Below are positions 1 through 64,000 of a stretch of 64,000 nt of DNA, piece by piece. Numbering within the stretch: position 1 is the stretch's first letter; each line of letters starts with the position of its first letter. The DNA comes from Buchnera aphidicola (Macrosiphum euphorbiae). Its GTDB lineage: Bacteria > Pseudomonadota > Gammaproteobacteria > Enterobacterales > Enterobacteriaceae. The notes under the pieces were generated by a model. The model saw only the letters and a program-made list of their open reading frames with translations, was not told the DNA's origin and did no database searches. Location: the NCBI RefSeq assembly GCF_005237295.1, contig NZ_CP033006.1, positions 62,001-126,000 on the forward strand, written 5' to 3'. The position numbers and the translations under genes are program-made.

Positions 1-771
1 TAAATATATGGGTTTTAAACATTTTTTTTTAACTTGATACAATCCATAAATTTGTTTTTTTTTATGAAAAATATCTGTTTCAGGTGAATTAAGATATTTT
101 GGTAAAATATTATTTAATGAGCGACCTCCGAAACCAATAATTCTGCCATGATAATCTTGTATAGGAAATATTATACGTCCTTGAAATCGATCGTATGTAT
201 ATCCCTTTTTACTAACAGAAATTATATTGTGAATTAATAATTCTTGTTCAAGTTCTTTATTTATTTTTAGTTTTTTATAAAAGCTGTTCCAGCTTAAACT
301 AGAAAAGCCAATCAAAAAACAATCAATCATATTTTTATTAATACCTCTTTTAGCTAAATATTGATTAGCTAAATCAGTAAAATTTATATTTTTTTTATAT
401 AATTTACATATTTTTTCCATTAATAAATATAGCTTTTGTTTTTTAAAATAAAGATTATTTGACGTTATATTTTCAAATGGTATTGTAATACCATGCATTG
501 TAGCTAGTTCTTCAATCGTTTCTATAAAACTTAAATTTTCATACTGTATTAAAAAGTCAATGGCATTACCATGTGCATTACATCCAAAACAATAGTAAAA
601 TTGTTTTTCATAACTAACAGTAAAAGATGGAGTTTTATCGTTATGAAAAGGACAGTTAGTTTGATAATTTTTACCATTTTTTTTTAATGTTAGACGTGTA
701 TTAATTAATTCTATAATATTAGTTCGAAATAGTAGTTCAGTGATAAAATATTTAGGTATTTTCCCAGACAT
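1..771 (-). CDS. dnaG: DNA primase DnaG (N-terminal part, cut by window edge)
   Basis: DnaG lays down RNA primers for replication. The frame is open from an ATG at 771 down to base 1, giving 257 codons, and continues outside the window. The protein begins MSGKIPKYF, close to E. coli MAGRIPRVF. It carries the N-terminal zinc finger (CPFH at about residue 40, then CFGC), followed by the start of the catalytic core ([20 protein letters not shown]). It lies 80 bases downstream of rpsU on the same strand, as in the E. coli rpsU-dnaG-rpoD operon. The C-terminal DnaB-binding part cannot be judged here. Confidence 0.97.
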
Positions 772-798
772 GTAATTTTACAATTATATAATTTATTT

Positions 799-819
799 CC
801 GTTCTTAAAAAAAGAACGG
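799..819 (-). promoter_or_regulatory. Hairpin in the rpsU-dnaG spacer
   Basis: An 8-bp perfect inverted repeat (CCGTTCTT / AAGAACGG, 5-base loop) sits between rpsU and dnaG. E. coli has an internal terminator in this same spacer that lowers dnaG expression relative to rpsU. Here the T-run lies on the plus-strand side, so read in the operon direction the hairpin is not followed by a clear U tract. It could be an attenuating hairpin or a processing site; its role is inferred only from its position. Confidence 0.5.
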
Positions 820-851
820 CTTTTTTTATTTATTTTTTTACTAAAATATAT

Positions 852-1067
<216 letters not shown>

Positions 1068-1294
1068 TCAAAATTTACCTCAATTATCTACTTTTATAAA
1101 ATAAAATATTATCAAAATATATTTAAAACAATAGATCCTATATCAATGAGTATCATATTGTAAAGTGTCATTTTTTATGTTTAATATAGTTTCAATAAAA
1201 TTTTTCGAAATTATGTCATTTAGAATAACATTAATTGAAAATTGATGTGAAATGTATTTCTTCTTATAAAACTTTAACATATAGGCGTAAATTT

Positions 1295-2305
1295 ATGAGA
1301 GTATTAGGTATTGAAACTTCTTGCGATGATACAGGTATAGCGATTTATGATAGTAAAAAAGGATTGTTAATCAATGAAGTGTATAATCAAAGAAATTTAC
1401 ATAATATGTATGGAGGTGTTGTTCCAGAATTAGCATCTCGAGAACATATGACGGCAATGATTTTTTTATTAAAAAAAATATTTAAAAATAAAAGTATTGC
1501 TGAATGTATTGATATAATTGCTTATACTGCTGGTCCTGGTTTAGTCGGTTCATTATTAGTGGGTGCCACATTTGCATGTTCATTAGGATTATCTTTGAAT
1601 AAACCAGTCCTTCCGGTTCATCATATGGAAGCACATTTATTATCACCAATGTTAAATTTTAAATCAATTAAGTTTCCATTTATTGCATTACTGGTATCTG
1701 GGAAACACACACAAATTATTGGTGCTTATAAATTTGGTAAATATGAAATACTTGGAAATTGTTTAGATGATGCAGCTGGTGAAGCATTTGATAAGACAGC
1801 AAAATTATTAGGATTAAAATATCCAGGTGGTGCTGAGTTATCTAAATTAGCATGTAACGGAATTGAAGATTATTGCTATTTTCCTAGACCTATGATACAT
1901 CATCCTAGTTTAAATTTTAGTTTTTCAGGTTTAAAGACTTTTGCAGCTCAAAAAATTAATAAATGCAATCAAAGTATACAAGAAAAAGCTAATATTGCAA
2001 GAGCTTTTGAAAATGCAGTAATTGACGTATTATTAATCAAAACTAAAAAAGCATTAAAAAAACAAAAATGGAAACGTTTAGTTATAGCAGGTGGTGTTAG
2101 TGCGAACCATAATTTACGTGAAAAATCTAAAAAAATGGTTAAAAAATATTTTAATGGAACAGTTTTTTATTCTAGTCCAGAATTTTGTACAGATAATGGT
2201 GCTATGATTGCATATCTTGGTTTTTTACGTCACAAAGAAGCAAAAAAGCCTCAATTAGAAATATTAGTAAAACCAAAATGGTCTATAAACGATTTGTTTT
2301 TTTAA
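1295..2305 (+). CDS. tsaD: tRNA t6A37 threonylcarbamoyltransferase subunit TsaD
   Basis: TsaD transfers the threonylcarbamoyl group to A37 of ANN-decoding tRNAs, together with TsaB, TsaE and TsaC. I chose the ATG at 1295 ([14 protein letters not shown]) because it matches the E. coli N-terminus; an upstream in-frame start at 1235 would add 20 unrelated residues. The resulting 336 residues compare with 337 in E. coli. The metal-binding histidines are visible at 110 and 114 ([10 protein letters not shown]), with the ASKH-fold glycine motifs [10 protein letters not shown] and [11 protein letters not shown]. The last 23 bases overlap convergent ribB. Confidence 0.98.
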
Positions 2306-2930
2306 TGTAAAAGATTAAATCTTTTATAGTTAATACTTGCATTTTTTTATTTTTAGAAAATTCTATTACTTCAGGTGTACGAGCCATAGTTCCATCTTTG
2401 TTTGTTAATTCACAAATGACTCCAGCTGGTTTAAATCCTGCTAGAGAAACGATTTCGATAGCAGCTTCTGTATGTCCTGCTCTTGATAAAATCCCACCTT
2501 TATGGGCTCTTAAAGGGAACACGTGTCCTGGTCTGTTTAAATCACTGGGTTTAGCATTATCAGCAATAGCAGTTTTTATAGTAGTCAGTCTATCTCTGGC
2601 TGATACACCAGTAGAAATTCCTTTAGAAGCTTCTATTGTCACTGTAAACCCAGTACGATATGCACTAGTATTTTTTTTAACCATCATAGGCAAATTAAGC
2701 TGTTTTCGTTTTGATTCAGTTATACAAAGACATACTATTCCGCTACCATATCGAATGGTTAAAGCCATTTGTTCTATTGTCATATTTTCGGATGCGAAAA
2801 CGAGATCTCCTTCGTTCTCACGTTTTTCATCATCTAATATAATAATTCCTTGACCAGATTGTAATGCAAGTATTGCTTTTTGAATTCGTTCTATAGGTGT
2901 TCCAAATTTAGACAAGAGTGTTTGGTTCAT
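2283..2930 (-). CDS. ribB: 3,4-dihydroxy-2-butanone 4-phosphate synthase
   Basis: RibB converts ribulose 5-phosphate to dihydroxybutanone phosphate, one of the two precursors of riboflavin. Its 215 residues compare with 217 in E. coli. The acidic metal-binding loop ([16 protein letters not shown]) and the [10 protein letters not shown] and NKDGTMAR motifs are all present, so it should be active. It converges with tsaD, with a 23-base overlap. No FMN riboswitch is recognisable in the AT-rich upstream region, unlike E. coli ribB. Riboflavin synthase (55919-56545) lies in the same window. Confidence 0.98.
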
Positions 2931-3222
2931 TATAAAAATCTTAGTAGAGTTGAATGATTCTTAAAAAAAGTTTTACGCATATTAAATTTAATTAATTTTT
3001 TATCTTCATATTTTAAATTTTTTATAATAGAAGTATTAATAATTAATCTATCATATATTGAATTAAATTTAAGAGCAACGTAGATTTATTTTTAAGTGAT
3101 ATTTAAAATTTTTTTATATATTATTACTCAATAGAGTATTTTATTTATATGTGACTAAATATTTCATAAGTTTTCTAAAATAAGTTTTATAAAGAATTAT
3201 AAAAATAAATAATCAGTATTTT

Positions 3223-4170
3223 TTATTGGTTATTTAAAACATAATTTAATTCATTAATAGTTAATGTTTCAGTACCAATTTTTTGTATTACTATGCTAGC
3301 TGCAATATTAGCATAAAAACATGCTTCCTCTAAAGAATATCCTGTTGCTAAAGATGCTGCAATTGTAGCAATTACAGTATCTCCTGCTCCGGTTACATCA
3401 GAAGCTATTTTAGATATAGCAGGAAAATGTATTGGTTTTTTTTGTGTTTGAAATAAAGTCATCCCTTGCTTAGAACGAGTAACTAACAGTGCTGATAAAT
3501 TTAGTTCAGATAATAATTTTATCCCTTTTTGAAAAATTTCATTTTCTCTATGACATTTTCCAACTATTTTTTCAAATTCAGAAAGATTTGGTGTTAATAA
3601 ACTAGCACCAGAGTATTTTTTAAAATCGACTCCTTTAGGATCTATTAATATAGGGATAGACATTTTTTTTGCAAAACTAATAATTTTTTTTATATTTACT
3701 AGAGTGCCTTTTGCATAATCTGATAGTACTAAAATTTTAAATTGTGATATTGAATCAATAATTTTTTGATCTAGCATGCTATTTTTTTTAGAAATATATT
3801 TTTCTTGAAAATCTACTCGAATTAATTGTTTTTTTTCTGATACAACTCTAATTTTAGTAATAGTTTTATTTTTTTTTATAGAAATTAAATCACAATTAAT
3901 TCGTACATGGTCCATAAGTTTTCTCAATATTAATCCTTCATTATCCATACCAATAAAACCAATTATTTTAGAATAACCTCCAATCTCTGCAATATTTTTA
4001 GCTACATTTGCAGCACCTCCAGGTTGTTCTTTGACTTTATGGATTGGTACGATTGGTGTTGATTGTTCGGATAGCATATGATGGTTTTTACTGTACCAAT
4101 AACAATCTAGTATGAGATCTCCCACGACTAGAACAAATGAATTATTGAAATTAATTAATTTTTTTTTCAT
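3223..4170 (-). CDS. hldE: HldE, heptose-7-phosphate kinase domain only
   Basis: E. coli HldE (477 residues) is bifunctional: an N-terminal PfkB-type kinase makes heptose 1,7-bisphosphate, and a C-terminal adenylyltransferase makes ADP-heptose for LPS. Here the protein is 315 residues and stops at the interdomain linker. The kinase half looks intact: [12 protein letters not shown] near the start, the GGAANVA substrate loop, and the catalytic DVTGAGDT near residue 260. I translated the 292 bases downstream and saw no remnant of the adenylyltransferase. The gene is therefore a kinase-only version, perhaps unable to complete the ADP-heptose pathway. Confidence 0.93.
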
Positions 4171-4388
4171 AATATCATCGCTATAAGTTTAAATAATCTA
4201 ATAAATATTAAACATTTAACATTTTTTAAAATAAATATAAAAAACTATAAAGTTGATAAGATATTTTTTATATATTATATAAAACATTATTACAAGATTT
4301 AATTTTTTAAAATAATAAATAATTATATAAAGAATTCTATTTTTCTATTATAGAATAGAATTTTGTTTTTTAATATGAGAAAATTATT

Positions 4389-5648
4389 ATGAAAATATAT
4401 TTAGTAGGAGGAGCTGTGCGCGACTCTTTGCTCAATTTACCTGTCAAAGATAAGGACTGGGTGGTAGTAGGTGGAACAGAAAAAATATTATTAGAAAGAA
4501 ATTTTCAACAAGTTGGTAAAGACTTTCCAGTTTTTTTGCATCCAGAAACACATGAAGAATATGCTTTAGCAAGAAAAGAAAGAAAATCTGGAAAAGGATA
4601 TACTGGTTTTGATACTGATTGCAATTCTAATGTAACTTTAGAAGAAGATTTAGTAAGACGAGATTTAACAATTAACGCTATTGCTCAAGATCAATATGGT
4701 AATTATATTGATCCTTTTCATGGTAAAAGAGATATTAAATATCGTTTAATAAGACATGTTTCAGAATCTTTTACAGAAGATCCATTACGTGTTTTACGTG
4801 TAGCAAGATTTGCTGCTGCTTTAATGCATTTAGGATTCAAAATTGCAAAAGAAACTATGTTGTTAATGTGTATTATAGTAAAAAAAAAGGAGTTGTCATA
4901 TTTAACTTCAAATAGAATATGGAATGAAACCGAAAAAGCTTTTAAAACTTCTAATCCTCATGTATATTTCCAAGTTTTATATGCTTGTAATGCACTTAAT
5001 TTTTTTTTTCCAGAAATGTACTTTTTATATGAAAAGAAATTTTTTTTGAACTGTGCTCTTTTCAATAAATTATACAATAAAAATATAATATTAATGGGGT
5101 TAGCTAAAATATCACTTTATAATAAAGATGTCGATATTCGTTTTTCTTATTTGTGTCAATTTTTATCAGTCAACCAAACAGATAAAAATTATTCAAAGAT
5201 ATTTTTTGATTCGTATTCGGCTTCTATTGTTAATAATTTATGTAAGCGATTTAATATTCCATCTCATATTAGGGATATAGCAGTTTTGAATACTGGTTTT
5301 TATTTTTTTTTGAGTACTATTCATCATCAATCATCTAAAAATATTGTAAATCTATTTTCAAAAGTTGATGCTTGGAGAAAACCAGAACGTGTTAAAAAAA
5401 TAGCATTTTTGAGTAATTTTAATTTTTTAAGTCCATATAAATCTGAACTTTTTTATATAAAATCTGGTTGTTTTTTAAAAGAGTGTTTTAATGTTGTTAG
5501 AAGTGTTTCTATTAAATTAATTTTAAAAAAAGGTTTTAAGGGTTATGCAATAAAGGATGAATTAACGCGTTTAAGAATTAAAAAATTAGAATTATGGCGT
5601 TTAAAGAAATTGAATATTGTCCCTATCTATAAAAATATGTTCTTTTAA
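4389..5648 (+). CDS. cca: CCA-adding tRNA nucleotidyltransferase with eroded HD domain
   Basis: Cca adds or repairs the 3'-terminal CCA of tRNAs. The N-terminal nucleotidyltransferase half is strongly conserved: GGAVRD at residues 7-12, catalytic aspartates D21 and D23, and RRDLTINA at 90-97. The C-terminal HD phosphohydrolase half is not. Where E. coli has CHDLGKG (H255, D256), this protein has CQFLSVN at 256-262, and the HHGHG and EFHDLIH motifs are also lost. Total length is 419 residues against 412 in E. coli. CCA addition must still be needed, because three of the four tRNA genes here do not encode CCA. Confidence 0.97.
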   Translation: MKIYLVGGAVRDSLLNLPVKDKDWVVVGGTEKILLERNFQQVGKDFPVFLHPETHEEYALARKERKSGKGYTGFDTDCNSNVTLEEDLVRRDLTINAIAQDQYGNYIDPFHGKRDIKYRLIRHVSESFTEDPLRVLRVARFAAALMHLGFKIAKETMLLMCIIVKKKELSYLTSNRIWNETEKAFKTSNPHVYFQVLYACNALNFFFPEMYFLYEKKFFLNCALFNKLYNKNIILMGLAKISLYNKDVDIRFSYLCQFLSVNQTDKNYSKIFFDSYSASIVNNLCKRFNIPSHIRDIAVLNTGFYFFLSTIHHQSSKNIVNLFSKVDAWRKPERVKKIAFLSNFNFLSPYKSELFYIKSGCFLKECFNVVRSVSIKLILKKGFKGYAIKDELTRLRIKKLELWRLKKLNIVPIYKNMFF

Positions 5649-5662
5649 TCAAAAAATTCAAA

Positions 5663-6460
5663 TTAATTAATGAAATAAATTAATCCAGCTATTATAAAAC
5701 GATATATTCCAAAAAATATCAGCGATGTTTTATTGATTATTTTTAATAATTTTTTAATACATATTAGAGAAACGATAAAAGATATTATAAATCCAGTAAA
5801 AAATACTGGAATATCTGAAATTTTAATATTACTAATATTATTAATAACATCCAAAAAAGATGCTCCCATTATTAATGGGATTGATATTATAAAAGAGAAT
5901 TCTATCGAAACTGATCTTTTAATGCCTAACAGTATTCCGGTTGCTATAGTTGCTCCAGATCTTGAAAAACCAGGATATAAACAAAAAATTTGAAAAAGAC
6001 CGATTATTGTAGATTGAAATAAAGTAATTTCATTAATACTATATGTTGTATATTTTTTTGGTTTAAATATTTCAGAGATTAATAAAAAGAAACCACCTAA
6101 TATTAATGAATACATGATATTATGTGTATTAAATAATGATTTAATTTCTTTATAAAATATAAGTCCAAAAAATATTGTAGGTAAAATAGAAATAAGGACA
6201 TGTATAGTTTTTGTCTTTTTATTTTTAACACTTATATTAAATCTTATTATCTTTAAGATCTTTTTATGAAAAAAAAATAATATTGATAATGCAGAACCAA
6301 ATGCAATAAACGTTTCTAATATTTTTGTATTATTATTTTCTATATTTAACCAATGAGAAGCTATAATCATATGTCCTGTAGAAGAAATAGGAAGAAATTC
6401 TGTTATCCCTTCTATTACTCCAATAATAATAGAAGCGATAATTTGATGTAAATCAAGCAT
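5663..6460 (-). CDS. uppP: Undecaprenyl-diphosphate phosphatase UppP (BacA)
   Basis: UppP recycles undecaprenyl pyrophosphate, the lipid carrier of peptidoglycan synthesis, in the inner membrane. The 265-residue protein is very hydrophobic, with about eight membrane segments (E. coli 273 residues). Both signature motifs are present: EGITEFLPISSTGH near the N-terminus and PGFSRSGAT in the middle. It converges with cca, with only 14 bases between the stops. Its retention fits peptidoglycan recycling in a cell that otherwise has a reduced envelope. Confidence 0.97.
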   Translation of the reverse strand: MLDLHQIIASIIIGVIEGITEFLPISSTGHMIIASHWLNIENNNTKILETFIAFGSALSILFFFHKKILKIIRFNISVKNKKTKTIHVLISILPTIFFGLIFYKEIKSLFNTHNIMYSLILGGFFLLISEIFKPKKYTTYSINEITLFQSTIIGLFQIFCLYPGFSRSGATIATGILLGIKRSVSIEFSFIISIPLIMGASFLDVINNISNIKISDIPVFFTGFIISFIVSLICIKKLLKIINKTSLIFFGIYRFIIAGLIYFIN

Positions 6461-6502
6461 TATTTTTCCGTTAAAGTTATTTGATATTAATAGTATATAA
6501 TT

Positions 6503-6531
6503 AAAACGGTACTAAATAACAGCACCGTTTT
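6503..6531 (-). terminator. Terminator-like hairpin after crr
   Basis: An 8-bp inverted repeat (AAAACGGT / ACCGTTTT) separated by 13 bases lies 12 bases downstream of the crr stop. Read on the minus strand it ends in a short T-run. It is the likely end of the ptsHI-crr transcript. Confidence 0.6.
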
Positions 6532-6542
6532 TATATTATGAA

Positions 6543-7046
6543 TCAATGATATAAAGTGATAATAACTGTCTTTCCAGCAATAATAGTCCCAGATGATTTT
6601 TTTATTTTTTTGAAATTTTCCATATTAGATATTACGACAGGTGTTAAAATAGACTGCGCTTTTTCTGTGAGAAAATCTAAATCAAATGTGATAATTTCGT
6701 CTCCTATTTTTACTTTTTGATTGTCTTTTGCTTTTTTTTTAAAACCTTCTCCTTTTAACTTTACTGTATCAATTCCAAAATGTACGAATAATTCAACATT
6801 ATCTTCCGAAATAATTGAAAAAGCATGCATAGTTTCAAATATTTTTCCAATTTTTCCGTTTACTGGTGCAAGAATTTGATTTCCTGATGGTTTAATGGCT
6901 ATTCCATCTCCTACAATTTTTTTAGAAAAAACATCATCTGGTACATCTTCAATTTTTATTATATCACCTGATAAAGGTGCAATAATTTCTATTTTTTTGG
7001 AAAAATTAGTTTTTTTACTGTTGAAAAAATCAGAAAAGAAACTCAT
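6543..7046 (-). CDS. crr: PTS system glucose-specific EIIA component
   Basis: EIIA-Glc accepts phosphate from HPr and passes it to a sugar-specific EIIB; in free-living enterics it also controls adenylate cyclase. The protein is 167 residues (E. coli 169). The active-site histidines are visible at 74 (ETMHAFS) and 89 ([11 protein letters not shown]), in the usual spacing. The gene is the last of ptsH-ptsI-crr, 49 bases after ptsI, with an AGGAG-like site in front of its ATG. Sugar-specific IIBC genes are not in this window. Confidence 0.98.
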
Positions 7047-7095
7047 TTTTTTCTCCTAAGTACTTTTATTTTATCTTTTAATATATTCTTGCATC

Positions 7096-8811
7096 TTAAT
7101 TATTTATAAAATTTTCTACTAAATGAAGTACTTCTTTAGTAGTAGGCAATTTCAATGCTTTTTGCGCTAATTTTTGAGCATCAGAAAAAGACGTTTTACG
7201 AATAATTTCTTTAACTTTAGGAATGCTTGTTGAACTCATGCTGAACTCATCTAATCCCATGCCTAATAAAAGAACAGTGGCACGTTCATCTCCTGCCAGC
7301 TCTCCGCACATGCCAGTCCATTTTCCGTTTGAATGTGAAACATCGATAACTTGTTTAATTAATTTTAAAACAGATGGGTTCATAGGATTATAAAGGTGTG
7401 AAATTAAATCATTTCCTCTATCAACAGCTAAAGTGTATTGTGTTAAATCATTAGTTCCAATACTAAAAAAATCTACTTCTTTTATTAAATGTTCAGCTAT
7501 TATCGCTGATGCTGGGGTTTCGATCATGATACCAATTTTAATATTTTCGTCAAACGCTATGCTATTATTGTTTAATTGAATTTGAAGTTTTTTAATTTCG
7601 GATTTTAAAAATCTAATTTCTTCTACAGATATTATCATAGGAAATAAAATGCATATTTTACCAAATGCAGAAGCTCTAAGAATAGCGTTTAATTGTGTGT
7701 GCAATATTTCTTTGCGATCCATCGAAATACGTATAGCACGCCATCCGAGAAATGGATTCTCTTCTTTTGGTAAATTCATATAAGGAAGATCTTTATCTCC
7801 ACCGATATCCATTGTTCTAATGATGACAGATTTATTTTGCATTAATTCTGCAATTTGTTTATATGCTTGAAATTGTTCATTTTCAGTAGGCAAAGAATTT
7901 CTACTCATAAATAAAAATTCAGTTCTATATAGACCAATACATTCAGCACCATTTTTTTTTGCAGAATCAATATCTTTAAGACTTCCAATATTAGAACCAA
8001 TTTTAATATTATGTCCATCAATAGTTGTAGCATGTAAACTTTTTAAAACTATTAATTTATTTTTTTGTGAAATATACTTCTTTTTTATTTCTTTTTTTTG
8101 ATGGATTAATTGATTAGATGGATTTATAAAAATTTGATTATTAATAGAATCTAAAACAATATAATCATTATTTTTTGCTACTGTTGTAATGTTTCCAGTT
8201 CCTACGATTGCAGGAATTTCTAATGACCTTGCCATAATTGAGGTGTGTGATGTTTTGCCTCCTAAATCAGTAATAAATCCTAAAATATATTTTAGATTTA
8301 TTTGTGCTGTTTCCGAAGGAGTTAAGTCTTTTGCAATTAAAATCACTTCGCTATTTATATTATTCAAATCAACAATATTAAGGTTTAGTATATTTTTTAA
8401 TAAGCGGTTTCCAATATCTCTTACATCTATCGCTCTATTTTTTAAATATTCATCTTTCAGTTCTTCTAGAGCTTTTGCTTGTCCTTCAATGATTAATTCA
8501 GTAGCTGCTGCAGCAGATATATTTTTTTCTTTTATCAAAGTAGTTACTTCTTTTTCTAATTCTTCATCTTCAAGGAGCATGATATGACCTTCAAAGATAC
8601 TTTCTTTTTTTTCTCCAAATTTTTCTCTTGTTTTTATTTTTATTTCTGTTAGTTGTTGTATTGATTTTTTTCTGCCTTCAAAAAATCTTTTTATTTCTTT
8701 TTTAATATTTTTAATAGTAATTATTTTCCGGTTAATAACAATTTCTTCTTCTTTTAATAAAAGAGCTGTTCCAAAAGCTATACCCGGTGATGCTAAAATG
8801 CCTGAAATCAT
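7096..8811 (-). CDS. ptsI: PTS enzyme I (PEP-protein phosphotransferase)
   Basis: Enzyme I takes phosphate from phosphoenolpyruvate and gives it to HPr. The 571-residue protein aligns along its full length with the 575 residues of E. coli. His189 in [13 protein letters not shown] is the phosphorylated residue; the GMCGELAGD cysteine motif and the PEP-site sequences ([22 protein letters not shown]) are intact. Only the last few residues are shortened. The gap from ptsH is 159 bases, longer than the short spacer in E. coli, but I saw no gene in it. Confidence 0.99.
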
Positions 8812-8970
8812 AACATTACCTTTAATAATAAAGTTTATCTATTTAGAGATGGAAATATGACGTGTCAGGCGAATATATTTTTTATAAAATAATCAGAAGT
8901 TATTTTATTTATGTCACTTCCAGTATTCAGTATTTTTAGGAAAATTAAAAATTGCTTCGTTAATAGTAAT

Positions 8971-9228
8971 TTATTCTAATTCTGTCATTATTACAGATAA
9001 ATGCTCAATTGCTTGTTGTTCATCTTCTCCTTCAGCGGATAGTGTAATCACACTTCCTCGTATTAAACCTAGTGTTTGAATTTTAAATAAACTTTTTGCA
9101 TTGACTGATTTGCCATTATAAATAATAGAAATTTCAGAAGTAAATTTTTTTGCCTCTTTTACAAATTGAGCTGCAGGACGAGTGTGTAAACCATGCGGAG
9201 CAGTTATTTCGACTTGATTTTGAAACAT
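8971..9228 (-). CDS. ptsH: Phosphocarrier protein HPr
   Basis: HPr shuttles phosphate between enzyme I and the sugar EIIA domains. At 85 residues it matches E. coli exactly in length. The active-site His15 ([11 protein letters not shown]) and the regulatory-position Ser46 (NAKSLFK) are present. It is the first gene of the pts cluster. A 159-base gap separates it from cysK upstream on the same strand; this gap and the preceding T-rich stretch probably contain its promoter, which I could not define. Confidence 0.99.
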
Positions 9229-9387
9229 TTTTTTTTCCTTAATGAAAGTGTATTAATATAATATTTTAATAAATTTTTGAAAGATTATTTTATTATTTGT
9301 TTTGAATTATTAGAATACAAGCTCTGTAATAAAAACAAGATTTTTTAGAGTTTTTTTATTGCGGAAATTGTATTTTAATGGGTTTCT

Positions 9388-10335
9388 CTATAGATTAGAA
9401 AATAATTCTGTACTTAAATAACGTTCCCCCGAAGAAGGTAAAATAACAACTATTGTCTTATCTAAAAATTTTTTTTGTTTTTGTATTTTGATTGCTGCAT
9501 ATAGTGCGGCACCAGAAGAAATTCCTGCTAGTATCCCTTCCCTTTTCATTAGTTTTTGAGCCATAAGTATTGCTTTTTCGCTAGAAACAGTAATTACTTG
9601 ATCAATTAACGTTAAGTCTAAATTTTTAGGAATAAATCCAGGCCCAATGCCTTGAATTTTATGTGGTCCAGGTTTTATTTCTTTTCCTGCTAAAAATTGT
9701 GTAATTACAGCTGATTCAGAAGGTTCAACAGCTATACTAATAAAATTTTTTTTTCTTTTTGTGTTTTTTATGTATTTCGTAATGCCAGTAATAGTTCCTC
9801 CTGTTCCTACAGCAGAAATTAATACATCTAAATTACCATTAGTATCATTCCAAATTTCTGGACCAGTAGTTGTTTCATGAATTTCGGGATTAGCTGGATT
9901 TTCAAACTGTTTCAATAAAAAATATTTACTTGAATTGCATGATACAATATCATTAGCTTTAGAAATAGCTCCCTTCATTCCATATTTTCCATCTGTTAAT
10001 ATTAATTTTGCGCCTAAAGCTTGCAATAGTTTTCTTCTTTCAATAGACATTGTATCAGGCATAGTTAAAGTTAATCGATAATTTCTGGAAGCAGCAACAT
10101 AAGCTAATGCTATTCCTGTATTACCACTAGTTGCTTCTATTAATTCTATATTTTTATTTATTTTTTTATTTTTTTCTGCACTCCATATCATATTAGCACC
10201 AATCCTGCATTTAACACTAAAACTTGGATTTCTAGATTCTATTTTTACCAAAATATTTCCATATCCAATTTTTTTTAAACGAACTAGGGGTGTATTACCA
10301 ATAGTTAAAGAATTATCTTCATATGTTTTACTCAT
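9388..10335 (-). CDS. cysK: Cysteine synthase A (O-acetylserine sulfhydrylase)
   Basis: CysK makes cysteine from O-acetylserine and sulfide using PLP. The PLP lysine is K42 ([14 protein letters not shown]), followed by the substrate loop EATSGNTG near 68 and the phosphate-binding GTGGTITG. Its 315 residues compare with 323 in E. coli. It sits directly upstream of the pts genes, as in E. coli; cysZ and zipA, which lie between ligA and cysK there, are missing from the 242-base ligA-cysK gap. Confidence 0.98.
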
Positions 10336-10520
10336 TTTTCCTCTTTTTTTAAAAGTTTTTCCTGTATTATAAAATTTGAATAATATTCAATAGAATATTA
10401 TTTAAGTATTTTTATATTATACTTATTTTTAACAATTATTAAAAAATTCTATTGTTAATATTATAAATAAAAATTATATAATAAAAAATGTTTTAAAATA
10501 TTAATATTATTCATTTATAA

Positions 10521-12611
<2,091 letters not shown>

Positions 12612-12622
12612 TACTAATTTTT

Positions 12623-12695
12623 TGGGTCGTGCAGGATTTGAACCTGCGACCAATTGATTAAAAGTCAACTGCTCTACCAACTGAGCTAACGACCC
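12623..12695 (-). tRNA. tRNA-Lys (anticodon UUU)
   Basis: A 73-base cloverleaf is nearly identical to E. coli tRNA-Lys. It has acceptor GGGTCGT/ACGACCC, the anticodon loop CTTTTAA with UUU, and a T-arm with TTCAAATCC. Discriminator base is A. The three bases after it are AAA, so CCA is not encoded and must be added by Cca. It lies only 11 bases from the convergent ligA stop and is the second gene of a tRNA-Val-tRNA-Lys transcript. Confidence 0.98.
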
Positions 12696-12718
12696 TTTAA
12701 AAATTCTTTAATAATTTT

Positions 12719-12794
12719 TGGTGGGTGATGACGGACTTGAACCGCCGACTTCCTCCGTGTAAAGGAGGAGCTCTACCAACTGAGCTAATCACCC
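12719..12794 (-). tRNA. tRNA-Val (anticodon UAC)
   Basis: A 76-base sequence including a terminal CCA (12719-12721) folds as a cloverleaf with acceptor GGGTGAT/ATCACCC, anticodon stem CCTCC/GGAGG and anticodon UAC. It matches E. coli tRNA-Val1. It is the only one of the four tRNA genes in the window whose 3' CCA is encoded. It precedes tRNA-Lys by 23 bases on the same strand and has a good promoter just upstream. Confidence 0.98.
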
Positions 12795-12814
12795 TTTTAT
12801 AAATCTATATATAT

Positions 12815-12842
12815 ATTGTAAAGCCAGAAGAAATAGAGTCAA
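12815..12842 (-). promoter_or_regulatory. Sigma-70 promoter of the tRNA-Val-tRNA-Lys transcript
   Basis: On the minus strand a -35 box TTGACT (12837-12842) and a -10 box TACAAT (12815-12820) are separated by 16 bases; each matches consensus at five of six positions. The predicted start near 12808 lies about 14 bases before the mature tRNA-Val 5' end. No other gene could use this promoter. Confidence 0.75.
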
Positions 12843-12995
12843 TCTTTTTTTAAAAAATAACATTTGTTTGTTGAAAATTTAATCATATTGATTAAATTAT
12901 AATCTTTTTTTAAAAAAACTCAGTAATACTAATATTAAAATAATATTTATATAATTTATTAATAATTTCTAAATTAATATTTTCTTAAGGAATGC

Positions 12996-14399
12996 ATGAA
13001 AGTAAAAACTCGTTTTGCACCCAGTCCTACTGGAAATTTACATATTGGTAGTATTCGTACTGCTTTATATTCTTGGTTATTTGCAAGACATCATGGTGGA
13101 AAATTTGTACTTCGTATAGAAGATACTGATCTTTCACGTTCTAAAGCAATTTCTATTAACTCTATTATCAATGGATTAAAATGGTTGGGATTAAATTGGG
13201 ACGAAGGTCCTTATTTTCAAACTAAACGATTAAATAGATATAAAGAAGTTATTAACGTTCTTCTAGAAAAAAGAGATGCATATATTTGTATTTGTTCGTC
13301 TCAAGAATTAGAAGAAATACGAATAAATCAAATTAAAAAAGGTGATAAACCACGTTATCCTGGCACTTGTAGAAATTTACAAATTGAAAATAGATTAAAT
13401 CAAAATTATGTAATACGTTTTAAAAACCCTCTTTTTGGTAGGGTAGCATTTCAAGATAAAATTAGAGGGGAAATTATTTTCGATAATGCAGAATTAGATG
13501 ATCTAATTATTCAACGTAGTAATGGAATGCCTACTTATAATTTTTGTGTTGTTATAGATGATTTAGATATGAAAATCACTCATGTTATTCGTGGAGAAGA
13601 TCATATTAATAATACACCTCGTCAAATTAATATCTTAAATTCTTTAGGAGGTAAAATACCTATTTATGCACATTTATCAATGATTTTAGATGAAGAAGGC
13701 CATAAAATTTCTAAAAGAAAAAATGCTATAAATATCATCGACTATCATAAAAATGGTTTTTTACCAGAAGCACTATTAAATTACATAATACGATTAGGTT
13801 GGTCTTGTGGTGATAAAGAAATATTTAATATATCAGAAATGAAAGAATTATTTAATTTAAAATTTATCAGTAAGTCGCCTAGTACGATTAACATGAAGAA
13901 ACTTTTATGGTTAAATAAACATTATATTAACAATTTATCATTAAATCATATCTCTAATCTTCTTAAAGATTACATGAAAAACCAAAATATTAATATAAAA
14001 AATGGTCCTGATTTAGAATCTGTAGTAAAAATATTAAGAAGTCGTTTTAATACTTTAAAAGAAATAACAGAATCTTGTCGATATTTTTATGAAGAATTTG
14101 ATGTTTTTAATAAAATAGCAGTAGAGAAACATTTCACAATAAAAAGTGTTCATATTTTAGAAGAATTTTATGAAAGAATGAAAAAATTATCTGTTTGGGA
14201 TAATTATAATATATTAACAATGATTAACGATATATCTAAAGATGTTAAAGTAACAAAAAAAGACGTTAATATGGTATTACGTATTTCTATGACAGGAAAT
14301 ATGTATTCACCTAGCATAAGCTCTATAATTGATTTAATCGGCCGAGAAAGAGTTTTATCAAGGATTAAAAAAGCAATTAATTATATTAAGAATTTATAG
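12996..14399 (+). CDS. gltX: Glutamyl-tRNA synthetase
   Basis: GltX charges tRNA-Glu. The 467-residue protein (E. coli 471) has the class I signatures [10 protein letters not shown] at residues 9-18 and KISKRKNA near 240. The zinc-binding module of E. coli uses Cys98, Cys100, Cys125 and His127. Here C98, C100 and C125 are kept at the same numbers, but position 127 is Asn (GTCRNLQ), so the fourth ligand is missing. The gene is divergent from the tRNA-Val-Lys pair; an AAGGA site precedes the ATG. Confidence 0.98.
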
Positions 14400-14552
14400 A
14401 TAATAGTGTTTTTTAGAACTATTTTTATTTTAGTAAATATAAGAATTATTTATAAAAAATTTGACACATATAATTTTTAGTCAGATCATGTTTAGGTTTT
14501 ATAAAAAATATGTTTTTGAATATTTATTTTAATATAATTTATAAAAAATAAA

Positions 14553-14581
14553 TTGACAGGATTCATGTGTTTTTATATTGT
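14553..14581 (+). promoter_or_regulatory. Sigma-70 promoter of tRNA-Ala
   Basis: A perfect -35 box TTGACA (14553-14558) is followed after 17 bases by TATTGT (14576-14581), four of six matches to the -10 consensus. The predicted start, near 14588, falls only about two bases before the mature 5' end of tRNA-Ala at 14590. Confidence 0.75.
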
Positions 14582-14589
14582 AATATTTT

Positions 14590-14662
14590 GGGGCTATAGC
14601 TCATTTGGTAGAGCGCTTGCATGGCATGCAAGATGTGAGCGGTTCGATTCCGCTTAGCTCCA
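14590..14662 (+). tRNA. tRNA-Ala (anticodon GGC)
   Basis: This 73-base cloverleaf is almost identical to E. coli tRNA-Ala(GGC). It has acceptor GGGGCTA/TAGCTCC (including the G3-U70 pair that AlaRS recognises), anticodon loop ATGGCAT with GGC, and T-arm GGTTCGATTCC. The discriminator is A and the following bases are TTA, so CCA is not encoded. Confidence 0.98.
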
Positions 14663-14817
14663 TTAAAATTAATGTTATAAATCTAAATTTTTATAAAAAT
14701 ATAAAATTTTTATAAAAATTATAGAAGAATTCTTTTATTTTTTAAAAATTACTTCAAGATTTTTTTGATACTGTGCTAAATTTTTTTCAGCACAGCAAAC
14801 TTTATAAGTTTTATAAG

Positions 14818-15126
14818 TTAGATTTGTTGACTCATTATTTCTTGATAAGCTGAAACAATTTTATTTCTTATTTGGATTGCCATTTGTATAGAAATAGAAG
14901 ATTTTTCTAGATTTATCATTACGTCGTTTAGAGATATTCCTGGTTGATTTAATATAAATTTTTCAGAATCAATTTTTGCGCGATTTTGAGTTTGGCTTAT
15001 TTCTTCTAATGCTACTTTTATATAGTCTATAAACTTGTCATTTCCTTTTTTTTGCGTTTTTGTATTTGTATCTAACAAATTGATTTTTGTATTAATATTC
15101 TGATGATTGATATTATCAATAAACAT
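14818..15126 (-). CDS. fliE: Flagellar hook-basal body protein FliE
   Basis: FliE joins the MS-ring to the proximal rod. I chose the ATG at 15126 because an AGGAAG ribosome site lies just upstream; the in-frame ATG at 15138 overlaps that site. The 102-residue protein (E. coli 104) ends AAYQEIMS-like (SAYQEIMSQQI), with conserved QPGISLNDVMINLEKSSIS and MAIQIRNKI segments. It is divergent from fliF across 240 bases, as in E. coli. This is the first gene of the flagellar block. Confidence 0.96.
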   Translation of the reverse strand: MFIDNINHQNINTKINLLDTNTKTQKKGNDKFIDYIKVALEEISQTQNRAKIDSEKFILNQPGISLNDVMINLEKSSISIQMAIQIRNKIVSAYQEIMSQQI

Positions 15127-15306
15127 AATCTTCCTCATTATAAATGGTTTTTATATTTTTTTTTAGATTTTTAAAATACTATCATATCTTTATAAAGATA
15201 AAAATAATATCATGTTATAAAAGATAAAAATATTAATAAAAATATTAATATTATATTTTAATTAAACAATAAATTTAATAGGAAATTTTTTTATTTCATA
15301 CTAATT

Positions 15307-15329
15307 AGTGAGATTTTTAAATTCTCACT
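15307..15329 (+). promoter_or_regulatory. Small hairpin in the fliF leader
   Basis: A 7-bp inverted repeat AGTGAGA/TCTCACT with a 9-base loop lies 38 bases before the fliF start, ahead of the AGGAAG ribosome site. No U-run follows it, so it is not an obvious terminator. The flanking 240 bases contain no recognisable FlhDC or sigma-28 site. Its function is unknown and it may be chance. Confidence 0.3.
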
Positions 15330-15366
15330 GAATTATAGCTAGGACTAATTTAGATAGGAAGATTTC

Positions 15367-17034
15367 ATGAATTTCAGCACTATAGAAGATTCAGTTTTAA
15401 AAGAGAAAAAAAAATTTAATAATTTTTTACCTCATTTTTTAAAAAATTCTCGTGTTTTAATTATTTTACTAACAGCTGCAGTTATTACTGCCGTTTCTGT
15501 TTCAATATGGATTAAATCTCCTGAGTATCAAGTTTTATATAATCATTTGTCTAATGAAGATGGTGGAGCTATTATTAATGAATTAAATCAAATGAAAATT
15601 CCCTATCAATTTTCTGATTCATCAAGTCAAATATCAGTTCCAAAAGATAAAGTCTATGAAATTCGTTTACGTTTGGCAGAAAATAATCTTCCTAGAGGTG
15701 GTGGTGTTGGGTTTGAACTATTAGATAAAGAAAAATTTGGAGTAAGTCAATTTAATGAGCAAATAAATTATCAGCGTGCTTTAGAAGGAGAATTAGCTCG
15801 AACTATACAAAGGATTCATTCTGTAAAAAGTGCTCGAATACATATAGCATTTCCTAAATCATCATTATTTCTACAACAAGATAAAAATAAATCATCAGCT
15901 TCTGTAGTGTTAGAACTTCAGCCAGGACGAACATTAGATACAGGACAAATTAATGCAATATTACATTTAGTATCAAGTAGTATATCTAATCTTTTAGTAG
16001 AAAATATTACTATTGTAGATCAATTTGGAAAATTATTAAATCAGAACTCTTTAGAATATGATCAAGTTAATGATTTACAATTTAAGTATTCTGAAGATAT
16101 TGAAACTCGTTATAAAAATAGAATAAAAGATATTTTAGAACCATTAGTAGGAATTGGTAATATTTATGCGGAAGTGACTGCACAGATAGATTTTAATGCA
16201 CAAGAAAAAACACAGGAAAAATATTCACCGAATACTAACCGTAAAAACCAATCAATAAGATCTCATCAAATAAGTATTCATGATGAAATAGAGAAGAAAT
16301 CTATCAAATCAGATATACCGAATGCTTTATCTAATAATGATATTTATTTTAATAAGAAAAATCGTAATGAAGATATCAAACAATCAAATTCTATAAAAAA
16401 TACTCAAAATTTAAAAAATAATGATACGCCTATTAACAGTAACATTAATCGTGATAATACTATAAATTATGAATTAAATCATAGTGTATCACACACTAAA
16501 ATGAATATAGGAGAAGTTAAAAGATTATCAGCAGCAGTGATAGTTAATTTTACTAAAGACAAGAATGGAAAATTAGTTCCTTTAACTGTAGAAAAAACAA
16601 GAAATATTGAAAAATTAATACGAGAAGCTATAGGATACTCTAAATCTCGAGGAGATACTATTCATCTTGTAAACGCATCATTTGCTAAATATAATGAAAA
16701 AAAGCCAGTTCAAATACATCATTTAAACACATTTGAATTATCTGATTTTTTGTTTGCCATTGCACCATGGTTTTTTTGTTCTTTATTTCTTTTCTTTTTA
16801 TTAAAAAAATATATTTGTCCTTTTTCAAAAAACAATACTTTTGAAAATACATTAGTTATGCAAGATAAAAAACATGTAGAAACACATAATATTTTAGAGA
16901 AAAATGTTACGCAAGTAGATATTAAAAAAAACGTAAATATAGATAAATTAATCCATCAAATTTCTAATATATCTAATCAGAATCCACGTACTATAGCGTT
17001 GATTATTCGTCAATGGATGAGTGATAAAATATGA
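15367..17034 (+). CDS. fliF: Flagellar MS-ring protein FliF
   Basis: FliF forms the MS-ring in the inner membrane and the base of the export apparatus. The protein is 555 residues (E. coli 552). It has two membrane segments, at about 28-48 and 455-479. Conserved ring-building motifs include NNLPRGGGVGFELLD and GELARTIQRIHSVKSARIH. The middle (about 300-375) is low-complexity and Asn/Lys-rich. The C-terminal FliG-binding tail (NPRTIALIIRQWMSD) is kept. An AGGAAG site precedes the ATG, and the stop overlaps the fliG start (ATGA). Confidence 0.98.
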   Translation: MNFSTIEDSVLKEKKKFNNFLPHFLKNSRVLIILLTAAVITAVSVSIWIKSPEYQVLYNHLSNEDGGAIINELNQMKIPYQFSDSSSQISVPKDKVYEIRLRLAENNLPRGGGVGFELLDKEKFGVSQFNEQINYQRALEGELARTIQRIHSVKSARIHIAFPKSSLFLQQDKNKSSASVVLELQPGRTLDTGQINAILHLVSSSISNLLVENITIVDQFGKLLNQNSLEYDQVNDLQFKYSEDIETRYKNRIKDILEPLVGIGNIYAEVTAQIDFNAQEKTQEKYSPNTNRKNQSIRSHQISIHDEIEKKSIKSDIPNALSNNDIYFNKKNRNEDIKQSNSIKNTQNLKNNDTPINSNINRDNTINYELNHSVSHTKMNIGEVKRLSAAVIVNFTKDKNGKLVPLTVEKTRNIEKLIREAIGYSKSRGDTIHLVNASFAKYNEKKPVQIHHLNTFELSDFLFAIAPWFFCSLFLFFLLKKYICPFSKNNTFENTLVMQDKKHVETHNILEKNVTQVDIKKNVNIDKLIHQISNISNQNPRTIALIIRQWMSDKI

Positions 17035-18026
17035 TCTTAAATGGTACTGAAAAAAGTGCATTGTTATTAATAGCAATAGGGTCTGATCAAGCAGGAGAAA
17101 TATTAAAACATTTAACTCCTTTTGAAGTGCAAGAACTAATTAATGCTATGGTGAATATTAAAAGAGTGTCTACTAAAAAATTAAATGAAATACTCTTAGA
17201 GTGTTATGATCTCGCAATAAAAAACAATGCTTTTAATTGTAATAACAGTGATGAATATCTTATTGACATGTTAACTAAAGCATTAGGAGAAAAACAAGGA
17301 AATTCTTTAGTAAAAGAAGCATTAGAAATTCGTAATGCTAAAATATGTATTAAAGCACTGAATTATATGAAAGCTGAACAAGTAGCCTTTTTATTAGATA
17401 ATGAACATCCGCAAATTGTTACGACAATACTTGTATATTTAAATAAAAATCAATCAGCCCAAGTTCTTTCCTTTCTTAGTAATAAAAAACGAGCTGAAAT
17501 TATATTAAGAATTATAGATTTTCGTGGTATCGAAGAATCTTGTTTAGTTGAATTAACTAAAGTTATTAATAATTTATTGCTAAATAAAAAATTAATTTTA
17601 TCAGAGAAAGGAGGCATGAAAACTGCTGCTCAAATTTTAAATTCGATGAAAATGAAAGATGAAAAAGAAACAATAAAAAAAATTAGTATAGTTAATGAAA
17701 AATTAGCAAGTAGAATTGTTGAAGAAATGTTTTTGTTTGAAAATTTAGTGGATATAGATGATGAATATATTAAGTTATTAATTAAAAATATAGAAGAAGA
17801 AAAGTTGTATATTGCACTTCAAAAAACCAATTCTACTATTAGGGAAAAGTTTTTTAAAAATATGTCTGATATAGAATCTAATAAACTGTCTTTAAGTCTA
17901 GAAAAAAAATCTTATATTTCTGATGTTTCTATAAAAAATGAACAAAAATTAATTTTAATAATGATTAAAAGTATTATTGAAAATGGAAAAGTTTCATTGA
18001 AAAATTTAAGAGAGTATTATGCCTAA
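17031..18026 (+). CDS. fliG: Flagellar motor switch protein FliG with lost torque residues
   Basis: FliG links the MS-ring to the C-ring and in E. coli carries the charged ridge pushed by the stator. At 331 residues it is colinear with E. coli, and the EHPQ motif sits at 125-128. The charged residues K264, R281, D288, D289 and R297, known from E. coli torque work, are Q264, I281, L288, S289 and S297 here. The surrounding sequence ([20 protein letters not shown]) is well conserved, so the alignment is secure. The gene starts inside the fliF stop and overlaps fliH by 8 bases. It probably serves as a structural ring subunit only. Confidence 0.98.
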
Positions 18027-18681
18027 TTCGATCTTAGAAAAAAAATGGACACGATGGTATCCAAAAAAAATATTTTTAAAAAATATAAAAAAAAATAAAA
18101 AAATTTTATTACACTCTGATGAATTTAAAAAAGAAGATTTTTTGATAGAGTCAAACAATCAAAAAAATTTTATTGCAGATAAGAAAGAAGTTGAAATAAA
18201 TTTAAAAAAAACTAAAGCATATGAAATAGGTTTTAAAAAAGGATTTCTACAAGCTCAAGAAGAAAATATTTTATTAAAAAATAAATTAAATAGTTTATTT
18301 TTAGATTTTGAAAATGCTCTTTCCATTTTTGAAAATGCATTATGTTCTCAATTACTAAAAACAGTTTTAAAAATTGCATCTTATGTAATTGGTAAAAATA
18401 TCGACATTGATAAATCAGTTTTAATAAATAGCATAAAAAAAATTATCAATAAAGACGGTATTTTTTTAAAAAAACCACAACTTATAATTCATCCTAACAA
18501 CAAAAAATTAATAGAAAACACTTTTAAAGATTTTTTAAATACTTATAAATGGATATTAATTTGCGATGATAGTCTGGACTTAAATGGTTGTAAAATTAAA
18601 TCAGAAAGTGTTGATATAGATGCTACAATAGATGCCAGATGGCAGGAATTATGTCGTCTTATTTATTCAGAGGAATATTAA
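18019..18681 (+). CDS. fliH: Flagellar export regulator FliH
   Basis: FliH binds the FliI ATPase and docks it at the export gate. The 220-residue protein (E. coli about 228) is highly diverged and lysine-rich but keeps the order of the family. Two N-terminal tryptophans, W10 and W13 (KKWTRWYP), correspond to the pair that in Salmonella contacts FlhA. A charged helical middle and the C-terminal FliI-binding domain ([20 protein letters not shown]) follow. It overlaps fliG by 8 bases and shares one base with fliI (TAATG), so the genes are translationally coupled. Confidence 0.93.
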
Positions 18682-20042
18682 TGAATTTAAGATTTGCTCA
18701 ATTTTTAAAAACGTTTTCTTCTTTTGAAGATAGAATTGAGAAGCTTTCTGATGCTATTAATTATGGTCGTCTTGTTAGTATTAATGGATTAGTTTTAGAA
18801 GTTGTAGGATTAAAAATGCCTATTGGTTCAGAATGTTTTATTGAAAGAAAAATAGACGGTAAAAATACAAATATTAGTGCTGAAGTAATAGGTTTTTCAG
18901 GAGAAAAAACTCTTCTATTATCTTGCGAAGAAGTTAATGGAGCCTTTCCTGGTGCTCGTGTTTTTGCACAATTAGGAAATGATGCAGACTGTATTATAAA
19001 AAAAATGCCATTAAGTGCAGAATTATTAGGAAGGGTATTAGATGGTCGAGGTCAACCATTAGATCGACTACCTAAAATCGATCGTAAATATTATACTACG
19101 ATTAAAAATTATACTATTAATCCATTAAATAGAACTCCAATTACTCAAGTGTTAGATACCGGAATACGTGCTATCAATGGACTATTAACTATTGGAAGAG
19201 GTCAAAAAATAGGTATTTTTTCTAGTTCTGGTTTAGGTAAAAGTATTTTACTTGGTATGATGGCACGATATACACAAGCTGATGTTATTATTATTGCTTT
19301 AATTGGAGAACGAGGTCGAGAAGTAAAAGATTTTATAGAAAACATATTAGGAGTTGAAGGATTATCGCGATCCGTAGTTATTGCTGCGCCTGCAGACGTA
19401 TCTCCTTTATTAAAAATACAAGCAGCATCTTATGCTACTAATATTGCAGAATATTTTTATAGAAGCAATAAACACGTATTGTTAATCATGGATTCTTTAA
19501 CTCGTTATGCTATGGCACAACGAGAAATTGCATTATCTTTAGGAGAATTACCTATTTCTAAAGGTTATCCATCTTCTATATTTTCAATAATTCCAAATTT
19601 ATTAGAGCGTACAGGAAGAGTCAATAAAAATAAAGCTTCAATTACTTCATTTTATACCGTTTTAACTGAAGGTGAAGATGAACAAGATCCAGTCTCACAT
19701 CTTGCTCGTTCTATCTTAGATGGACATATTATATTATCTCGTTATTATGCTGATTTAGGTCATTATCCTGCAATTGATATTGAATCTTCTATCAGTCGTG
19801 TTATGCCTAGTATTGTTAATTCCAAACAGCATTATCAAGCTTTTTATTTCAAAAAATTAGTTTCTTCTTATCAAAGAAATAGAGATTTAATAAATATAGG
19901 TGCTTATATTTCTGGCACTGATTTAATCTTAGATCATGCTATTAAAATTTGGCCACAATTAGAAAAATTTTTACAACAAAAAATATCAGAAAAAAGTGAT
20001 TATGTTTTTTCTTGTCAAGAATTAAATAAAATATTTCTTTGA
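18681..20042 (+). CDS. fliI: Flagellum-specific ATPase FliI
   Basis: FliI is the export ATPase related to F1-beta. I chose the ATG at 18681 (AGGAA site, TAATG overlap with fliH) rather than an in-frame start at 18639. This gives 453 residues against 457 in E. coli, starting [10 protein letters not shown]. The Walker A loop is SSSGLGKS at 181-188, Walker B is LLIMDSLTRYA, and the catalytic GERGREVKDF is intact. Conservation is much higher than in fliH or fliJ, which argues for a working ATPase. The stop overlaps the region in front of fliJ. Confidence 0.98.
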   Translation: MNLRFAQFLKTFSSFEDRIEKLSDAINYGRLVSINGLVLEVVGLKMPIGSECFIERKIDGKNTNISAEVIGFSGEKTLLLSCEEVNGAFPGARVFAQLGNDADCIIKKMPLSAELLGRVLDGRGQPLDRLPKIDRKYYTTIKNYTINPLNRTPITQVLDTGIRAINGLLTIGRGQKIGIFSSSGLGKSILLGMMARYTQADVIIIALIGERGREVKDFIENILGVEGLSRSVVIAAPADVSPLLKIQAASYATNIAEYFYRSNKHVLLIMDSLTRYAMAQREIALSLGELPISKGYPSSIFSIIPNLLERTGRVNKNKASITSFYTVLTEGEDEQDPVSHLARSILDGHIILSRYYADLGHYPAIDIESSISRVMPSIVNSKQHYQAFYFKKLVSSYQRNRDLINIGAYISGTDLILDHAIKIWPQLEKFLQQKISEKSDYVFSCQELNKIFL

Positions 20043-20071
20043 TCTCTAAATATACTGGATGTCTTGTACTA

Positions 20072-20524
20072 ATGAAATATAAAAAGTTTTTATTTTCTTT
20101 GTTAGAAGAAATAGAAAAAAAGAAAATTGAAAAAGAAACAATTAATATTAAAAATCTTAATTTAAAAAACAAACAGAATAACGAACAATTAAAACTTTTG
20201 ATTAATTATCAAAAAGAATATTTAAATAAAATGCATAAAAAAATGATATCGGGAATTGGTATATATGAGTGGCAGAACTACAATGATTTCATTTCTATAT
20301 TACAAAAAATTATCAAAGAAAATATGAATAGCATTAAAAAAAATGAAAAAATAGTTGAAGAAAGTTTAAAATCATGGTCCAAAAATCAAATTAAACTGAA
20401 AGTTTGGAAGCATTTAAATACAATAAATAAAAAAAAAATATTAAAGATAAAAAAACTACGAGAAGAAATGATTAATGAAACTTTTTTTCAATTAAATTTT
20501 TTTAAAAAAGGATGTTTATTATAA
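20072..20524 (+). CDS. fliJ: Flagellar export chaperone FliJ
   Basis: FliJ is a coiled-coil stalk protein at the centre of the FliI ring. I chose the ATG at 20072 over a TTG at 20039 because it places the conserved EQLKLLINYQKEY segment at the E. coli position and gives 150 residues (E. coli 147). The predicted structure is two long lysine-rich helices. Conserved WQNYNDFI and LKSWSKNQ stretches support the assignment. Its stop overlaps the fliK start (TAATG). Confidence 0.92.
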   Translation: MKYKKFLFSLLEEIEKKKIEKETINIKNLNLKNKQNNEQLKLLINYQKEYLNKMHKKMISGIGIYEWQNYNDFISILQKIIKENMNSIKKNEKIVEESLKSWSKNQIKLKVWKHLNTINKKKILKIKKLREEMINETFFQLNFFKKGCLL

Positions 20525-21657
20525 TGTTAGAAATTATTTGCAATATAGCATCACAGAAAAATACTCCTTTTAAAAAAAGTGATAATTTTTTTGATATTAT
20601 TTATGAATCAGATTTATCAAAATCGATTTTCAATCAATTAAATAAATTTTTGCTAACTAAAGAAATGGAATTTGACAATGTTTTGACAGAAGAAAAAAAA
20701 GATGATGATAATAAAAGTATTATATGTGCTAATTTTATAATTAATAATTTATTAAATATTTTAATTAAAAAAGATATAGTTATTGATTCTAAAAATTTTA
20801 ATAATATTAAAGATGATGAAATACAAAAAAAAAAAATAGACAAAGATGAAAATAGTTTATTGAATACTATTCATTTTTTAAAAAATATAAAAAACTTTAA
20901 AACAAAAAAAAACAAAGAAATATTTAAAATATTAAAAAAAGAAACATTATTAAATAAACTTATAAAGAATGAAAATGAATTTAAGCAAACTAATGAATTA
21001 AATAATATAAGCATAACAAATAATTTTTATTTAAAGAAAATAAACAATCAAATTTCTAATATTGATAAAACTAAAGTAAAACTCAGAAAAGATGAAAAAA
21101 AAATAATTTTTCCATTGAATATAAAAAAAAATAAAGATATCTCATCTTTATACAAAAACTTTAATACAATTGATAATATGATTGATAAAAGAAATTTATT
21201 CAAAATTTTTCACAAACAAGAACCTATGAAATTACATATTGAACCATTGATTTTGAATGATACAAAAAATTCTATTGAATGGAAAAAATTAATTAGTCAA
21301 AAAATACTTTTATCAATTTTTAATAAATATAATCAAGCAGAAATACATTTAAAGCCAGAATATTTAGGATCTATACATATTATAATTAGCATGAAAAATA
21401 ATGCTGTCATATTAAAATTTATCTCTAAATATAATGAAGTAAGAAAATTTTTAGATAGTTATATGCCTTTTTTACGTAATTCATTAACGAAAAATGGAAT
21501 TAAATTAGAAGAATTTAATATTTATAGTTCTTTAAAAAATAAAAAACTAAAAATTTATAAAAATATAGATTATATCAATAATTTTAAAAAAATATTTAAT
21601 ATACATGAAAAAAATTTAAATTCAACAAAATATACACCAATTGATGTATTAGTTTGA
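20524..21657 (+). CDS. fliK: Flagellar hook-length control protein FliK
   Basis: FliK measures the hook and switches export specificity. The ATG at 20524 overlaps the fliJ stop; an earlier start at 20512 is less likely. The 377-residue protein has a long, very low-complexity Lys/Asn-rich N-terminal half with little recognisable homology. The C-terminal hook-length domain (about 240-345) is recognisable: KPEYLGSIHIIISM and MPFLRNSLTKNGIKLEEF align with E. coli HPEELGQVHISL and LPMLRTQLAESGIQL. Assignment rests on that domain and on position before fliM. Confidence 0.85.
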   Translation: MLEIICNIASQKNTPFKKSDNFFDIIYESDLSKSIFNQLNKFLLTKEMEFDNVLTEEKKDDDNKSIICANFIINNLLNILIKKDIVIDSKNFNNIKDDEIQKKKIDKDENSLLNTIHFLKNIKNFKTKKNKEIFKILKKETLLNKLIKNENEFKQTNELNNISITNNFYLKKINNQISNIDKTKVKLRKDEKKIIFPLNIKKNKDISSLYKNFNTIDNMIDKRNLFKIFHKQEPMKLHIEPLILNDTKNSIEWKKLISQKILLSIFNKYNQAEIHLKPEYLGSIHIIISMKNNAVILKFISKYNEVRKFLDSYMPFLRNSLTKNGIKLEEFNIYSSLKNKKLKIYKNIDYINNFKKIFNIHEKNLNSTKYTPIDVLV

Positions 21658-21763
21658 CAAAAAATATGGAATATTTATTTTAAAAAAAATAATCATGCTG
21701 TTCGATATAAAAAATCGAATGTTTCACTTATATTTTAATAACTTTTACCTGTGAGGTATGCAA

Positions 21764-22723
21764 ATGGGGAAAAGTAATAATTCACATAATAAACTTAAAA
21801 AAATTTATGAAAGAGAAAATCATTTACATAATCCTTTAAAAGGATATGAAATTAAAATATTAGAAGACATTAATAATTGTTTTACGGAAAAATTCATAAA
21901 ATTTTTTTCTAGCTTTACTCAAAATAGTATGAAATTAACTTTCTGTAATATGAAGATAGGATCTTATGATCCTAATAAAAAAATTATAAAAAATTTGCGA
22001 TGTCTTAACTTGGTAGAAATATTGCCTTATAAATATCAATCTTTTATAATTTTTTCTGATGATTTTTTGTCTATTATCATAGATATTTTATTCGGAGGTG
22101 GAGGTAGCTTTACAGATAAAATTAAAAAAATAACAGATATTACATCTACTGAAACTTTTATTAATAAAAAAATTATTGAATTTATAACAACTTCTTTTTC
22201 TAAAATTTATAAAAAATATTTTTTAACAGAAATGAATTTTATTAATAAAAAAACATTTTTTGATTTTAAACAATCTAATTTTAATCCTAATACAGTATTT
22301 TTAATTAATTATTTTAATTTTAATGTTAATAATTTAGAAGTTTTTTTCAACATTTTAATTCCAATATCAATACTTAAACATATAAACAAGAAAATAGTTA
22401 TTTCAAAAAATAATAGTCATAAAAATATATGCATAGAAAAAAATATTGAGAATAAACTTTCTTTGAATGATATATATAATGTTGAATTAAATATTATATC
22501 TAAAATAATTGGTATTTCTGTTTCATATAATAAAATTTATAATTTATTGGTAGGAGATGTGTTATTAATCGAAAAACCTGATAAAATTACAGGATTTGTA
22601 GAAGATCAAGCTATATTTTTTGGAAGTTATAAAAGATTTAATGAACAATCTATTGTTTTTATAGAAGAGTTTATTAATAATAATTTAGAGTCCAATCAAG
22701 ATAAGGAACAATCTAGTGAGTAA
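21764..22723 (+). CDS. fliM: Flagellar motor switch protein FliM lacking CheY peptide
   Basis: FliM is the C-ring subunit that binds CheY-P and contacts FliG and FliN. A GTGAGGT ribosome site favours the ATG at 21764 over the ATG at 21758 and gives 319 residues (E. coli 334). The FliG-contact loop (FGGGGSF) and the C-terminal FliN-like domain ([12 protein letters not shown]) are present. The N-terminal CheY-binding peptide (SQAEIDALLNG in E. coli) is replaced by unrelated residues (NNSHNKLKK). The gene overlaps fliN by 8 bases. fliL, which precedes fliM in E. coli, is absent. Confidence 0.94.
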
Positions 22724-23117
22724 TATAGAGAAAAACTCTAATAATAAAAAATTAATCGATTCTGAAAAAAAAATACTTGAAAGCCAAGAGATTAATAAAA
22801 ATTTATCATCTGAAAAAAATTTAAATAAAAGTATAACAAATGATTCTCAAAATGAAATAGATAGCAAACACGTTATACTTAATACATTAGTTAGCATTAC
22901 TATTGAATTAGGAAAATCGAAAATAAAAATTAAAGATTTTCTTGGATTTTCAAAGGGAAGCATGTTAATTTTGGATCAATCAATAAACAAACCATTAAAT
23001 ATTTTTATTAATGGGCATTTATTTGCATCTGGTGAAATTGTAATTTTAGAAAAAAACTATGGTCTTCGAATCACGAAAATAAAAAATTCTTTAAAAACTA
23101 TCAATGTTTTATCTTAA
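22716..23117 (+). CDS. fliN: Flagellar motor switch protein FliN
   Basis: FliN builds the lower C-ring and helps deliver FliH-FliI to the export gate. It starts at a GTG (22716) inside the end of fliM, with AAGGAA upstream. The 133-residue protein (E. coli 137) has a poorly conserved, Lys/Ser/Asn-rich N-terminal half. The well-conserved SpoA domain follows ([43 protein letters not shown]). Its retention without a motor fits a role in export. Confidence 0.96.
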
Positions 23118-23128
23118 ATCTAAATTTT

Positions 23129-24268
23129 ATGAAAAATAATGTGTTTTTTCAATCAATATCAAATACTTTTCAGCCGATATTTAATAGTGAAAAATTTTTT
23201 CAAATAATCAGTTCGTTATCTGAAATAATATTACTAATATTATTTTTAAGTTGGATCTTAAAGAAAATTTCTTTTTTTAAAATTAATAACATAAAATCTT
23301 GTATGAGAATTATAGATAGATTATCTATTGGATCACAAGAATCTATTGTCTTAGTAGAAGTTAAAAAAGTAAGATTGTTATTAGGTGTAACAACAAAAAA
23401 TATTACTCATTTGTATACATTTTCATCTGTTTTAAAAGATGAAAAAATAAAAAAAATAGATGATACTTTGTTTCAAAAAAAATCTTTTAATCGTTCTTTA
23501 AAAAATTTTTCTAAAATATTCTGGAAAAAAACAATGTTTTATCGAATTATTCCATTTTTATTTTTATTATTACTTTGTCCAACAGTTCGTGCAGAAATAC
23601 CCGGATTAACAAGTCATGTTTTAGATGATGGTGGGCAAACTTGGTCTGTACCAGTACAAACGTTAGTTTTTTTAACATCTTTGACTTTTCTACCAGCATT
23701 TCTTTTAATGATGACTAGTTTTACAAGAATTATCATTGTTTTTGGTCTATTACGAAATGCGTTAGGCACTCCATACGCGCCACCAAATCAAATATTAATT
23801 GGTTTAGCACTTTTTTTAACCTTTTTTATAATGTCGCCTACATTTGATAAAATATATCAAGATGCTTATGTGCCATTTAGCGAAGAAAAGATAAATATGG
23901 AAGATGCTATTTCAAAAGGTTCGATTCCGTTAAAAAAATTCATGTTAAATCAAATACGTATGCCTGATTTAGAGTTATTTTCAAAATTAGCAAATATTTC
24001 CTATTATGAAAATAAAAACGATATACCAATGCGAATTTTATTGCCATCATTTATTACAAGTGAATTAAAAACTGCTTTTCAAATTGGATTTACTATTTTT
24101 ATACCTTTTTTAATTATTGATTTAGTTGTAGCTAGTGTATTAATGGCTCTTGGTATGATGATGGTACCACCTTCAACAATTTCCTTGCCTTTTAAATTAA
24201 TGTTGTTTGTTCTAGTAGATGGATGGCAACTATTAATTACTTCATTAGCACAAAGTTTTAATACATAA
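23129..24268 (+). CDS. fliP: Fused flagellar export proteins FliO-FliP
   Basis: One 379-residue frame carries both FliO (about residues 1-125) and FliP (about 136-379). In E. coli these are separate proteins of 121 and 245 residues that act together in assembling the export gate. The FliO part has a membrane segment at 30-47 and the cytoplasmic motif [23 protein letters not shown]-like region. The FliP part begins at M136 with a signal-peptide-like stretch ([13 protein letters not shown]), then the highly conserved [18 protein letters not shown]. An ATG at 23534 with a GGAAA-like site upstream could also start FliP alone. Confidence 0.93.
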
Positions 24269-24338
24269 AATCTTTATAAAATATTTTTATGTATTATAAA
24301 TAATTTTAAATTAACTTTGAAAATGGGGATGTTTATTT

Positions 24339-24608
24339 ATGACATCTGAATATGTAATGGAATTATTTCATAATTCTATGAAAGTTGCATTAATTATTGC
24401 TTTGCCATTATTATTAGCAGCTTTAATTAGCGGTTTAATTATTAGTGTATTACAGGCAGCAACACAAGTTAATGAACAAACTTTATCCTTTATTCCTAAA
24501 ATTATTTCTGTTTTAGGCGTAATAGTAATACTTGGACCTTGGATGTTAGGTGTTATGCTTGATTATATGCATAATTTATTTAATAATATACCATTGACTA
24601 TCAAATAA
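24339..24608 (+). CDS. fliQ: Flagellar biosynthetic protein FliQ
   Basis: FliQ is a two-helix membrane subunit of the FliPQR export gate. At 89 residues it matches E. coli exactly in length and keeps the helix-loop signature AATQVNEQTLSFIPKI between the two membrane hairpins. GGGGAT upstream of the ATG may be its ribosome site. The stop shares one base with the fliR start (TAATG), indicating coupled translation. Confidence 0.98.
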   Translation: MTSEYVMELFHNSMKVALIIALPLLLAALISGLIISVLQAATQVNEQTLSFIPKIISVLGVIVILGPWMLGVMLDYMHNLFNNIPLTIK

Positions 24609-25384
24609 TGTTAACATTTAATAGTTTGCAATTGACAATCTTAATCAGTAATTTTTTTTGGCCCATGGTACGAATTTTATCTTTTTTTTCTGCTGCACCT
24701 ATTTTTAATGATACACTTATCAATAAAAAAAATAAAATCGTTTTATCTGCTATGATTAGTTGGTTAGTCTTTCCTTTTTTGCCTGAAATTCATGCAGAGT
24801 TATTTTCATGTTTTGGATTTTTATTGTTTTTACAACAAATATTAATTGGTATTTTTTTAGGTTTTACTGCGCAATTATTATTTGTTACAGTAAATTTATC
24901 TGGCGAAATAATAGGATTGCAAATGGGTTTATCATTTGCAACCTTTTTTAATAGTAGTAGTCATATTGGTACTTCTGTAATATCTCGTTTATTAAATATC
25001 CTGTCCTTGTTGTTTTTTCTAGTGCTTAATACTCATCTTTATTTAATTTCTATATTAATTGATAGCTTTTATAGTATGCCAATTGATAGTTATTTTTTAA
25101 ATGCAAATGTTTTTTTTATTTTATTAAAATTTTCTAGTTATATTTTTTTAAATAGTATTTTGTTTGTTTTGCCAATTATGATTATTTTATTATCACTTAG
25201 TTTTATAATGAGTTTATTAAATCGTTTATCTCCTCAAATATCTATTTTTTCTATTGGTTTCCCATTAAATTTAATAGTAGGGATATTAGTTTTATATTTC
25301 TTAATACCAGTTACATTGCCTTTTTTTGAAAAAATATTAAATGATTTGATTATTTTTATAAATAATACTTTTTTACATGTATAA
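24608..25384 (+). CDS. fliR: Flagellar biosynthetic protein FliR
   Basis: FliR completes the FliPQR core of the export gate. The 258-residue protein (E. coli 261) is almost entirely hydrophobic, with about six membrane segments. It retains the family core GLQMGLSFATFFNSSS and the C-terminal LLNRLSPQISIFSIGFPL. It is the last gene of the fliF-fliR series and is followed after 56 bases by a strong palindromic terminator shared with convergent rpmG. Confidence 0.97.
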   Translation: MLTFNSLQLTILISNFFWPMVRILSFFSAAPIFNDTLINKKNKIVLSAMISWLVFPFLPEIHAELFSCFGFLLFLQQILIGIFLGFTAQLLFVTVNLSGEIIGLQMGLSFATFFNSSSHIGTSVISRLLNILSLLFFLVLNTHLYLISILIDSFYSMPIDSYFLNANVFFILLKFSSYIFLNSILFVLPIMIILLSLSFIMSLLNRLSPQISIFSIGFPLNLIVGILVLYFLIPVTLPFFEKILNDLIIFINNTFLHV

Positions 25385-25440
25385 TTTTTATATATTGATT
25401 TAAATATTATCAACGTAAATTTTTTTAAATTCTTATAAAT

Positions 25441-25469
25441 AAAGTATAATTTTCAAAAAATTATACTTT
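25441..25469. terminator. Bidirectional terminator between fliR and rpmG
   Basis: A 13-bp perfect inverted repeat (AAAGTATAATTTT / AAAATTATACTTT) with a 3-base loop lies between the convergent fliR and rpmG genes. T-rich sequence follows on both strands, so it can end transcription from either side. Confidence 0.75.
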
Positions 25470-25518
25470 AGTTTTACTTTAAAAATTAAAAAATTTTTTA
25501 ATAAAAATTGATTATTTT

Positions 25519-25686
25519 TTATTTAATCTTTCCCTCGTTATATAAGACATGTTTTCTAATGACAGGATCATATTTTTTAAATTTTAATTTATCTGGTGTA
25601 TTTCTTTTATTTTTAGTTGTAGTGTAATAATGTCCAGTTCCTGCAGATGATATCATTTTTATTTTTTCACGATTTTTTTTAGCCAT
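25519..25686 (-). CDS. rpmG: 50S ribosomal protein L33
   Basis: L33 is a small zinc-free protein of the 50S subunit near the E site. I translated 55 residues from the ATG at 25686 ([20 protein letters not shown] at the start), the same length as E. coli L33 and with the same TTTKNKR and [11 protein letters not shown] motifs. It follows rpmB by 10 bases on the same strand, as in the E. coli rpmBG operon. An AGGTGA ribosome site lies upstream of the ATG. Confidence 0.98.
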
Positions 25687-25696
25687 TAAGTCACCT

Positions 25697-25924
25697 TTAT
25701 TTTTTACAGTTTATTTTTTTTATAATTTTTTCAATACCTTGTTTATCAATACAACGCATCCCATTAGCTGAAATACGTAATTTAATAAATCTTTTTTCAT
25801 CAGAAATCCAAAATCGATGATATTGAATATTTATTAAAAACTTTCTTTTAGTTGCATTCATAGCATGAGAACGATTATTACCAATCATTCTTTTTTTGCC
25901 AGTGACTTGACATATACGTGACAT
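25697..25924 (-). CDS. rpmB: 50S ribosomal protein L28
   Basis: L28 is a 50S subunit protein. The 75-residue protein (E. coli 78) begins [20 protein letters not shown], almost identical to the family start, and contains [20 protein letters not shown]. It is the first gene of rpmB-rpmG. The 349 bases between its start and the divergent tamB start contain no other gene that I can see; they are AT-rich and must hold the promoters of both transcripts. tamA, which precedes tamB in E. coli, is not present there. Confidence 0.98.
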
Positions 25925-26273
25925 AATTTTTTCTCTTAAATTAAAATTTAATGTGTTTTAAATTAATTAATTTTATGAACGTTATTTTATTTATAAAACG
26001 GAAAAATATTTTAACATATTATAAAAAACTATAACAGTTGTTTAATTTTTGATATTTTTTATTAGATAGAATCTAATATGTTTTATAATTGAAATTAATT
26101 TTTAATATAGCATAAATTTTTTATAAAATAATTTAAAAAAACAATACTCAGAGAATAGAAAAATATCGTTTTTTTATTATTTTTAATATAAAATATGTTA
26201 TTTTAACTATTAGTTGATTTATTATAAATTCATTTTTACATTTATAATTTAATATTTAATCAGGACAATTTTT

Positions 26274-29184
26274 ATGAGTATATATCAGAGATGCTTATCT
26301 AAATCTTTGATTTTTTTTTCTATTTTATTTGTAATTTTTTTGTTGTTTATAGAAAGTAATACAGGTTTTAAAACGTTTTTTAATTTTACTAGTCGTTTTT
26401 TTATAGGATTAAAAGCGGAAGAAATATCAGGAAATTGGCGTGATTTTACATTAAAAAATATTAAATATAGTGTTTTTGGAATGTCAATGACAGCTAATAG
26501 TGTACATGTAATTCTAGATACTAGATCTTTATTTAAAATTTCAACAATTTTTAAGGAGATTAAAACAAAAAATTTGATTGTTTCATTAAAAAATAATGAT
26601 GCTATTAATTTTTCAAAAAATAATGTATCCTCTAGCATTTTAAAAAATAATATTTTTATAAAATATCCTATAATTTTTGAAAAAATACATGCAGATAAAA
26701 TTTCTTTTAAATCACCCGAAGTACATATATTTTTTTTAAATGTTTTAAGCAAGATAGAATTGATTAATAATAATATTATTTTTTCGCCCACTTATGTAGA
26801 TTCCATTCATTTATCATCTTTAAAATCTCATCTAAAAAAAAAATATTTTAAAAAAATTAACTTTTGTAAAGCAGTTTAATAATACTAAAAAAATATATAA
26901 TATATTGCAATTTTTTTCAAACAAAACAAAAAAAAATATCCCGTTAAACATTAATTTAAAATTTTTAAAATGTAATAGAATAAAATTCATAGATTATAAA
27001 AATAATAATGTATTTCAAATAGAGTTGAAAGCTCAAATAAACAATAGCATTTTAAAAATAAAAAATTTAAAAATAGATTCGTCTTTTTTCAAAATAAACT
27101 CTTATGGAAAAGTATTTTTTCATAACGATCAATCGATTTCATGTTTTATAAAAAATAAAGTAGTAATACCAAGATTGTACAATAGAATGATAAATTTTTC
27201 ATTTAAATCTGATTTAAATGCACACAATAAACTTACGTTTAAATTAAAATCTAAAGATTTATATAAGATTAAAATTAATGGAACAGTACTTTTGAATAAT
27301 CTAGATTATCCATTTTTTATAAAATTAAAGAGCAAAAATTTATTTTGGCCAATTAAAAAAGATTGTACATTAAAATTAGATAATCTTTATGGTGTTTTAA
27401 AAGGAAAAATAAATAATTATTTTTTATCTTTAAAAAATATTTTGACTCTAGAAGGTTTGCCGTCAATTTTTATTGATTTTAAGGCGCAAGGTAATTTTAA
27501 GAATATATTTTTAAAAAAAATTAAATTTTTCCCGATAAAAAAAACGAAATTCTATAAAAAAATAATTAATCTAGAGGATAATATTAAATATAATCAATAC
27601 ATATTAAAATTGATAGGAAAAATTAATATAGCAGGAAAATCTGATGATGATAATGTTTATAATTTAGACATTCCTAAAATAAATTTAAATGGTAATATAA
27701 TGAAAAAGAAATTTTCTATATTAGGTGCTCTATATTATAAAAACTCTAACTTTATAGAAATTCCTAGAATAAATTTATTTTTAGGAGGTAATAAATTACA
27801 ATTAAAAGGTTTATTAGGAAAAAATTACAATATTTATTCATCTTTTTATGCTGATAATTTAAATTATTTTTTTCCTGATTTAAATGGTAAAATTAAAGCA
27901 AAAGTAAATTTTTATGGTCATGATTTATTTCCTATCATAACAAGTAAAGTTTTAGCCAAGAATTTAGAATGGAATGACATATATTTAAAAAATGTTAAAA
28001 TACTTACAAAAATGAATATTAATAATACATTTTTAGGGAAAATATTAATAGATGCACAAAAAATTAATTTTAATAATTTTTGTATTAATGCTTTACACGT
28101 TCAAACAGATTCTAATAATTATAAACAGAATTTTTCTTTTTTATTAAAAAGTCATAAATTGTACATAAATTTCATAATAAATGGAATTTTTAATAAAAAA
28201 ACAGGAAATTGGTATGGTTTTTTTAAAAAAATGAATATTCGAACTTTTTGGGGGCAAATAAATGCAAATAAAGATAGTTTAATTAATTACTATGATTCTA
28301 ATCATAATATAAGTAATTTTTATAAAAAAAATATTAAAAAAAGCCATATCATCTCATCTTTTTTATATAATACAAAGATGTCTCTTTTTAATATATTCAA
28401 TGTATCTCCCTTGAGTTTTAAAAGTGAATTATCTATTAATTCAAAATTAAAGTGGACATTAGGAAAAAAAATATCTGATGGAAAAATAATTTTAATAGGT
28501 AAGAATATAAAATTAGAAAAAAAAATAAATAAAAAAACTTTAATTGAAAATATAGAGTATTCTAAAATACTTATTAATTTAATAGATAATAATTTTAAAA
28601 GTCAATGGATGGTAAAAAAGATAAGAAATTCATCACAAAAAAAAAGTATTGTTGGATATTTAAACATTATGGATTTTTACAATAAAAAAAATATGAAAGG
28701 TAAATTTACTATATATGATTTTCCTTTTTCTTTTTTGAATTTTTTTACTACAAACTTTAAAGAAGTAAATGGTATTTTTCAAAGCCAAATAAAAATTTTT
28801 GGAACTTTATATCAGCCTAAAGTTTCGGCTGATGTTAGTTTTCAAAATATTTTTATTAGAAGTAACAATATATTAAAGTATATAACTTTATTTTTCCCTT
28901 ATTTTTCAGGAAAAATAGATTCTATTAAAATTAAGCAAGAAATTATAATGGAAAAAGGAAAGATATTGTTTGCATTAAATCCATTTTTAAAGAATCCTAT
29001 TAATACAGAATGGAATCTTACATTTAATAGCAAAAAAATATCAGTGTTAATTTTTCCTAAAATAAAGGTAAAATTTTCTTCACAATTGAATTTACACTAT
29101 TTACTTGAAAAATATGATTTAATTGGATATATAAAATTTGCTTTATTTTATTTTAAAATTAATGAAAAAAACTTTGTTTTTTAG
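26274..29184 (+). pseudogene. tamB: TamB homologue, frameshifted at an A10 run and C-terminally truncated
   Basis: TamB is an inner-membrane-anchored periplasmic protein that bridges to the outer membrane. The first frame (26274-26879, 201 residues) matches the E. coli N-terminus, including the anchor helix and an EISGNWRDFTLKNIKY segment. A second frame ending at 29184 carries the rest, including WPIKKD, LNYFFPDLNGKIKAK and GIFQSQIKIFGTLYQPKVSA. The frames meet at ten adenines (26834-26843); losing one A in the transcript would join them into about 969 residues. The protein still stops roughly 240 residues short of E. coli TamB, without the conserved C-terminal domain. It lies upstream of ppa, as in E. 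coli. Confidence 0.88.
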
Positions 29185-29224
29185 TTTTATTAAAAAATAT
29201 TTTTTATTTTAAAATGTGTTGTGT

Positions 29225-29752
29225 TTATTTTTTAGCACGATTATATGCATTTTTAATTTCTAATTTCGCATCTTGACAGTCTCCCCATCCAATAATTTCT
29301 ACCCATTTTTCTTTTTCTAGATTTTTATAGTGTTGAAAAAAATGAGAAATCTGTTGTTTTAATAATTCTGATATATCTGATATGTCATTTATATTTTTAT
29401 ATTCTTGACAAATTTTACTTTTTGGTACTGCTATGATTTTAGCATCATTTCCTGATTCATCTTGCATTTTTAATATACCAATAGGTTTACAATGAATAAC
29501 ACAATTAGGTTGTATTGGATAATGTGAAGGTACTAAAACATCTAAAGGATCACCATCGAGAGACAAAGTTTGATTAATATAGCCATAGTTACAGGGGTAA
29601 AACATTGGAGTAGGTATAAAACGATCTACAAAAAGCATACCTGATTTTTTATCTACCTCATATTTGATAGGAGATGAATTTGATGAGATTTCTATGATTA
29701 CGTATATATCATTTGGTATATCATCACCAGCAATAATTTTATTAAAATTCAT
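29225..29752 (-). CDS. ppa: Inorganic pyrophosphatase
   Basis: Ppa hydrolyses pyrophosphate released by biosynthesis. The 175-residue protein (E. coli 176) has the family I signature DGDPLDVLV and the conserved NYGYINQTLS, plus FVDRFIPTPMFYPCNYGY. The metal-binding aspartates of that region are present. It is convergent with the broken tamB, with 40 bases between their ends, and divergent from pmbA. Confidence 0.98.
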   Translation of the reverse strand: MNFNKIIAGDDIPNDIYVIIEISSNSSPIKYEVDKKSGMLFVDRFIPTPMFYPCNYGYINQTLSLDGDPLDVLVPSHYPIQPNCVIHCKPIGILKMQDESGNDAKIIAVPKSKICQEYKNINDISDISELLKQQISHFFQHYKNLEKEKWVEIIGWGDCQDAKLEIKNAYNRAKK

Positions 29753-29947
29753 ATTTTTCCTTAAAAGAAATATTTAATGACTCTGGTATATTAATAAAAC
29801 GTGAAAACAAGTGTTCAATATTAAATAAATTTTAACATTGAAGAGTAATTATATCTATATTTTGTATAAAGTAATTTATTTTAATTTTAAGTGTTTTTTA
29901 ATATAATATTTACATCTAAAAAAACATGTTTAAAAGGGTTTATATAT

Positions 29948-31288
29948 ATGGAATTAATTAAAGAAATAGAAAAAGAAGAATTATTTCTTTTGAAAAGAGT
30001 AAAAGAAACTCTACAATTATCTAAAAGAAAAAATACTTCTGTTGAAGTATTTATAAAAAAAACAATAGGTATTAGTGTTAATGTAAGAAATAGTATTATC
30101 GAAAATGTAGAGTTTAATAGTGATGGTGCGTTATTTATAACAGTTTATAATAAATTTTCTAAAGGTAGTGTTTCATCAAAAGATTTTAGTATTGATAGTA
30201 TTCAGAAAATGTTAGAAAGGGCGATTAATATTTCAAAGTATTCTTCTTCTGATTTTTTTTCAGGTTTACCGGATATAAAATCTTTATGTTTCCATTGTAT
30301 GGAACTTGATTTATTTCATCCATGGGAATTTAATATAGAAAATGCAATCAATCTTTCTCTTTTATCAGAGAAAGCAGCTTTTGAATTTGATAAAAGAATT
30401 ATTAATAGCGAAGGTAGTTTTTTTAATAGTCATATAACTATAAATATCTTTGGAAATAGTCTAGGTATGTTAGAAAAATATAAATCCACTCGTTATTCAA
30501 CTTATAACTGCATGATTGCTCAAGATAAAAATTCTATGCAGAGAGATTTTGATTATTCTATTTCGAGAAAAATAGATGATTTAGTAAAACCGGAAATATT
30601 AGGTTATAACAGTGCTAAACGAGCTATATCCAGATTAGGTTCTCGAAAGATACATACTATGAAATCTCCTGTTATTTTTTCCTCTGAAATATCACATATT
30701 TTTTTTTCACATCTTATTCATGCTATTAGTGGTGATAATGTTTATCAAAAATCTACATTTTTAATTAATGATTTAAAAATGAGAATTTTTCCTGATTGGC
30801 TTAATATCGAAGAAAATCCTCACTTAAAACAAGGTTTAGCAAGTAAACCCTTTGATAATGAAGGTGTAATAACAAAAAGTAAATATATTATTCAAAATGG
30901 TATATTGCAAACTTGGTTGTTAAATAGTTATAACGCCCGTAAACTTAAATTAAATAGCACAGGAAATTGTGGTGGAATTTATAACTGGTTAGTTTCAAAT
31001 AGAAATATATCTTTTGAAGAACTTTTGAAAAATATGAATCAAGGAATATTGGTAACAGAGTTAATGGGACAAGGTGTAGATATAATCAGTGGTAATTATT
31101 CGCGTGGAGCAGTAGGATTTTGGATTGAAAAAGGAAAGATTTCTTATCCTGTCAATGAAATTACTATATCTGGAAATTTAAGAAATATGTGGAATAATAT
31201 TATCAGTATTAGTAATGATGTTGATAGACGTAATAATATTCAATGTGGTTCAGTGTTATTATCAGAAATGCAGATTTCTGGAAATTAA
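29948..31288 (+). CDS. pmbA: Metalloprotease subunit PmbA (TldE)
   Basis: PmbA (TldE) forms a complex with TldD that degrades unfolded peptides and matures microcins in E. coli. I chose the ATG at 29948 ([11 protein letters not shown]) because a GTG start at 29891 would add 19 unrelated residues. This gives 446 residues against 450. Conserved blocks include GISVNVR...[28 protein letters not shown]-like [10 protein letters not shown] and [19 protein letters not shown]. The partner tldD is not in the window. A palindromic terminator follows the stop. Confidence 0.97.
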
Positions 31289-31318
31289 ATTGGATTTTTT
31301 AATATTTTAAAAATTAAC

Positions 31319-31344
31319 TAAAGGTAATAAATTTATTACCTTTA
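31319..31344. terminator. Bidirectional terminator between pmbA and rnpB
   Basis: A 13-bp perfect palindrome (arms TAAAGGTAATAAA and TTTATTACCTTTA) lies 30 bases after the pmbA stop and 15 bases beyond the rnpB 3' end. A T-run follows on the plus strand, and a weaker T-rich stretch follows on the minus strand, so it probably ends both convergent transcripts. Confidence 0.75.
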
Positions 31345-31359
31345 TAAATTTTTTTAGAT

Positions 31360-31732
31360 TAGTGAAGTTGACCTGTAAGCCGGGTTCTGTTTTAACAGTC
31401 ATTCATCTAGATTAGTAATCACTTACTAATTCAAGCAGCCTACCCAGGTTTATAAAGTACGAGCAATACGAAATAAAAATTTTTACCCTATATTTGGCTT
31501 TGCTCCAGGTGGAGTTTACCATGCCATGAATTGTTACCAATTATGCGGTGTGCTCTTACCACACCTTTTCACCCTGGCCATATTTTATTAATAAAAAATA
31601 GGTGGTTTATTTTCTGTTGCACTAGTCATAAGCTTGCGCTTTCCAGATGTTATCTGGCACCTTGCTCTATGGAGCCCGGACTTTCCTCTTTTTAATCTTT
31701 AAAAATTAAACAGCGACTGTTTGGTCAACTTC
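31360..31732 (-). ncRNA. rnpB: RNase P RNA (M1 RNA)
   Basis: RnpB is the catalytic RNA that removes tRNA 5' leaders. On the minus strand it starts GAAGTTGACCAAACAGTCGC and ends with GGTCAACTTC, the pairing 5' and 3' ends of the E. coli RNA. Diagnostic conserved stretches are visible: GGAAAGTCCGGGCTCCAT, GGGTGAAAAGGTGTGGTAAG, GGAGCAAAGCCAAATATAGG and the CTAGATGAATGACTG block before ACAGAACCCGGCTTA. Its length of about 373 bases is close to the 377 of E. coli. It begins only about 20 bases after the rsmI stop. Confidence 0.97.
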
Positions 31733-31752
31733 AAAAATAAATCATACATTAT

Positions 31753-32613
31753 TTAAATAATCTTGTCACTTTCTTTCTTTATAACGTATTGATATAAATT
31801 ATTTTTATTAATCTCGTGTATTTGAGAAGTAATTAAAACTGATGTTTTTAATGAAAAAAATTTTCTTAATATTAAAAATGTATTGAAGATTTTTTCTGAT
31901 ATGTCATGTTTTTTTAATTTTTTAAAACCATCAAGAATAATTACCATTTCTCCTTTGTAACGATATTTATCTATTTTAAGCCACTGAAGCATTAAATTTG
32001 CTTTAGCTCCATAAATAGATTCCCATTTTTTTGTAATTTCTCTTGCTATTACTATGTGTCTATTTTCATCTATTTGTTCTATTATATCTTCTATACTTTC
32101 AAGTATTCTATGTTTTGATTCATAAAAAATGATTGTTCGGGTTTCTTTTCTTAAAGAATAAAGTAAATCACATCTTGTTTTTTTTTTAGAAGGAAGAAAT
32201 CCTTCATAACAAAAACGATTATTTGTTATTCCAGAAGCACTTAATGCTGTAATAGCAGCACACGGTCCTGGAAGAGGAATAACTTTTATATTAAAAAAAT
32301 GACATTTTTTTATTAATATACTACCAGGGTCATTAATAATTGGAGTGCCTGCATTAGAAACTAAAGCAATTTTTTTTCCTGTTTTTAGTTTTTGAATCAA
32401 ATTATCACTTTGTTTGTTTTCATTATCTTTATTCATTAATATTAAATAGTTTTTAATATTAAAATGTTGAAGTAAGATATTAGTGTGTCTAATATTTTCA
32501 GCAGCAATTATATCAACTATTTTTAGTATCTCTAATGCTCTATGCGTAATATCGGTGAGATTACCAATAGGAGTTGGTACAATATAAAGAATACCAATAT
32601 AAAATTCATTCAT
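31753..32613 (-). CDS. rsmI: 16S rRNA (cytidine1402-2'-O)-methyltransferase RsmI
   Basis: RsmI methylates the ribose of C1402 in the decoding centre of 16S rRNA. The ATG at 32613 (MNEFYIGILYIV) gives 286 residues, the same as E. coli; an upstream start at 32658 would add 15 unrelated residues. Motifs visible are TPIGNLTDITHRA, LVSNAGTPIINDPG, LPGPCAAITALSASG and CYEGFLPSKKK. The usual SDAGTP is SNAGTP here. It is followed almost immediately by rnpB on the same strand. Confidence 0.97.
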   Translation of the reverse strand: MNEFYIGILYIVPTPIGNLTDITHRALEILKIVDIIAAENIRHTNILLQHFNIKNYLILMNKDNENKQSDNLIQKLKTGKKIALVSNAGTPIINDPGSILIKKCHFFNIKVIPLPGPCAAITALSASGITNNRFCYEGFLPSKKKTRCDLLYSLRKETRTIIFYESKHRILESIEDIIEQIDENRHIVIAREITKKWESIYGAKANLMLQWLKIDKYRYKGEMVIILDGFKKLKKHDISEKIFNTFLILRKFFSLKTSVLITSQIHEINKNNLYQYVIKKESDKII

Positions 32614-32754
32614 TTTTTTATCCGTAAAATATTGTTGGATGTGTAATAATAATTGCAAATTAATTTAAATGTTTCATTTTAATACAAAATCTTATTTAAT
32701 TTCTTATTATTGATTACAATGTAATATATAACTCTTTATATACAAGGATTAAAT

Positions 32755-33975
32755 GTGCGACGAGTAGTTATAACAGGTTTTGGCATTGTTTCTAGTATCG
32801 GTAATAACAAAGAAGAAGTGCTTAATTCTTTGTATAATGGTACTTCTGGAATTGTTTTTTCAGAAGAAATGAAAAAATTAGGCATGCGTAGTAACATTTG
32901 GGGTAATATTAAATTAGAAAATATAAACATACTAACACAGAAATTATCTCGATTTATGAATAATGCTTGTAGATATTCTTATTTAGCTATGATAGAAGCT
33001 ATTGAAGATGCCAAGATAAAAATTGAAAAATATCAAAAAAATCCTCGTGCTGGATTAATTACTGGATCAGGATGCAGTTTTTTAAAAAATGTTGAAAAAT
33101 CTGATATAAAAACTATGAATAACAAACGTATTTCAAATTATGTTAGTCCTTATCTTGCAGTTAAAACCATGCCTTCTGTAATATCAGCATGTTTATCAAC
33201 TTTATTTGAAATTTACGGAACAACTTATTCTATAAGTTCAGCTTGTGCTACTTCTGCTCATTGTATTGGACATGCATTTGAATTAATTCAGCTTGGTAAA
33301 CAAGATCTTATTTTTGCAGGTGGCGGTGAGGAAATGAGCTTAGAGTTAGCGGGTCAATTTGATGCTATGAAAGTTCTTTCTGCTAATTTTAATAATAATC
33401 CCACTAAATCATCACGTGTATATGATATACATCGTGATGGATTCGTTATTTCAGGTGGTGCAGGAATACTAGTTATTGAGGAATTAAGTTCTGCTTTATC
33501 TCGTTCTGCTAATATTTATGCAGAAATTATCGGATATGCTGCAACATCTGATGGATTTAACATAGTTTCACCATCAGGAGAAGGAGCACTTCGTTGTATG
33601 AATTTAGCAAGAAAAGATAAAAATATTCATATTGATTATCTTAATGTACATGGAACTTCCACAAGAAGTGGTGATTTAATAGAGTTGAAAGCAATTGAAA
33701 AAGCATTTTTAAACGAAAAAAAACCAATGATTTCAGCAACAAAATCAATGACCGGTCATTCGCTAGGAGCTTCAGGAGTACATGAAATTATTTATACTCT
33801 ATTAATGTTAAAATATAATTTCATCGCTCCTTCAATTAATATTGAAATATTAGAACCTTGTGCAAAAGATATGAATATTATTCAAAAAACTAAAAATATA
33901 AAAATTAGTACAGCTATGTCTAATAGTTTTGGTTTTGGTGGTACTAATGCTTCATTAATAATAAAAAAATATTAA
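32755..33975 (+). CDS. fabB: 3-oxoacyl-ACP synthase I FabB
   Basis: FabB elongates fatty acyl chains by condensing malonyl-ACP. It starts at a GTG (32755, RRVVITGFG), with AAGGATT upstream; the overlapping ATG at 32753 is in another frame. The 406 residues equal the E. coli length. The catalytic triad is visible: Cys164 (SISSACATSAHC), His in NVHGTSTRSGD and His in TGHSLGASG. The glycine-rich end NSFGFGGTNAS is intact. It is divergent from rsmI across about 140 bases. Confidence 0.98.
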   Translation: MRRVVITGFGIVSSIGNNKEEVLNSLYNGTSGIVFSEEMKKLGMRSNIWGNIKLENINILTQKLSRFMNNACRYSYLAMIEAIEDAKIKIEKYQKNPRAGLITGSGCSFLKNVEKSDIKTMNNKRISNYVSPYLAVKTMPSVISACLSTLFEIYGTTYSISSACATSAHCIGHAFELIQLGKQDLIFAGGGEEMSLELAGQFDAMKVLSANFNNNPTKSSRVYDIHRDGFVISGGAGILVIEELSSALSRSANIYAEIIGYAATSDGFNIVSPSGEGALRCMNLARKDKNIHIDYLNVHGTSTRSGDLIELKAIEKAFLNEKKPMISATKSMTGHSLGASGVHEIIYTLLMLKYNFIAPSINIEILEPCAKDMNIIQKTKNIKISTAMSNSFGFGGTNASLIIKKY

Positions 33976-34113
33976 AACATTATATTACTAATAATTTATA
34001 TTTTATTTGATGATATCAATTTTCATATTAAAAATGTTTACATGTTTTAAAACTATTTTATATATCAGAAAAATATATATTTTTTTGTATATGTTTAAAT
34101 AGTACTAGTTAAG

Positions 34114-34151
34114 AAAAATCATTTTAATATTTTAATATTAAAATGATTTTT
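34114..34151 (+). terminator. Long AT-rich hairpin between fabB and talA
   Basis: An 18-bp perfect inverted repeat (arms AAAAATCATTTTAATATT and its complement, 2 bases between) is followed by further T residues. It lies 139 bases after fabB and 93 bases before the talA start. It could end the fabB transcript, but the distance is long for a simple terminator. Confidence 0.55.
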
Positions 34152-34243
34152 TATTGTTAATATGTATTGTTCAATTAGTATTAAGTAAAAAATATATTTA
34201 TTATTTCCAATTTATATGTTTTTTTAAAAAAAAGAGAATAAAT

Positions 34244-35194
34244 ATGAATCAATTAACCGCTTTAAAACAATTTTCAACTATTGTTGCAGATACTAGTGAT
34301 ATAGAATCTATCAGTAAGTATAAACCAGAAGATGCAACTACAAATCCATCTTTGATACTTCAAGCAGTGAGTTCAAGTGTTAATCAGAGTTTTGTTGATC
34401 AAGCTATAAAATATGCAAAAAAGAAAGGAGGTTTATATAAAGATCAAATAGTTAATGCAAGTGATAAAATACTAGTTGATCTTGGAATAGAAATTTTAAA
34501 AAAAATACCAGGTTATGTTTCTAGTGAAGTTGATGCACGTTTATCTTTTAGCACAGAAAAATGTATTTTAAAAGCAAATAAATTAATTAATTTATATGAA
34601 GAACAGGGAGTTTCAAGGAGTAGAGTTTTAATTAAATTAGCCGCTACATGGGAATGTATAAAAGCTGCAGAAGAACTTAAAAAAGATAATATTCTTTGTA
34701 ATTTAACTCTTCTATTTTCCTTTGCTCAAGCACGTGCTTGTGCGGAATCAAATGTTTTTTTGATATCCCCTTTTGTTGGACGTATTTATGATTGGTACAT
34801 TTCTCAAAATTTGTTATCTAAGTCTTTTGCAGGAAAAGATCCTGGTGTGACATCTGTCTGTAAAATATATGAATATTATAAAAAGCATAATTATAAAACT
34901 ATTATTATGGGAGCAAGTTTTCGTAATATTCAACAAATATTATATTTATCTGGATGTGATCGATTAACTATTTCACCTATTTTATTAAAAGAATTAGAAT
35001 CTAATACTGGAAAAATTAAAAGAAAACTTAATCCTCCTAATTTTGTTTCAGCACCTCCAATAGCACTTTCTGAAGAAGAATTTCGATGGGAACATAATCA
35101 AGACGCTATGGCAGTTCAAAAATTATCTGAAGGTGTACGTAATTTTGGGAAAGATCAGTTACATCTAGAAAAAATATTTTCTAAAAAAATATAA
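34244..35194 (+). CDS. talA: Transaldolase
   Basis: Transaldolase exchanges three-carbon units in the non-oxidative pentose phosphate pathway. I chose the ATG at 34244 ([19 protein letters not shown]) with AAAGAGAA upstream; an in-frame start at 34154 adds 30 unrelated residues. The 316 residues equal E. coli TalA. The Schiff-base lysine is K131 ([15 protein letters not shown]), and [10 protein letters not shown] is near the start. The pair with tkt resembles the E. coli talA-tktB pair, so talA rather than talB is the likelier orthologue. Confidence 0.96.
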
Positions 35195-35247
35195 ATTATT
35201 TTAAAAATAAAAACTGACTTGTAATGTTTCAATTTAAAGGAAAATAT

Positions 35248-37245
35248 ATGTGTTCACGAAAAGATTTGGCTAATGCAATTCGTATTTTAAGTATAGATGC
35301 TGTACAAAACGCACAATCAGGACATCCTGGCATGCCTATGGGAATGGCAGATATTGCTGAAGTTTTATGGAGAGATTTTTTAAAACATAGTCCAAGAAAT
35401 CCTAATTGGAATAATCGTGATCGTTTTGTATTGTCTAATGGACATGGTTCTATGTTATTGTATAGTTTATTACATTTAACAGGATACAATCTATCAATAG
35501 AAGAACTAAAAAATTTTAGACAACTTAATTCAAAAACTCCAGGACATCCTGAAACAGGTGAAACGCCTGGTGTAGAAACAACTACCGGTCCATTAGGACA
35601 AGGATTAGCGAATGCTGTGGGCATGGCTATTGCAGAAAGAACTTTAAGCTCTTATTTTAATCGAATAGACTACGATATAGTCAACCATTATACTTGGGTT
35701 TTTGTAGGTGATGGTTGTTTGATGGAAGGTATATCTCATGAAGTATGTTCTTTAGCAGGAACTTTAAATCTTGGTAAATTAATTGTTTTTTATGATAAAA
35801 ACGGCATTTCAATAGATGGAAAAACATCTAATTGGTTTACTGATAATACAGCAAAACGTTTTAAATCTTATAATTGGCACGTAGTAGATTCTATAAATGG
35901 TCACGATTCAGAATCTATAAAAAGAAGTATAGAAGAAGCAAAATCAATAACAAACAAGCCTTCTATTATTATTTGTGATACTATTATTGGTTTTGGTTCT
36001 CCTAATAAATCAGGAACAGCAGAATCGCATGGAGCCCCGCTCGGTGAAACAGAAATTTCTTTAACTCGAAAAGAATTGAATTGGAAGCATCTTCCTTTTG
36101 AAATACCTAAAAAAATTTATAAAAAATGGAATTGTATAGAAAAAGGTTTTGAACTTGAAAAAAAATGGAATAAAAAATTTTCTTTATATAAATCTAAATA
36201 TCCTGATTTGTCGATTGAATACTTACGACGAATGAATAAAGAATTGCCTTTAAATTGGAATACAATAACACAGAATTATATTTGTTCTTTACAAAAAAAT
36301 AGACAAAATATTGCTAGTCGAAAAGCTTCACAAAATACATTAGAAAAATACACTAAAATTGTGCCTGAGTTAATAGGTGGTTCAGCAGATTTATCACCTA
36401 GCAACTTAACTATGTCGTCTTATTCTAATTCTATTACAGACAACTTATCTGGAAATTATATTCATTATGGAGTTCGTGAATTTGGAATGACAGCTATTGC
36501 AAATGGTATATTTCAGCATGGAGGTTTTATTCCTTATACTGCTACATTTTTAATTTTTGTTGAATATGCACGTAATGCAGTTCGCATGGCTGCTTTAATG
36601 AATACTAAACATATTTTTGTATATACTCATGATTCTATTGGATTAGGTGAAGATGGTCCTACACATCAGCCAATCGAACAATTAGCTAGTTTGCGAATGA
36701 CTCCTAATGTAGATGTATGGAGACCTAGTGATCAAGTAGAAACAGCAGTAGCTTGGACAAAAGCTATTGAAAAAAAATCAGGACCTACAGCATTAATTTT
36801 ATCACGTCAAAATCTCGAACAATTTGATAGAAATTCTAAACAGTTAAACAGTATTTCTTATGGTGCATATATATTATATGATTCCGAAAAACCACTTGAT
36901 GTTATTTTTATATCAACTGGTTCAGAGTTAAATATTACGTTAATTGCCGCAAAAAAACTTGTTTCCTTAGGGTATTCTGTACGTGTCGTATCGATGCCTT
37001 CTACTAATGTTTTTGATAGACAAGATGCTACTTATAAAGAATTTATATTACCATCTTATGTTACTAAAAGAATTGCAATTGAAGCAAGTATAGAAGATTT
37101 TTGGTATAAATACGTAGGAATAAATGGTTTAATTATTGGCATGAAAACATTTGGGGATTCTGCTCCTGCAGAAGATTTGTTTAAAAAATTTGGTTTTACT
37201 GTCGAAAATATAGTGCATAAATCAATAATGCTATTAAAATCTTAA
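35248..37245 (+). CDS. tktB: Transketolase
   Basis: Transketolase moves two-carbon units using thiamine diphosphate. The ATG at 35248 ([12 protein letters not shown]), with AAAGGA upstream, gives 665 residues (TktA 663, TktB 667). The ThDP-binding motif [12 protein letters not shown] and active-site regions [28 protein letters not shown] and [19 protein letters not shown] are intact. It lies 53 bases after talA, so the two are probably co-transcribed. With gnd elsewhere in the window they keep the pentose phosphate pathway, which feeds ribose for histidine. Confidence 0.97.
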
Positions 37246-37272
37246 ATTTATTTCAAAATTTTTTGAATTTTT

Positions 37273-37303
37273 ATGGGGCTTAATCATAGCCCCATCTCTT
37301 TTT
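37273..37303 (+). terminator. Intrinsic terminator after tkt
   Basis: An 8-bp GC-rich stem (ATGGGGCT / AGCCCCAT) with a 7-base loop, followed by CTCTTTTT, lies 27 bases after the tkt stop. It is one of the most GC-rich hairpins in an otherwise AT-rich window, a good sign of selection. Confidence 0.85.
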
Positions 37304-37352
37304 AAGAATATTAATAATATTTTTTAAAATTAATATAAGACCAGGAAAAAAT

Positions 37353-38480
37353 ATGATTTGCTCAATTACTCAATTGGCACAAAAGCTAATTTCTATTCCA
37401 TCTATTAGTCCAAAAGATTTAGGTTGTCAAACTATTATTATAAAACGTTTACATGCAATGGGATTCACAGTTAAAGAAATTAACATTGATGATACAAAAA
37501 ACTTTTGGGCTTTTAGAGGTACTGGAAAAACATTAACGTTTGCAGGACATACAGATGTAGTATCACCAGGTCAAAATAAAGATTGGGATACACATCCCTT
37601 TAAACCAGAAATCAGAAATGGATTTTTATTTGGTCGAGGTTCTTCAGATATGAAGGGTGCTTTAGCAGCCATGGTTATTGCATGTGAAAGATTTATAGAT
37701 CAATTCCCTAATCATAAAGGACGTTTATCTTTCCTTGTTACTTCAGATGAAGAATCTAGTGCAGTTAATGGTACAATTAAAGTAATAGAATATTTAATGT
37801 CTAAAAATGATTTTATTGATTACTGTTTAGTGGGAGAACCTTCTAGTACTTCTGTAGTTGGTGACGTTATAAAAAATGGTCGACGTGGTTCGATTACAGC
37901 TAATTTAACTATTTATGGAATACAAGGACATATTGCTTACCCTGATTTAGCGGATAATCCAATACACAAAGGATTACCTATTATTTTAAAAATATTATCT
38001 ATAAAATTAGATAATGGAAATGTTTTTTTTTCACCTACTAGTATAAATATTGCAAATATTCATGCAGGAGATGGAACTAGTAACATTATTCCAGGATCTT
38101 TATTTGTTCAGTTTAATGTTCGATTCAGTACGGAAATATCTGAGAAAGAAATTCAAACTAAAATAGTTAATGTTCTTAATAAAAATAATATTGATTATTC
38201 AATTAAATGGTTATTTTCAGGAAAACCATTTCTTACTAAAGAAGGTTTATTAATAGAAACTGTAATACAATCTATTTTTAATTTTAATAAAAAAAAACCT
38301 ATTTTATCTACTTCTGGTGGTACATCTGATGGTCGATTTATTGCTTTAATGGGTTCCGAAGTAGTAGAACTAGGTTTAGTGAACAATACTATTCATAAAA
38401 TTAATGAATGCGTAAAAATATCTGATTTACAATTATTAAGTTCTATGTATGAAGATGTTATGAAAAAATTATTAACGTAA
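37353..38480 (+). CDS. dapE: Succinyl-diaminopimelate desuccinylase DapE
   Basis: DapE releases LL-diaminopimelate in the lysine and peptidoglycan pathway. The 375 residues equal E. coli. The dinuclear zinc ligands are visible in [35 protein letters not shown] and the C-terminal [15 protein letters not shown] precedes the ATG. It converges with the bamC remnant and dapA, which acts earlier in the same pathway. Confidence 0.98.
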
Positions 38481-38599
38481 TTTTTTTATAAGTGATGCAG
38501 AATATCATAAAGATAATCTGCACCAATTTCTATAGATGCGCATTTAATTCAAAAAATATTTTTTTAAATCCTACTATTATTTTTAAAAGATTATATATT

Positions 38600-38830
38600 T
38601 TATATAGGAGGAAATATATTATAATTTTCTTTTTCTAGATCTTTATCTGTATAAGGAATACTATATTCTTCTTTTTTTTTGGGGATACTGATCCCTTCTG
38701 GAATAATTAATTTTTTAAATTGATTTTTTTTTAATTCCTTGAATGTGCAAGATGTTATTAAAAATACATTCAATATTTGAAATATTATTATTCGTTTTAA
38801 AAATTTTCTATAATATTTTAAGATTAGCAT
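38600..38830 (-). CDS. bamC: Very short BamC (NlpB) lipoprotein remnant
   Basis: In E. coli bamC follows dapA directly and encodes a 344-residue lipoprotein of the outer-membrane assembly complex. Here the same position holds a 76-residue protein from the ATG at 38830, overlapping the dapA end by 23 bases; a TTG at 38848 is a weaker start. It has a signal peptide with lipobox LITS-C. Its remaining 48 residues ([22 protein letters not shown] ... NIFPPI, abbreviated) align with the E. coli stretch [20 protein letters not shown] ... DIRPPA. This is the unstructured N-terminal segment that binds BamD; both globular helix-grip domains are missing. Confidence 0.78.
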
Positions 38831-39692
38831 GTTGAATTGCTTTTTCAAGTTGCAAACGTGTAGAATCTAAAATGGGAGTCATAGGTAAACGAAGTGTATC
38901 ACTTTTTATTAATCCTAATTTTTTAGCTAACCATTTTATAGGGATAGGATTAGGTTCTATAAATAATGCTTCATGTAATAAAATTAAACGTTTATTTATA
39001 GATCTAGCCTTAATAAAATCTCCTTTTAATGCATATGAACAAATTTGCATCATGTCTTTTGCAGCAATGTTTGCTGTAACTGATATTACACCTTGTCCAC
39101 CTAATTGCATGAAATCTAAAGCTGTCGCATCATCTCCGCTAATTAATAAAAAATCACTTTTAACCAGTTCTTTTATTTTGTTAATTCTTGATAAATCTCC
39201 AGTTGCTTCTTTAATTCCTATTATATTTTTAAATTGAGCCAATTTAGCAACTGTTTCTGGAAGTAAATCACATCCTGTACGACTAGGAACGTTATATAAA
39301 ATTTGTGGTAATTCAGTATTTTCTGAGATAGCTTTAAAATGTTGATACAATCCTTCTTGAGTAGGTCGATTATAATATGGCGTAACAGTTAAACAACCTG
39401 CAATACCAGATTTTTCAAATCGTTTAGTCAAAGATATAGCTTCTGTTGTAGCATTTGCTCCAGTCCCTGCAATAATAGGAATGCGTTTATCTGCTAATTC
39501 TAAAGTCAACATAACAACATGTACATGTTCTTCTTGACTAAGTGTTGCAGATTCTCCGGTGGTTCCAATAGAAACAATCGCTTTAGTTTTATTAAGAATA
39601 TGATAATTAATTAATCGTTCTAAACTAGAACGACAAATCTGACCTTTTTCATCCATGGGTGTAATTAGTGCAACAATACTTCCTTTAAACAT
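38808..39692 (-). CDS. dapA: 4-hydroxy-tetrahydrodipicolinate synthase DapA
   Basis: DapA condenses pyruvate with aspartate semialdehyde, the first step committed to lysine and diaminopimelate. The 294 residues compare with 292 in E. coli. The Schiff-base lysine is K161 ([10 protein letters not shown]), Tyr133 is in [12 protein letters not shown], and the [10 protein letters not shown] loop is near 43-52. AGGAGG-like sequence (rc of cctcct) precedes its ATG. The gene end overlaps the bamC remnant. Confidence 0.98.
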
Positions 39693-40519
39693 TAGTGCGG
39701 TCCTCCTCCATAAAAAATATTTTATGGGATGTTTGACACATTTAAAAATAAAGTATGTAGAAATTATAAGTATAATTTTTTAAAAAATATATTTTTTAAA
39801 AATATAAAAATATTGCAAAATATAATTGGTATTATAAAGTATTAATTGTTTAAGATAATAAAAAATATTTTTTTTATATTAATTTATATTTAATATTTTT
39901 ACTTATCAAATATATATTTTTTAGTTTGTTAAAATTAAACATATTAATTTTAATAATATAGTTTTTTTATGTAAAAAAAGTAGATATTGTGATTATTTTT
40001 AAAATTATTATATAGAATATATTTCATCTACTTAGAGTAAAAAAATAGTAAATTTAAAAAATTTTTTAACATGGAAACTATTTTTTTTTATTATAAATTT
40101 ACGACTTTGGGTTGCATAATACAAGATTTTAATATACTAGACAATATCGAATTTTTTAAATGTAAAAATATAAAAGTCTCAGTGTTAATTCCTATATTAA
40201 TAAAAAATATTAATTTCTAGAAAAGAGATTCGACTTTAATTTTTTTAGTAAAAAATTTCTTTTTATAGAGAAAAACATCATGATTTCATCATTCTATTTT
40301 TAATCAGTTTTTAATCAATTATATTATGTAATTAAATTTCTTTATAAGTTTAAATATAATAATTTTTATAAAAAAATTTTGTTATAAAAGAATTTTGTTC
40401 TATTTAAAATGGAAAATATAACGATATTAATTTGCAAAAATATTAATAATATTTGAGATAAGCATGCTACTAAATAAATTTTCATTTAGCAGCATTAAAA
40501 TATACTAAAAAAATTATTC
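39693..40519. other. Long gene-poor stretch between dapA and aroC
   Basis: These 827 bases are the longest stretch without a recognised gene in the window. They are extremely AT-rich with stops in all frames. The longest ATG frame I noticed is 49 codons (40071-40220, plus strand, starting METIFFYYKF), with no clear homology. It may be the decayed remains of a lost gene; gcvR lies near dapA in E. coli, but I could not align it. I see no RNA gene. Confidence 0.6.
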
Positions 40520-41578
40520 TTAACCACATTGTGCACGAAATCTTAATAAATGATCCATTAGTATAATTGCTACCATTGCTTCAGTTATTGGGACAGCACG
40601 TAATCCTACACATGGATCATGTCGACCTTTAGTAATGATTTTAACTTTCTCTCTTTTTTGATTAATTGTATTTCCTATTTTTCGAATACTTGATGTAGGT
40701 TTAAATGCTACTTTTAATACAATTTTCTCTCCATTACTGATACCGCCTAAAATGCCACCAGAATGATTTGTTAAAAATCCTTTTGGCGTTATTTCATCAC
40801 GATGTTCGCTTCCTTTTTGGTTTACTACTGAAAATCCATCTCCAATTTCTATACCTTTAACTGCATTAATACTCATTAAGGCATGCGCTAAATCAGCATC
40901 AAGACGATCAAAAACTGGTTCTCCAAGTCCTATAGGGATGTTTTCAGCAATAATTGTTATTTCAGCTCCAATAGAATCGCCTGTTTTTTTTAAATGCTTA
41001 ATTAAGGTTTCAAGCTCTAAAATTTTTTCATTATTAGAACAGAAAAAAGGATTTTTTTCTACTTCATTCCAAGATTCAAAAGGACATTTAATATTTCCCA
41101 TGGCTGATAAATAAGCTCTTACAGTTACCCCGCATTTATTTTTAAGATATTTTTTTGCAATAGCACCTGCTGCAACACGCATAGTGGTTTCACGAGCAGA
41201 AGATCTGCCTCCACCACGATAATCTCTTATTCCATATTTTTTTTCATAAGTATAGTCAGCATGTCCCGGTCGGAATAGATTTTTTATATCACTATAATCT
41301 TTAGACCGTTGATCACTGTTATAAATAATTAAACCAATACTAGTGCCAGTTGTAAAACCATTAAATATACCAGAAAGTATATGAATTTTATCTGGTTCAG
41401 ATCGCGGAGTAGTATAACGAGATGTACCTGGTCGTCTTCGATTTAAATCGTGTTGTAAATCTTCGCAAGATAATTCAAGACCTGGTGGTGTACCATCAAC
41501 TATACATCCCAATGCTTCTCCATGTGATTCACCAAAAGTAGTAACACAAAATATTTTACCAATTGTATTTCCAGACAT
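40520..41578 (-). CDS. aroC: Chorismate synthase AroC
   Basis: AroC makes chorismate, the branch point to aromatic amino acids and folate, using reduced FMN. The 352 residues compare with 361 in E. coli; the shortening is at the C-terminus. Motifs visible are [59 protein letters not shown]-type segment and GGISNGEKI. It is divergent from smrB across 290 AT-rich bases in which no other gene is seen. The prmB gene that precedes aroC in E. coli is not there. Confidence 0.98.
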
Positions 41579-41868
41579 TTTTATTCTTCTATAATTATTA
41601 AAATGAAATAATATAACTATACAGAATAAATAAAAAAAAATGATTTTTTATTTTTCAAAAAATTAAAATTATATATGTAATAAAAAATATCATTCATTAA
41701 GACAGTTTATTTTTTTATATAGTTTTTAATAATATTTTTTTATTTGTTGTTTTTATAAAAACTAAATTATATAATTAGTAAAAAATATCTAAACAATTAT
41801 AAAGATTGCAAGAAAATTGTATATATTTAAAATTTTTAATTGATTAATATTATTGGTAATAAATAATT

Positions 41869-42402
41869 ATGAATAAAAATAGCCGACATACTATTAATTC
41901 AAATATTTTATTTCGTAAATGGTTAAATGGTACTCGTGAGATAGTACAAGATACTATCTTTCATTCGCGAGTCCATAAAAAAAATAATACTAATATAGTA
42001 TCTCAGCGCATTTTTTTTGAACAAAATGCTCATAGTCATTATTTTTCCTATAGAAATAAAAAAGATTTGTTTAAAGATAATCCCGTTTCTTATATACGTC
42101 ATCAGAGTTTATATAGCATATTAAAAAACATAAAAAACGGAAAATATGATCCAGATATTTTTCTTGATTTACATGGTTTAACACAATATCAAGCACAACA
42201 AGCATTAGGTGAATTAATTACAACATGTCAAAAAGAAAAAATATTTTGTGCTCACATTATGCACGGACATGGTAAACATATTCTAAAAAAACAAACACCT
42301 TTTTGGCTATCTCAACATCCAGATATCATAGCTTTCCATGAAGCTCCTAAATTTTTTGGAAGCGATGCTGCAATCATAGTTATAATTGAAGTGAATTCTT
42401 AA
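41869..42402 (+). CDS. smrB: Ribosome rescue endonuclease SmrB
   Basis: SmrB cleaves mRNA between collided ribosomes in E. coli. The 177-residue protein (E. coli 183) contains the Smr domain with DLHGLTQYQAQQALGEL and the catalytic-region HGHGKHILKKQTPFWL, followed by HEAPKFFGSDAAIIVIIE. The N-terminal part (RKWLNGTREIVQDTI) is also conserved. Its presence in a shrunken genome suggests that ribosome rescue on broken or slipped messages matters here. It is upstream of the his operon on the same strand but separated by 438 bases. Confidence 0.96.
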   Translation: MNKNSRHTINSNILFRKWLNGTREIVQDTIFHSRVHKKNNTNIVSQRIFFEQNAHSHYFSYRNKKDLFKDNPVSYIRHQSLYSILKNIKNGKYDPDIFLDLHGLTQYQAQQALGELITTCQKEKIFCAHIMHGHGKHILKKQTPFWLSQHPDIIAFHEAPKFFGSDAAIIVIIEVNS

Positions 42403-42744
42403 AGAAAAAATATAAATATTTTTAACTACTAAATTAAATAATTTTATGTTAAAAATACGAAATAGAATTTTTTTAATAAAATTAAAATTTTCTGATTTTA
42501 AATCAATTATTTTATATTTCATAAAATACATTTTTTAACATAAATAAAAAAGTTTTTTTAAAATTCAATCAAAATAGTATTATTACCTTTTTACATCTAA
42601 AAAATATTTTAATAAAATTTTTTGAGACTAAATTATTATCAATAATTTCGATTTATTATACTTGATTTTTACGATAACATCATGCATGTTTCCAAAATTA
42701 TTTAATTATTAAGTTTTCTTAGTATTATAGAAAATATTCTTTTT

Positions 42745-42780
42745 AAAACCCTTATTTTTTTGGGTTTTTTTATTTTTTAC
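42745..42780 (+). terminator. Terminator-like hairpin in the hisG leader
   Basis: A hairpin (AAAACCC / GGGTTTT) followed by a run of seven T and a second T-run lies 60-95 bases before the hisG start. Its position matches the his attenuator terminator of enteric bacteria. It is 343 bases after smrB, so a simple terminator for smrB is less likely. No leader peptide with a run of histidine codons is visible in the 438-base spacer; the only nearby short frame (ATG-CAT at 42681) has one His. The spacer holds no other recognisable gene. Confidence 0.6.
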
Positions 42781-42840
42781 ACATGTTAAATTATCTAAAT
42801 TTTTTTATTTAATATAAAATAATTTTAAGGAATTTTAAAT

Positions 42841-43740
42841 ATGTTTGACAATAATCGTGTACGTATAGCGATGCAAAAAACCGGTCGTTTAAGCAATGAT
42901 TCTATAAGGTTATTAACGTGCTGTGGTATTAAAATTAATTTAAAGCAACAGAAATTGATAGCTTTTGCTGAAAATATGCCTATTGATGTTATGTTAGTTC
43001 GTGATGATGATATTCCTGGATTAGTAATGGATGGTGTTGTCGATTTAGGTATAGTAGGAGAAAATGTACTTCAAGAAGAGTTATTAAAACGAACATCGCA
43101 AAAATTAGAGTGTTCTTATATTACTTTGAGACGACTCGATTTTGGAATATGTAGATTATCTTTAGCAGTGCCAGTAAACACCATATATTCTAATATAACA
43201 TGTTTAAAAAATATTAGAATAGCCACTTCATATCCTCATTTATTAAAAAAGTATTTAGATAAAAAAAACATCTCATTCAAATCATGCATGTTAAATGGAT
43301 CAGTAGAAGTTGCACCTAGAGCTGGTTTAGCAGATGCTATTTGCGATTTAGTTTCTACAGGAGCTACATTAGAAGCTAATGGTCTACGTGAAGTACAAGT
43401 AGTTTATTACTCCCACGCATGTCTTATTTGTAAGACTGGAGAAATTAATTCTACAAAAAAAGAAGTTATTAATAAATTAATGACTCGTATTAAAGGTGTA
43501 ATTAAAGCTCGTGAATCTAAATATATTATGTTACATGCACCTATAAATAAATTAGAAGAAGTAGTATCTTTACTACATGGAGCAGAAAAACCAACGATTT
43601 TAAAATTGGCAGGGGATGATGAACGAGTAGCAATGCACATGGTAAGTAGTGAAACATTATTTTGGGAAACAATGGAAAAATTAAAATCATTGGGAGCCAG
43701 TTCGATTTTAGTTTTGCCAATTGAAAAAATGATGGAGTAA
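42841..43740 (+). CDS. hisG: ATP phosphoribosyltransferase HisG
   Basis: HisG is the first, feedback-controlled enzyme of histidine synthesis, joining ATP and PRPP. The 299 residues equal the long-form E. coli enzyme. The PRPP-binding loop [17 protein letters not shown] is intact, and so is the C-terminal regulatory domain (about 225-299) that binds histidine. This suggests that feedback inhibition may still be possible even though the leader peptide seems lost. AAGGAA lies before the ATG. It starts the eight-gene his operon; hisD follows after 8 bases. Confidence 0.98.
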
Positions 43741-43748
43741 AAACTACA

Positions 43749-45056
43749 ATGAAATCTTTTGAAAATATAATTTATTGGAATAAGTTAAATCTTGATGAAC
43801 AAGAAAAGATATTATTAAGGCCTTTTTTAAAAGAAAGTAATACTATTAAAAAAACTGTTAAAGAAATTATAGAAAGTGTTAAAGTTTTAGGGGATGAAGC
43901 ATTAAAAAAATATACTTTTTTATTTGATAAACATGACATAAATACATTTCAAATTCCACATAAAAAAATTTTTTCAGCTTCATTTTACTTAAATGAAATT
44001 TTAAAAAAATCTATTATAGTTGCAAAAAAAAACATCACTCTTTTTCATAAAGCTCAAATTTCATCAAAAGTAGATATTGAAACAGAAATTGGAGTTCGTT
44101 GTCAGCAAATTAATTTGCCTTTAAATTCTATAGGAATTTATGTTCCAGGTGGAACAGCACCTTTATTTTCTACTGTATTAATGTTGGCAATACCTGCTAA
44201 AATTGCTGGTTGCAAAGAAGTTATTCTTTGTTCTCCCCCTCCAATTAGTAATGAAGTTCTTTATACAGCTCATATGTGTGGAATTAAAAATATTTTTCAG
44301 GTTGGTGGAGCTCAAGCTATAGCTGCTCTTGCACTAGGGACTGAGACTATTCCTAAAGTAGATAAGATTTTTGGTCCAGGCAACGCTTATGTTACAGAAG
44401 CAAAATTACAAGTTAGTTCTGTTTTTAACGGAACTGCAATAGATATGTTAGCAGGACCTTCAGAATTATTAATTATTGCTGATTATAGTGCTAATGCAGA
44501 TTTTATTGCTGCGGATTTATTATCTCAAGCTGAACATGGCATGTCTTCTCAAGTTATTTTGCTGACACCATGTATTGAATTAGCACAAAATGTAATTATT
44601 TCTCTAAATAAACAATTAAAACAGTTATCTAGATTATCAGAAATTTTAATGGCACTAAAAAATAGCACGGTTATTGTTACTAAGAATTTATCAGAATGTA
44701 TTAAAATATCCAATATGTATGCACCTGAACATTTAATTATCCAAACAAAATCCCCTAGAGAAGTACTTAATTATATCTCTAATGCTAGTTCTATTTTTTT
44801 AGGTTTATGGTCACCCGAATCTGCAGGTGATTATGCATCTGGAACGAATCATGTTTTACCAACATATGGACGATCTGTTGCTAATTCTTCTTTAGGATTA
44901 TCTGATTTTCAAAAACGTGTATTAGTTCAAGAATTAACATCTCAAGGATTGATGAAATTATCTAGTACTCTTGAAATTCTATCTTCTGCAGAAAATTTAG
45001 AAGCACATAAAAACGCTGTGAAAATTCGAGTAGATTTTTTAAAGGGAAAAATATGA
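43749..45056 (+). CDS. hisD: Histidinol dehydrogenase HisD
   Basis: HisD performs the last two oxidations to histidine with NAD and zinc. The 435 residues compare with 434 in E. coli. Conserved blocks include YVPGGTAPLFSTVLMLAIPA, GGAQAIAALALGTETIPKVD, FGPGNAYV and the catalytic MYAPEHLIIQT with its Glu-His pair. The stop overlaps the hisC start (ATGA). Confidence 0.98.
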   Translation: MKSFENIIYWNKLNLDEQEKILLRPFLKESNTIKKTVKEIIESVKVLGDEALKKYTFLFDKHDINTFQIPHKKIFSASFYLNEILKKSIIVAKKNITLFHKAQISSKVDIETEIGVRCQQINLPLNSIGIYVPGGTAPLFSTVLMLAIPAKIAGCKEVILCSPPPISNEVLYTAHMCGIKNIFQVGGAQAIAALALGTETIPKVDKIFGPGNAYVTEAKLQVSSVFNGTAIDMLAGPSELLIIADYSANADFIAADLLSQAEHGMSSQVILLTPCIELAQNVIISLNKQLKQLSRLSEILMALKNSTVIVTKNLSECIKISNMYAPEHLIIQTKSPREVLNYISNASSIFLGLWSPESAGDYASGTNHVLPTYGRSVANSSLGLSDFQKRVLVQELTSQGLMKLSSTLEILSSAENLEAHKNAVKIRVDFLKGKI

Positions 45057-46159
45057 CAGACAATATTTTAAAATTAGCTAGAAATAATATACAAAAATTA
45101 ATACCTTATCAATCTGCTAGACGTATTGGAGGAGAACATGCAAATATATTATTAAATGCTAATGAATCACCTACATCTATTTTTTTTCAATCTAAAAAAA
45201 AATCATTTAATCGTTATCCAGAATGTCAACCGAATAATTTAATACTTTCTTATGCTAATTATGTTGATTTATCTTGTAATCAAATTTTAGTTACAAGAGG
45301 GGCTGATGAAGGAATTGAGTTATTAATTAAAGCTTTTTGTGAACCAGGGAAAGATGCAATAATTTATTGTCCTCCTACTTATGATATGTATCGAGTGAAC
45401 GCAAAAATAGCTGGTGTAGAAATAAAAGAAATTCCTACTATTAAAAATACTTGGCAATTAGATTTATTAAATATTAAATTGAATTTAAGTAGAGTAAAAT
45501 TAGTTTATATTTGCAATCCTAATAATCCCACTGGTAATATTATTTTAAAAAAAGACCTCATTTCTTTACTAAATATCACTTTAGGTCGATCTTTAGTTGT
45601 TATAGATGAGGCTTATATTGAATTTTCACCACAAGAAAGCATGACGAGTTATTTGAAAGAATATCCTAATTTAGTTATTCTACGAACATTATCTAAAGCT
45701 TTTGCTTTAGCTGGAATAAGATGTGGTTTTACTTTAGCAAAACAAGAAGTCATACAAATTTTAAATAAAGTTATTAGTCCTTATCCAATATCTGTACCTG
45801 TTTCTGATATAGCAATTCAATCTTTAGAAGTAAATTGTATTAAATTAATGCGAAATAGAGTGCTAGATTTAAATAATAATCGTATTTGGTTGATTAATCA
45901 ATTACAAAATTGTTCTTGTGTAGAAAAAGTATTTGAAAGTCATGCAAACTATTTATTAGTAAAGTTTTTCATGTTTGAAAAAGTTTTTTTAACTTTATGG
46001 AATAAAGGTATAATTTTAAGAAATCAAAATGAAAAAATTAATTTAAAAAAATGTATAAGAATTTCAATAGGAACATATTTAGAATCTTTACAATTAATTC
46101 AAGAGCTTAAAATTTTTTCTGAACAGAATATATTTCAAGGTGATATCAGTGAAAAATAA
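45053..46159 (+). CDS. hisC: Histidinol-phosphate aminotransferase HisC
   Basis: HisC is the PLP-dependent transaminase of histidine synthesis. The 368 residues compare with 356 in E. coli. The PLP lysine is K215 (RTLSKAFALAGIRCGF). Conserved LLNANESP, CNPNNPTGN and VIDEAYIEF segments are present. It overlaps hisD by 4 bases and hisB by about 11 bases, the compact arrangement of the enteric his operon. Confidence 0.98.
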   Translation: MTDNILKLARNNIQKLIPYQSARRIGGEHANILLNANESPTSIFFQSKKKSFNRYPECQPNNLILSYANYVDLSCNQILVTRGADEGIELLIKAFCEPGKDAIIYCPPTYDMYRVNAKIAGVEIKEIPTIKNTWQLDLLNIKLNLSRVKLVYICNPNNPTGNIILKKDLISLLNITLGRSLVVIDEAYIEFSPQESMTSYLKEYPNLVILRTLSKAFALAGIRCGFTLAKQEVIQILNKVISPYPISVPVSDIAIQSLEVNCIKLMRNRVLDLNNNRIWLINQLQNCSCVEKVFESHANYLLVKFFMFEKVFLTLWNKGIILRNQNEKINLKKCIRISIGTYLESLQLIQELKIFSEQNIFQGDISEK

Positions 46160-47210
46160 AATATTATTTATTGATCGAGATGGCACGTTGATTAACGAAC
46201 CAATTAATACTTATCAGGTTGATTCAATAGATAAATTAGTTTTTAAAAAAAATGTAATTTCTTCATTACGCAAATTAACAGGATTTGGTTATAAATTAAT
46301 TATGGTTACTAACCAAGATGGTCTTGGTACTAAAAATTTTCCTTTAAAAAATTTTAATACACCTCATTTTTTTATGTTGAACATTTTTCGTTCAGAAGGA
46401 GTAATATTTGATGATGTATTAATTTGCCCTCATTTTTTACATGATAATTGTGCATGTCGCAAACCCAAAATAGCAATGATAGAACCATGGTTAAATAAAA
46501 TAGATCGAAAAAGAAGCTATGTTATTGGCGATCGAAACACAGATATGGAATTATCAAAAAATCTTCAAATAAAAGGAATACATTATAAAGAAAACATATT
46601 TAATTGGGTAGATATCGAAAAATATATTATAAAATATAATAGATATTCTGAAATTTTTAGAAAAACAAAAGAAACTACAGTATGTGTTAAAGTTTGGTTG
46701 GATTTAGAAGAAGCAAGTAAAATAAATACTGGTATAAAATTTTTTGATCATATGTTGGAACAATTAGCAATCCACAGTGGAATTTGCATGAATATTTCTA
46801 CACAAGGCGATCTTTATGTTGATGATCATCACACAATAGAAGATACAGGCATTGTATTAGGAGAAGCATTGTTAGAATCTTTAGGGAAAAAAAATGGTTT
46901 ATGTAGATTTGGTTTTTACTTGCCTATGGATGAAAGTAAATCTAATTGCATTATCGATATATCAAATCGCCCATATTTAAATTTTAAAGCGAATTTTAAT
47001 TATAAAATGGTTGGTGATCTTAGCACTAATATGGTTGAACATTTTTTTTATTCTCTTTGCTATTCTATGAAGATTACGTTGCATTTATATGCTGAAGGAA
47101 AAAATGATCATCATTGTATTGAAAGTTTATTTAAAGTTTTTGGACGCGCATTACGTCAAGCTATTAAGATTGAAGGAAATATGTTACCAACTTCAAAAGG
47201 GATTTTATAA
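46149..47210 (+). CDS. hisB: Bifunctional HisB: histidinol-phosphatase and IGP dehydratase
   Basis: HisB combines a HAD-type histidinol-phosphatase (N-terminal) and imidazoleglycerol-phosphate dehydratase (C-terminal). I chose the GTG at 46149 ([14 protein letters not shown]) because AAGGTG lies six bases upstream; a GTG at 46140 is the alternative. This gives 353 residues against 355. Phosphatase aspartates D9 and D11 and the [15 protein letters not shown] zinc loop are present, as are the dehydratase motifs [14 protein letters not shown] and [11 protein letters not shown]. Both activities should be retained. The stop shares a base with hisH. Confidence 0.97.
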
Positions 47211-47800
47211 TGAATATAGTAATAGTGGATACAGGTTGTGCTAATTTAAAATCAATAAAAGTTGCTATTAAAAAATTAGGTTATGACTCTATAATAACTT
47301 CTAATGCGTCTATAATTTTAGAATCTAAAAAAATTTTTTTACCGGGAGTAGGAACGGCTTCTGCAGTAATGAAAATTTTATCTGAAAAAAATATAATTAA
47401 TATTATTCAAGAATTTACACGGCCAATATTAGGCATATGTCTTGGAATGCAACTTTTGTGTAATTTTAGTGAAGAATGTAATGGTGTAAAAACAATTGGT
47501 ATTATTAAATCTTCTGTATTACGTTTAAGAACTAATAATTTGCCCTTACCTCATATTGGCTGGAATCAAATTACATTTCAAAAAGAACATGTTTTGTTTA
47601 AAAAAATACCTAATAATTCAAGATTTTATTTTGTTCATAGTTATATGGTTCCTATTAATAAATACACATTATCTACAACTAGTTATGGGGTTAATTTTAG
47701 TTCAGTCATACAAAAAAACAACTTTTTTGGTGTGCAATTTCATCCAGAAAAATCTGGGAATATAGGTTCCCAATTATTAAAAAATTTTTTGGAGATGTAA
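47210..47800 (+). CDS. hisH: Imidazole glycerol phosphate synthase glutaminase subunit HisH
   Basis: HisH releases ammonia from glutamine for HisF. The 196 residues equal E. coli. The class I amidotransferase nucleophile is Cys77 ([11 protein letters not shown]), and the His-Glu pair is in QFHPEKSG. The oxyanion-side PGVGTA segment is near 46. The ATG overlaps the hisB stop (TAATG). Confidence 0.98.
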
Positions 47801-47804
47801 TTTA

Positions 47805-48542
47805 ATGATTATTCCTGCATTTGACTTGATCGATGGTAGAGCAGTACGTTTATATCAAGGTGATTATTTAAATAAAAAAAATTACGATATAAATTTGCCT
47901 TGTTGTCTAGAAGAATATAAATCAAAAGGAATTAAAATTATTCACTTAGTAGATTTAGATGGGGCAAAAAATAGCGAAAATAGGCAAATAGAATTATTTG
48001 AGAAGATATTATCTAATACTACTGTTTCTATACAAATAGGTGGTGGAATAAGAACTACAAAAGATATTAGTACGCTTCTTGATTTAGGAGTTAAAAGAGT
48101 AGTAATTGGTTCTTCTGTAATACATAATAAAAATAAAGTAAAAAAATGGTTAAAAATGTATGGTTCAGAATCAATTGTTTTAGCACTAGACATAAAAATT
48201 AATAATAATAAAAAAGAAATATACATCGATGGCTGGCAAAAAAGAACTAATTTTATTCTTGAGGAAATTATTGAATACTTTTTACCAAGTGGATTAAAAC
48301 ATATATTATGTACAGATATATCTAAAGATGGAACACTATTAGGACCAAATTTTAATTTATATAAAGAAATCACTAATTCTTTTAAAAGTATACATTTTCA
48401 GGCATCTGGAGGAATTGCAACATTAAAAGATATTATTTCTTTGAAGAAAACTGGGATTAAAAGCGTGATTATTGGTCGCAGTTTATTGGAAAAAAAATTT
48501 ACGATAGAAGAGGCTTTTAAATGCTGGCAAAGCGAATCATAG
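47805..48542 (+). CDS. hisA: ProFAR isomerase HisA
   Basis: HisA isomerises the aminoaldose ProFAR to the aminoketose PRFAR on a TIM barrel. The 245 residues equal E. coli. The catalytic aspartates lie in [10 protein letters not shown] (D8 by this numbering) and VLALDIKI, and phosphate loops QIGGGIRT and [11 protein letters not shown] are intact. It overlaps hisF by 22 bases. Confidence 0.98.
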
Positions 48543-49297
48543 CATGTCTTGATGTTAATAACGGAGTAGTGGTAAAAGGAATTAAATTTCAAAATCATAA
48601 AATTGTAGGCAATATTGTACCATTAGCTAAACGTTATGCTGAAGAAGGTATAGATGAATTAGTATTTTATGATATCACCGCTTCAACAAAAAATAAATTA
48701 GTCGATAAGAGTTGGATAGAAAAGATTGCTGAAGTAATAAATATTCCATTTTGTGTTGCCGGAGGCATTAAAAGTGTAGAAGATGCAAAAAGTATTTTAT
48801 CCAGTGGTGCAGATAAAATATCAATTAATTCTTCAGCATTAATAGACCCTAATTTAATTACTAAAATTTCAGAACGTTTTGGTGTACAGTGTATGGTTGT
48901 TGGAATTGATTCTTTTTTTGATAAAGTCCAAAATTCTTATATGGTACAACAATATACAGGGGATTTTAGTAAAACTTATCAAACTTGTTGGAAAACATCT
49001 GACTGGGTAAAAAAAGTTCAAGAAAAAGGTGCTGGTGAAATCGTTTTAAATATGATGAATCAAGATGGATTACAACAAGGATATAATCTTTTACATCTAA
49101 GTGAAATAAGAGAAATATGTAAAGTTCCTCTAATTGCATCAGGTGGGGCAGGGAACATGAATCATTTCTATGAAGCATTGCATTATTCTAATGTAGATGG
49201 AGTATTAGCAGCATCTGTTTTTCATACAAATAAAGTAGATATAAGAACTTTAAAAAATTTTTTAGCAACAAAAGGAATGGAGATTAGAGTATGTTAA
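48521..49297 (+). CDS. hisF: Imidazole glycerol phosphate synthase cyclase subunit HisF
   Basis: HisF cyclises PRFAR with ammonia from HisH, giving imidazole glycerol phosphate and AICAR. The 258 residues equal E. coli, and sequence identity is high. Catalytic D11 (ACLDVNNG) and D130 (VVGIDSFFD) are present, together with phosphate loops CVAGGIKS and IASGGAGNM. It starts inside hisA and overlaps hisI by 7 bases. Confidence 0.99.
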
Positions 49298-49923
49298 AAA
49301 AAGATGATTTCTTAAATCTCAATTGGGAAAAAACTAATGGTATGATTCCTACAATCATACAAGATTATTCTTCGAATAAGGTTTTAATGCATGGATATAT
49401 GAATAAAGAAGCTTTATTAAAAACTCAAAAAGATGGTTTAGTAACATTTTATTCTCGTACTAAGAATTGTTTATGGACTAAAGGAGAAACATCAGGAAAT
49501 TATTTAAAAGTAATTGAAATTAGCACGGATTGTGATCATGATACATTATTGATTTTAGTTAGATCTCAAGGAAAAACATGTCATTTAGGCAATACAAGTT
49601 GTTTTTTTTTAAAAAAATACAATATAAATTTTTTATTAGAATTAGAAAAAATTGTAGAAAATAGAAAAAATAAATTTTCATGTAATTCGTATACATCTAG
49701 TTTGTATAAATTAGGGACAAGTCGTATAGCACAAAAAGTAGGCGAAGAAGCTATAGAAACAATAATAGCAGCTATGAAGAAAGATTCAAAGGAACTGATC
49801 AATGAATCTTCAGATCTTATTTATCATTTAATTGTATTATTACATGATCAGGGTTTAAATTTAAGTTTAGTTTTCGACAATTTAAAAAAAAGAAGAAAAA
49901 AAGAGTTGACTACTAATTCCTAG
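49291..49923 (+). CDS. hisI: Bifunctional HisI: PR-AMP cyclohydrolase and PR-ATP pyrophosphatase
   Basis: HisI carries the second and third steps of histidine synthesis. The 210 residues compare with 203 in E. coli. The N-terminal cyclohydrolase has [32 protein letters not shown] and the cysteine TCHLGNTSC. The C-terminal pyrophosphatase has [13 protein letters not shown] and [13 protein letters not shown]. It is the last gene of the operon. The 365 bases before gnd contain no other gene that I can see and no clear terminator. Confidence 0.98.
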
Positions 49924-50288
49924 AGAATTAATTATGTTATCTTAAAAAAAAATAATATAATATATTTATAATTTTTCAATCTCAAAATAAATTCCAATAA
50001 TATAAAACATATATATGTTTATATGATTATATGTAAAAATCTCCATTTTTAAAAAAAATTATTAATTACTAATACAAGTAAATCTTTTTTTGTTTAACAA
50101 TCAAAAGTCAATAGAATTTTTTTCTATATTTTAAATCAATAGAAATGCTTTTTTAATATTTTATTTTAGATCAATGAAAAATTGAAAATTTTTGTAATAT
50201 CATTTATTGTGTAAGAATTGAAATAAAATTTAATAATCTTCAAAATAATTATTAAGTGTTTTTCAGCATATTTTAATTGGAGAAAAAA

Positions 50289-51695
50289 ATGTCACAACAA
50301 CAAATTGGGGTTGTAGGAATGGCGGTAATGGGGCGAAATTTAGCGTTAAATATTGAGAGTAAAAATTATAGTGTATCTATATTTAATAGAACAAGTTCAA
50401 TAACAGAAGAAGTAATTAAGAAAAACAAAAAGAAAAATCTTTTTCCATATTTTTCTATTAAAGATTTTATTAATTCACTTATAAAACCTAGATGTATTTT
50501 ATTAATGGTTCAATCCGGAAAAGCTACTGATGAAACTATTAATCTGATTACGCCTTATTTAGAAAAAGAAGATATATTAATTGATGCTGGTAATACTTTT
50601 TATAAAGACACGATTCGAAGAAGTAAAGAACTATCTAAATACGGCATTAATTTCATTGGTATGGGAGTATCTGGAGGTGAATTAGGAGCATTAAATGGTC
50701 CATCTATTATGCCAGGAGGACAAAAAGAAGCATATGAACTCGTACTGCCTATGTTAAAAAAAATATCTGCAAAATTCAAAGATGAGTCATGTGTGAGCTA
50801 TATTGGTCCAAATGGTGCAGGTCATTATGTAAAAATGGTGCATAATGGTATTGAATATGGTGATATGCAATTAATATCAGAATCATATTTTTTATTAAAA
50901 AATTTATTGAATATGAGTAATAAAGAATTATCATCTACATTTTCTGAATGGAATAAAGGTGAATTAAATAGTTATTTAATTGAAATAACAAAAAATATTT
51001 TTATTGAAAAAGATAAAGATGGTAAATATTTAATAGATTGTATTTTAGATGTAGCAGAAGATAAAGGCACAGGTAAATGGATTAGTAAAAATGCCTTAGA
51101 GCTTCGAGAACCTCTCTCATTAATTACTGAATCTGTTTTTTCACGTTATTTGTCTTCTTTAAAAAAACAACGTATGATTGCATCAAAAATATTAAAAGGA
51201 CCTAATATAAAAATATCTATTAAAAATAAAAGTGGTTTTATTGAAGAAGTTAGACAAGCCTTGTATTTAGGAAAAATAATTTCTTATGCTCAAGGTTTTT
51301 CTCAACTAAAAAGAGCTTCAGAAAAATATCATTGGAATTTAAAATACGGAGAAATTGCTAAAATTTTTAGATCTGGATGTATTATACGAGCAAATTTTTT
51401 AGAAAAAATAACAGAAGAATATTCCGAAAATGGAAATATAATTAATTTGTTATTAACACCTTACTTTTCAAAAATAGCTAATGAATACGAAAGATCATTA
51501 CGAAGTATTGTTACTTATGCGATAAAATATGGTATTTCTGTACCAACTTTTTCTGCAGCAATATCTTATTATGATAGTTATAGAACATTACATTCGCCAG
51601 CTAATCTTATTCAGGCTCAAAGAGATTATTTTGGTTCACATACTTATCAAAGAACAGATAAGACTGGTTACTTTCATACACATTGGTCTCAATAA
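50289..51695 (+). CDS. gnd: 6-phosphogluconate dehydrogenase
   Basis: Gnd oxidises 6-phosphogluconate to ribulose 5-phosphate and makes NADPH. The ATG at 50289 ([10 protein letters not shown]) with GGAG upstream gives 468 residues, the E. coli length; a TTG at 50277 is rejected. The Rossmann motif [14 protein letters not shown], the substrate motif MPGGQKEAY, catalytic [19 protein letters not shown] and the C-terminal [13 protein letters not shown] are conserved. Near the his operon in enterics as well. Confidence 0.98.
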
Positions 51696-51901
51696 AAAAC
51701 AATGTTAGAATATGCAATATTTATATATAAAAATCATATTTCTTAATATGATCACTATCTCTTATGATGAAAAATTACAATAGCAGAAGATGTTAAATAG
51801 TATCTCTGCTATAAAAATCTATCTGTTTCTTAATAATATATTTTGTATTTATTTCATCACATACGATATTAAGATATTTCAATTATATTATAGGAATAAA
51901 A

Positions 51902-52483
51902 ATGCGTTTATGTGATAAAGATATTGAAGAATGGTTAGAAAGAAAAGAATTGATTATAGAACCTTATCCTGAAAAAAAATTAATTAATGGAATTACTGTT
52001 GATATACATCTTAGTAATAAATTTCGTTTTTTTTACGAGCATACTAGCTCTTGTATTGATTTAAGTAGTTCTAAAATAAATAGAACATCAAAATTATCAG
52101 GAATTATAAGTAATGAAATAATTTTTTCTAAAGAAAAACCATGCTTTTTACAACCGGGTTGTTTAATTTTATCGTCTACTTTTGAAAATATTACAATTCC
52201 AAATAATTTAGTTGGTTGGTTAGATGGACGTTCTTCTTTAGCTCGTCTAGGATTAATGATTCATGCTACTGCACATCGTATTGATCCAGGCTGGAAGGGT
52301 AATATTGTTTTAGAAATGTTTAATGCAGGAAAATTAACTTTGGCATTACATCCTAAAATGAAGATTGCAGCTCTTAGTTTTGAAGTTTTATCTCAATCAG
52401 TTTTACGTCCTTATAATTTAAGACAAGAAGCTAAATATAAAATTCAAAATGGAGTAGTACCTAGCCGTATTAATGAGGAATAG
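51902..52483 (+). CDS. dcd: dCTP deaminase
   Basis: Dcd converts dCTP to dUTP, the main route to thymidine nucleotides. The 193 residues equal E. coli. It keeps MRLCDKDIEEWL at the start and the active-site stretch GRSSLARLGL followed by ATAHRIDPGWKG. The C-terminus VPSRINEE matches the family. The 206 bases upstream hold nothing that I recognise beyond likely promoter sequence. Confidence 0.98.
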   Translation: MRLCDKDIEEWLERKELIIEPYPEKKLINGITVDIHLSNKFRFFYEHTSSCIDLSSSKINRTSKLSGIISNEIIFSKEKPCFLQPGCLILSSTFENITIPNNLVGWLDGRSSLARLGLMIHATAHRIDPGWKGNIVLEMFNAGKLTLALHPKMKIAALSFEVLSQSVLRPYNLRQEAKYKIQNGVVPSRINEE

Positions 52484-52626
52484 ATTTCTAAAGAAGATAT
52501 TTTTTATATTCTAATTTTTCAAATGTCTTATAAATTTATTATTAATAAAAACTATTTCAATAAATAATGGTTTATGATTAATTCTATTTTCCATATCATT
52601 TTTTTTATTTTAAAAAATATAATATT

Positions 52627-54270
52627 ATGTCAAATGTACTTAGAAAAATTTTAGTTACCTGTGCTTTACCTTATGCAAATGGTTCTATTCATATTGGTCA
52701 TATGTTAGAACACATTCAAGCAGATATATGGGTGCGTTATCATAGAATGCGTGGTCATGAAGTATGGTTTGTTTCTGCTGATGATGCTCATGGTACTGCT
52801 ATAATGTTAAAATCTGAAGATTTAGGGATATCTTCAAATCAATTAATTAAAAATATTAGAAAAGAACATCAAATAGATTTTTTGAACTTTAAGATTTCAC
52901 ATGATAATTATTATTCAACTCATAGTTTAGAAAATTTATATTTATTAAGAAAGATTTTCAGATGTTTAAATGAAAAAGGTTTAATTAAAGAAAAAAATAT
53001 TTCTCAATTATATGATGATGTAAAAAAAATTTTTCTTCCAGATCGTTTTATAAAAGGTATATGTCCAATTTGCAAATCAAAAAACCAATATGGTGATAAT
53101 TGTGAAATATGTAGTTCGACTTATGAAGCTACTGATTTAATTGATCCAATATCTGTTCTTTCAGGTAAAAAACCTATTTTAAAAAATACAAAACATTTAT
53201 ATTTTGATTTGCCTTTTTTTAGTAAAATGCTAGAAAATTGGATACATTCAGGTGTTTTAGAAAATTCAGTTATTAAGAAGACAGAAGAATGGTTCAAAGT
53301 AGGTTTAAAATCATGGGGTATTTCTCGAGATGCACCTTATTTTGGATTTAAAATTCCTAAATATCCTAATAAATATTTTTATGTTTGGCTTGATGCTCCT
53401 ATTGGTTATATAAGTGCATTTAAAAATCTTTGTTTTAAAAATAAAGAGTTAAACTTTAATGAATTTTGGAATGAAAAATCCAATTATGAATTGTATCATT
53501 TTATTGGTAAAGATATTATTTATTTTCATACTTTGTTTTGGCCTGCAATATTGGAAGCCATTTCCTTTAGAAAACCTAGTGGAATTTTTGTTCATGGTTA
53601 TCTTACTATGAATGGATTAAAATTATCAAAATCACGAGGTGCTTTAATTAAAGCTAGCGATTGGATTAAATGTTTTGATTCAGATAGTTTGCGTTATTAT
53701 TATGCAAGTAAGTTATCTAATAAAATTCATGATATTGAAATTAATTTAGAAGATTTTGTTCATAAAATAAATAATGATATTGTTAATAAATTAGTTAATT
53801 TAGCATCAAGAAATGCTAGTTTCATTAATAAATATTTTAATGGATATCTATCGAGTACAATAAGTGATATTAAATTATATGAATATTTTGTTGATGTCAG
53901 TAGTAATATTGAAAATTTTCTAGAAAATCGTGAATTTAGTCGTGTTGTAAGAGAGTCCATGAGATTGCTAGATATAGCTAATCAATATATTAATGAAAAA
54001 AAACCATGGAATATTGAAAGAACAGAAATAAATATTCTAGAATTACAAAAAATTTGCACAATGGGTATTAATTTATTTAGAATTGTTATGATTTTCTTAA
54101 AACCAATCATGCCTGATTTAGCAATTAAAACAGAATCTTTTTTAATTGCAAAATTGACTTGGAATAGCATCAAAGAACCATTATTATCTCACCAAATAAA
54201 TCAATTTATCCCATTATACACTAGAATTAGTGTAAAAAAAATTTTTGAATTAATTGATCTGTGTAGATAG
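52627..54270 (+). CDS. metG: Methionyl-tRNA synthetase without C-terminal dimer domain
   Basis: MetG charges initiator and elongator tRNA-Met. The class I signatures are ALPYANGSIHIGHML (HIGH at 22-25) and LKLSKSRGALI, and the zinc knuckles CPIC and CEIC are present. The anticodon-binding region keeps YINEKKPWN. E. coli MetG has 677 residues with a C-terminal tRNA-binding/dimerisation domain; this protein ends at residue 547, removing exactly that domain. Truncated E. coli MetRS of similar size is known to be an active monomer. It converges with tilS. Confidence 0.98.
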   Translation: MSNVLRKILVTCALPYANGSIHIGHMLEHIQADIWVRYHRMRGHEVWFVSADDAHGTAIMLKSEDLGISSNQLIKNIRKEHQIDFLNFKISHDNYYSTHSLENLYLLRKIFRCLNEKGLIKEKNISQLYDDVKKIFLPDRFIKGICPICKSKNQYGDNCEICSSTYEATDLIDPISVLSGKKPILKNTKHLYFDLPFFSKMLENWIHSGVLENSVIKKTEEWFKVGLKSWGISRDAPYFGFKIPKYPNKYFYVWLDAPIGYISAFKNLCFKNKELNFNEFWNEKSNYELYHFIGKDIIYFHTLFWPAILEAISFRKPSGIFVHGYLTMNGLKLSKSRGALIKASDWIKCFDSDSLRYYYASKLSNKIHDIEINLEDFVHKINNDIVNKLVNLASRNASFINKYFNGYLSSTISDIKLYEYFVDVSSNIENFLENREFSRVVRESMRLLDIANQYINEKKPWNIERTEINILELQKICTMGINLFRIVMIFLKPIMPDLAIKTESFLIAKLTWNSIKEPLLSHQINQFIPLYTRISVKKIFELIDLCR

Positions 54271-54321
54271 AAATAAATTTATTTTGAAAATATACAAGAA
54301 ATTACACTCAATAAAAGTGTA

Positions 54322-55644
54322 CTAATAAAATGAAAAAAAATCATTATGATTTGATTTTAAATCATTTTTCCAAGATACTGTCCAAGCATTTCTATACTGA
54401 TTTTTTATATTAACAACAAATAATCCTAGAGCGCTGATTAAATTATTGTTATAAAATAAAAGTGGAATTTGATTTCTTAACCAAGGAGGAATATTTTTTT
54501 CTTGCCAAATTTTTTTTATTTTTCTTTTTTTATTCCTCCCTAAAATTAGCACATTTCCTTCGTATTGAAAACGAATGTTAACTAATTCATTGTTTTTAGG
54601 TGCTGGAAGTGTCATGCCATTATTATTTTTTATTAAATATCCTAAATTATTTGGAAGTGTTAGTTTTTCGTTTTTTTTATGCCAAAATAATAAAATACTT
54701 TTAATATCAGGTTGTGTTTTTATAAAGTGTAATGATTTTTTATAACGCCTTATTTCATATTTTTTTAAACTTACTTTAGGATTTGCATCTATTCGACTAA
54801 AAATTATTTGATGATAAATACATTGAATATTTTTGTAAGAAGGTATTTTTATTTTTTTTAATGAAAGCCAATATCTAATTAACGCTGTACACATTTCTTT
54901 TTTCATATTTTTAAAATTTTCAATATTTAAAGAATCATCATATTGTATAAAATGATAAATTTTTTTATGAAGAAAGTAATTTAGCAACATAGTTTCTTTT
55001 TGACATATATTCGTTGTACGAAAACAATTTTTTAAAAAATAAGGCCATCTTTTTTCTAGTATAGGAATAATTTTATTTCGTATAAAATTACGATCATAAT
55101 CAATGTTTAAATTACTAAAATCTTCAATCCATTGTAAATTTTTTTTTATTGCCCATAGTTTTAGTTCTTTTTTTGTTTTTTTTAGAAAGGGTCGAATTAT
55201 TTTTTTGGTTCCAAATAAAGTCTCAAAAGACATGCTAGAAAGTCCCGTAGGACCGCTTCCTCTTTTCAAGGATAAAATAAATGTTTCACATTGATCATTC
55301 ATATGATGACCAGTAAGCAGTATTTCGTTGGGAAGTAAATGATTGTATATAATGTTATATCGCTTTATTCTTAATGTTTCTTCAATATTTTTTGTATTTT
55401 TTTTAATATTAATATTTTCAATAATTAAAGGTATGTAATTTACATGACAAATTTTTTTACAATGTTCTGTCCATTTTTTTGAAAGTGAAGTAAGATTATG
55501 ATTGATATGAATGGCACGTATTTTTATATAGTATTTCTTTTTTATTTCTAGTAATTGATAAAGTAAAACTGTGGAATCTAATCCGCCACTAAAAGCTATT
55601 AAAAACGATTTATTGTTATATTTCCTAATAGTTTTTTCGATCAA
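54322..55644 (-). CDS. tilS: tRNA(Ile)-lysidine synthase TilS
   Basis: TilS converts C34 of tRNA-Ile(CAU) to lysidine so that it reads AUA. The PP-loop motif FSGGLDSTVLLYQL is near the start, followed by HINHNLT, TGHHMNDQCETF, LKRGSGPTGLSSM and a C-terminal domain with GRNKKRKIKKIWQ and PPWLRNQIPLL. Reading back to an ATG at 55713 would place the start inside the tRNA-Val gene, so I chose a TTG at 55644, 9 bases after an AGG; this gives 440 residues (E. coli 432). It is probably expressed from the tRNA-Val transcript. AUA is a common codon in such AT-rich genes. Confidence 0.93.
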   Translation of the reverse strand: MIEKTIRKYNNKSFLIAFSGGLDSTVLLYQLLEIKKKYYIKIRAIHINHNLTSLSKKWTEHCKKICHVNYIPLIIENINIKKNTKNIEETLRIKRYNIIYNHLLPNEILLTGHHMNDQCETFILSLKRGSGPTGLSSMSFETLFGTKKIIRPFLKKTKKELKLWAIKKNLQWIEDFSNLNIDYDRNFIRNKIIPILEKRWPYFLKNCFRTTNICQKETMLLNYFLHKKIYHFIQYDDSLNIENFKNMKKEMCTALIRYWLSLKKIKIPSYKNIQCIYHQIIFSRIDANPKVSLKKYEIRRYKKSLHFIKTQPDIKSILLFWHKKNEKLTLPNNLGYLIKNNNGMTLPAPKNNELVNIRFQYEGNVLILGRNKKRKIKKIWQEKNIPPWLRNQIPLLFYNNNLISALGLFVVNIKNQYRNAWTVSWKNDLKSNHNDFFSFY

Positions 55645-55676
55645 ATAAAAATTACCTATAAATTTATATTTTTTAA

Positions 55677-55750
55677 TACGTTCGAGTGGACTTGAACCAC
55701 CAACTTCTACCATGTCATGGTAGTGCTCTAACCAATTGAGCTACGAACGT
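55677..55750 (-). tRNA. tRNA-Val (anticodon GAC)
   Basis: A 74-base cloverleaf has acceptor ACGTTCG/CGAACGT, D-arm GCTC/GAGC, anticodon stem CTACC/GGTAG, loop ATGACAT with anticodon GAC, and T-arm GGTGG TTCAAGT CCACT. It resembles E. coli tRNA-Val2. The loop contains CAT, which can mislead to a Met call, but the 7-base loop geometry places GAC at 34-36. CCA is not encoded. The first pair is A-U rather than the G-C of E. coli. tilS begins about 33 bases downstream. Confidence 0.95.
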
Positions 55751-55918
55751 AAATATTAAAAAATTTTTTAATATTCTTACGATTTAAATTATATATTATT
55801 ATTAATCCAATATACAAATACTTTTTATAAAAGATTGGAGATTTATAAAAAATATTTTATTTTTTATATAATTAATATTTGTAAAATAAATTTAAAATTA
55901 TTATTTTAAGGAAATATT

Positions 55919-56545
55919 ATGTTTACAGGTATCGTAAATGGAATTGCTACTATTGTTTCTATAGAAAAGAAAAAGAAAAAATATATCTATAAAGTTAAAA
56001 TACCATCTATTTTATCTAAAAATTTAAAATTGGGTGATTCAGTATCACATAATGGATGTTGTTTAACTGTAAAATTAATTGATAATTCTTATATAACATG
56101 TGATGTTATAGAAGAAACTTTAAAAACTACTAATTTAGGAATATTAGATGTTGGAGATGATATTAATATCGAAAGATCAGTAAAATATGGAGATGAAGTT
56201 GGTGGTCATATAATATCTGGTCATATTATGAATACTGCTGAAATCTCTAAAATATTAAAATCAGATAACAACAATTGTGTTATATGGTTAAAAATGAGAA
56301 ATAAATCGTTAATGAAATATGTTTTTTATAAAGGATTTATTTGTATTGATGGAATTAGTCTTACTATTGGAGATATTATTAAAAATGAATTTTGTGTTAA
56401 TATTATACCCCACACTTTTTTATCTACTACTATAAAAGATAAAAAAAATGGTAGCTTAATGAATATTGAAATTGATTTTTATACTCAAACAATTGTAGAT
56501 ACAACAGAACGCTTAATTAAGAATTATATTAAATATGGTTCATAA
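55919..56545 (+). CDS. ribE: Riboflavin synthase alpha chain
   Basis: Riboflavin synthase dismutates two 6,7-dimethyl-8-ribityllumazine molecules into riboflavin (gene called ribC or ribE in E. coli). The 208 residues compare with 213. Two similar lumazine-binding barrels are visible: [13 protein letters not shown] with SHNGCCLTV in the first, and [10 protein letters not shown] with IDGISLTIG in the second. AAGGAA precedes the ATG. It is divergent from the tRNA-Val/tilS pair. Confidence 0.98.
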
Positions 56546-56646
56546 TTTCATTTAAATAATAAAAAATTTTTATTTTTAATAGATGTAATCTAAAATAATT
56601 GAATGATTAAGAGAACAATCAATGTGCTTAATTACAGGAATTGTAA

Positions 56647-57228
56647 ATGAAACATTATATTTTATTTTTTGTTTCTAACATATTAATTGAAAATTTTATT
56701 TTAGTAAAATTTCTTGGTTTATGTCCTTTTTTAGGGGCTTCAAGTAAAATTGAAACTGCTTGTGGAATGAGTTTTGCAACTACTTTTGTTGTACTTATAT
56801 CATCAGTATTATTATGGTCTGTGAATTTTTTTATTTTATTGCCTCTTGATTTAGTTTATTTAAGAATTATAGCTTATATATTAATTATTTCGTTTAGTGT
56901 TCAATTCTTAGAAATAGTTCTACGTAATACTAGTCCTATTTTATATCGTTTACTTGGAATTTTTCTTCCGTTAATTACAACTAATTGTGCGGTTTTAGCT
57001 ATTCCGTTATTCAGTTTGTATTTGAATCATACATTTTTAGAATGTATATTCTATGGAATAAGTGCCTCATTGGGATTTACTTTAGTAATGATTATTTTTT
57101 CTTGTATTCGTGAACGTATAATATCATCTGATATTCCGTTGCCATTTCAAGGTGCTCCAATTATTTTAATTACTGTAGGTTTAATATCTATTACATTTAT
57201 GGGTTTTAAAGGTTTAATAAAATTTTGA
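56647..57228 (+). CDS. rsxA: Electron transport complex subunit RsxA
   Basis: RsxA is an integral membrane subunit of the Rnf-like Rsx complex, which moves electrons from NADH to keep SoxR and other targets reduced in E. coli. The 193 residues equal E. coli and span about six membrane helices. The conserved [21 protein letters not shown]-type segment and [16 protein letters not shown] are intact; these cysteines form part of the membrane iron site with RsxE. It starts the rsxABCDGE-nth cluster, and its stop overlaps the rsxB start. Confidence 0.98.
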
Positions 57229-57734
57229 TGATGCTAATACTTTTTATTTTTGGTACGTTATCTTTTCTATTGGGAATTATATTAAGTTTTACTGCTTATA
57301 AGTTTCAGTTTAAAAAAGATCCTGCTATAGAAATAGTGAATAAATTATTGCCTCAAAGTCAATGTGCTCAATGCGGATATTCTGGATGTTATCCGTACGC
57401 TAAAGCAATTGTGCAAAACTCTGAAAAAATTGATAAATGTACTCCTGGTGGTGCTGATCTTATATTAGAAATAGCTGATGTCTTGAATATAGAAGAATCT
57501 AAAGAAAATTTAATCATTAAAAATAAAAACAAAAAACTAAAACATAATGTTGTATGGATAGATGAAAAAAACTGTGTTGGATGTTCAAAATGTGCGACTT
57601 TTTGTCCAGTAGATGCAATAGTTGGTGCACCTAATTTTATACATACAGTTTTAGAAAGATTTTGTACTGGTTGTAATATTTGTATATTACATTGTCCTAC
57701 TGATTGTATTAAAATAAAAAAAAGAGATATATGA
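57228..57734 (+). CDS. rsxB: Electron transport complex subunit RsxB (ferredoxin-type)
   Basis: RsxB carries the iron-sulfur clusters of the complex. An N-terminal membrane anchor is followed by a CxxCGYxGC cluster motif ([17 protein letters not shown]) and two 4Fe-4S motifs ([12 protein letters not shown] and [12 protein letters not shown]). The ATG at 57228 overlaps the rsxA stop; ATG 57231 and TTG 57225 are alternatives. About 168 residues against 192: the E. coli C-terminal tail after the last cluster is missing. The stop overlaps the rsxC start (ATGA at 57731). Confidence 0.97.
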
Positions 57735-59352
57735 ATAATATAAATTTATCAAAAATAAAAAAATTTTTTAAAAATTTTCCTCCTTTAATTTTATGGAAAA
57801 AAATAATTTTCTCTGTTTTTAACATAAAAAAAAATATGATTTTAAGGGTGGTTTAAAATATTTATTAGAAAAAAATAAATCTAACGATTTATTGTTAAAG
57901 TCTCTACCTCTCCCTGATAAATTTTTTATTTTTGTAAAAGGTGATTTTTGTAATAAAAAATTACGTATTAAAATAAATCAAAAAGTGTTGCGTGGACAAC
58001 CTCTAATTTTTAGTGATAATTTTGATGTGCCTATTCATGCACCCACTTCAGGTTTAATAGAGAATATTTATTTTAATTCCGATCCTATTAAAAAAAATAT
58101 AAAAATTGTAGTTTCTTCTGATTATCGAGACAAATGGATTAGATTAAATCCTATTAAAAATTATACAAAACATACTCCTGAAAAACTAATTAAAATAATC
58201 CATCAATCAGGTATTGTTGGTCTTGGAGGAGGTCAATTTTCTTCTGCAAAAAAATTAATGTTAAGTATTAATAAAGTACACACTTTAATTGTAAATGCTG
58301 TGGAAAGTGAACCTTATATATCATCAGATAAGTGTTTAATATATAATCATATTGATGAAATTTTAATAGGATGCAAGATTATTTGTTGGATTACTAAAAT
58401 TAAAATAGTTTTTATTGCTATTCAAGAAAATAACGTTAAATTAATTTCAAAAATTCATGATTTCATTGAAAATGAATCATTATTTAAAATTTGTATTATT
58501 AAAAAAAAATACCCTGGAGGTAGTAGCAAGGTACTTATTAAATCTTTAACAGGAAAAGAAATACCTTATGATAAACACTCTATAGATATAGGATATCTTA
58601 TTTTTAATGTTGCTACAATATTTTCTATGAAAAGAGCAATTATTGATGGAGAACCATTAACGGAACGTATTGTAACTTTTTTAAGCGACAAGAATTTTTT
58701 ATCTGGTAATTTTTGGGTTAGGATTGGAACTCCAATAAAGTATTTTTTAACTAAAGAAAAATTAAACAAATATTTTATTGAATCTATATATTTAGGGGGT
58801 CCATTCATGGGGAAAAAGATTAGTGATGTAAATTATTCTGTTTTAAAAAAGACAAATTGCATTTCAATTGCATTTGAAGAAGAAAAATATAAGAATATCA
58901 CTGAACAAAATTGCATTCGATGTAGTTATTGCTCAGATGTATGTCCAGTAAATTTGCTCCCCCAGCAAATTTATTTGTATAGTAAAAGAAAAAATCATGA
59001 ACAAACAAAAAAACATTATGTTTTAGATTGTATTGAATGTAAAGCATGTGAAAAAGTATGTCCTAGTTATATTCCATTAGTAAAATATTTTAAACAAGAG
59101 AAAATTATTTTAAAAAATATTAAATTAGAAAATAATCGTAAAAAAATATCATTAATTCGTTTTAAAAAAAGAGAGGAACGATTATTAGATGTAAAAAGAA
59201 TCATTAATATAAATGATAAGAATTTTAATCTTATTAAAAATGCTAATTTATTTTCAAAACAAAAAATAGATAAAAATATTAATGATATAAAAAAAAATAT
59301 ACGAAAAAAAAGAGTTCAAGATGCAATAAAACGCATGCAATCTAAAAAATAG
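57731..59352 (+). CDS. rsxC: Electron transport complex subunit RsxC, frameshifted at an A9 run
   Basis: RsxC binds NADH/FMN and two 4Fe-4S clusters. The natural start, ATG 57731 overlapping the rsxB stop, reads about 35 codons and then hits TAA at 57860s. The rest of the protein lies in another frame. The junction is nine adenines at 57826-57834. After it the second frame reads KKYDFKGG, matching E. coli KIWDFNGG near the RsxC N-terminus. One extra A in the mRNA would restore a protein of about 540 residues. Cluster motifs [12 protein letters not shown] and [12 protein letters not shown] are intact. The Ala/Lys repeat tail of E. coli RsxC (740 residues) is missing. A TTG at 57892 is only the first formal start codon of the second frame. 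Confidence 0.9.
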
Positions 59353-59400
59353 AGTTTTATATAAATATATTTTATAATAATAAATCATGTAAGAAGAAAA

Positions 59401-60465
59401 ATGAACTTTCCTTATATATATAATTTTTATAGTGTTAGAAAAATAATGTTTTTAGTTATTTTAGCTTGTATTCCGGGTATTGTTGCTAAATTCTACTTTT
59501 TTGGTAGCGGTGTTTTAATACAAATTTTATTTTCTATATTAATTGCTTTGTTCCTAGAGATTACTATTTTAAAAATACGTTTTAAAAAAGTTCAAATTAA
59601 TTTGAAAGATAATTCAGCAGTTTTAACTTCAGTTTTATTTGGAGTTAGTATTCCTCCTTTACTTCCCTGGTGGATGATAATCATTGGCTTAATTTCTTCT
59701 ATTATTGTGACAAAACATTTATATGGTGGTCTTGGTCAAAATATATTTAATCCAGCTATGGTTGGATATGTAGTATTATTGATATCTTTTCCCATTTACA
59801 TGAATGATTGGCATAAAAGAGATTTTTCTGTTTCTTTTTTTAATGATTTAAAACAATCTGCATATGTTATTTTTTTAAAAGATCATATAGACCATATTGA
59901 TAAAAATAATAGCATTGATGATCCTAGTTTAAACATTACTCCTGATTCTTTTACAGAAGCTACTCCTTTAAATGATTTTAAGATTAAGTCACATTTGATG
60001 AAAGATGATTTTTCATTAAAAAAGTATATCTTAAAAAATAAAAAAATTTCTGTTCAATCCAGTTGGAAGTATATAAATATAAGTTTTTTTTTAGGTGGTG
60101 TTTGTTTATTGTTTGCAGGAATTATTTGTTGGCGCATTCCAATAAGTTTTTTAACTTCATTAGGTATTTTGTCAATGACAACTTATTGTTATTCAGAAAA
60201 ATTATTTATGTCTCCATTAGTTCATTTTTTTTCTGGTGGAACTATGCTATGTGCATTTTTTATTTCTACAGATCCAGTGACTACTTCTTGTACTAATATA
60301 GGAAAAATAGTTTTTGGGATTATTATTGGTACTTTAGTTTGGATTATTCGTAATTATAGTGATTATCCTGATGCAATTGCTTTTTCTGTCTTATTTGCAA
60401 ATATGACAGTTCCATTAATAGATTATTGTACAAAAACTTCTGGATATGGTCATAATAAGATATGA
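59401..60465 (+). CDS. rsxD: Electron transport complex subunit RsxD
   Basis: RsxD is a membrane subunit with covalently bound FMN. The 354 residues compare with 352 in E. coli, with about nine membrane segments and conserved [14 protein letters not shown] and [14 protein letters not shown]. The expected flavinylated threonine is T188 in SFTEATPL, at the position of E. coli T187. AAGAAGAAAA precedes the ATG. The stop overlaps the rsxG start (ATGA). Confidence 0.97.
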
Positions 60466-61096
60466 AAATTTTTAAAGAAATATTAAAAAACGCTTTTTTA
60501 ATGAGTATCTTTTCAATTTTATTTATATTTGGGACAATATTAATAAATAATATAACAAAAAATAAAATTATTTGTCAAAAAGAAAAAGAAAAAAAAAAAT
60601 ATTAGAAGAGGTTATTCCTTCTAATATGTATCATATGTTTGAAAAAAAAACGTATAAAATTAAAAATAAATTTTTAGGAGATGATAAAACTCATAATTTA
60701 TGGATATTATTTAAAAAAAATAAAATACCTGAAGCAGCAATTGTTGAAACTACAGCACCTGATGGATATTCTGGTTCTATTTATATGTTAGTTGCGGCAT
60801 ATTTTAATGGAAAAATTATTGGGGTAAGAGTTTTGTCTCACAAGGAAACACCTGGAATTGGAGATAAAATTGAATTATCTATTTCTGATTGGATCAGTAA
60901 ATTTACTGGCATGTATGTATCTTCTATCGAAGATAATAATTTTACGTTGCGAAAATATGGAGGAAAAATTGAACAATTTACAGGAGCTACAATAACACCA
61001 CAATCAGTAACAAATGCAGTTAAAAGAACTGTTTTTTTTATTAAAAATATACCATCAAAATTTGATTTATTAGATAGAGATGTTCATGAATATTAA
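60462..61096 (+). CDS. rsxG: Electron transport complex subunit RsxG, frameshifted at an A11 run
   Basis: RsxG is a periplasmic, membrane-anchored flavoprotein subunit. The ATG at 60462 overlaps the rsxD stop and encodes the expected N-terminal anchor ([17 protein letters not shown]) but ends at TAG 60603-60605. The rest is in another frame and begins [11 protein letters not shown], aligning with the E. coli region after the anchor. The frames meet at eleven adenines (60589-60599); one extra A would restore about 211 residues (E. coli 206). The flavinylation motif [11 protein letters not shown] and [11 protein letters not shown] are intact. The TTG at 60572 formally opens the second frame but would remove the anchor. 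Confidence 0.9.
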
Positions 61097-61772
61097 ATAT
61101 TTTTTATATGATAGATTATGGAAAAAAAATTCTTCTTTAGTCCAATTATTAGGACTATGTCCAGTTTTAGCAATGACAACTAATTCTATCAATGCTATAG
61201 GATTAGGGATAACAACTACTTTAGTATTAACTTTTACAAATACAATTATTTCTATTCTTAAAAAACTTATACCTAAAGATTTAAGAATTCCAATTTATAT
61301 GGTAATTATTTCTTCTGTTGTTACATCTATAGAAATGTTAATTCATGCGTATCAATTTAATTTATATCAATCTTTAGGTATTTTTATTCCATTAATAGTT
61401 ACTAACTGTATTATTGTAGGACGAGCAGATCTTATCGCTTATAAAAAATCTATAATAGAATCTTTTTTTGATGGTATTTTTATAGGTTTAGGTTCAACTT
61501 TTTCTATGTTTATCATAGGTTCTATACGTGAAATATTGGGTAATGGAACTTTATTTTTTGGAGCTAATAAGTTTATTTCGAGTATAGATAGTTCAACTTT
61601 TATTACATTATTAGATAAAAAACATACAATAATTTTAGCTATTTTCCCACCTGGTGGTTTTTTTGTATTAGGTTTTATAATTGCTATTAAAAATTTTATA
61701 GATGTATGTTATAAAAAAAATATAATTGAAAATTCCTTGCAATGTTCATGTGTTAATAAAATAAAAAAATAA
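61080..61772 (+). CDS. rsxE: Electron transport complex subunit RsxE
   Basis: RsxE is the membrane partner of RsxA, with which it shares fold and cysteine motifs. The 230 residues compare with 231 in E. coli. Conserved blocks are [49 protein letters not shown] and [10 protein letters not shown]. The start may be the ATG at 61080 or the ATG at 61086. It overlaps rsxG by 17 bases, so ribosomes finishing the second rsxG frame could couple to it. Confidence 0.97.
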
Positions 61773-61779
61773 TATTATA

Positions 61780-62421
61780 ATGAATAAAGAAAAACGTTAT
61801 AAAATTTTATCGATATTTAACAGTAAATATCCTGAACCTAAGATAGAATTAATTTTTTCTTCCGATTTTGAATTATTATTATCTGTAATGCTTTCGGCTC
61901 AATCTACTGATGTTATTGTAAATAAAACTACTAAAATGTTATTTAAAATAGCAAATACTCCTGAAAGTATTTTATCATTAGGATTAGCATGTCTTAAAAA
62001 TTACATTAAAGATATCGGTTTATACAATACTAAAGCATTAAATATTATTCGTAGTTCTTTTTTAATATTAACTAAATACAATGGAATTATTCCAAATAAT
62101 CGTATTGAATTAGAGTCTTTACCTGGTGTAGGAAGAAAAACATCTAACATTCTTTTAAATATACTGTTTAAAAAGAAAACTATTGCTGTAGATACACATG
62201 TTTTTAGAGTATCGAATCGTACTAATTTTGCTAAAGGGAAAAATGTGAAAGAAGTTGAAATGAAATTAATTAAAGTAGTTCCTAACATTTTTAAATTAAA
62301 CTTTCATGCATGGTTTGTTTTACATGGTCGGCATATTTGTACTGCTCGGAAAATTAAATGTAATATATGTTTAATATTTAAACAATGTGAATTTAATAAA
62401 AAAAATTTTAATATATTTTGA
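61780..62421 (+). CDS. nth: Endonuclease III
   Basis: Nth removes oxidised pyrimidines and cuts the DNA backbone. The 213 residues compare with 211 in E. coli. The catalytic lysine K120 (SLPGVGRKTSN) and D138 (VDTHVFRVSNR) are at the E. coli numbers. The C-terminal 4Fe-4S loop keeps its cysteines (CTARKIKCNICLIFKQCEF). It follows rsxE by 7 bases, as in the E. coli rsx-nth operon, and its stop overlaps the priA start (TGATG). Confidence 0.98.
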   Translation: MNKEKRYKILSIFNSKYPEPKIELIFSSDFELLLSVMLSAQSTDVIVNKTTKMLFKIANTPESILSLGLACLKNYIKDIGLYNTKALNIIRSSFLILTKYNGIIPNNRIELESLPGVGRKTSNILLNILFKKKTIAVDTHVFRVSNRTNFAKGKNVKEVEMKLIKVVPNIFKLNFHAWFVLHGRHICTARKIKCNICLIFKQCEFNKKNFNIF

Positions 62422-64000
62422 TGGATATATCAGTGATTATTGTAAAAGTTGTTTTACCTATTCCTATTAGACAATATTTTAAATATTTTGCACCTAATTG
62501 TATGCGTCCTGTTATTGGAGGACGAATTTTAGTTCCTTTTAATTCTAAATATATAATAGGTGTCGTGGTTGCTATTTATAAAAAAAATGATATAAGTCAA
62601 TTAAATTTGAAATATATTAAATCATTGATTGATACTAAATCACTTTATCCTAATATTATATTAGATCTTTTGGAATGGATAAGTAAAAATTATCATTGTC
62701 CTATTGGAAATATATTTTTTTTTATTTTACCAAAGATTTTACATTCTAATTATATTATAAAAAATAAATATATTTCTGAGTGGAGTATAACAAAAAAGGG
62801 TCGGGAATTAGATTTAAACCATTTAAAAAGAAAAAAAAAACAATTACATACTTTAATTTTTTTAAGGAAAAAAAGTGTTTTAAGTACTGAATTAAAAAAA
62901 TACAACTTATCTAAAGCAATTTTAAAAAAATTAGAAATTCAAGAACTATGTAAAAATAATACTGATAATAAGATTTTTTTTAAAAAAAAAATATTAACAC
63001 TAAAAAAAGATTTTTTTTTAAATGTCAGAACATCGATTGTGCTTAATGATATTTTAATAAAAAAATGTTTTTCATCTTGGTTGTTAACTAAAATTAATTT
63101 ATATTCAAAAGTTAAATTTTATTTAGGTTTGATTAAGTCCGTATTATATAAAGGTATGCAAATTTTAATTTTAGTTCCTTACATTAAAAATATAAATATA
63201 ATTTTAGTATTTTTAAAAAAATATTTTAGCATCCCTATTGATATAATACATTCAAAATTAACTAGTACTAAATACTTTAAAAACTGGATCAGAACAAAAA
63301 ATGGTGAAAATTCTATTGTTATTGGTACAGGAAAAAGTATTTTTTTACCATTTTTAAGATTGGGTGTTATTATTTTTCTTGAAGAACACAATTTGAAATA
63401 TAAAAGCTTAAATGAATGTAGATATAATGTTAGAGATTTAGGCATTTTAAGAGCATATAAAGAAAATATACCGATAATTCTAGACTCAGAAACTCCTTCG
63501 TTAAAAACATTGTATAATATTTTATATAAAAAGTGTTCTTACATTAAATTATATTCATGTAATCATGTGAATAGATTGAATAATAATATTATTGATTTAA
63601 AAAAAGATAAAATAAAATTTGGTCTATCTTTGACTTTAATAAATGAAATTCATAAAAATTTTAAAAGAAAACAAGTCTTATTAATTTTTAATAAATTTAG
63701 TTTATTTTTTTATGTATTAAAATGTAATAAATGTAATTGGATATTTGAATGTAGTATTTGTCATGATTATTTAGAAATTAATCAATATCGCAATATATTA
63801 TCTTGTAAATTTTGTTTAATTCAAATCAAAAAACCAATTTTTTGTTTTAATTGTGGATTTCTTTCTCTAATTATAACAAGTATAGGAATAGAAAAAATTA
63901 AAGATAAAATACAAAATATTTTTCCAAATATTTCTTTGTTCTTTTTATTAAGTAAAAAAAACATAGATCAAAAAATATTAAATACGAAAATTTATGAGTT
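62421..64000 (+). CDS. priA: Primosomal protein PriA with eroded helicase motifs (cut by window edge)
   Basis: PriA restarts collapsed replication forks. The frame is open from the ATG at 62421 to the window end (526 codons) and aligns along its length with E. coli PriA. The N-terminal DNA-binding part (VVLPIPIRQYF) and all eight zinc cysteines are kept (CNKC, CSIC, CKFC, CFNC, about 63720-63860). The helicase motifs are not: Walker A TGSGKT is NLYSKV (K230 itself is kept), DEEH is LEEH, and GSATPAL is DSETPSL. It is probably a helicase-dead loading factor; the C-terminus is outside the window. Confidence 0.92.
   Translation, partial: MDISVIIVKVVLPIPIRQYFKYFAPNCMRPVIGGRILVPFNSKYIIGVVVAIYKKNDISQLNLKYIKSLIDTKSLYPNIILDLLEWISKNYHCPIGNIFFFILPKILHSNYIIKNKYISEWSITKKGRELDLNHLKRKKKQLHTLIFLRKKSVLSTELKKYNLSKAILKKLEIQELCKNNTDNKIFFKKKILTLKKDFFLNVRTSIVLNDILIKKCFSSWLLTKINLYSKVKFYLGLIKSVLYKGMQILILVPYIKNINIILVFLKKYFSIPIDIIHSKLTSTKYFKNWIRTKNGENSIVIGTGKSIFLPFLRLGVIIFLEEHNLKYKSLNECRYNVRDLGILRAYKENIPIILDSETPSLKTLYNILYKKCSYIKLYSCNHVNRLNNNIIDLKKDKIKFGLSLTLINEIHKNFKRKQVLLIFNKFSLFFYVLKCNKCNWIFECSICHDYLEINQYRNILSCKFCLIQIKKPIFCFNCGFLSLIITSIGIEKIKDKIQNIFPNISLFFLLSKKNIDQKILNTKIYE

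Follow-up and report, generated by a model that had tools for sequence, protein, structure and literature searches.

A Buchnera FliG without torque charges: probable relaxation of the rotor-stator face after stator loss

Introduction

Does a FliG that has lost its torque-associated charges still belong to a rotor that turns, and if not, why is it kept? The question is raised by the fliG gene of Buchnera aphidicola (Macrosiphum euphorbiae). In E. coli FliG, torque is reported to depend primarily on R281, D288 and D289 and secondarily on K264 and R297 (PMC6079164), and cryo-EM places R281 and D288/D289 at opposite ends of the torque helix (PMC11528121). The initial annotation of this DNA took the replacement of all five residues as direct evidence that the C-ring no longer works against a stator. 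Loss of motA, motB and fliC from Buchnera has already been published (PMC8109811); motor loss was known beforehand, and the FliG residue pattern is what is added here.

Results

The fli cluster of the window

The window, a stretch of 64,000 nucleotides, lies in a genome of 645,334 bp assembled as a single contig and 99.95% complete. Its fli cluster runs from fliE (minus strand) through fliF, fliG, fliH, fliI, fliJ, fliK, fliM and fliN to a fliO-fliP frame, followed by two ORFs which, by position, we take to be fliQ and fliR. Pfam recovered FliF, FliG, FliM, FliN, FliH and FliI as a complete set. The fliG gene has 24% GC, and its product shares 39% identity with the E. coli protein. The features used below are as follows.

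15367..17034, + strand: fliF (MS ring), by Pfam
17031..18026, + strand: fliG, complete, 331 aa, with Pfam FliG_N, FliG_M and FliG_C above cut-off
17403..17414, + strand: EHPQ motif, residues 125-128, intact in the window by sequence reading
17820..17822, + strand: codon 264, CAA = Q (K264 in E. coli), by alignments and codon reading
17865..17909, + strand: torque helix, residues 279-293, by acceleration scan (modelled helix 280-291)
17871..17873, + strand: codon 281, ATA = I (R281 in E. coli), by alignments and codon reading
17892..17897, + strand: codons 288-289, TTA and AGT = L and S (D288 and D289 in E. coli), by alignments and codon reading
17910..17921, + strand: residues 294-297, S-Y-I-S, with codon 297 TCT = S (R297 in E. 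coli), by alignment
18019..18681, + strand: fliH, by Pfam
18639..20042, + strand: fliI, export ATPase, by Pfam ATP-synt_ab and T3SS_ATPase_C
21658..21757, + strand: 100-bp spacer between fliK and fliM, at the place of E. coli fliL
21758..22723, + strand: fliM, with FGG of the FliG-binding loop kept and the CheY-docking N-terminus not recognisable
22716..23117, + strand: fliN, by Pfam FliMN_C

Several irregularities of gene structure were seen in this and related clusters. FliO and FliP form a single 379-aa open frame (window 23129-24268; FliO at 42-127, FliP at 182-373), in which an in-frame Met with a signal-like sequence persists at the FliP start; a Buchnera FliP of 43 kDa tabulated in PMC8109811 would fit such a fusion. 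FliM and FliN share one open frame in 9 of the 46 regions having both (Buchnera L129, L138, L143, L147, L154 and L158; other small genomes L163, L166 and L172), being either natural fusions or assembly frame errors. In L130 (G003), about 3 kb at roughly 637-3769 interrupts fliK, with GC of 0.33-0.36 in three 400-bp windows and no match in Rfam; FliM and FliN are whole downstream of it, and the interruption is either an insertion or an assembly error. The phmmer search for FliM returned none in three of 49 downstream regions (L130, L168 and L170). Elsewhere in G006, G009, G029 and G032, FliG_C was matched weakly a second time (E 3e-5 to 9e-4), within open frames some 500 aa long.

Torque charges are largely lost across Buchnera

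The window FliG aligned to Salmonella FliG (8umd) without gaps over residues 73-324, so that residue numbers correspond, and MAFFT with E. coli FliG gave the same placements. Residues 264, 281, 288, 289 and 297 are Q, I, L, S and S, and the replacements listed in the initial annotation are thus confirmed by both the ungapped alignment and the codons. A realignment that would restore the charges was excluded, the C-terminal domain being gap-free against Salmonella and E. coli alike.

The annotation also proposed aligning FliG across Buchnera and free-living enterics, which extended the pattern. Among 36 Buchnera genomes (that of the window and 35 of 0.6-0.7 Mb), FliG keeps no torque charge of the right sign in 27 and one in 9. 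By site, 264 is K or R in 5/36, 281 is K in 3/36 and R in 0/36, and 288 is D in 1/36; D289 and R297 are kept in none of the 36. All five charges were kept in every comparison FliG (48/48), comprising 30/30 from the enteric family, 17/17 at order level, from genomes that all have MotB, and that of E. coli (1/1). The 30 enteric FliGs are the best 30 matches and therefore skewed to conserved sequences, and to offset this skew 23 further matches, mostly of low score, were taken from 20 MotA-bearing genomes. Three were left out (L123 and L127, region missing; L124, residue 264 missing), and the 20 complete ones keep five of five charges in 12 cases and two of five in 8. These 20 stand outside the 48-row set used for the retention, polarity and acceleration statistics. 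Altogether, 119 family genomes carry both FliG and MotA, and FliG was taken from 51 of them.

Stator, filament and switching genes

The stator pair motAB was not found in Buchnera, in agreement with the annotation. The MotA/ExbB family (PF01618), which we take to include TolQ, had no match at E <= 0.001 in any of the 36 genomes, and the window's own genome gave no hit even at E <= 1. The MotB plug (PF13677) was above cut-off in 0/36, with one sub-threshold match (G011) and none in the window's own genome, which also gave no match to TIGR03818. The FliL family was found in 0/36. In the same draw, MotB and FliL were present in 18/18 FliG-bearing genomes outside Buchnera. Searches of the window's own genome at E <= 1 returned neither the flagellin N domain (PF00669) nor a CheY-type response regulator (PF00072). 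The CheY-docking pattern, applied in a strict form, is in E. coli FliM and in 0 of the 35 Buchnera and 10 other-small-genome FliMs searched. FGG is retained in FliM of 34/35 Buchnera and 6/10 other small genomes.

In a wider draw of 198 family genomes, 15 of 134 FliG-bearing genomes had no MotA match, namely three Buchnera and 12 other small genomes (0.4-0.6 Mb), of which 2 were reported directly as lacking MotA and 10 were assigned by absence among 121 matches. Their FliGs keep 0 (3 genomes), 1 (6), 2 (2) or 3 (1) charges. When the 48 stator-less FliGs (36 + 12) were thinned at 75% identity, 29 remained; at most one charge is left in 26 of these, and two or three charges in the other three.

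Charge loss and acceleration centre on the torque helix

Specificity was gauged on the 119 sites at which the 48 comparison FliGs do not vary in residue class, 23 of them charged besides the five torque sites. Retention in the 36 Buchnera FliGs averaged 0.05 at the five torque sites and 0.49 at the other 23 charged sites; random draws of five sites were as low in 0.8% of cases from charged invariant sites and 0.016% from all 119. Six further invariant charges (E19, R78, E88, E253, D284 and R314) are nearly all lost as well, with retention of 0-0.03, so that charge loss is in part general, which counts against an explanation by stator loss, and is strongest at the five torque sites. The description of the surrounding sequence as otherwise conserved holds in part: identity to E. 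coli is low and the six additional charges are gone, but the C-terminal domain (236-331) without the five sites keeps 0.75 of its invariant sites, compared with 0.77-0.79 in the other domains.

Site changes were counted as Fitch steps on FastTree trees whose lengths nearly match (7.55 and 7.45). Residues 281, 288 and 289 underwent 17, 14 and 16 changes in Buchnera against 0, 4 and 0 among the comparison FliGs, and an unbiased scan of the whole protein returned residues 279-291, the torque helix, as the most accelerated 13-residue window. A test of acceleration at all five sites gave p 0.0025, with sites 288 and 297 lying outside the null's slow class and with sites, not lineages, taken as independent in these p-values.

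The charge order of the helix has also turned over. Net charge of 279-283 minus that of 286-293 is positive in 48/48 comparison FliGs, and negative in 34/36 and positive in none of the Buchnera FliGs; the three largest polarity shifts among 317 windows start at 277, 278 and 279. The helix is positive in Wigglesworthia, and among the 12 other small genomes 6 are negative, 4 positive and 2 zero. By the helix-dipole principle of charge placement along a helix, we infer that the reversal likely reflects a charge order that the stator imposes and a free helix disfavours.

Amid freely varying sites, S294 is found in 35/36 and Y295 and S297 in 36/36 Buchnera FliGs. S297 is common to 10/12 other small genomes; Y295 is not (F in 4, the rest mixed). 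On a plain reading of the model, S297 would be a helix cap, as it stands just before the modelled helix 298-317.

FliG remains under selection and is modelled with its fold intact

Compared with seven relatives, whole-gene dN/dS of fliG was 0.16-0.24, at high dS and over overlapping pairs. Pooled over 602 pairs, likewise overlapping and of high dS, it was 0.54 for the torque helix and 0.40 for the remainder. The fliG frame is open in 36/36 Buchnera genomes (328-333 long), and this, together with the whole-gene dN/dS, ruled out a pseudogene. EHPQ, the FliM-binding motif of FliG, is exact in 17/36 Buchnera FliGs, and H126 and Q128 are present in 36/36. With the motif intact in the window and FGG in nearly all Buchnera FliMs, the residues predicted to join FliG and FliM are kept.

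AlphaFold2 gave a mean pLDDT of 52 from the single sequence and 78.5 (pTM 0.37) from a 16-row alignment, the latter model showing a helix at 280-291, a loop and a helix at 298-317. The modelled C-terminal domain superposed at 1.5-1.6 A on T. maritima FliG-C (1qc7) and on FliG of the MotAB-FliG structure 8ucs; whole-chain TM-scores were low (0.25-0.40) because domain placement differs. In the model, the torque helix retains its shape and has changed its residues.

An AT-rich symbiont with a stator keeps the charges

As a control, a single genome (G159) was available whose FliG is a 100% match to a Wigglesworthia glossinidia MAG. Its fliG has 25% GC, its FliG shows 39% identity to that of E. coli, and MotA and FliL are present; the torque sites read K, R, E, D and K, so that five of five are kept. 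AT bias and divergence alone therefore do not erase the torque charges. Among 15 FliGs similar to that of Wigglesworthia, itself included and ranging from Gammaproteobacteria to Firmicutes, picked regardless of stator content, K264 and R281 are present and residue 289 is acidic in 15/15, and the acid at 288 is missing in 4/15. The CheY-docking pattern is missing from Wigglesworthia FliM (L175) beside kept torque charges, which indicates that torque and switching are separable in loss and suggests a rotor that may be able to turn yet not switch. Expression of fliC and motA has been reported for Wigglesworthia (PMC7526173).

Lateral-type FliGs share three of the losses beside a MotA

The eight further FliGs keeping two of five charges (L114-L116 and L118-L122) come from eight MotA-bearing genomes, each with a single match to MotA and a single one to FliG; they have lost D288, D289 and R297 and kept K264 and R281. 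We label them lateral-type (flag-2) from their low score and sequence. MotA was read in seven of these genomes (L178-L184; G173 omitted); in four of them a single contig carries both fliG and motA, separated by roughly 26-35 kb. In E. coli, bridges are reported between MotA R90 and FliG D289 and between MotA E98 and FliG R281 (PMC6079164). In the lateral-type MotAs, residue 90 is Q in four and D in three, and residue 98 is D in 7/7; Wigglesworthia and one enteric MotA have R and E at these sites, and counting the enteric sequence from its start gives 90 and 98. By sequence, the R90-D289 bridge would thus be gone on both sides and the E98-R281 bridge kept on both. Some flag-2 systems are motile and some non-motile (PMC6993521), and motor function in the eight is accordingly only presumed.

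Since three of the charges are lost here beside a MotA, loss of D288, D289 and R297 is not diagnostic of stator absence. Loss of K264 and R281, as seen in Buchnera, would be the better sign of a missing stator. As to the residues being direct evidence that no stator is present, the conclusion itself is well supported, by the failure to find stator genes; the residues lend it further weight and fall short of direct evidence, as the eight MotA-bearing genomes share three of the losses.

Discussion

We consider it very probable that this is the FliG of a stator-less C-ring, in which constraint was relaxed on the rotor-stator face after the stator was lost and the ring was kept as a scaffold, probably for export. 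What supports this at sequence level is that stator genes were not found, the charges are lost, the torque helix is accelerated, selection is purifying and the modelled fold is kept. We envisage that motA, motB and fliL were lost from the lineage first, an order that we infer; selection would then have lapsed on the stator-facing surface of FliG, and the residues of the torque helix would have drifted freely with the helical form kept. As purifying selection on the whole protein continues, the C-ring would most likely be kept as a static scaffold, one that presumably assembles in this strain and presumably does not turn. In the C-ring, FliG sits on FliF, FliM and FliN on FliG, and FliH-FliI on FliN (PMC7911332), and the Buchnera scaffold would probably keep the FliH-FliI export ATPase in place beneath the type III gate. 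In basal bodies purified from pea-aphid Buchnera, FliG, FliH and FliI are enriched and FliN is depleted (PMC8109811), the latter being no help to the docking role. An export role of the basal bodies has been proposed (PMC8109811), and Toft and Fares had suggested in 2008 that they were repurposed for export (as cited in PMC3246468). Two points qualify relaxation after stator loss: on the tree, the loss of the stator amounts to a single event, which leaves the cause unreplicated, and residue 281 is K or R in 5/12 of the other small genomes, which counts against it.

The charges might have been lost regardless of the stator, solely because mutation is AT-biased and drift acts on a small genome, as the low GC of fliG and the average retention of 0.49 at the other 23 invariant charged sites would allow. 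We regard this as improbable, since Wigglesworthia, with a fliG nearly as AT-rich, an equal distance to E. coli and a MotA, keeps all five, and in Buchnera the five sites are lost far beyond other invariant sites, with acceleration centred on the torque helix. FliG as a decaying relic on its way out, with nothing special about the torque face, is more improbable still. The flagellar gene set does differ among Buchnera, one lineage with a 412-kb genome having lost all of it (PMC8109811), and EHPQ is exact in fewer than half of the Buchnera FliGs; against this stand the uniformly intact frame, the low whole-gene dN/dS, the retention in the other domains and the presence of FliG in purified basal bodies. 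That rotation of the C-ring persists, driven by an unusual stator through other contacts, is scarcely credible. The lateral-type FliGs beside an R90-less MotA do indicate that both sides of the interface can lose residues together, but the MotA/ExbB family was found in none of the 36 Buchnera genomes, K264 and R281 are kept in 69/69 FliGs of stator-bearing genomes (48, 20 and that of Wigglesworthia; one has R in place of K264), and sites 281, 288 and 289 vary freely among strains, unlike an interface.

A more elaborate reading, which we think unlikely, is that the former stator face has become a new conserved contact, in which the reversed-polarity helix and the fixed S-Y-x-S loop would bind an export component or an adjacent FliG, locking the C-ring as a static export platform. 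The cluster of fixed new residues at S-Y-x-S had p 0.04 under random placement; that this p is only 0.04, and that neither Y295 nor the uniform reversed polarity is shared by the 12 other small genomes, speaks against such a contact.

Under relaxation after stator loss, Buchnera and Wigglesworthia make up a natural experiment, alike in AT content and divergence, with MotA absent in one and present in the other. The contrast marks residues 279-291 as a stretch kept chiefly for torque, with K264 and R281 common to the stator-bearing FliGs compared, and the lateral pairs suggest that the D289-R90 bridge is dispensable on both sides while R281-E98 stays. The process is an ordinary evolutionary one in an unusually clean example. 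It gives residue-level support to the view that the abundant Buchnera basal bodies do not turn, and narrows the question of their role.

Comparison with known flagellar systems

One close precedent is the motor-less Buchnera basal body itself, with the same loss of fliC, motA and motB and export repurposing proposed (PMC8109811; PMC3246468). The FliG torque residues are not mentioned in the available portions of PMC8109811 or PMC3246468, and the titles and abstract openings of the open-licence papers listed by the searches yielded no account of the residue erosion, the Wigglesworthia contrast or the paired loss in lateral FliG and MotA. Wigglesworthia glossinidia resembles the Buchnera of the window in being an AT-rich reduced insect symbiont with the same FliG identity to E. 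coli and no recognisable CheY-docking sequence in FliM, but differs in carrying MotA and FliL and holding all five torque charges. The lateral (flag-2) FliG of Enterobacterales, like that of Buchnera, has lost D288, D289 and R297; unlike it, it keeps K264 and R281 and is accompanied by a MotA, which in the seven read carries Q or D at residue 90 and D at residue 98. With the flag-1 FliG of E. coli and Salmonella, the window protein shares three domains, a length of 331, a gap-free C-terminal domain, EHPQ and the order fliF-fliG-fliH-fliI, but it has zero of the five torque charges, and its genome lacks stator and FliL and has a FliM without recognisable CheY-docking sequence. By descent and fold it is a FliG, and not a torque-bearing one.
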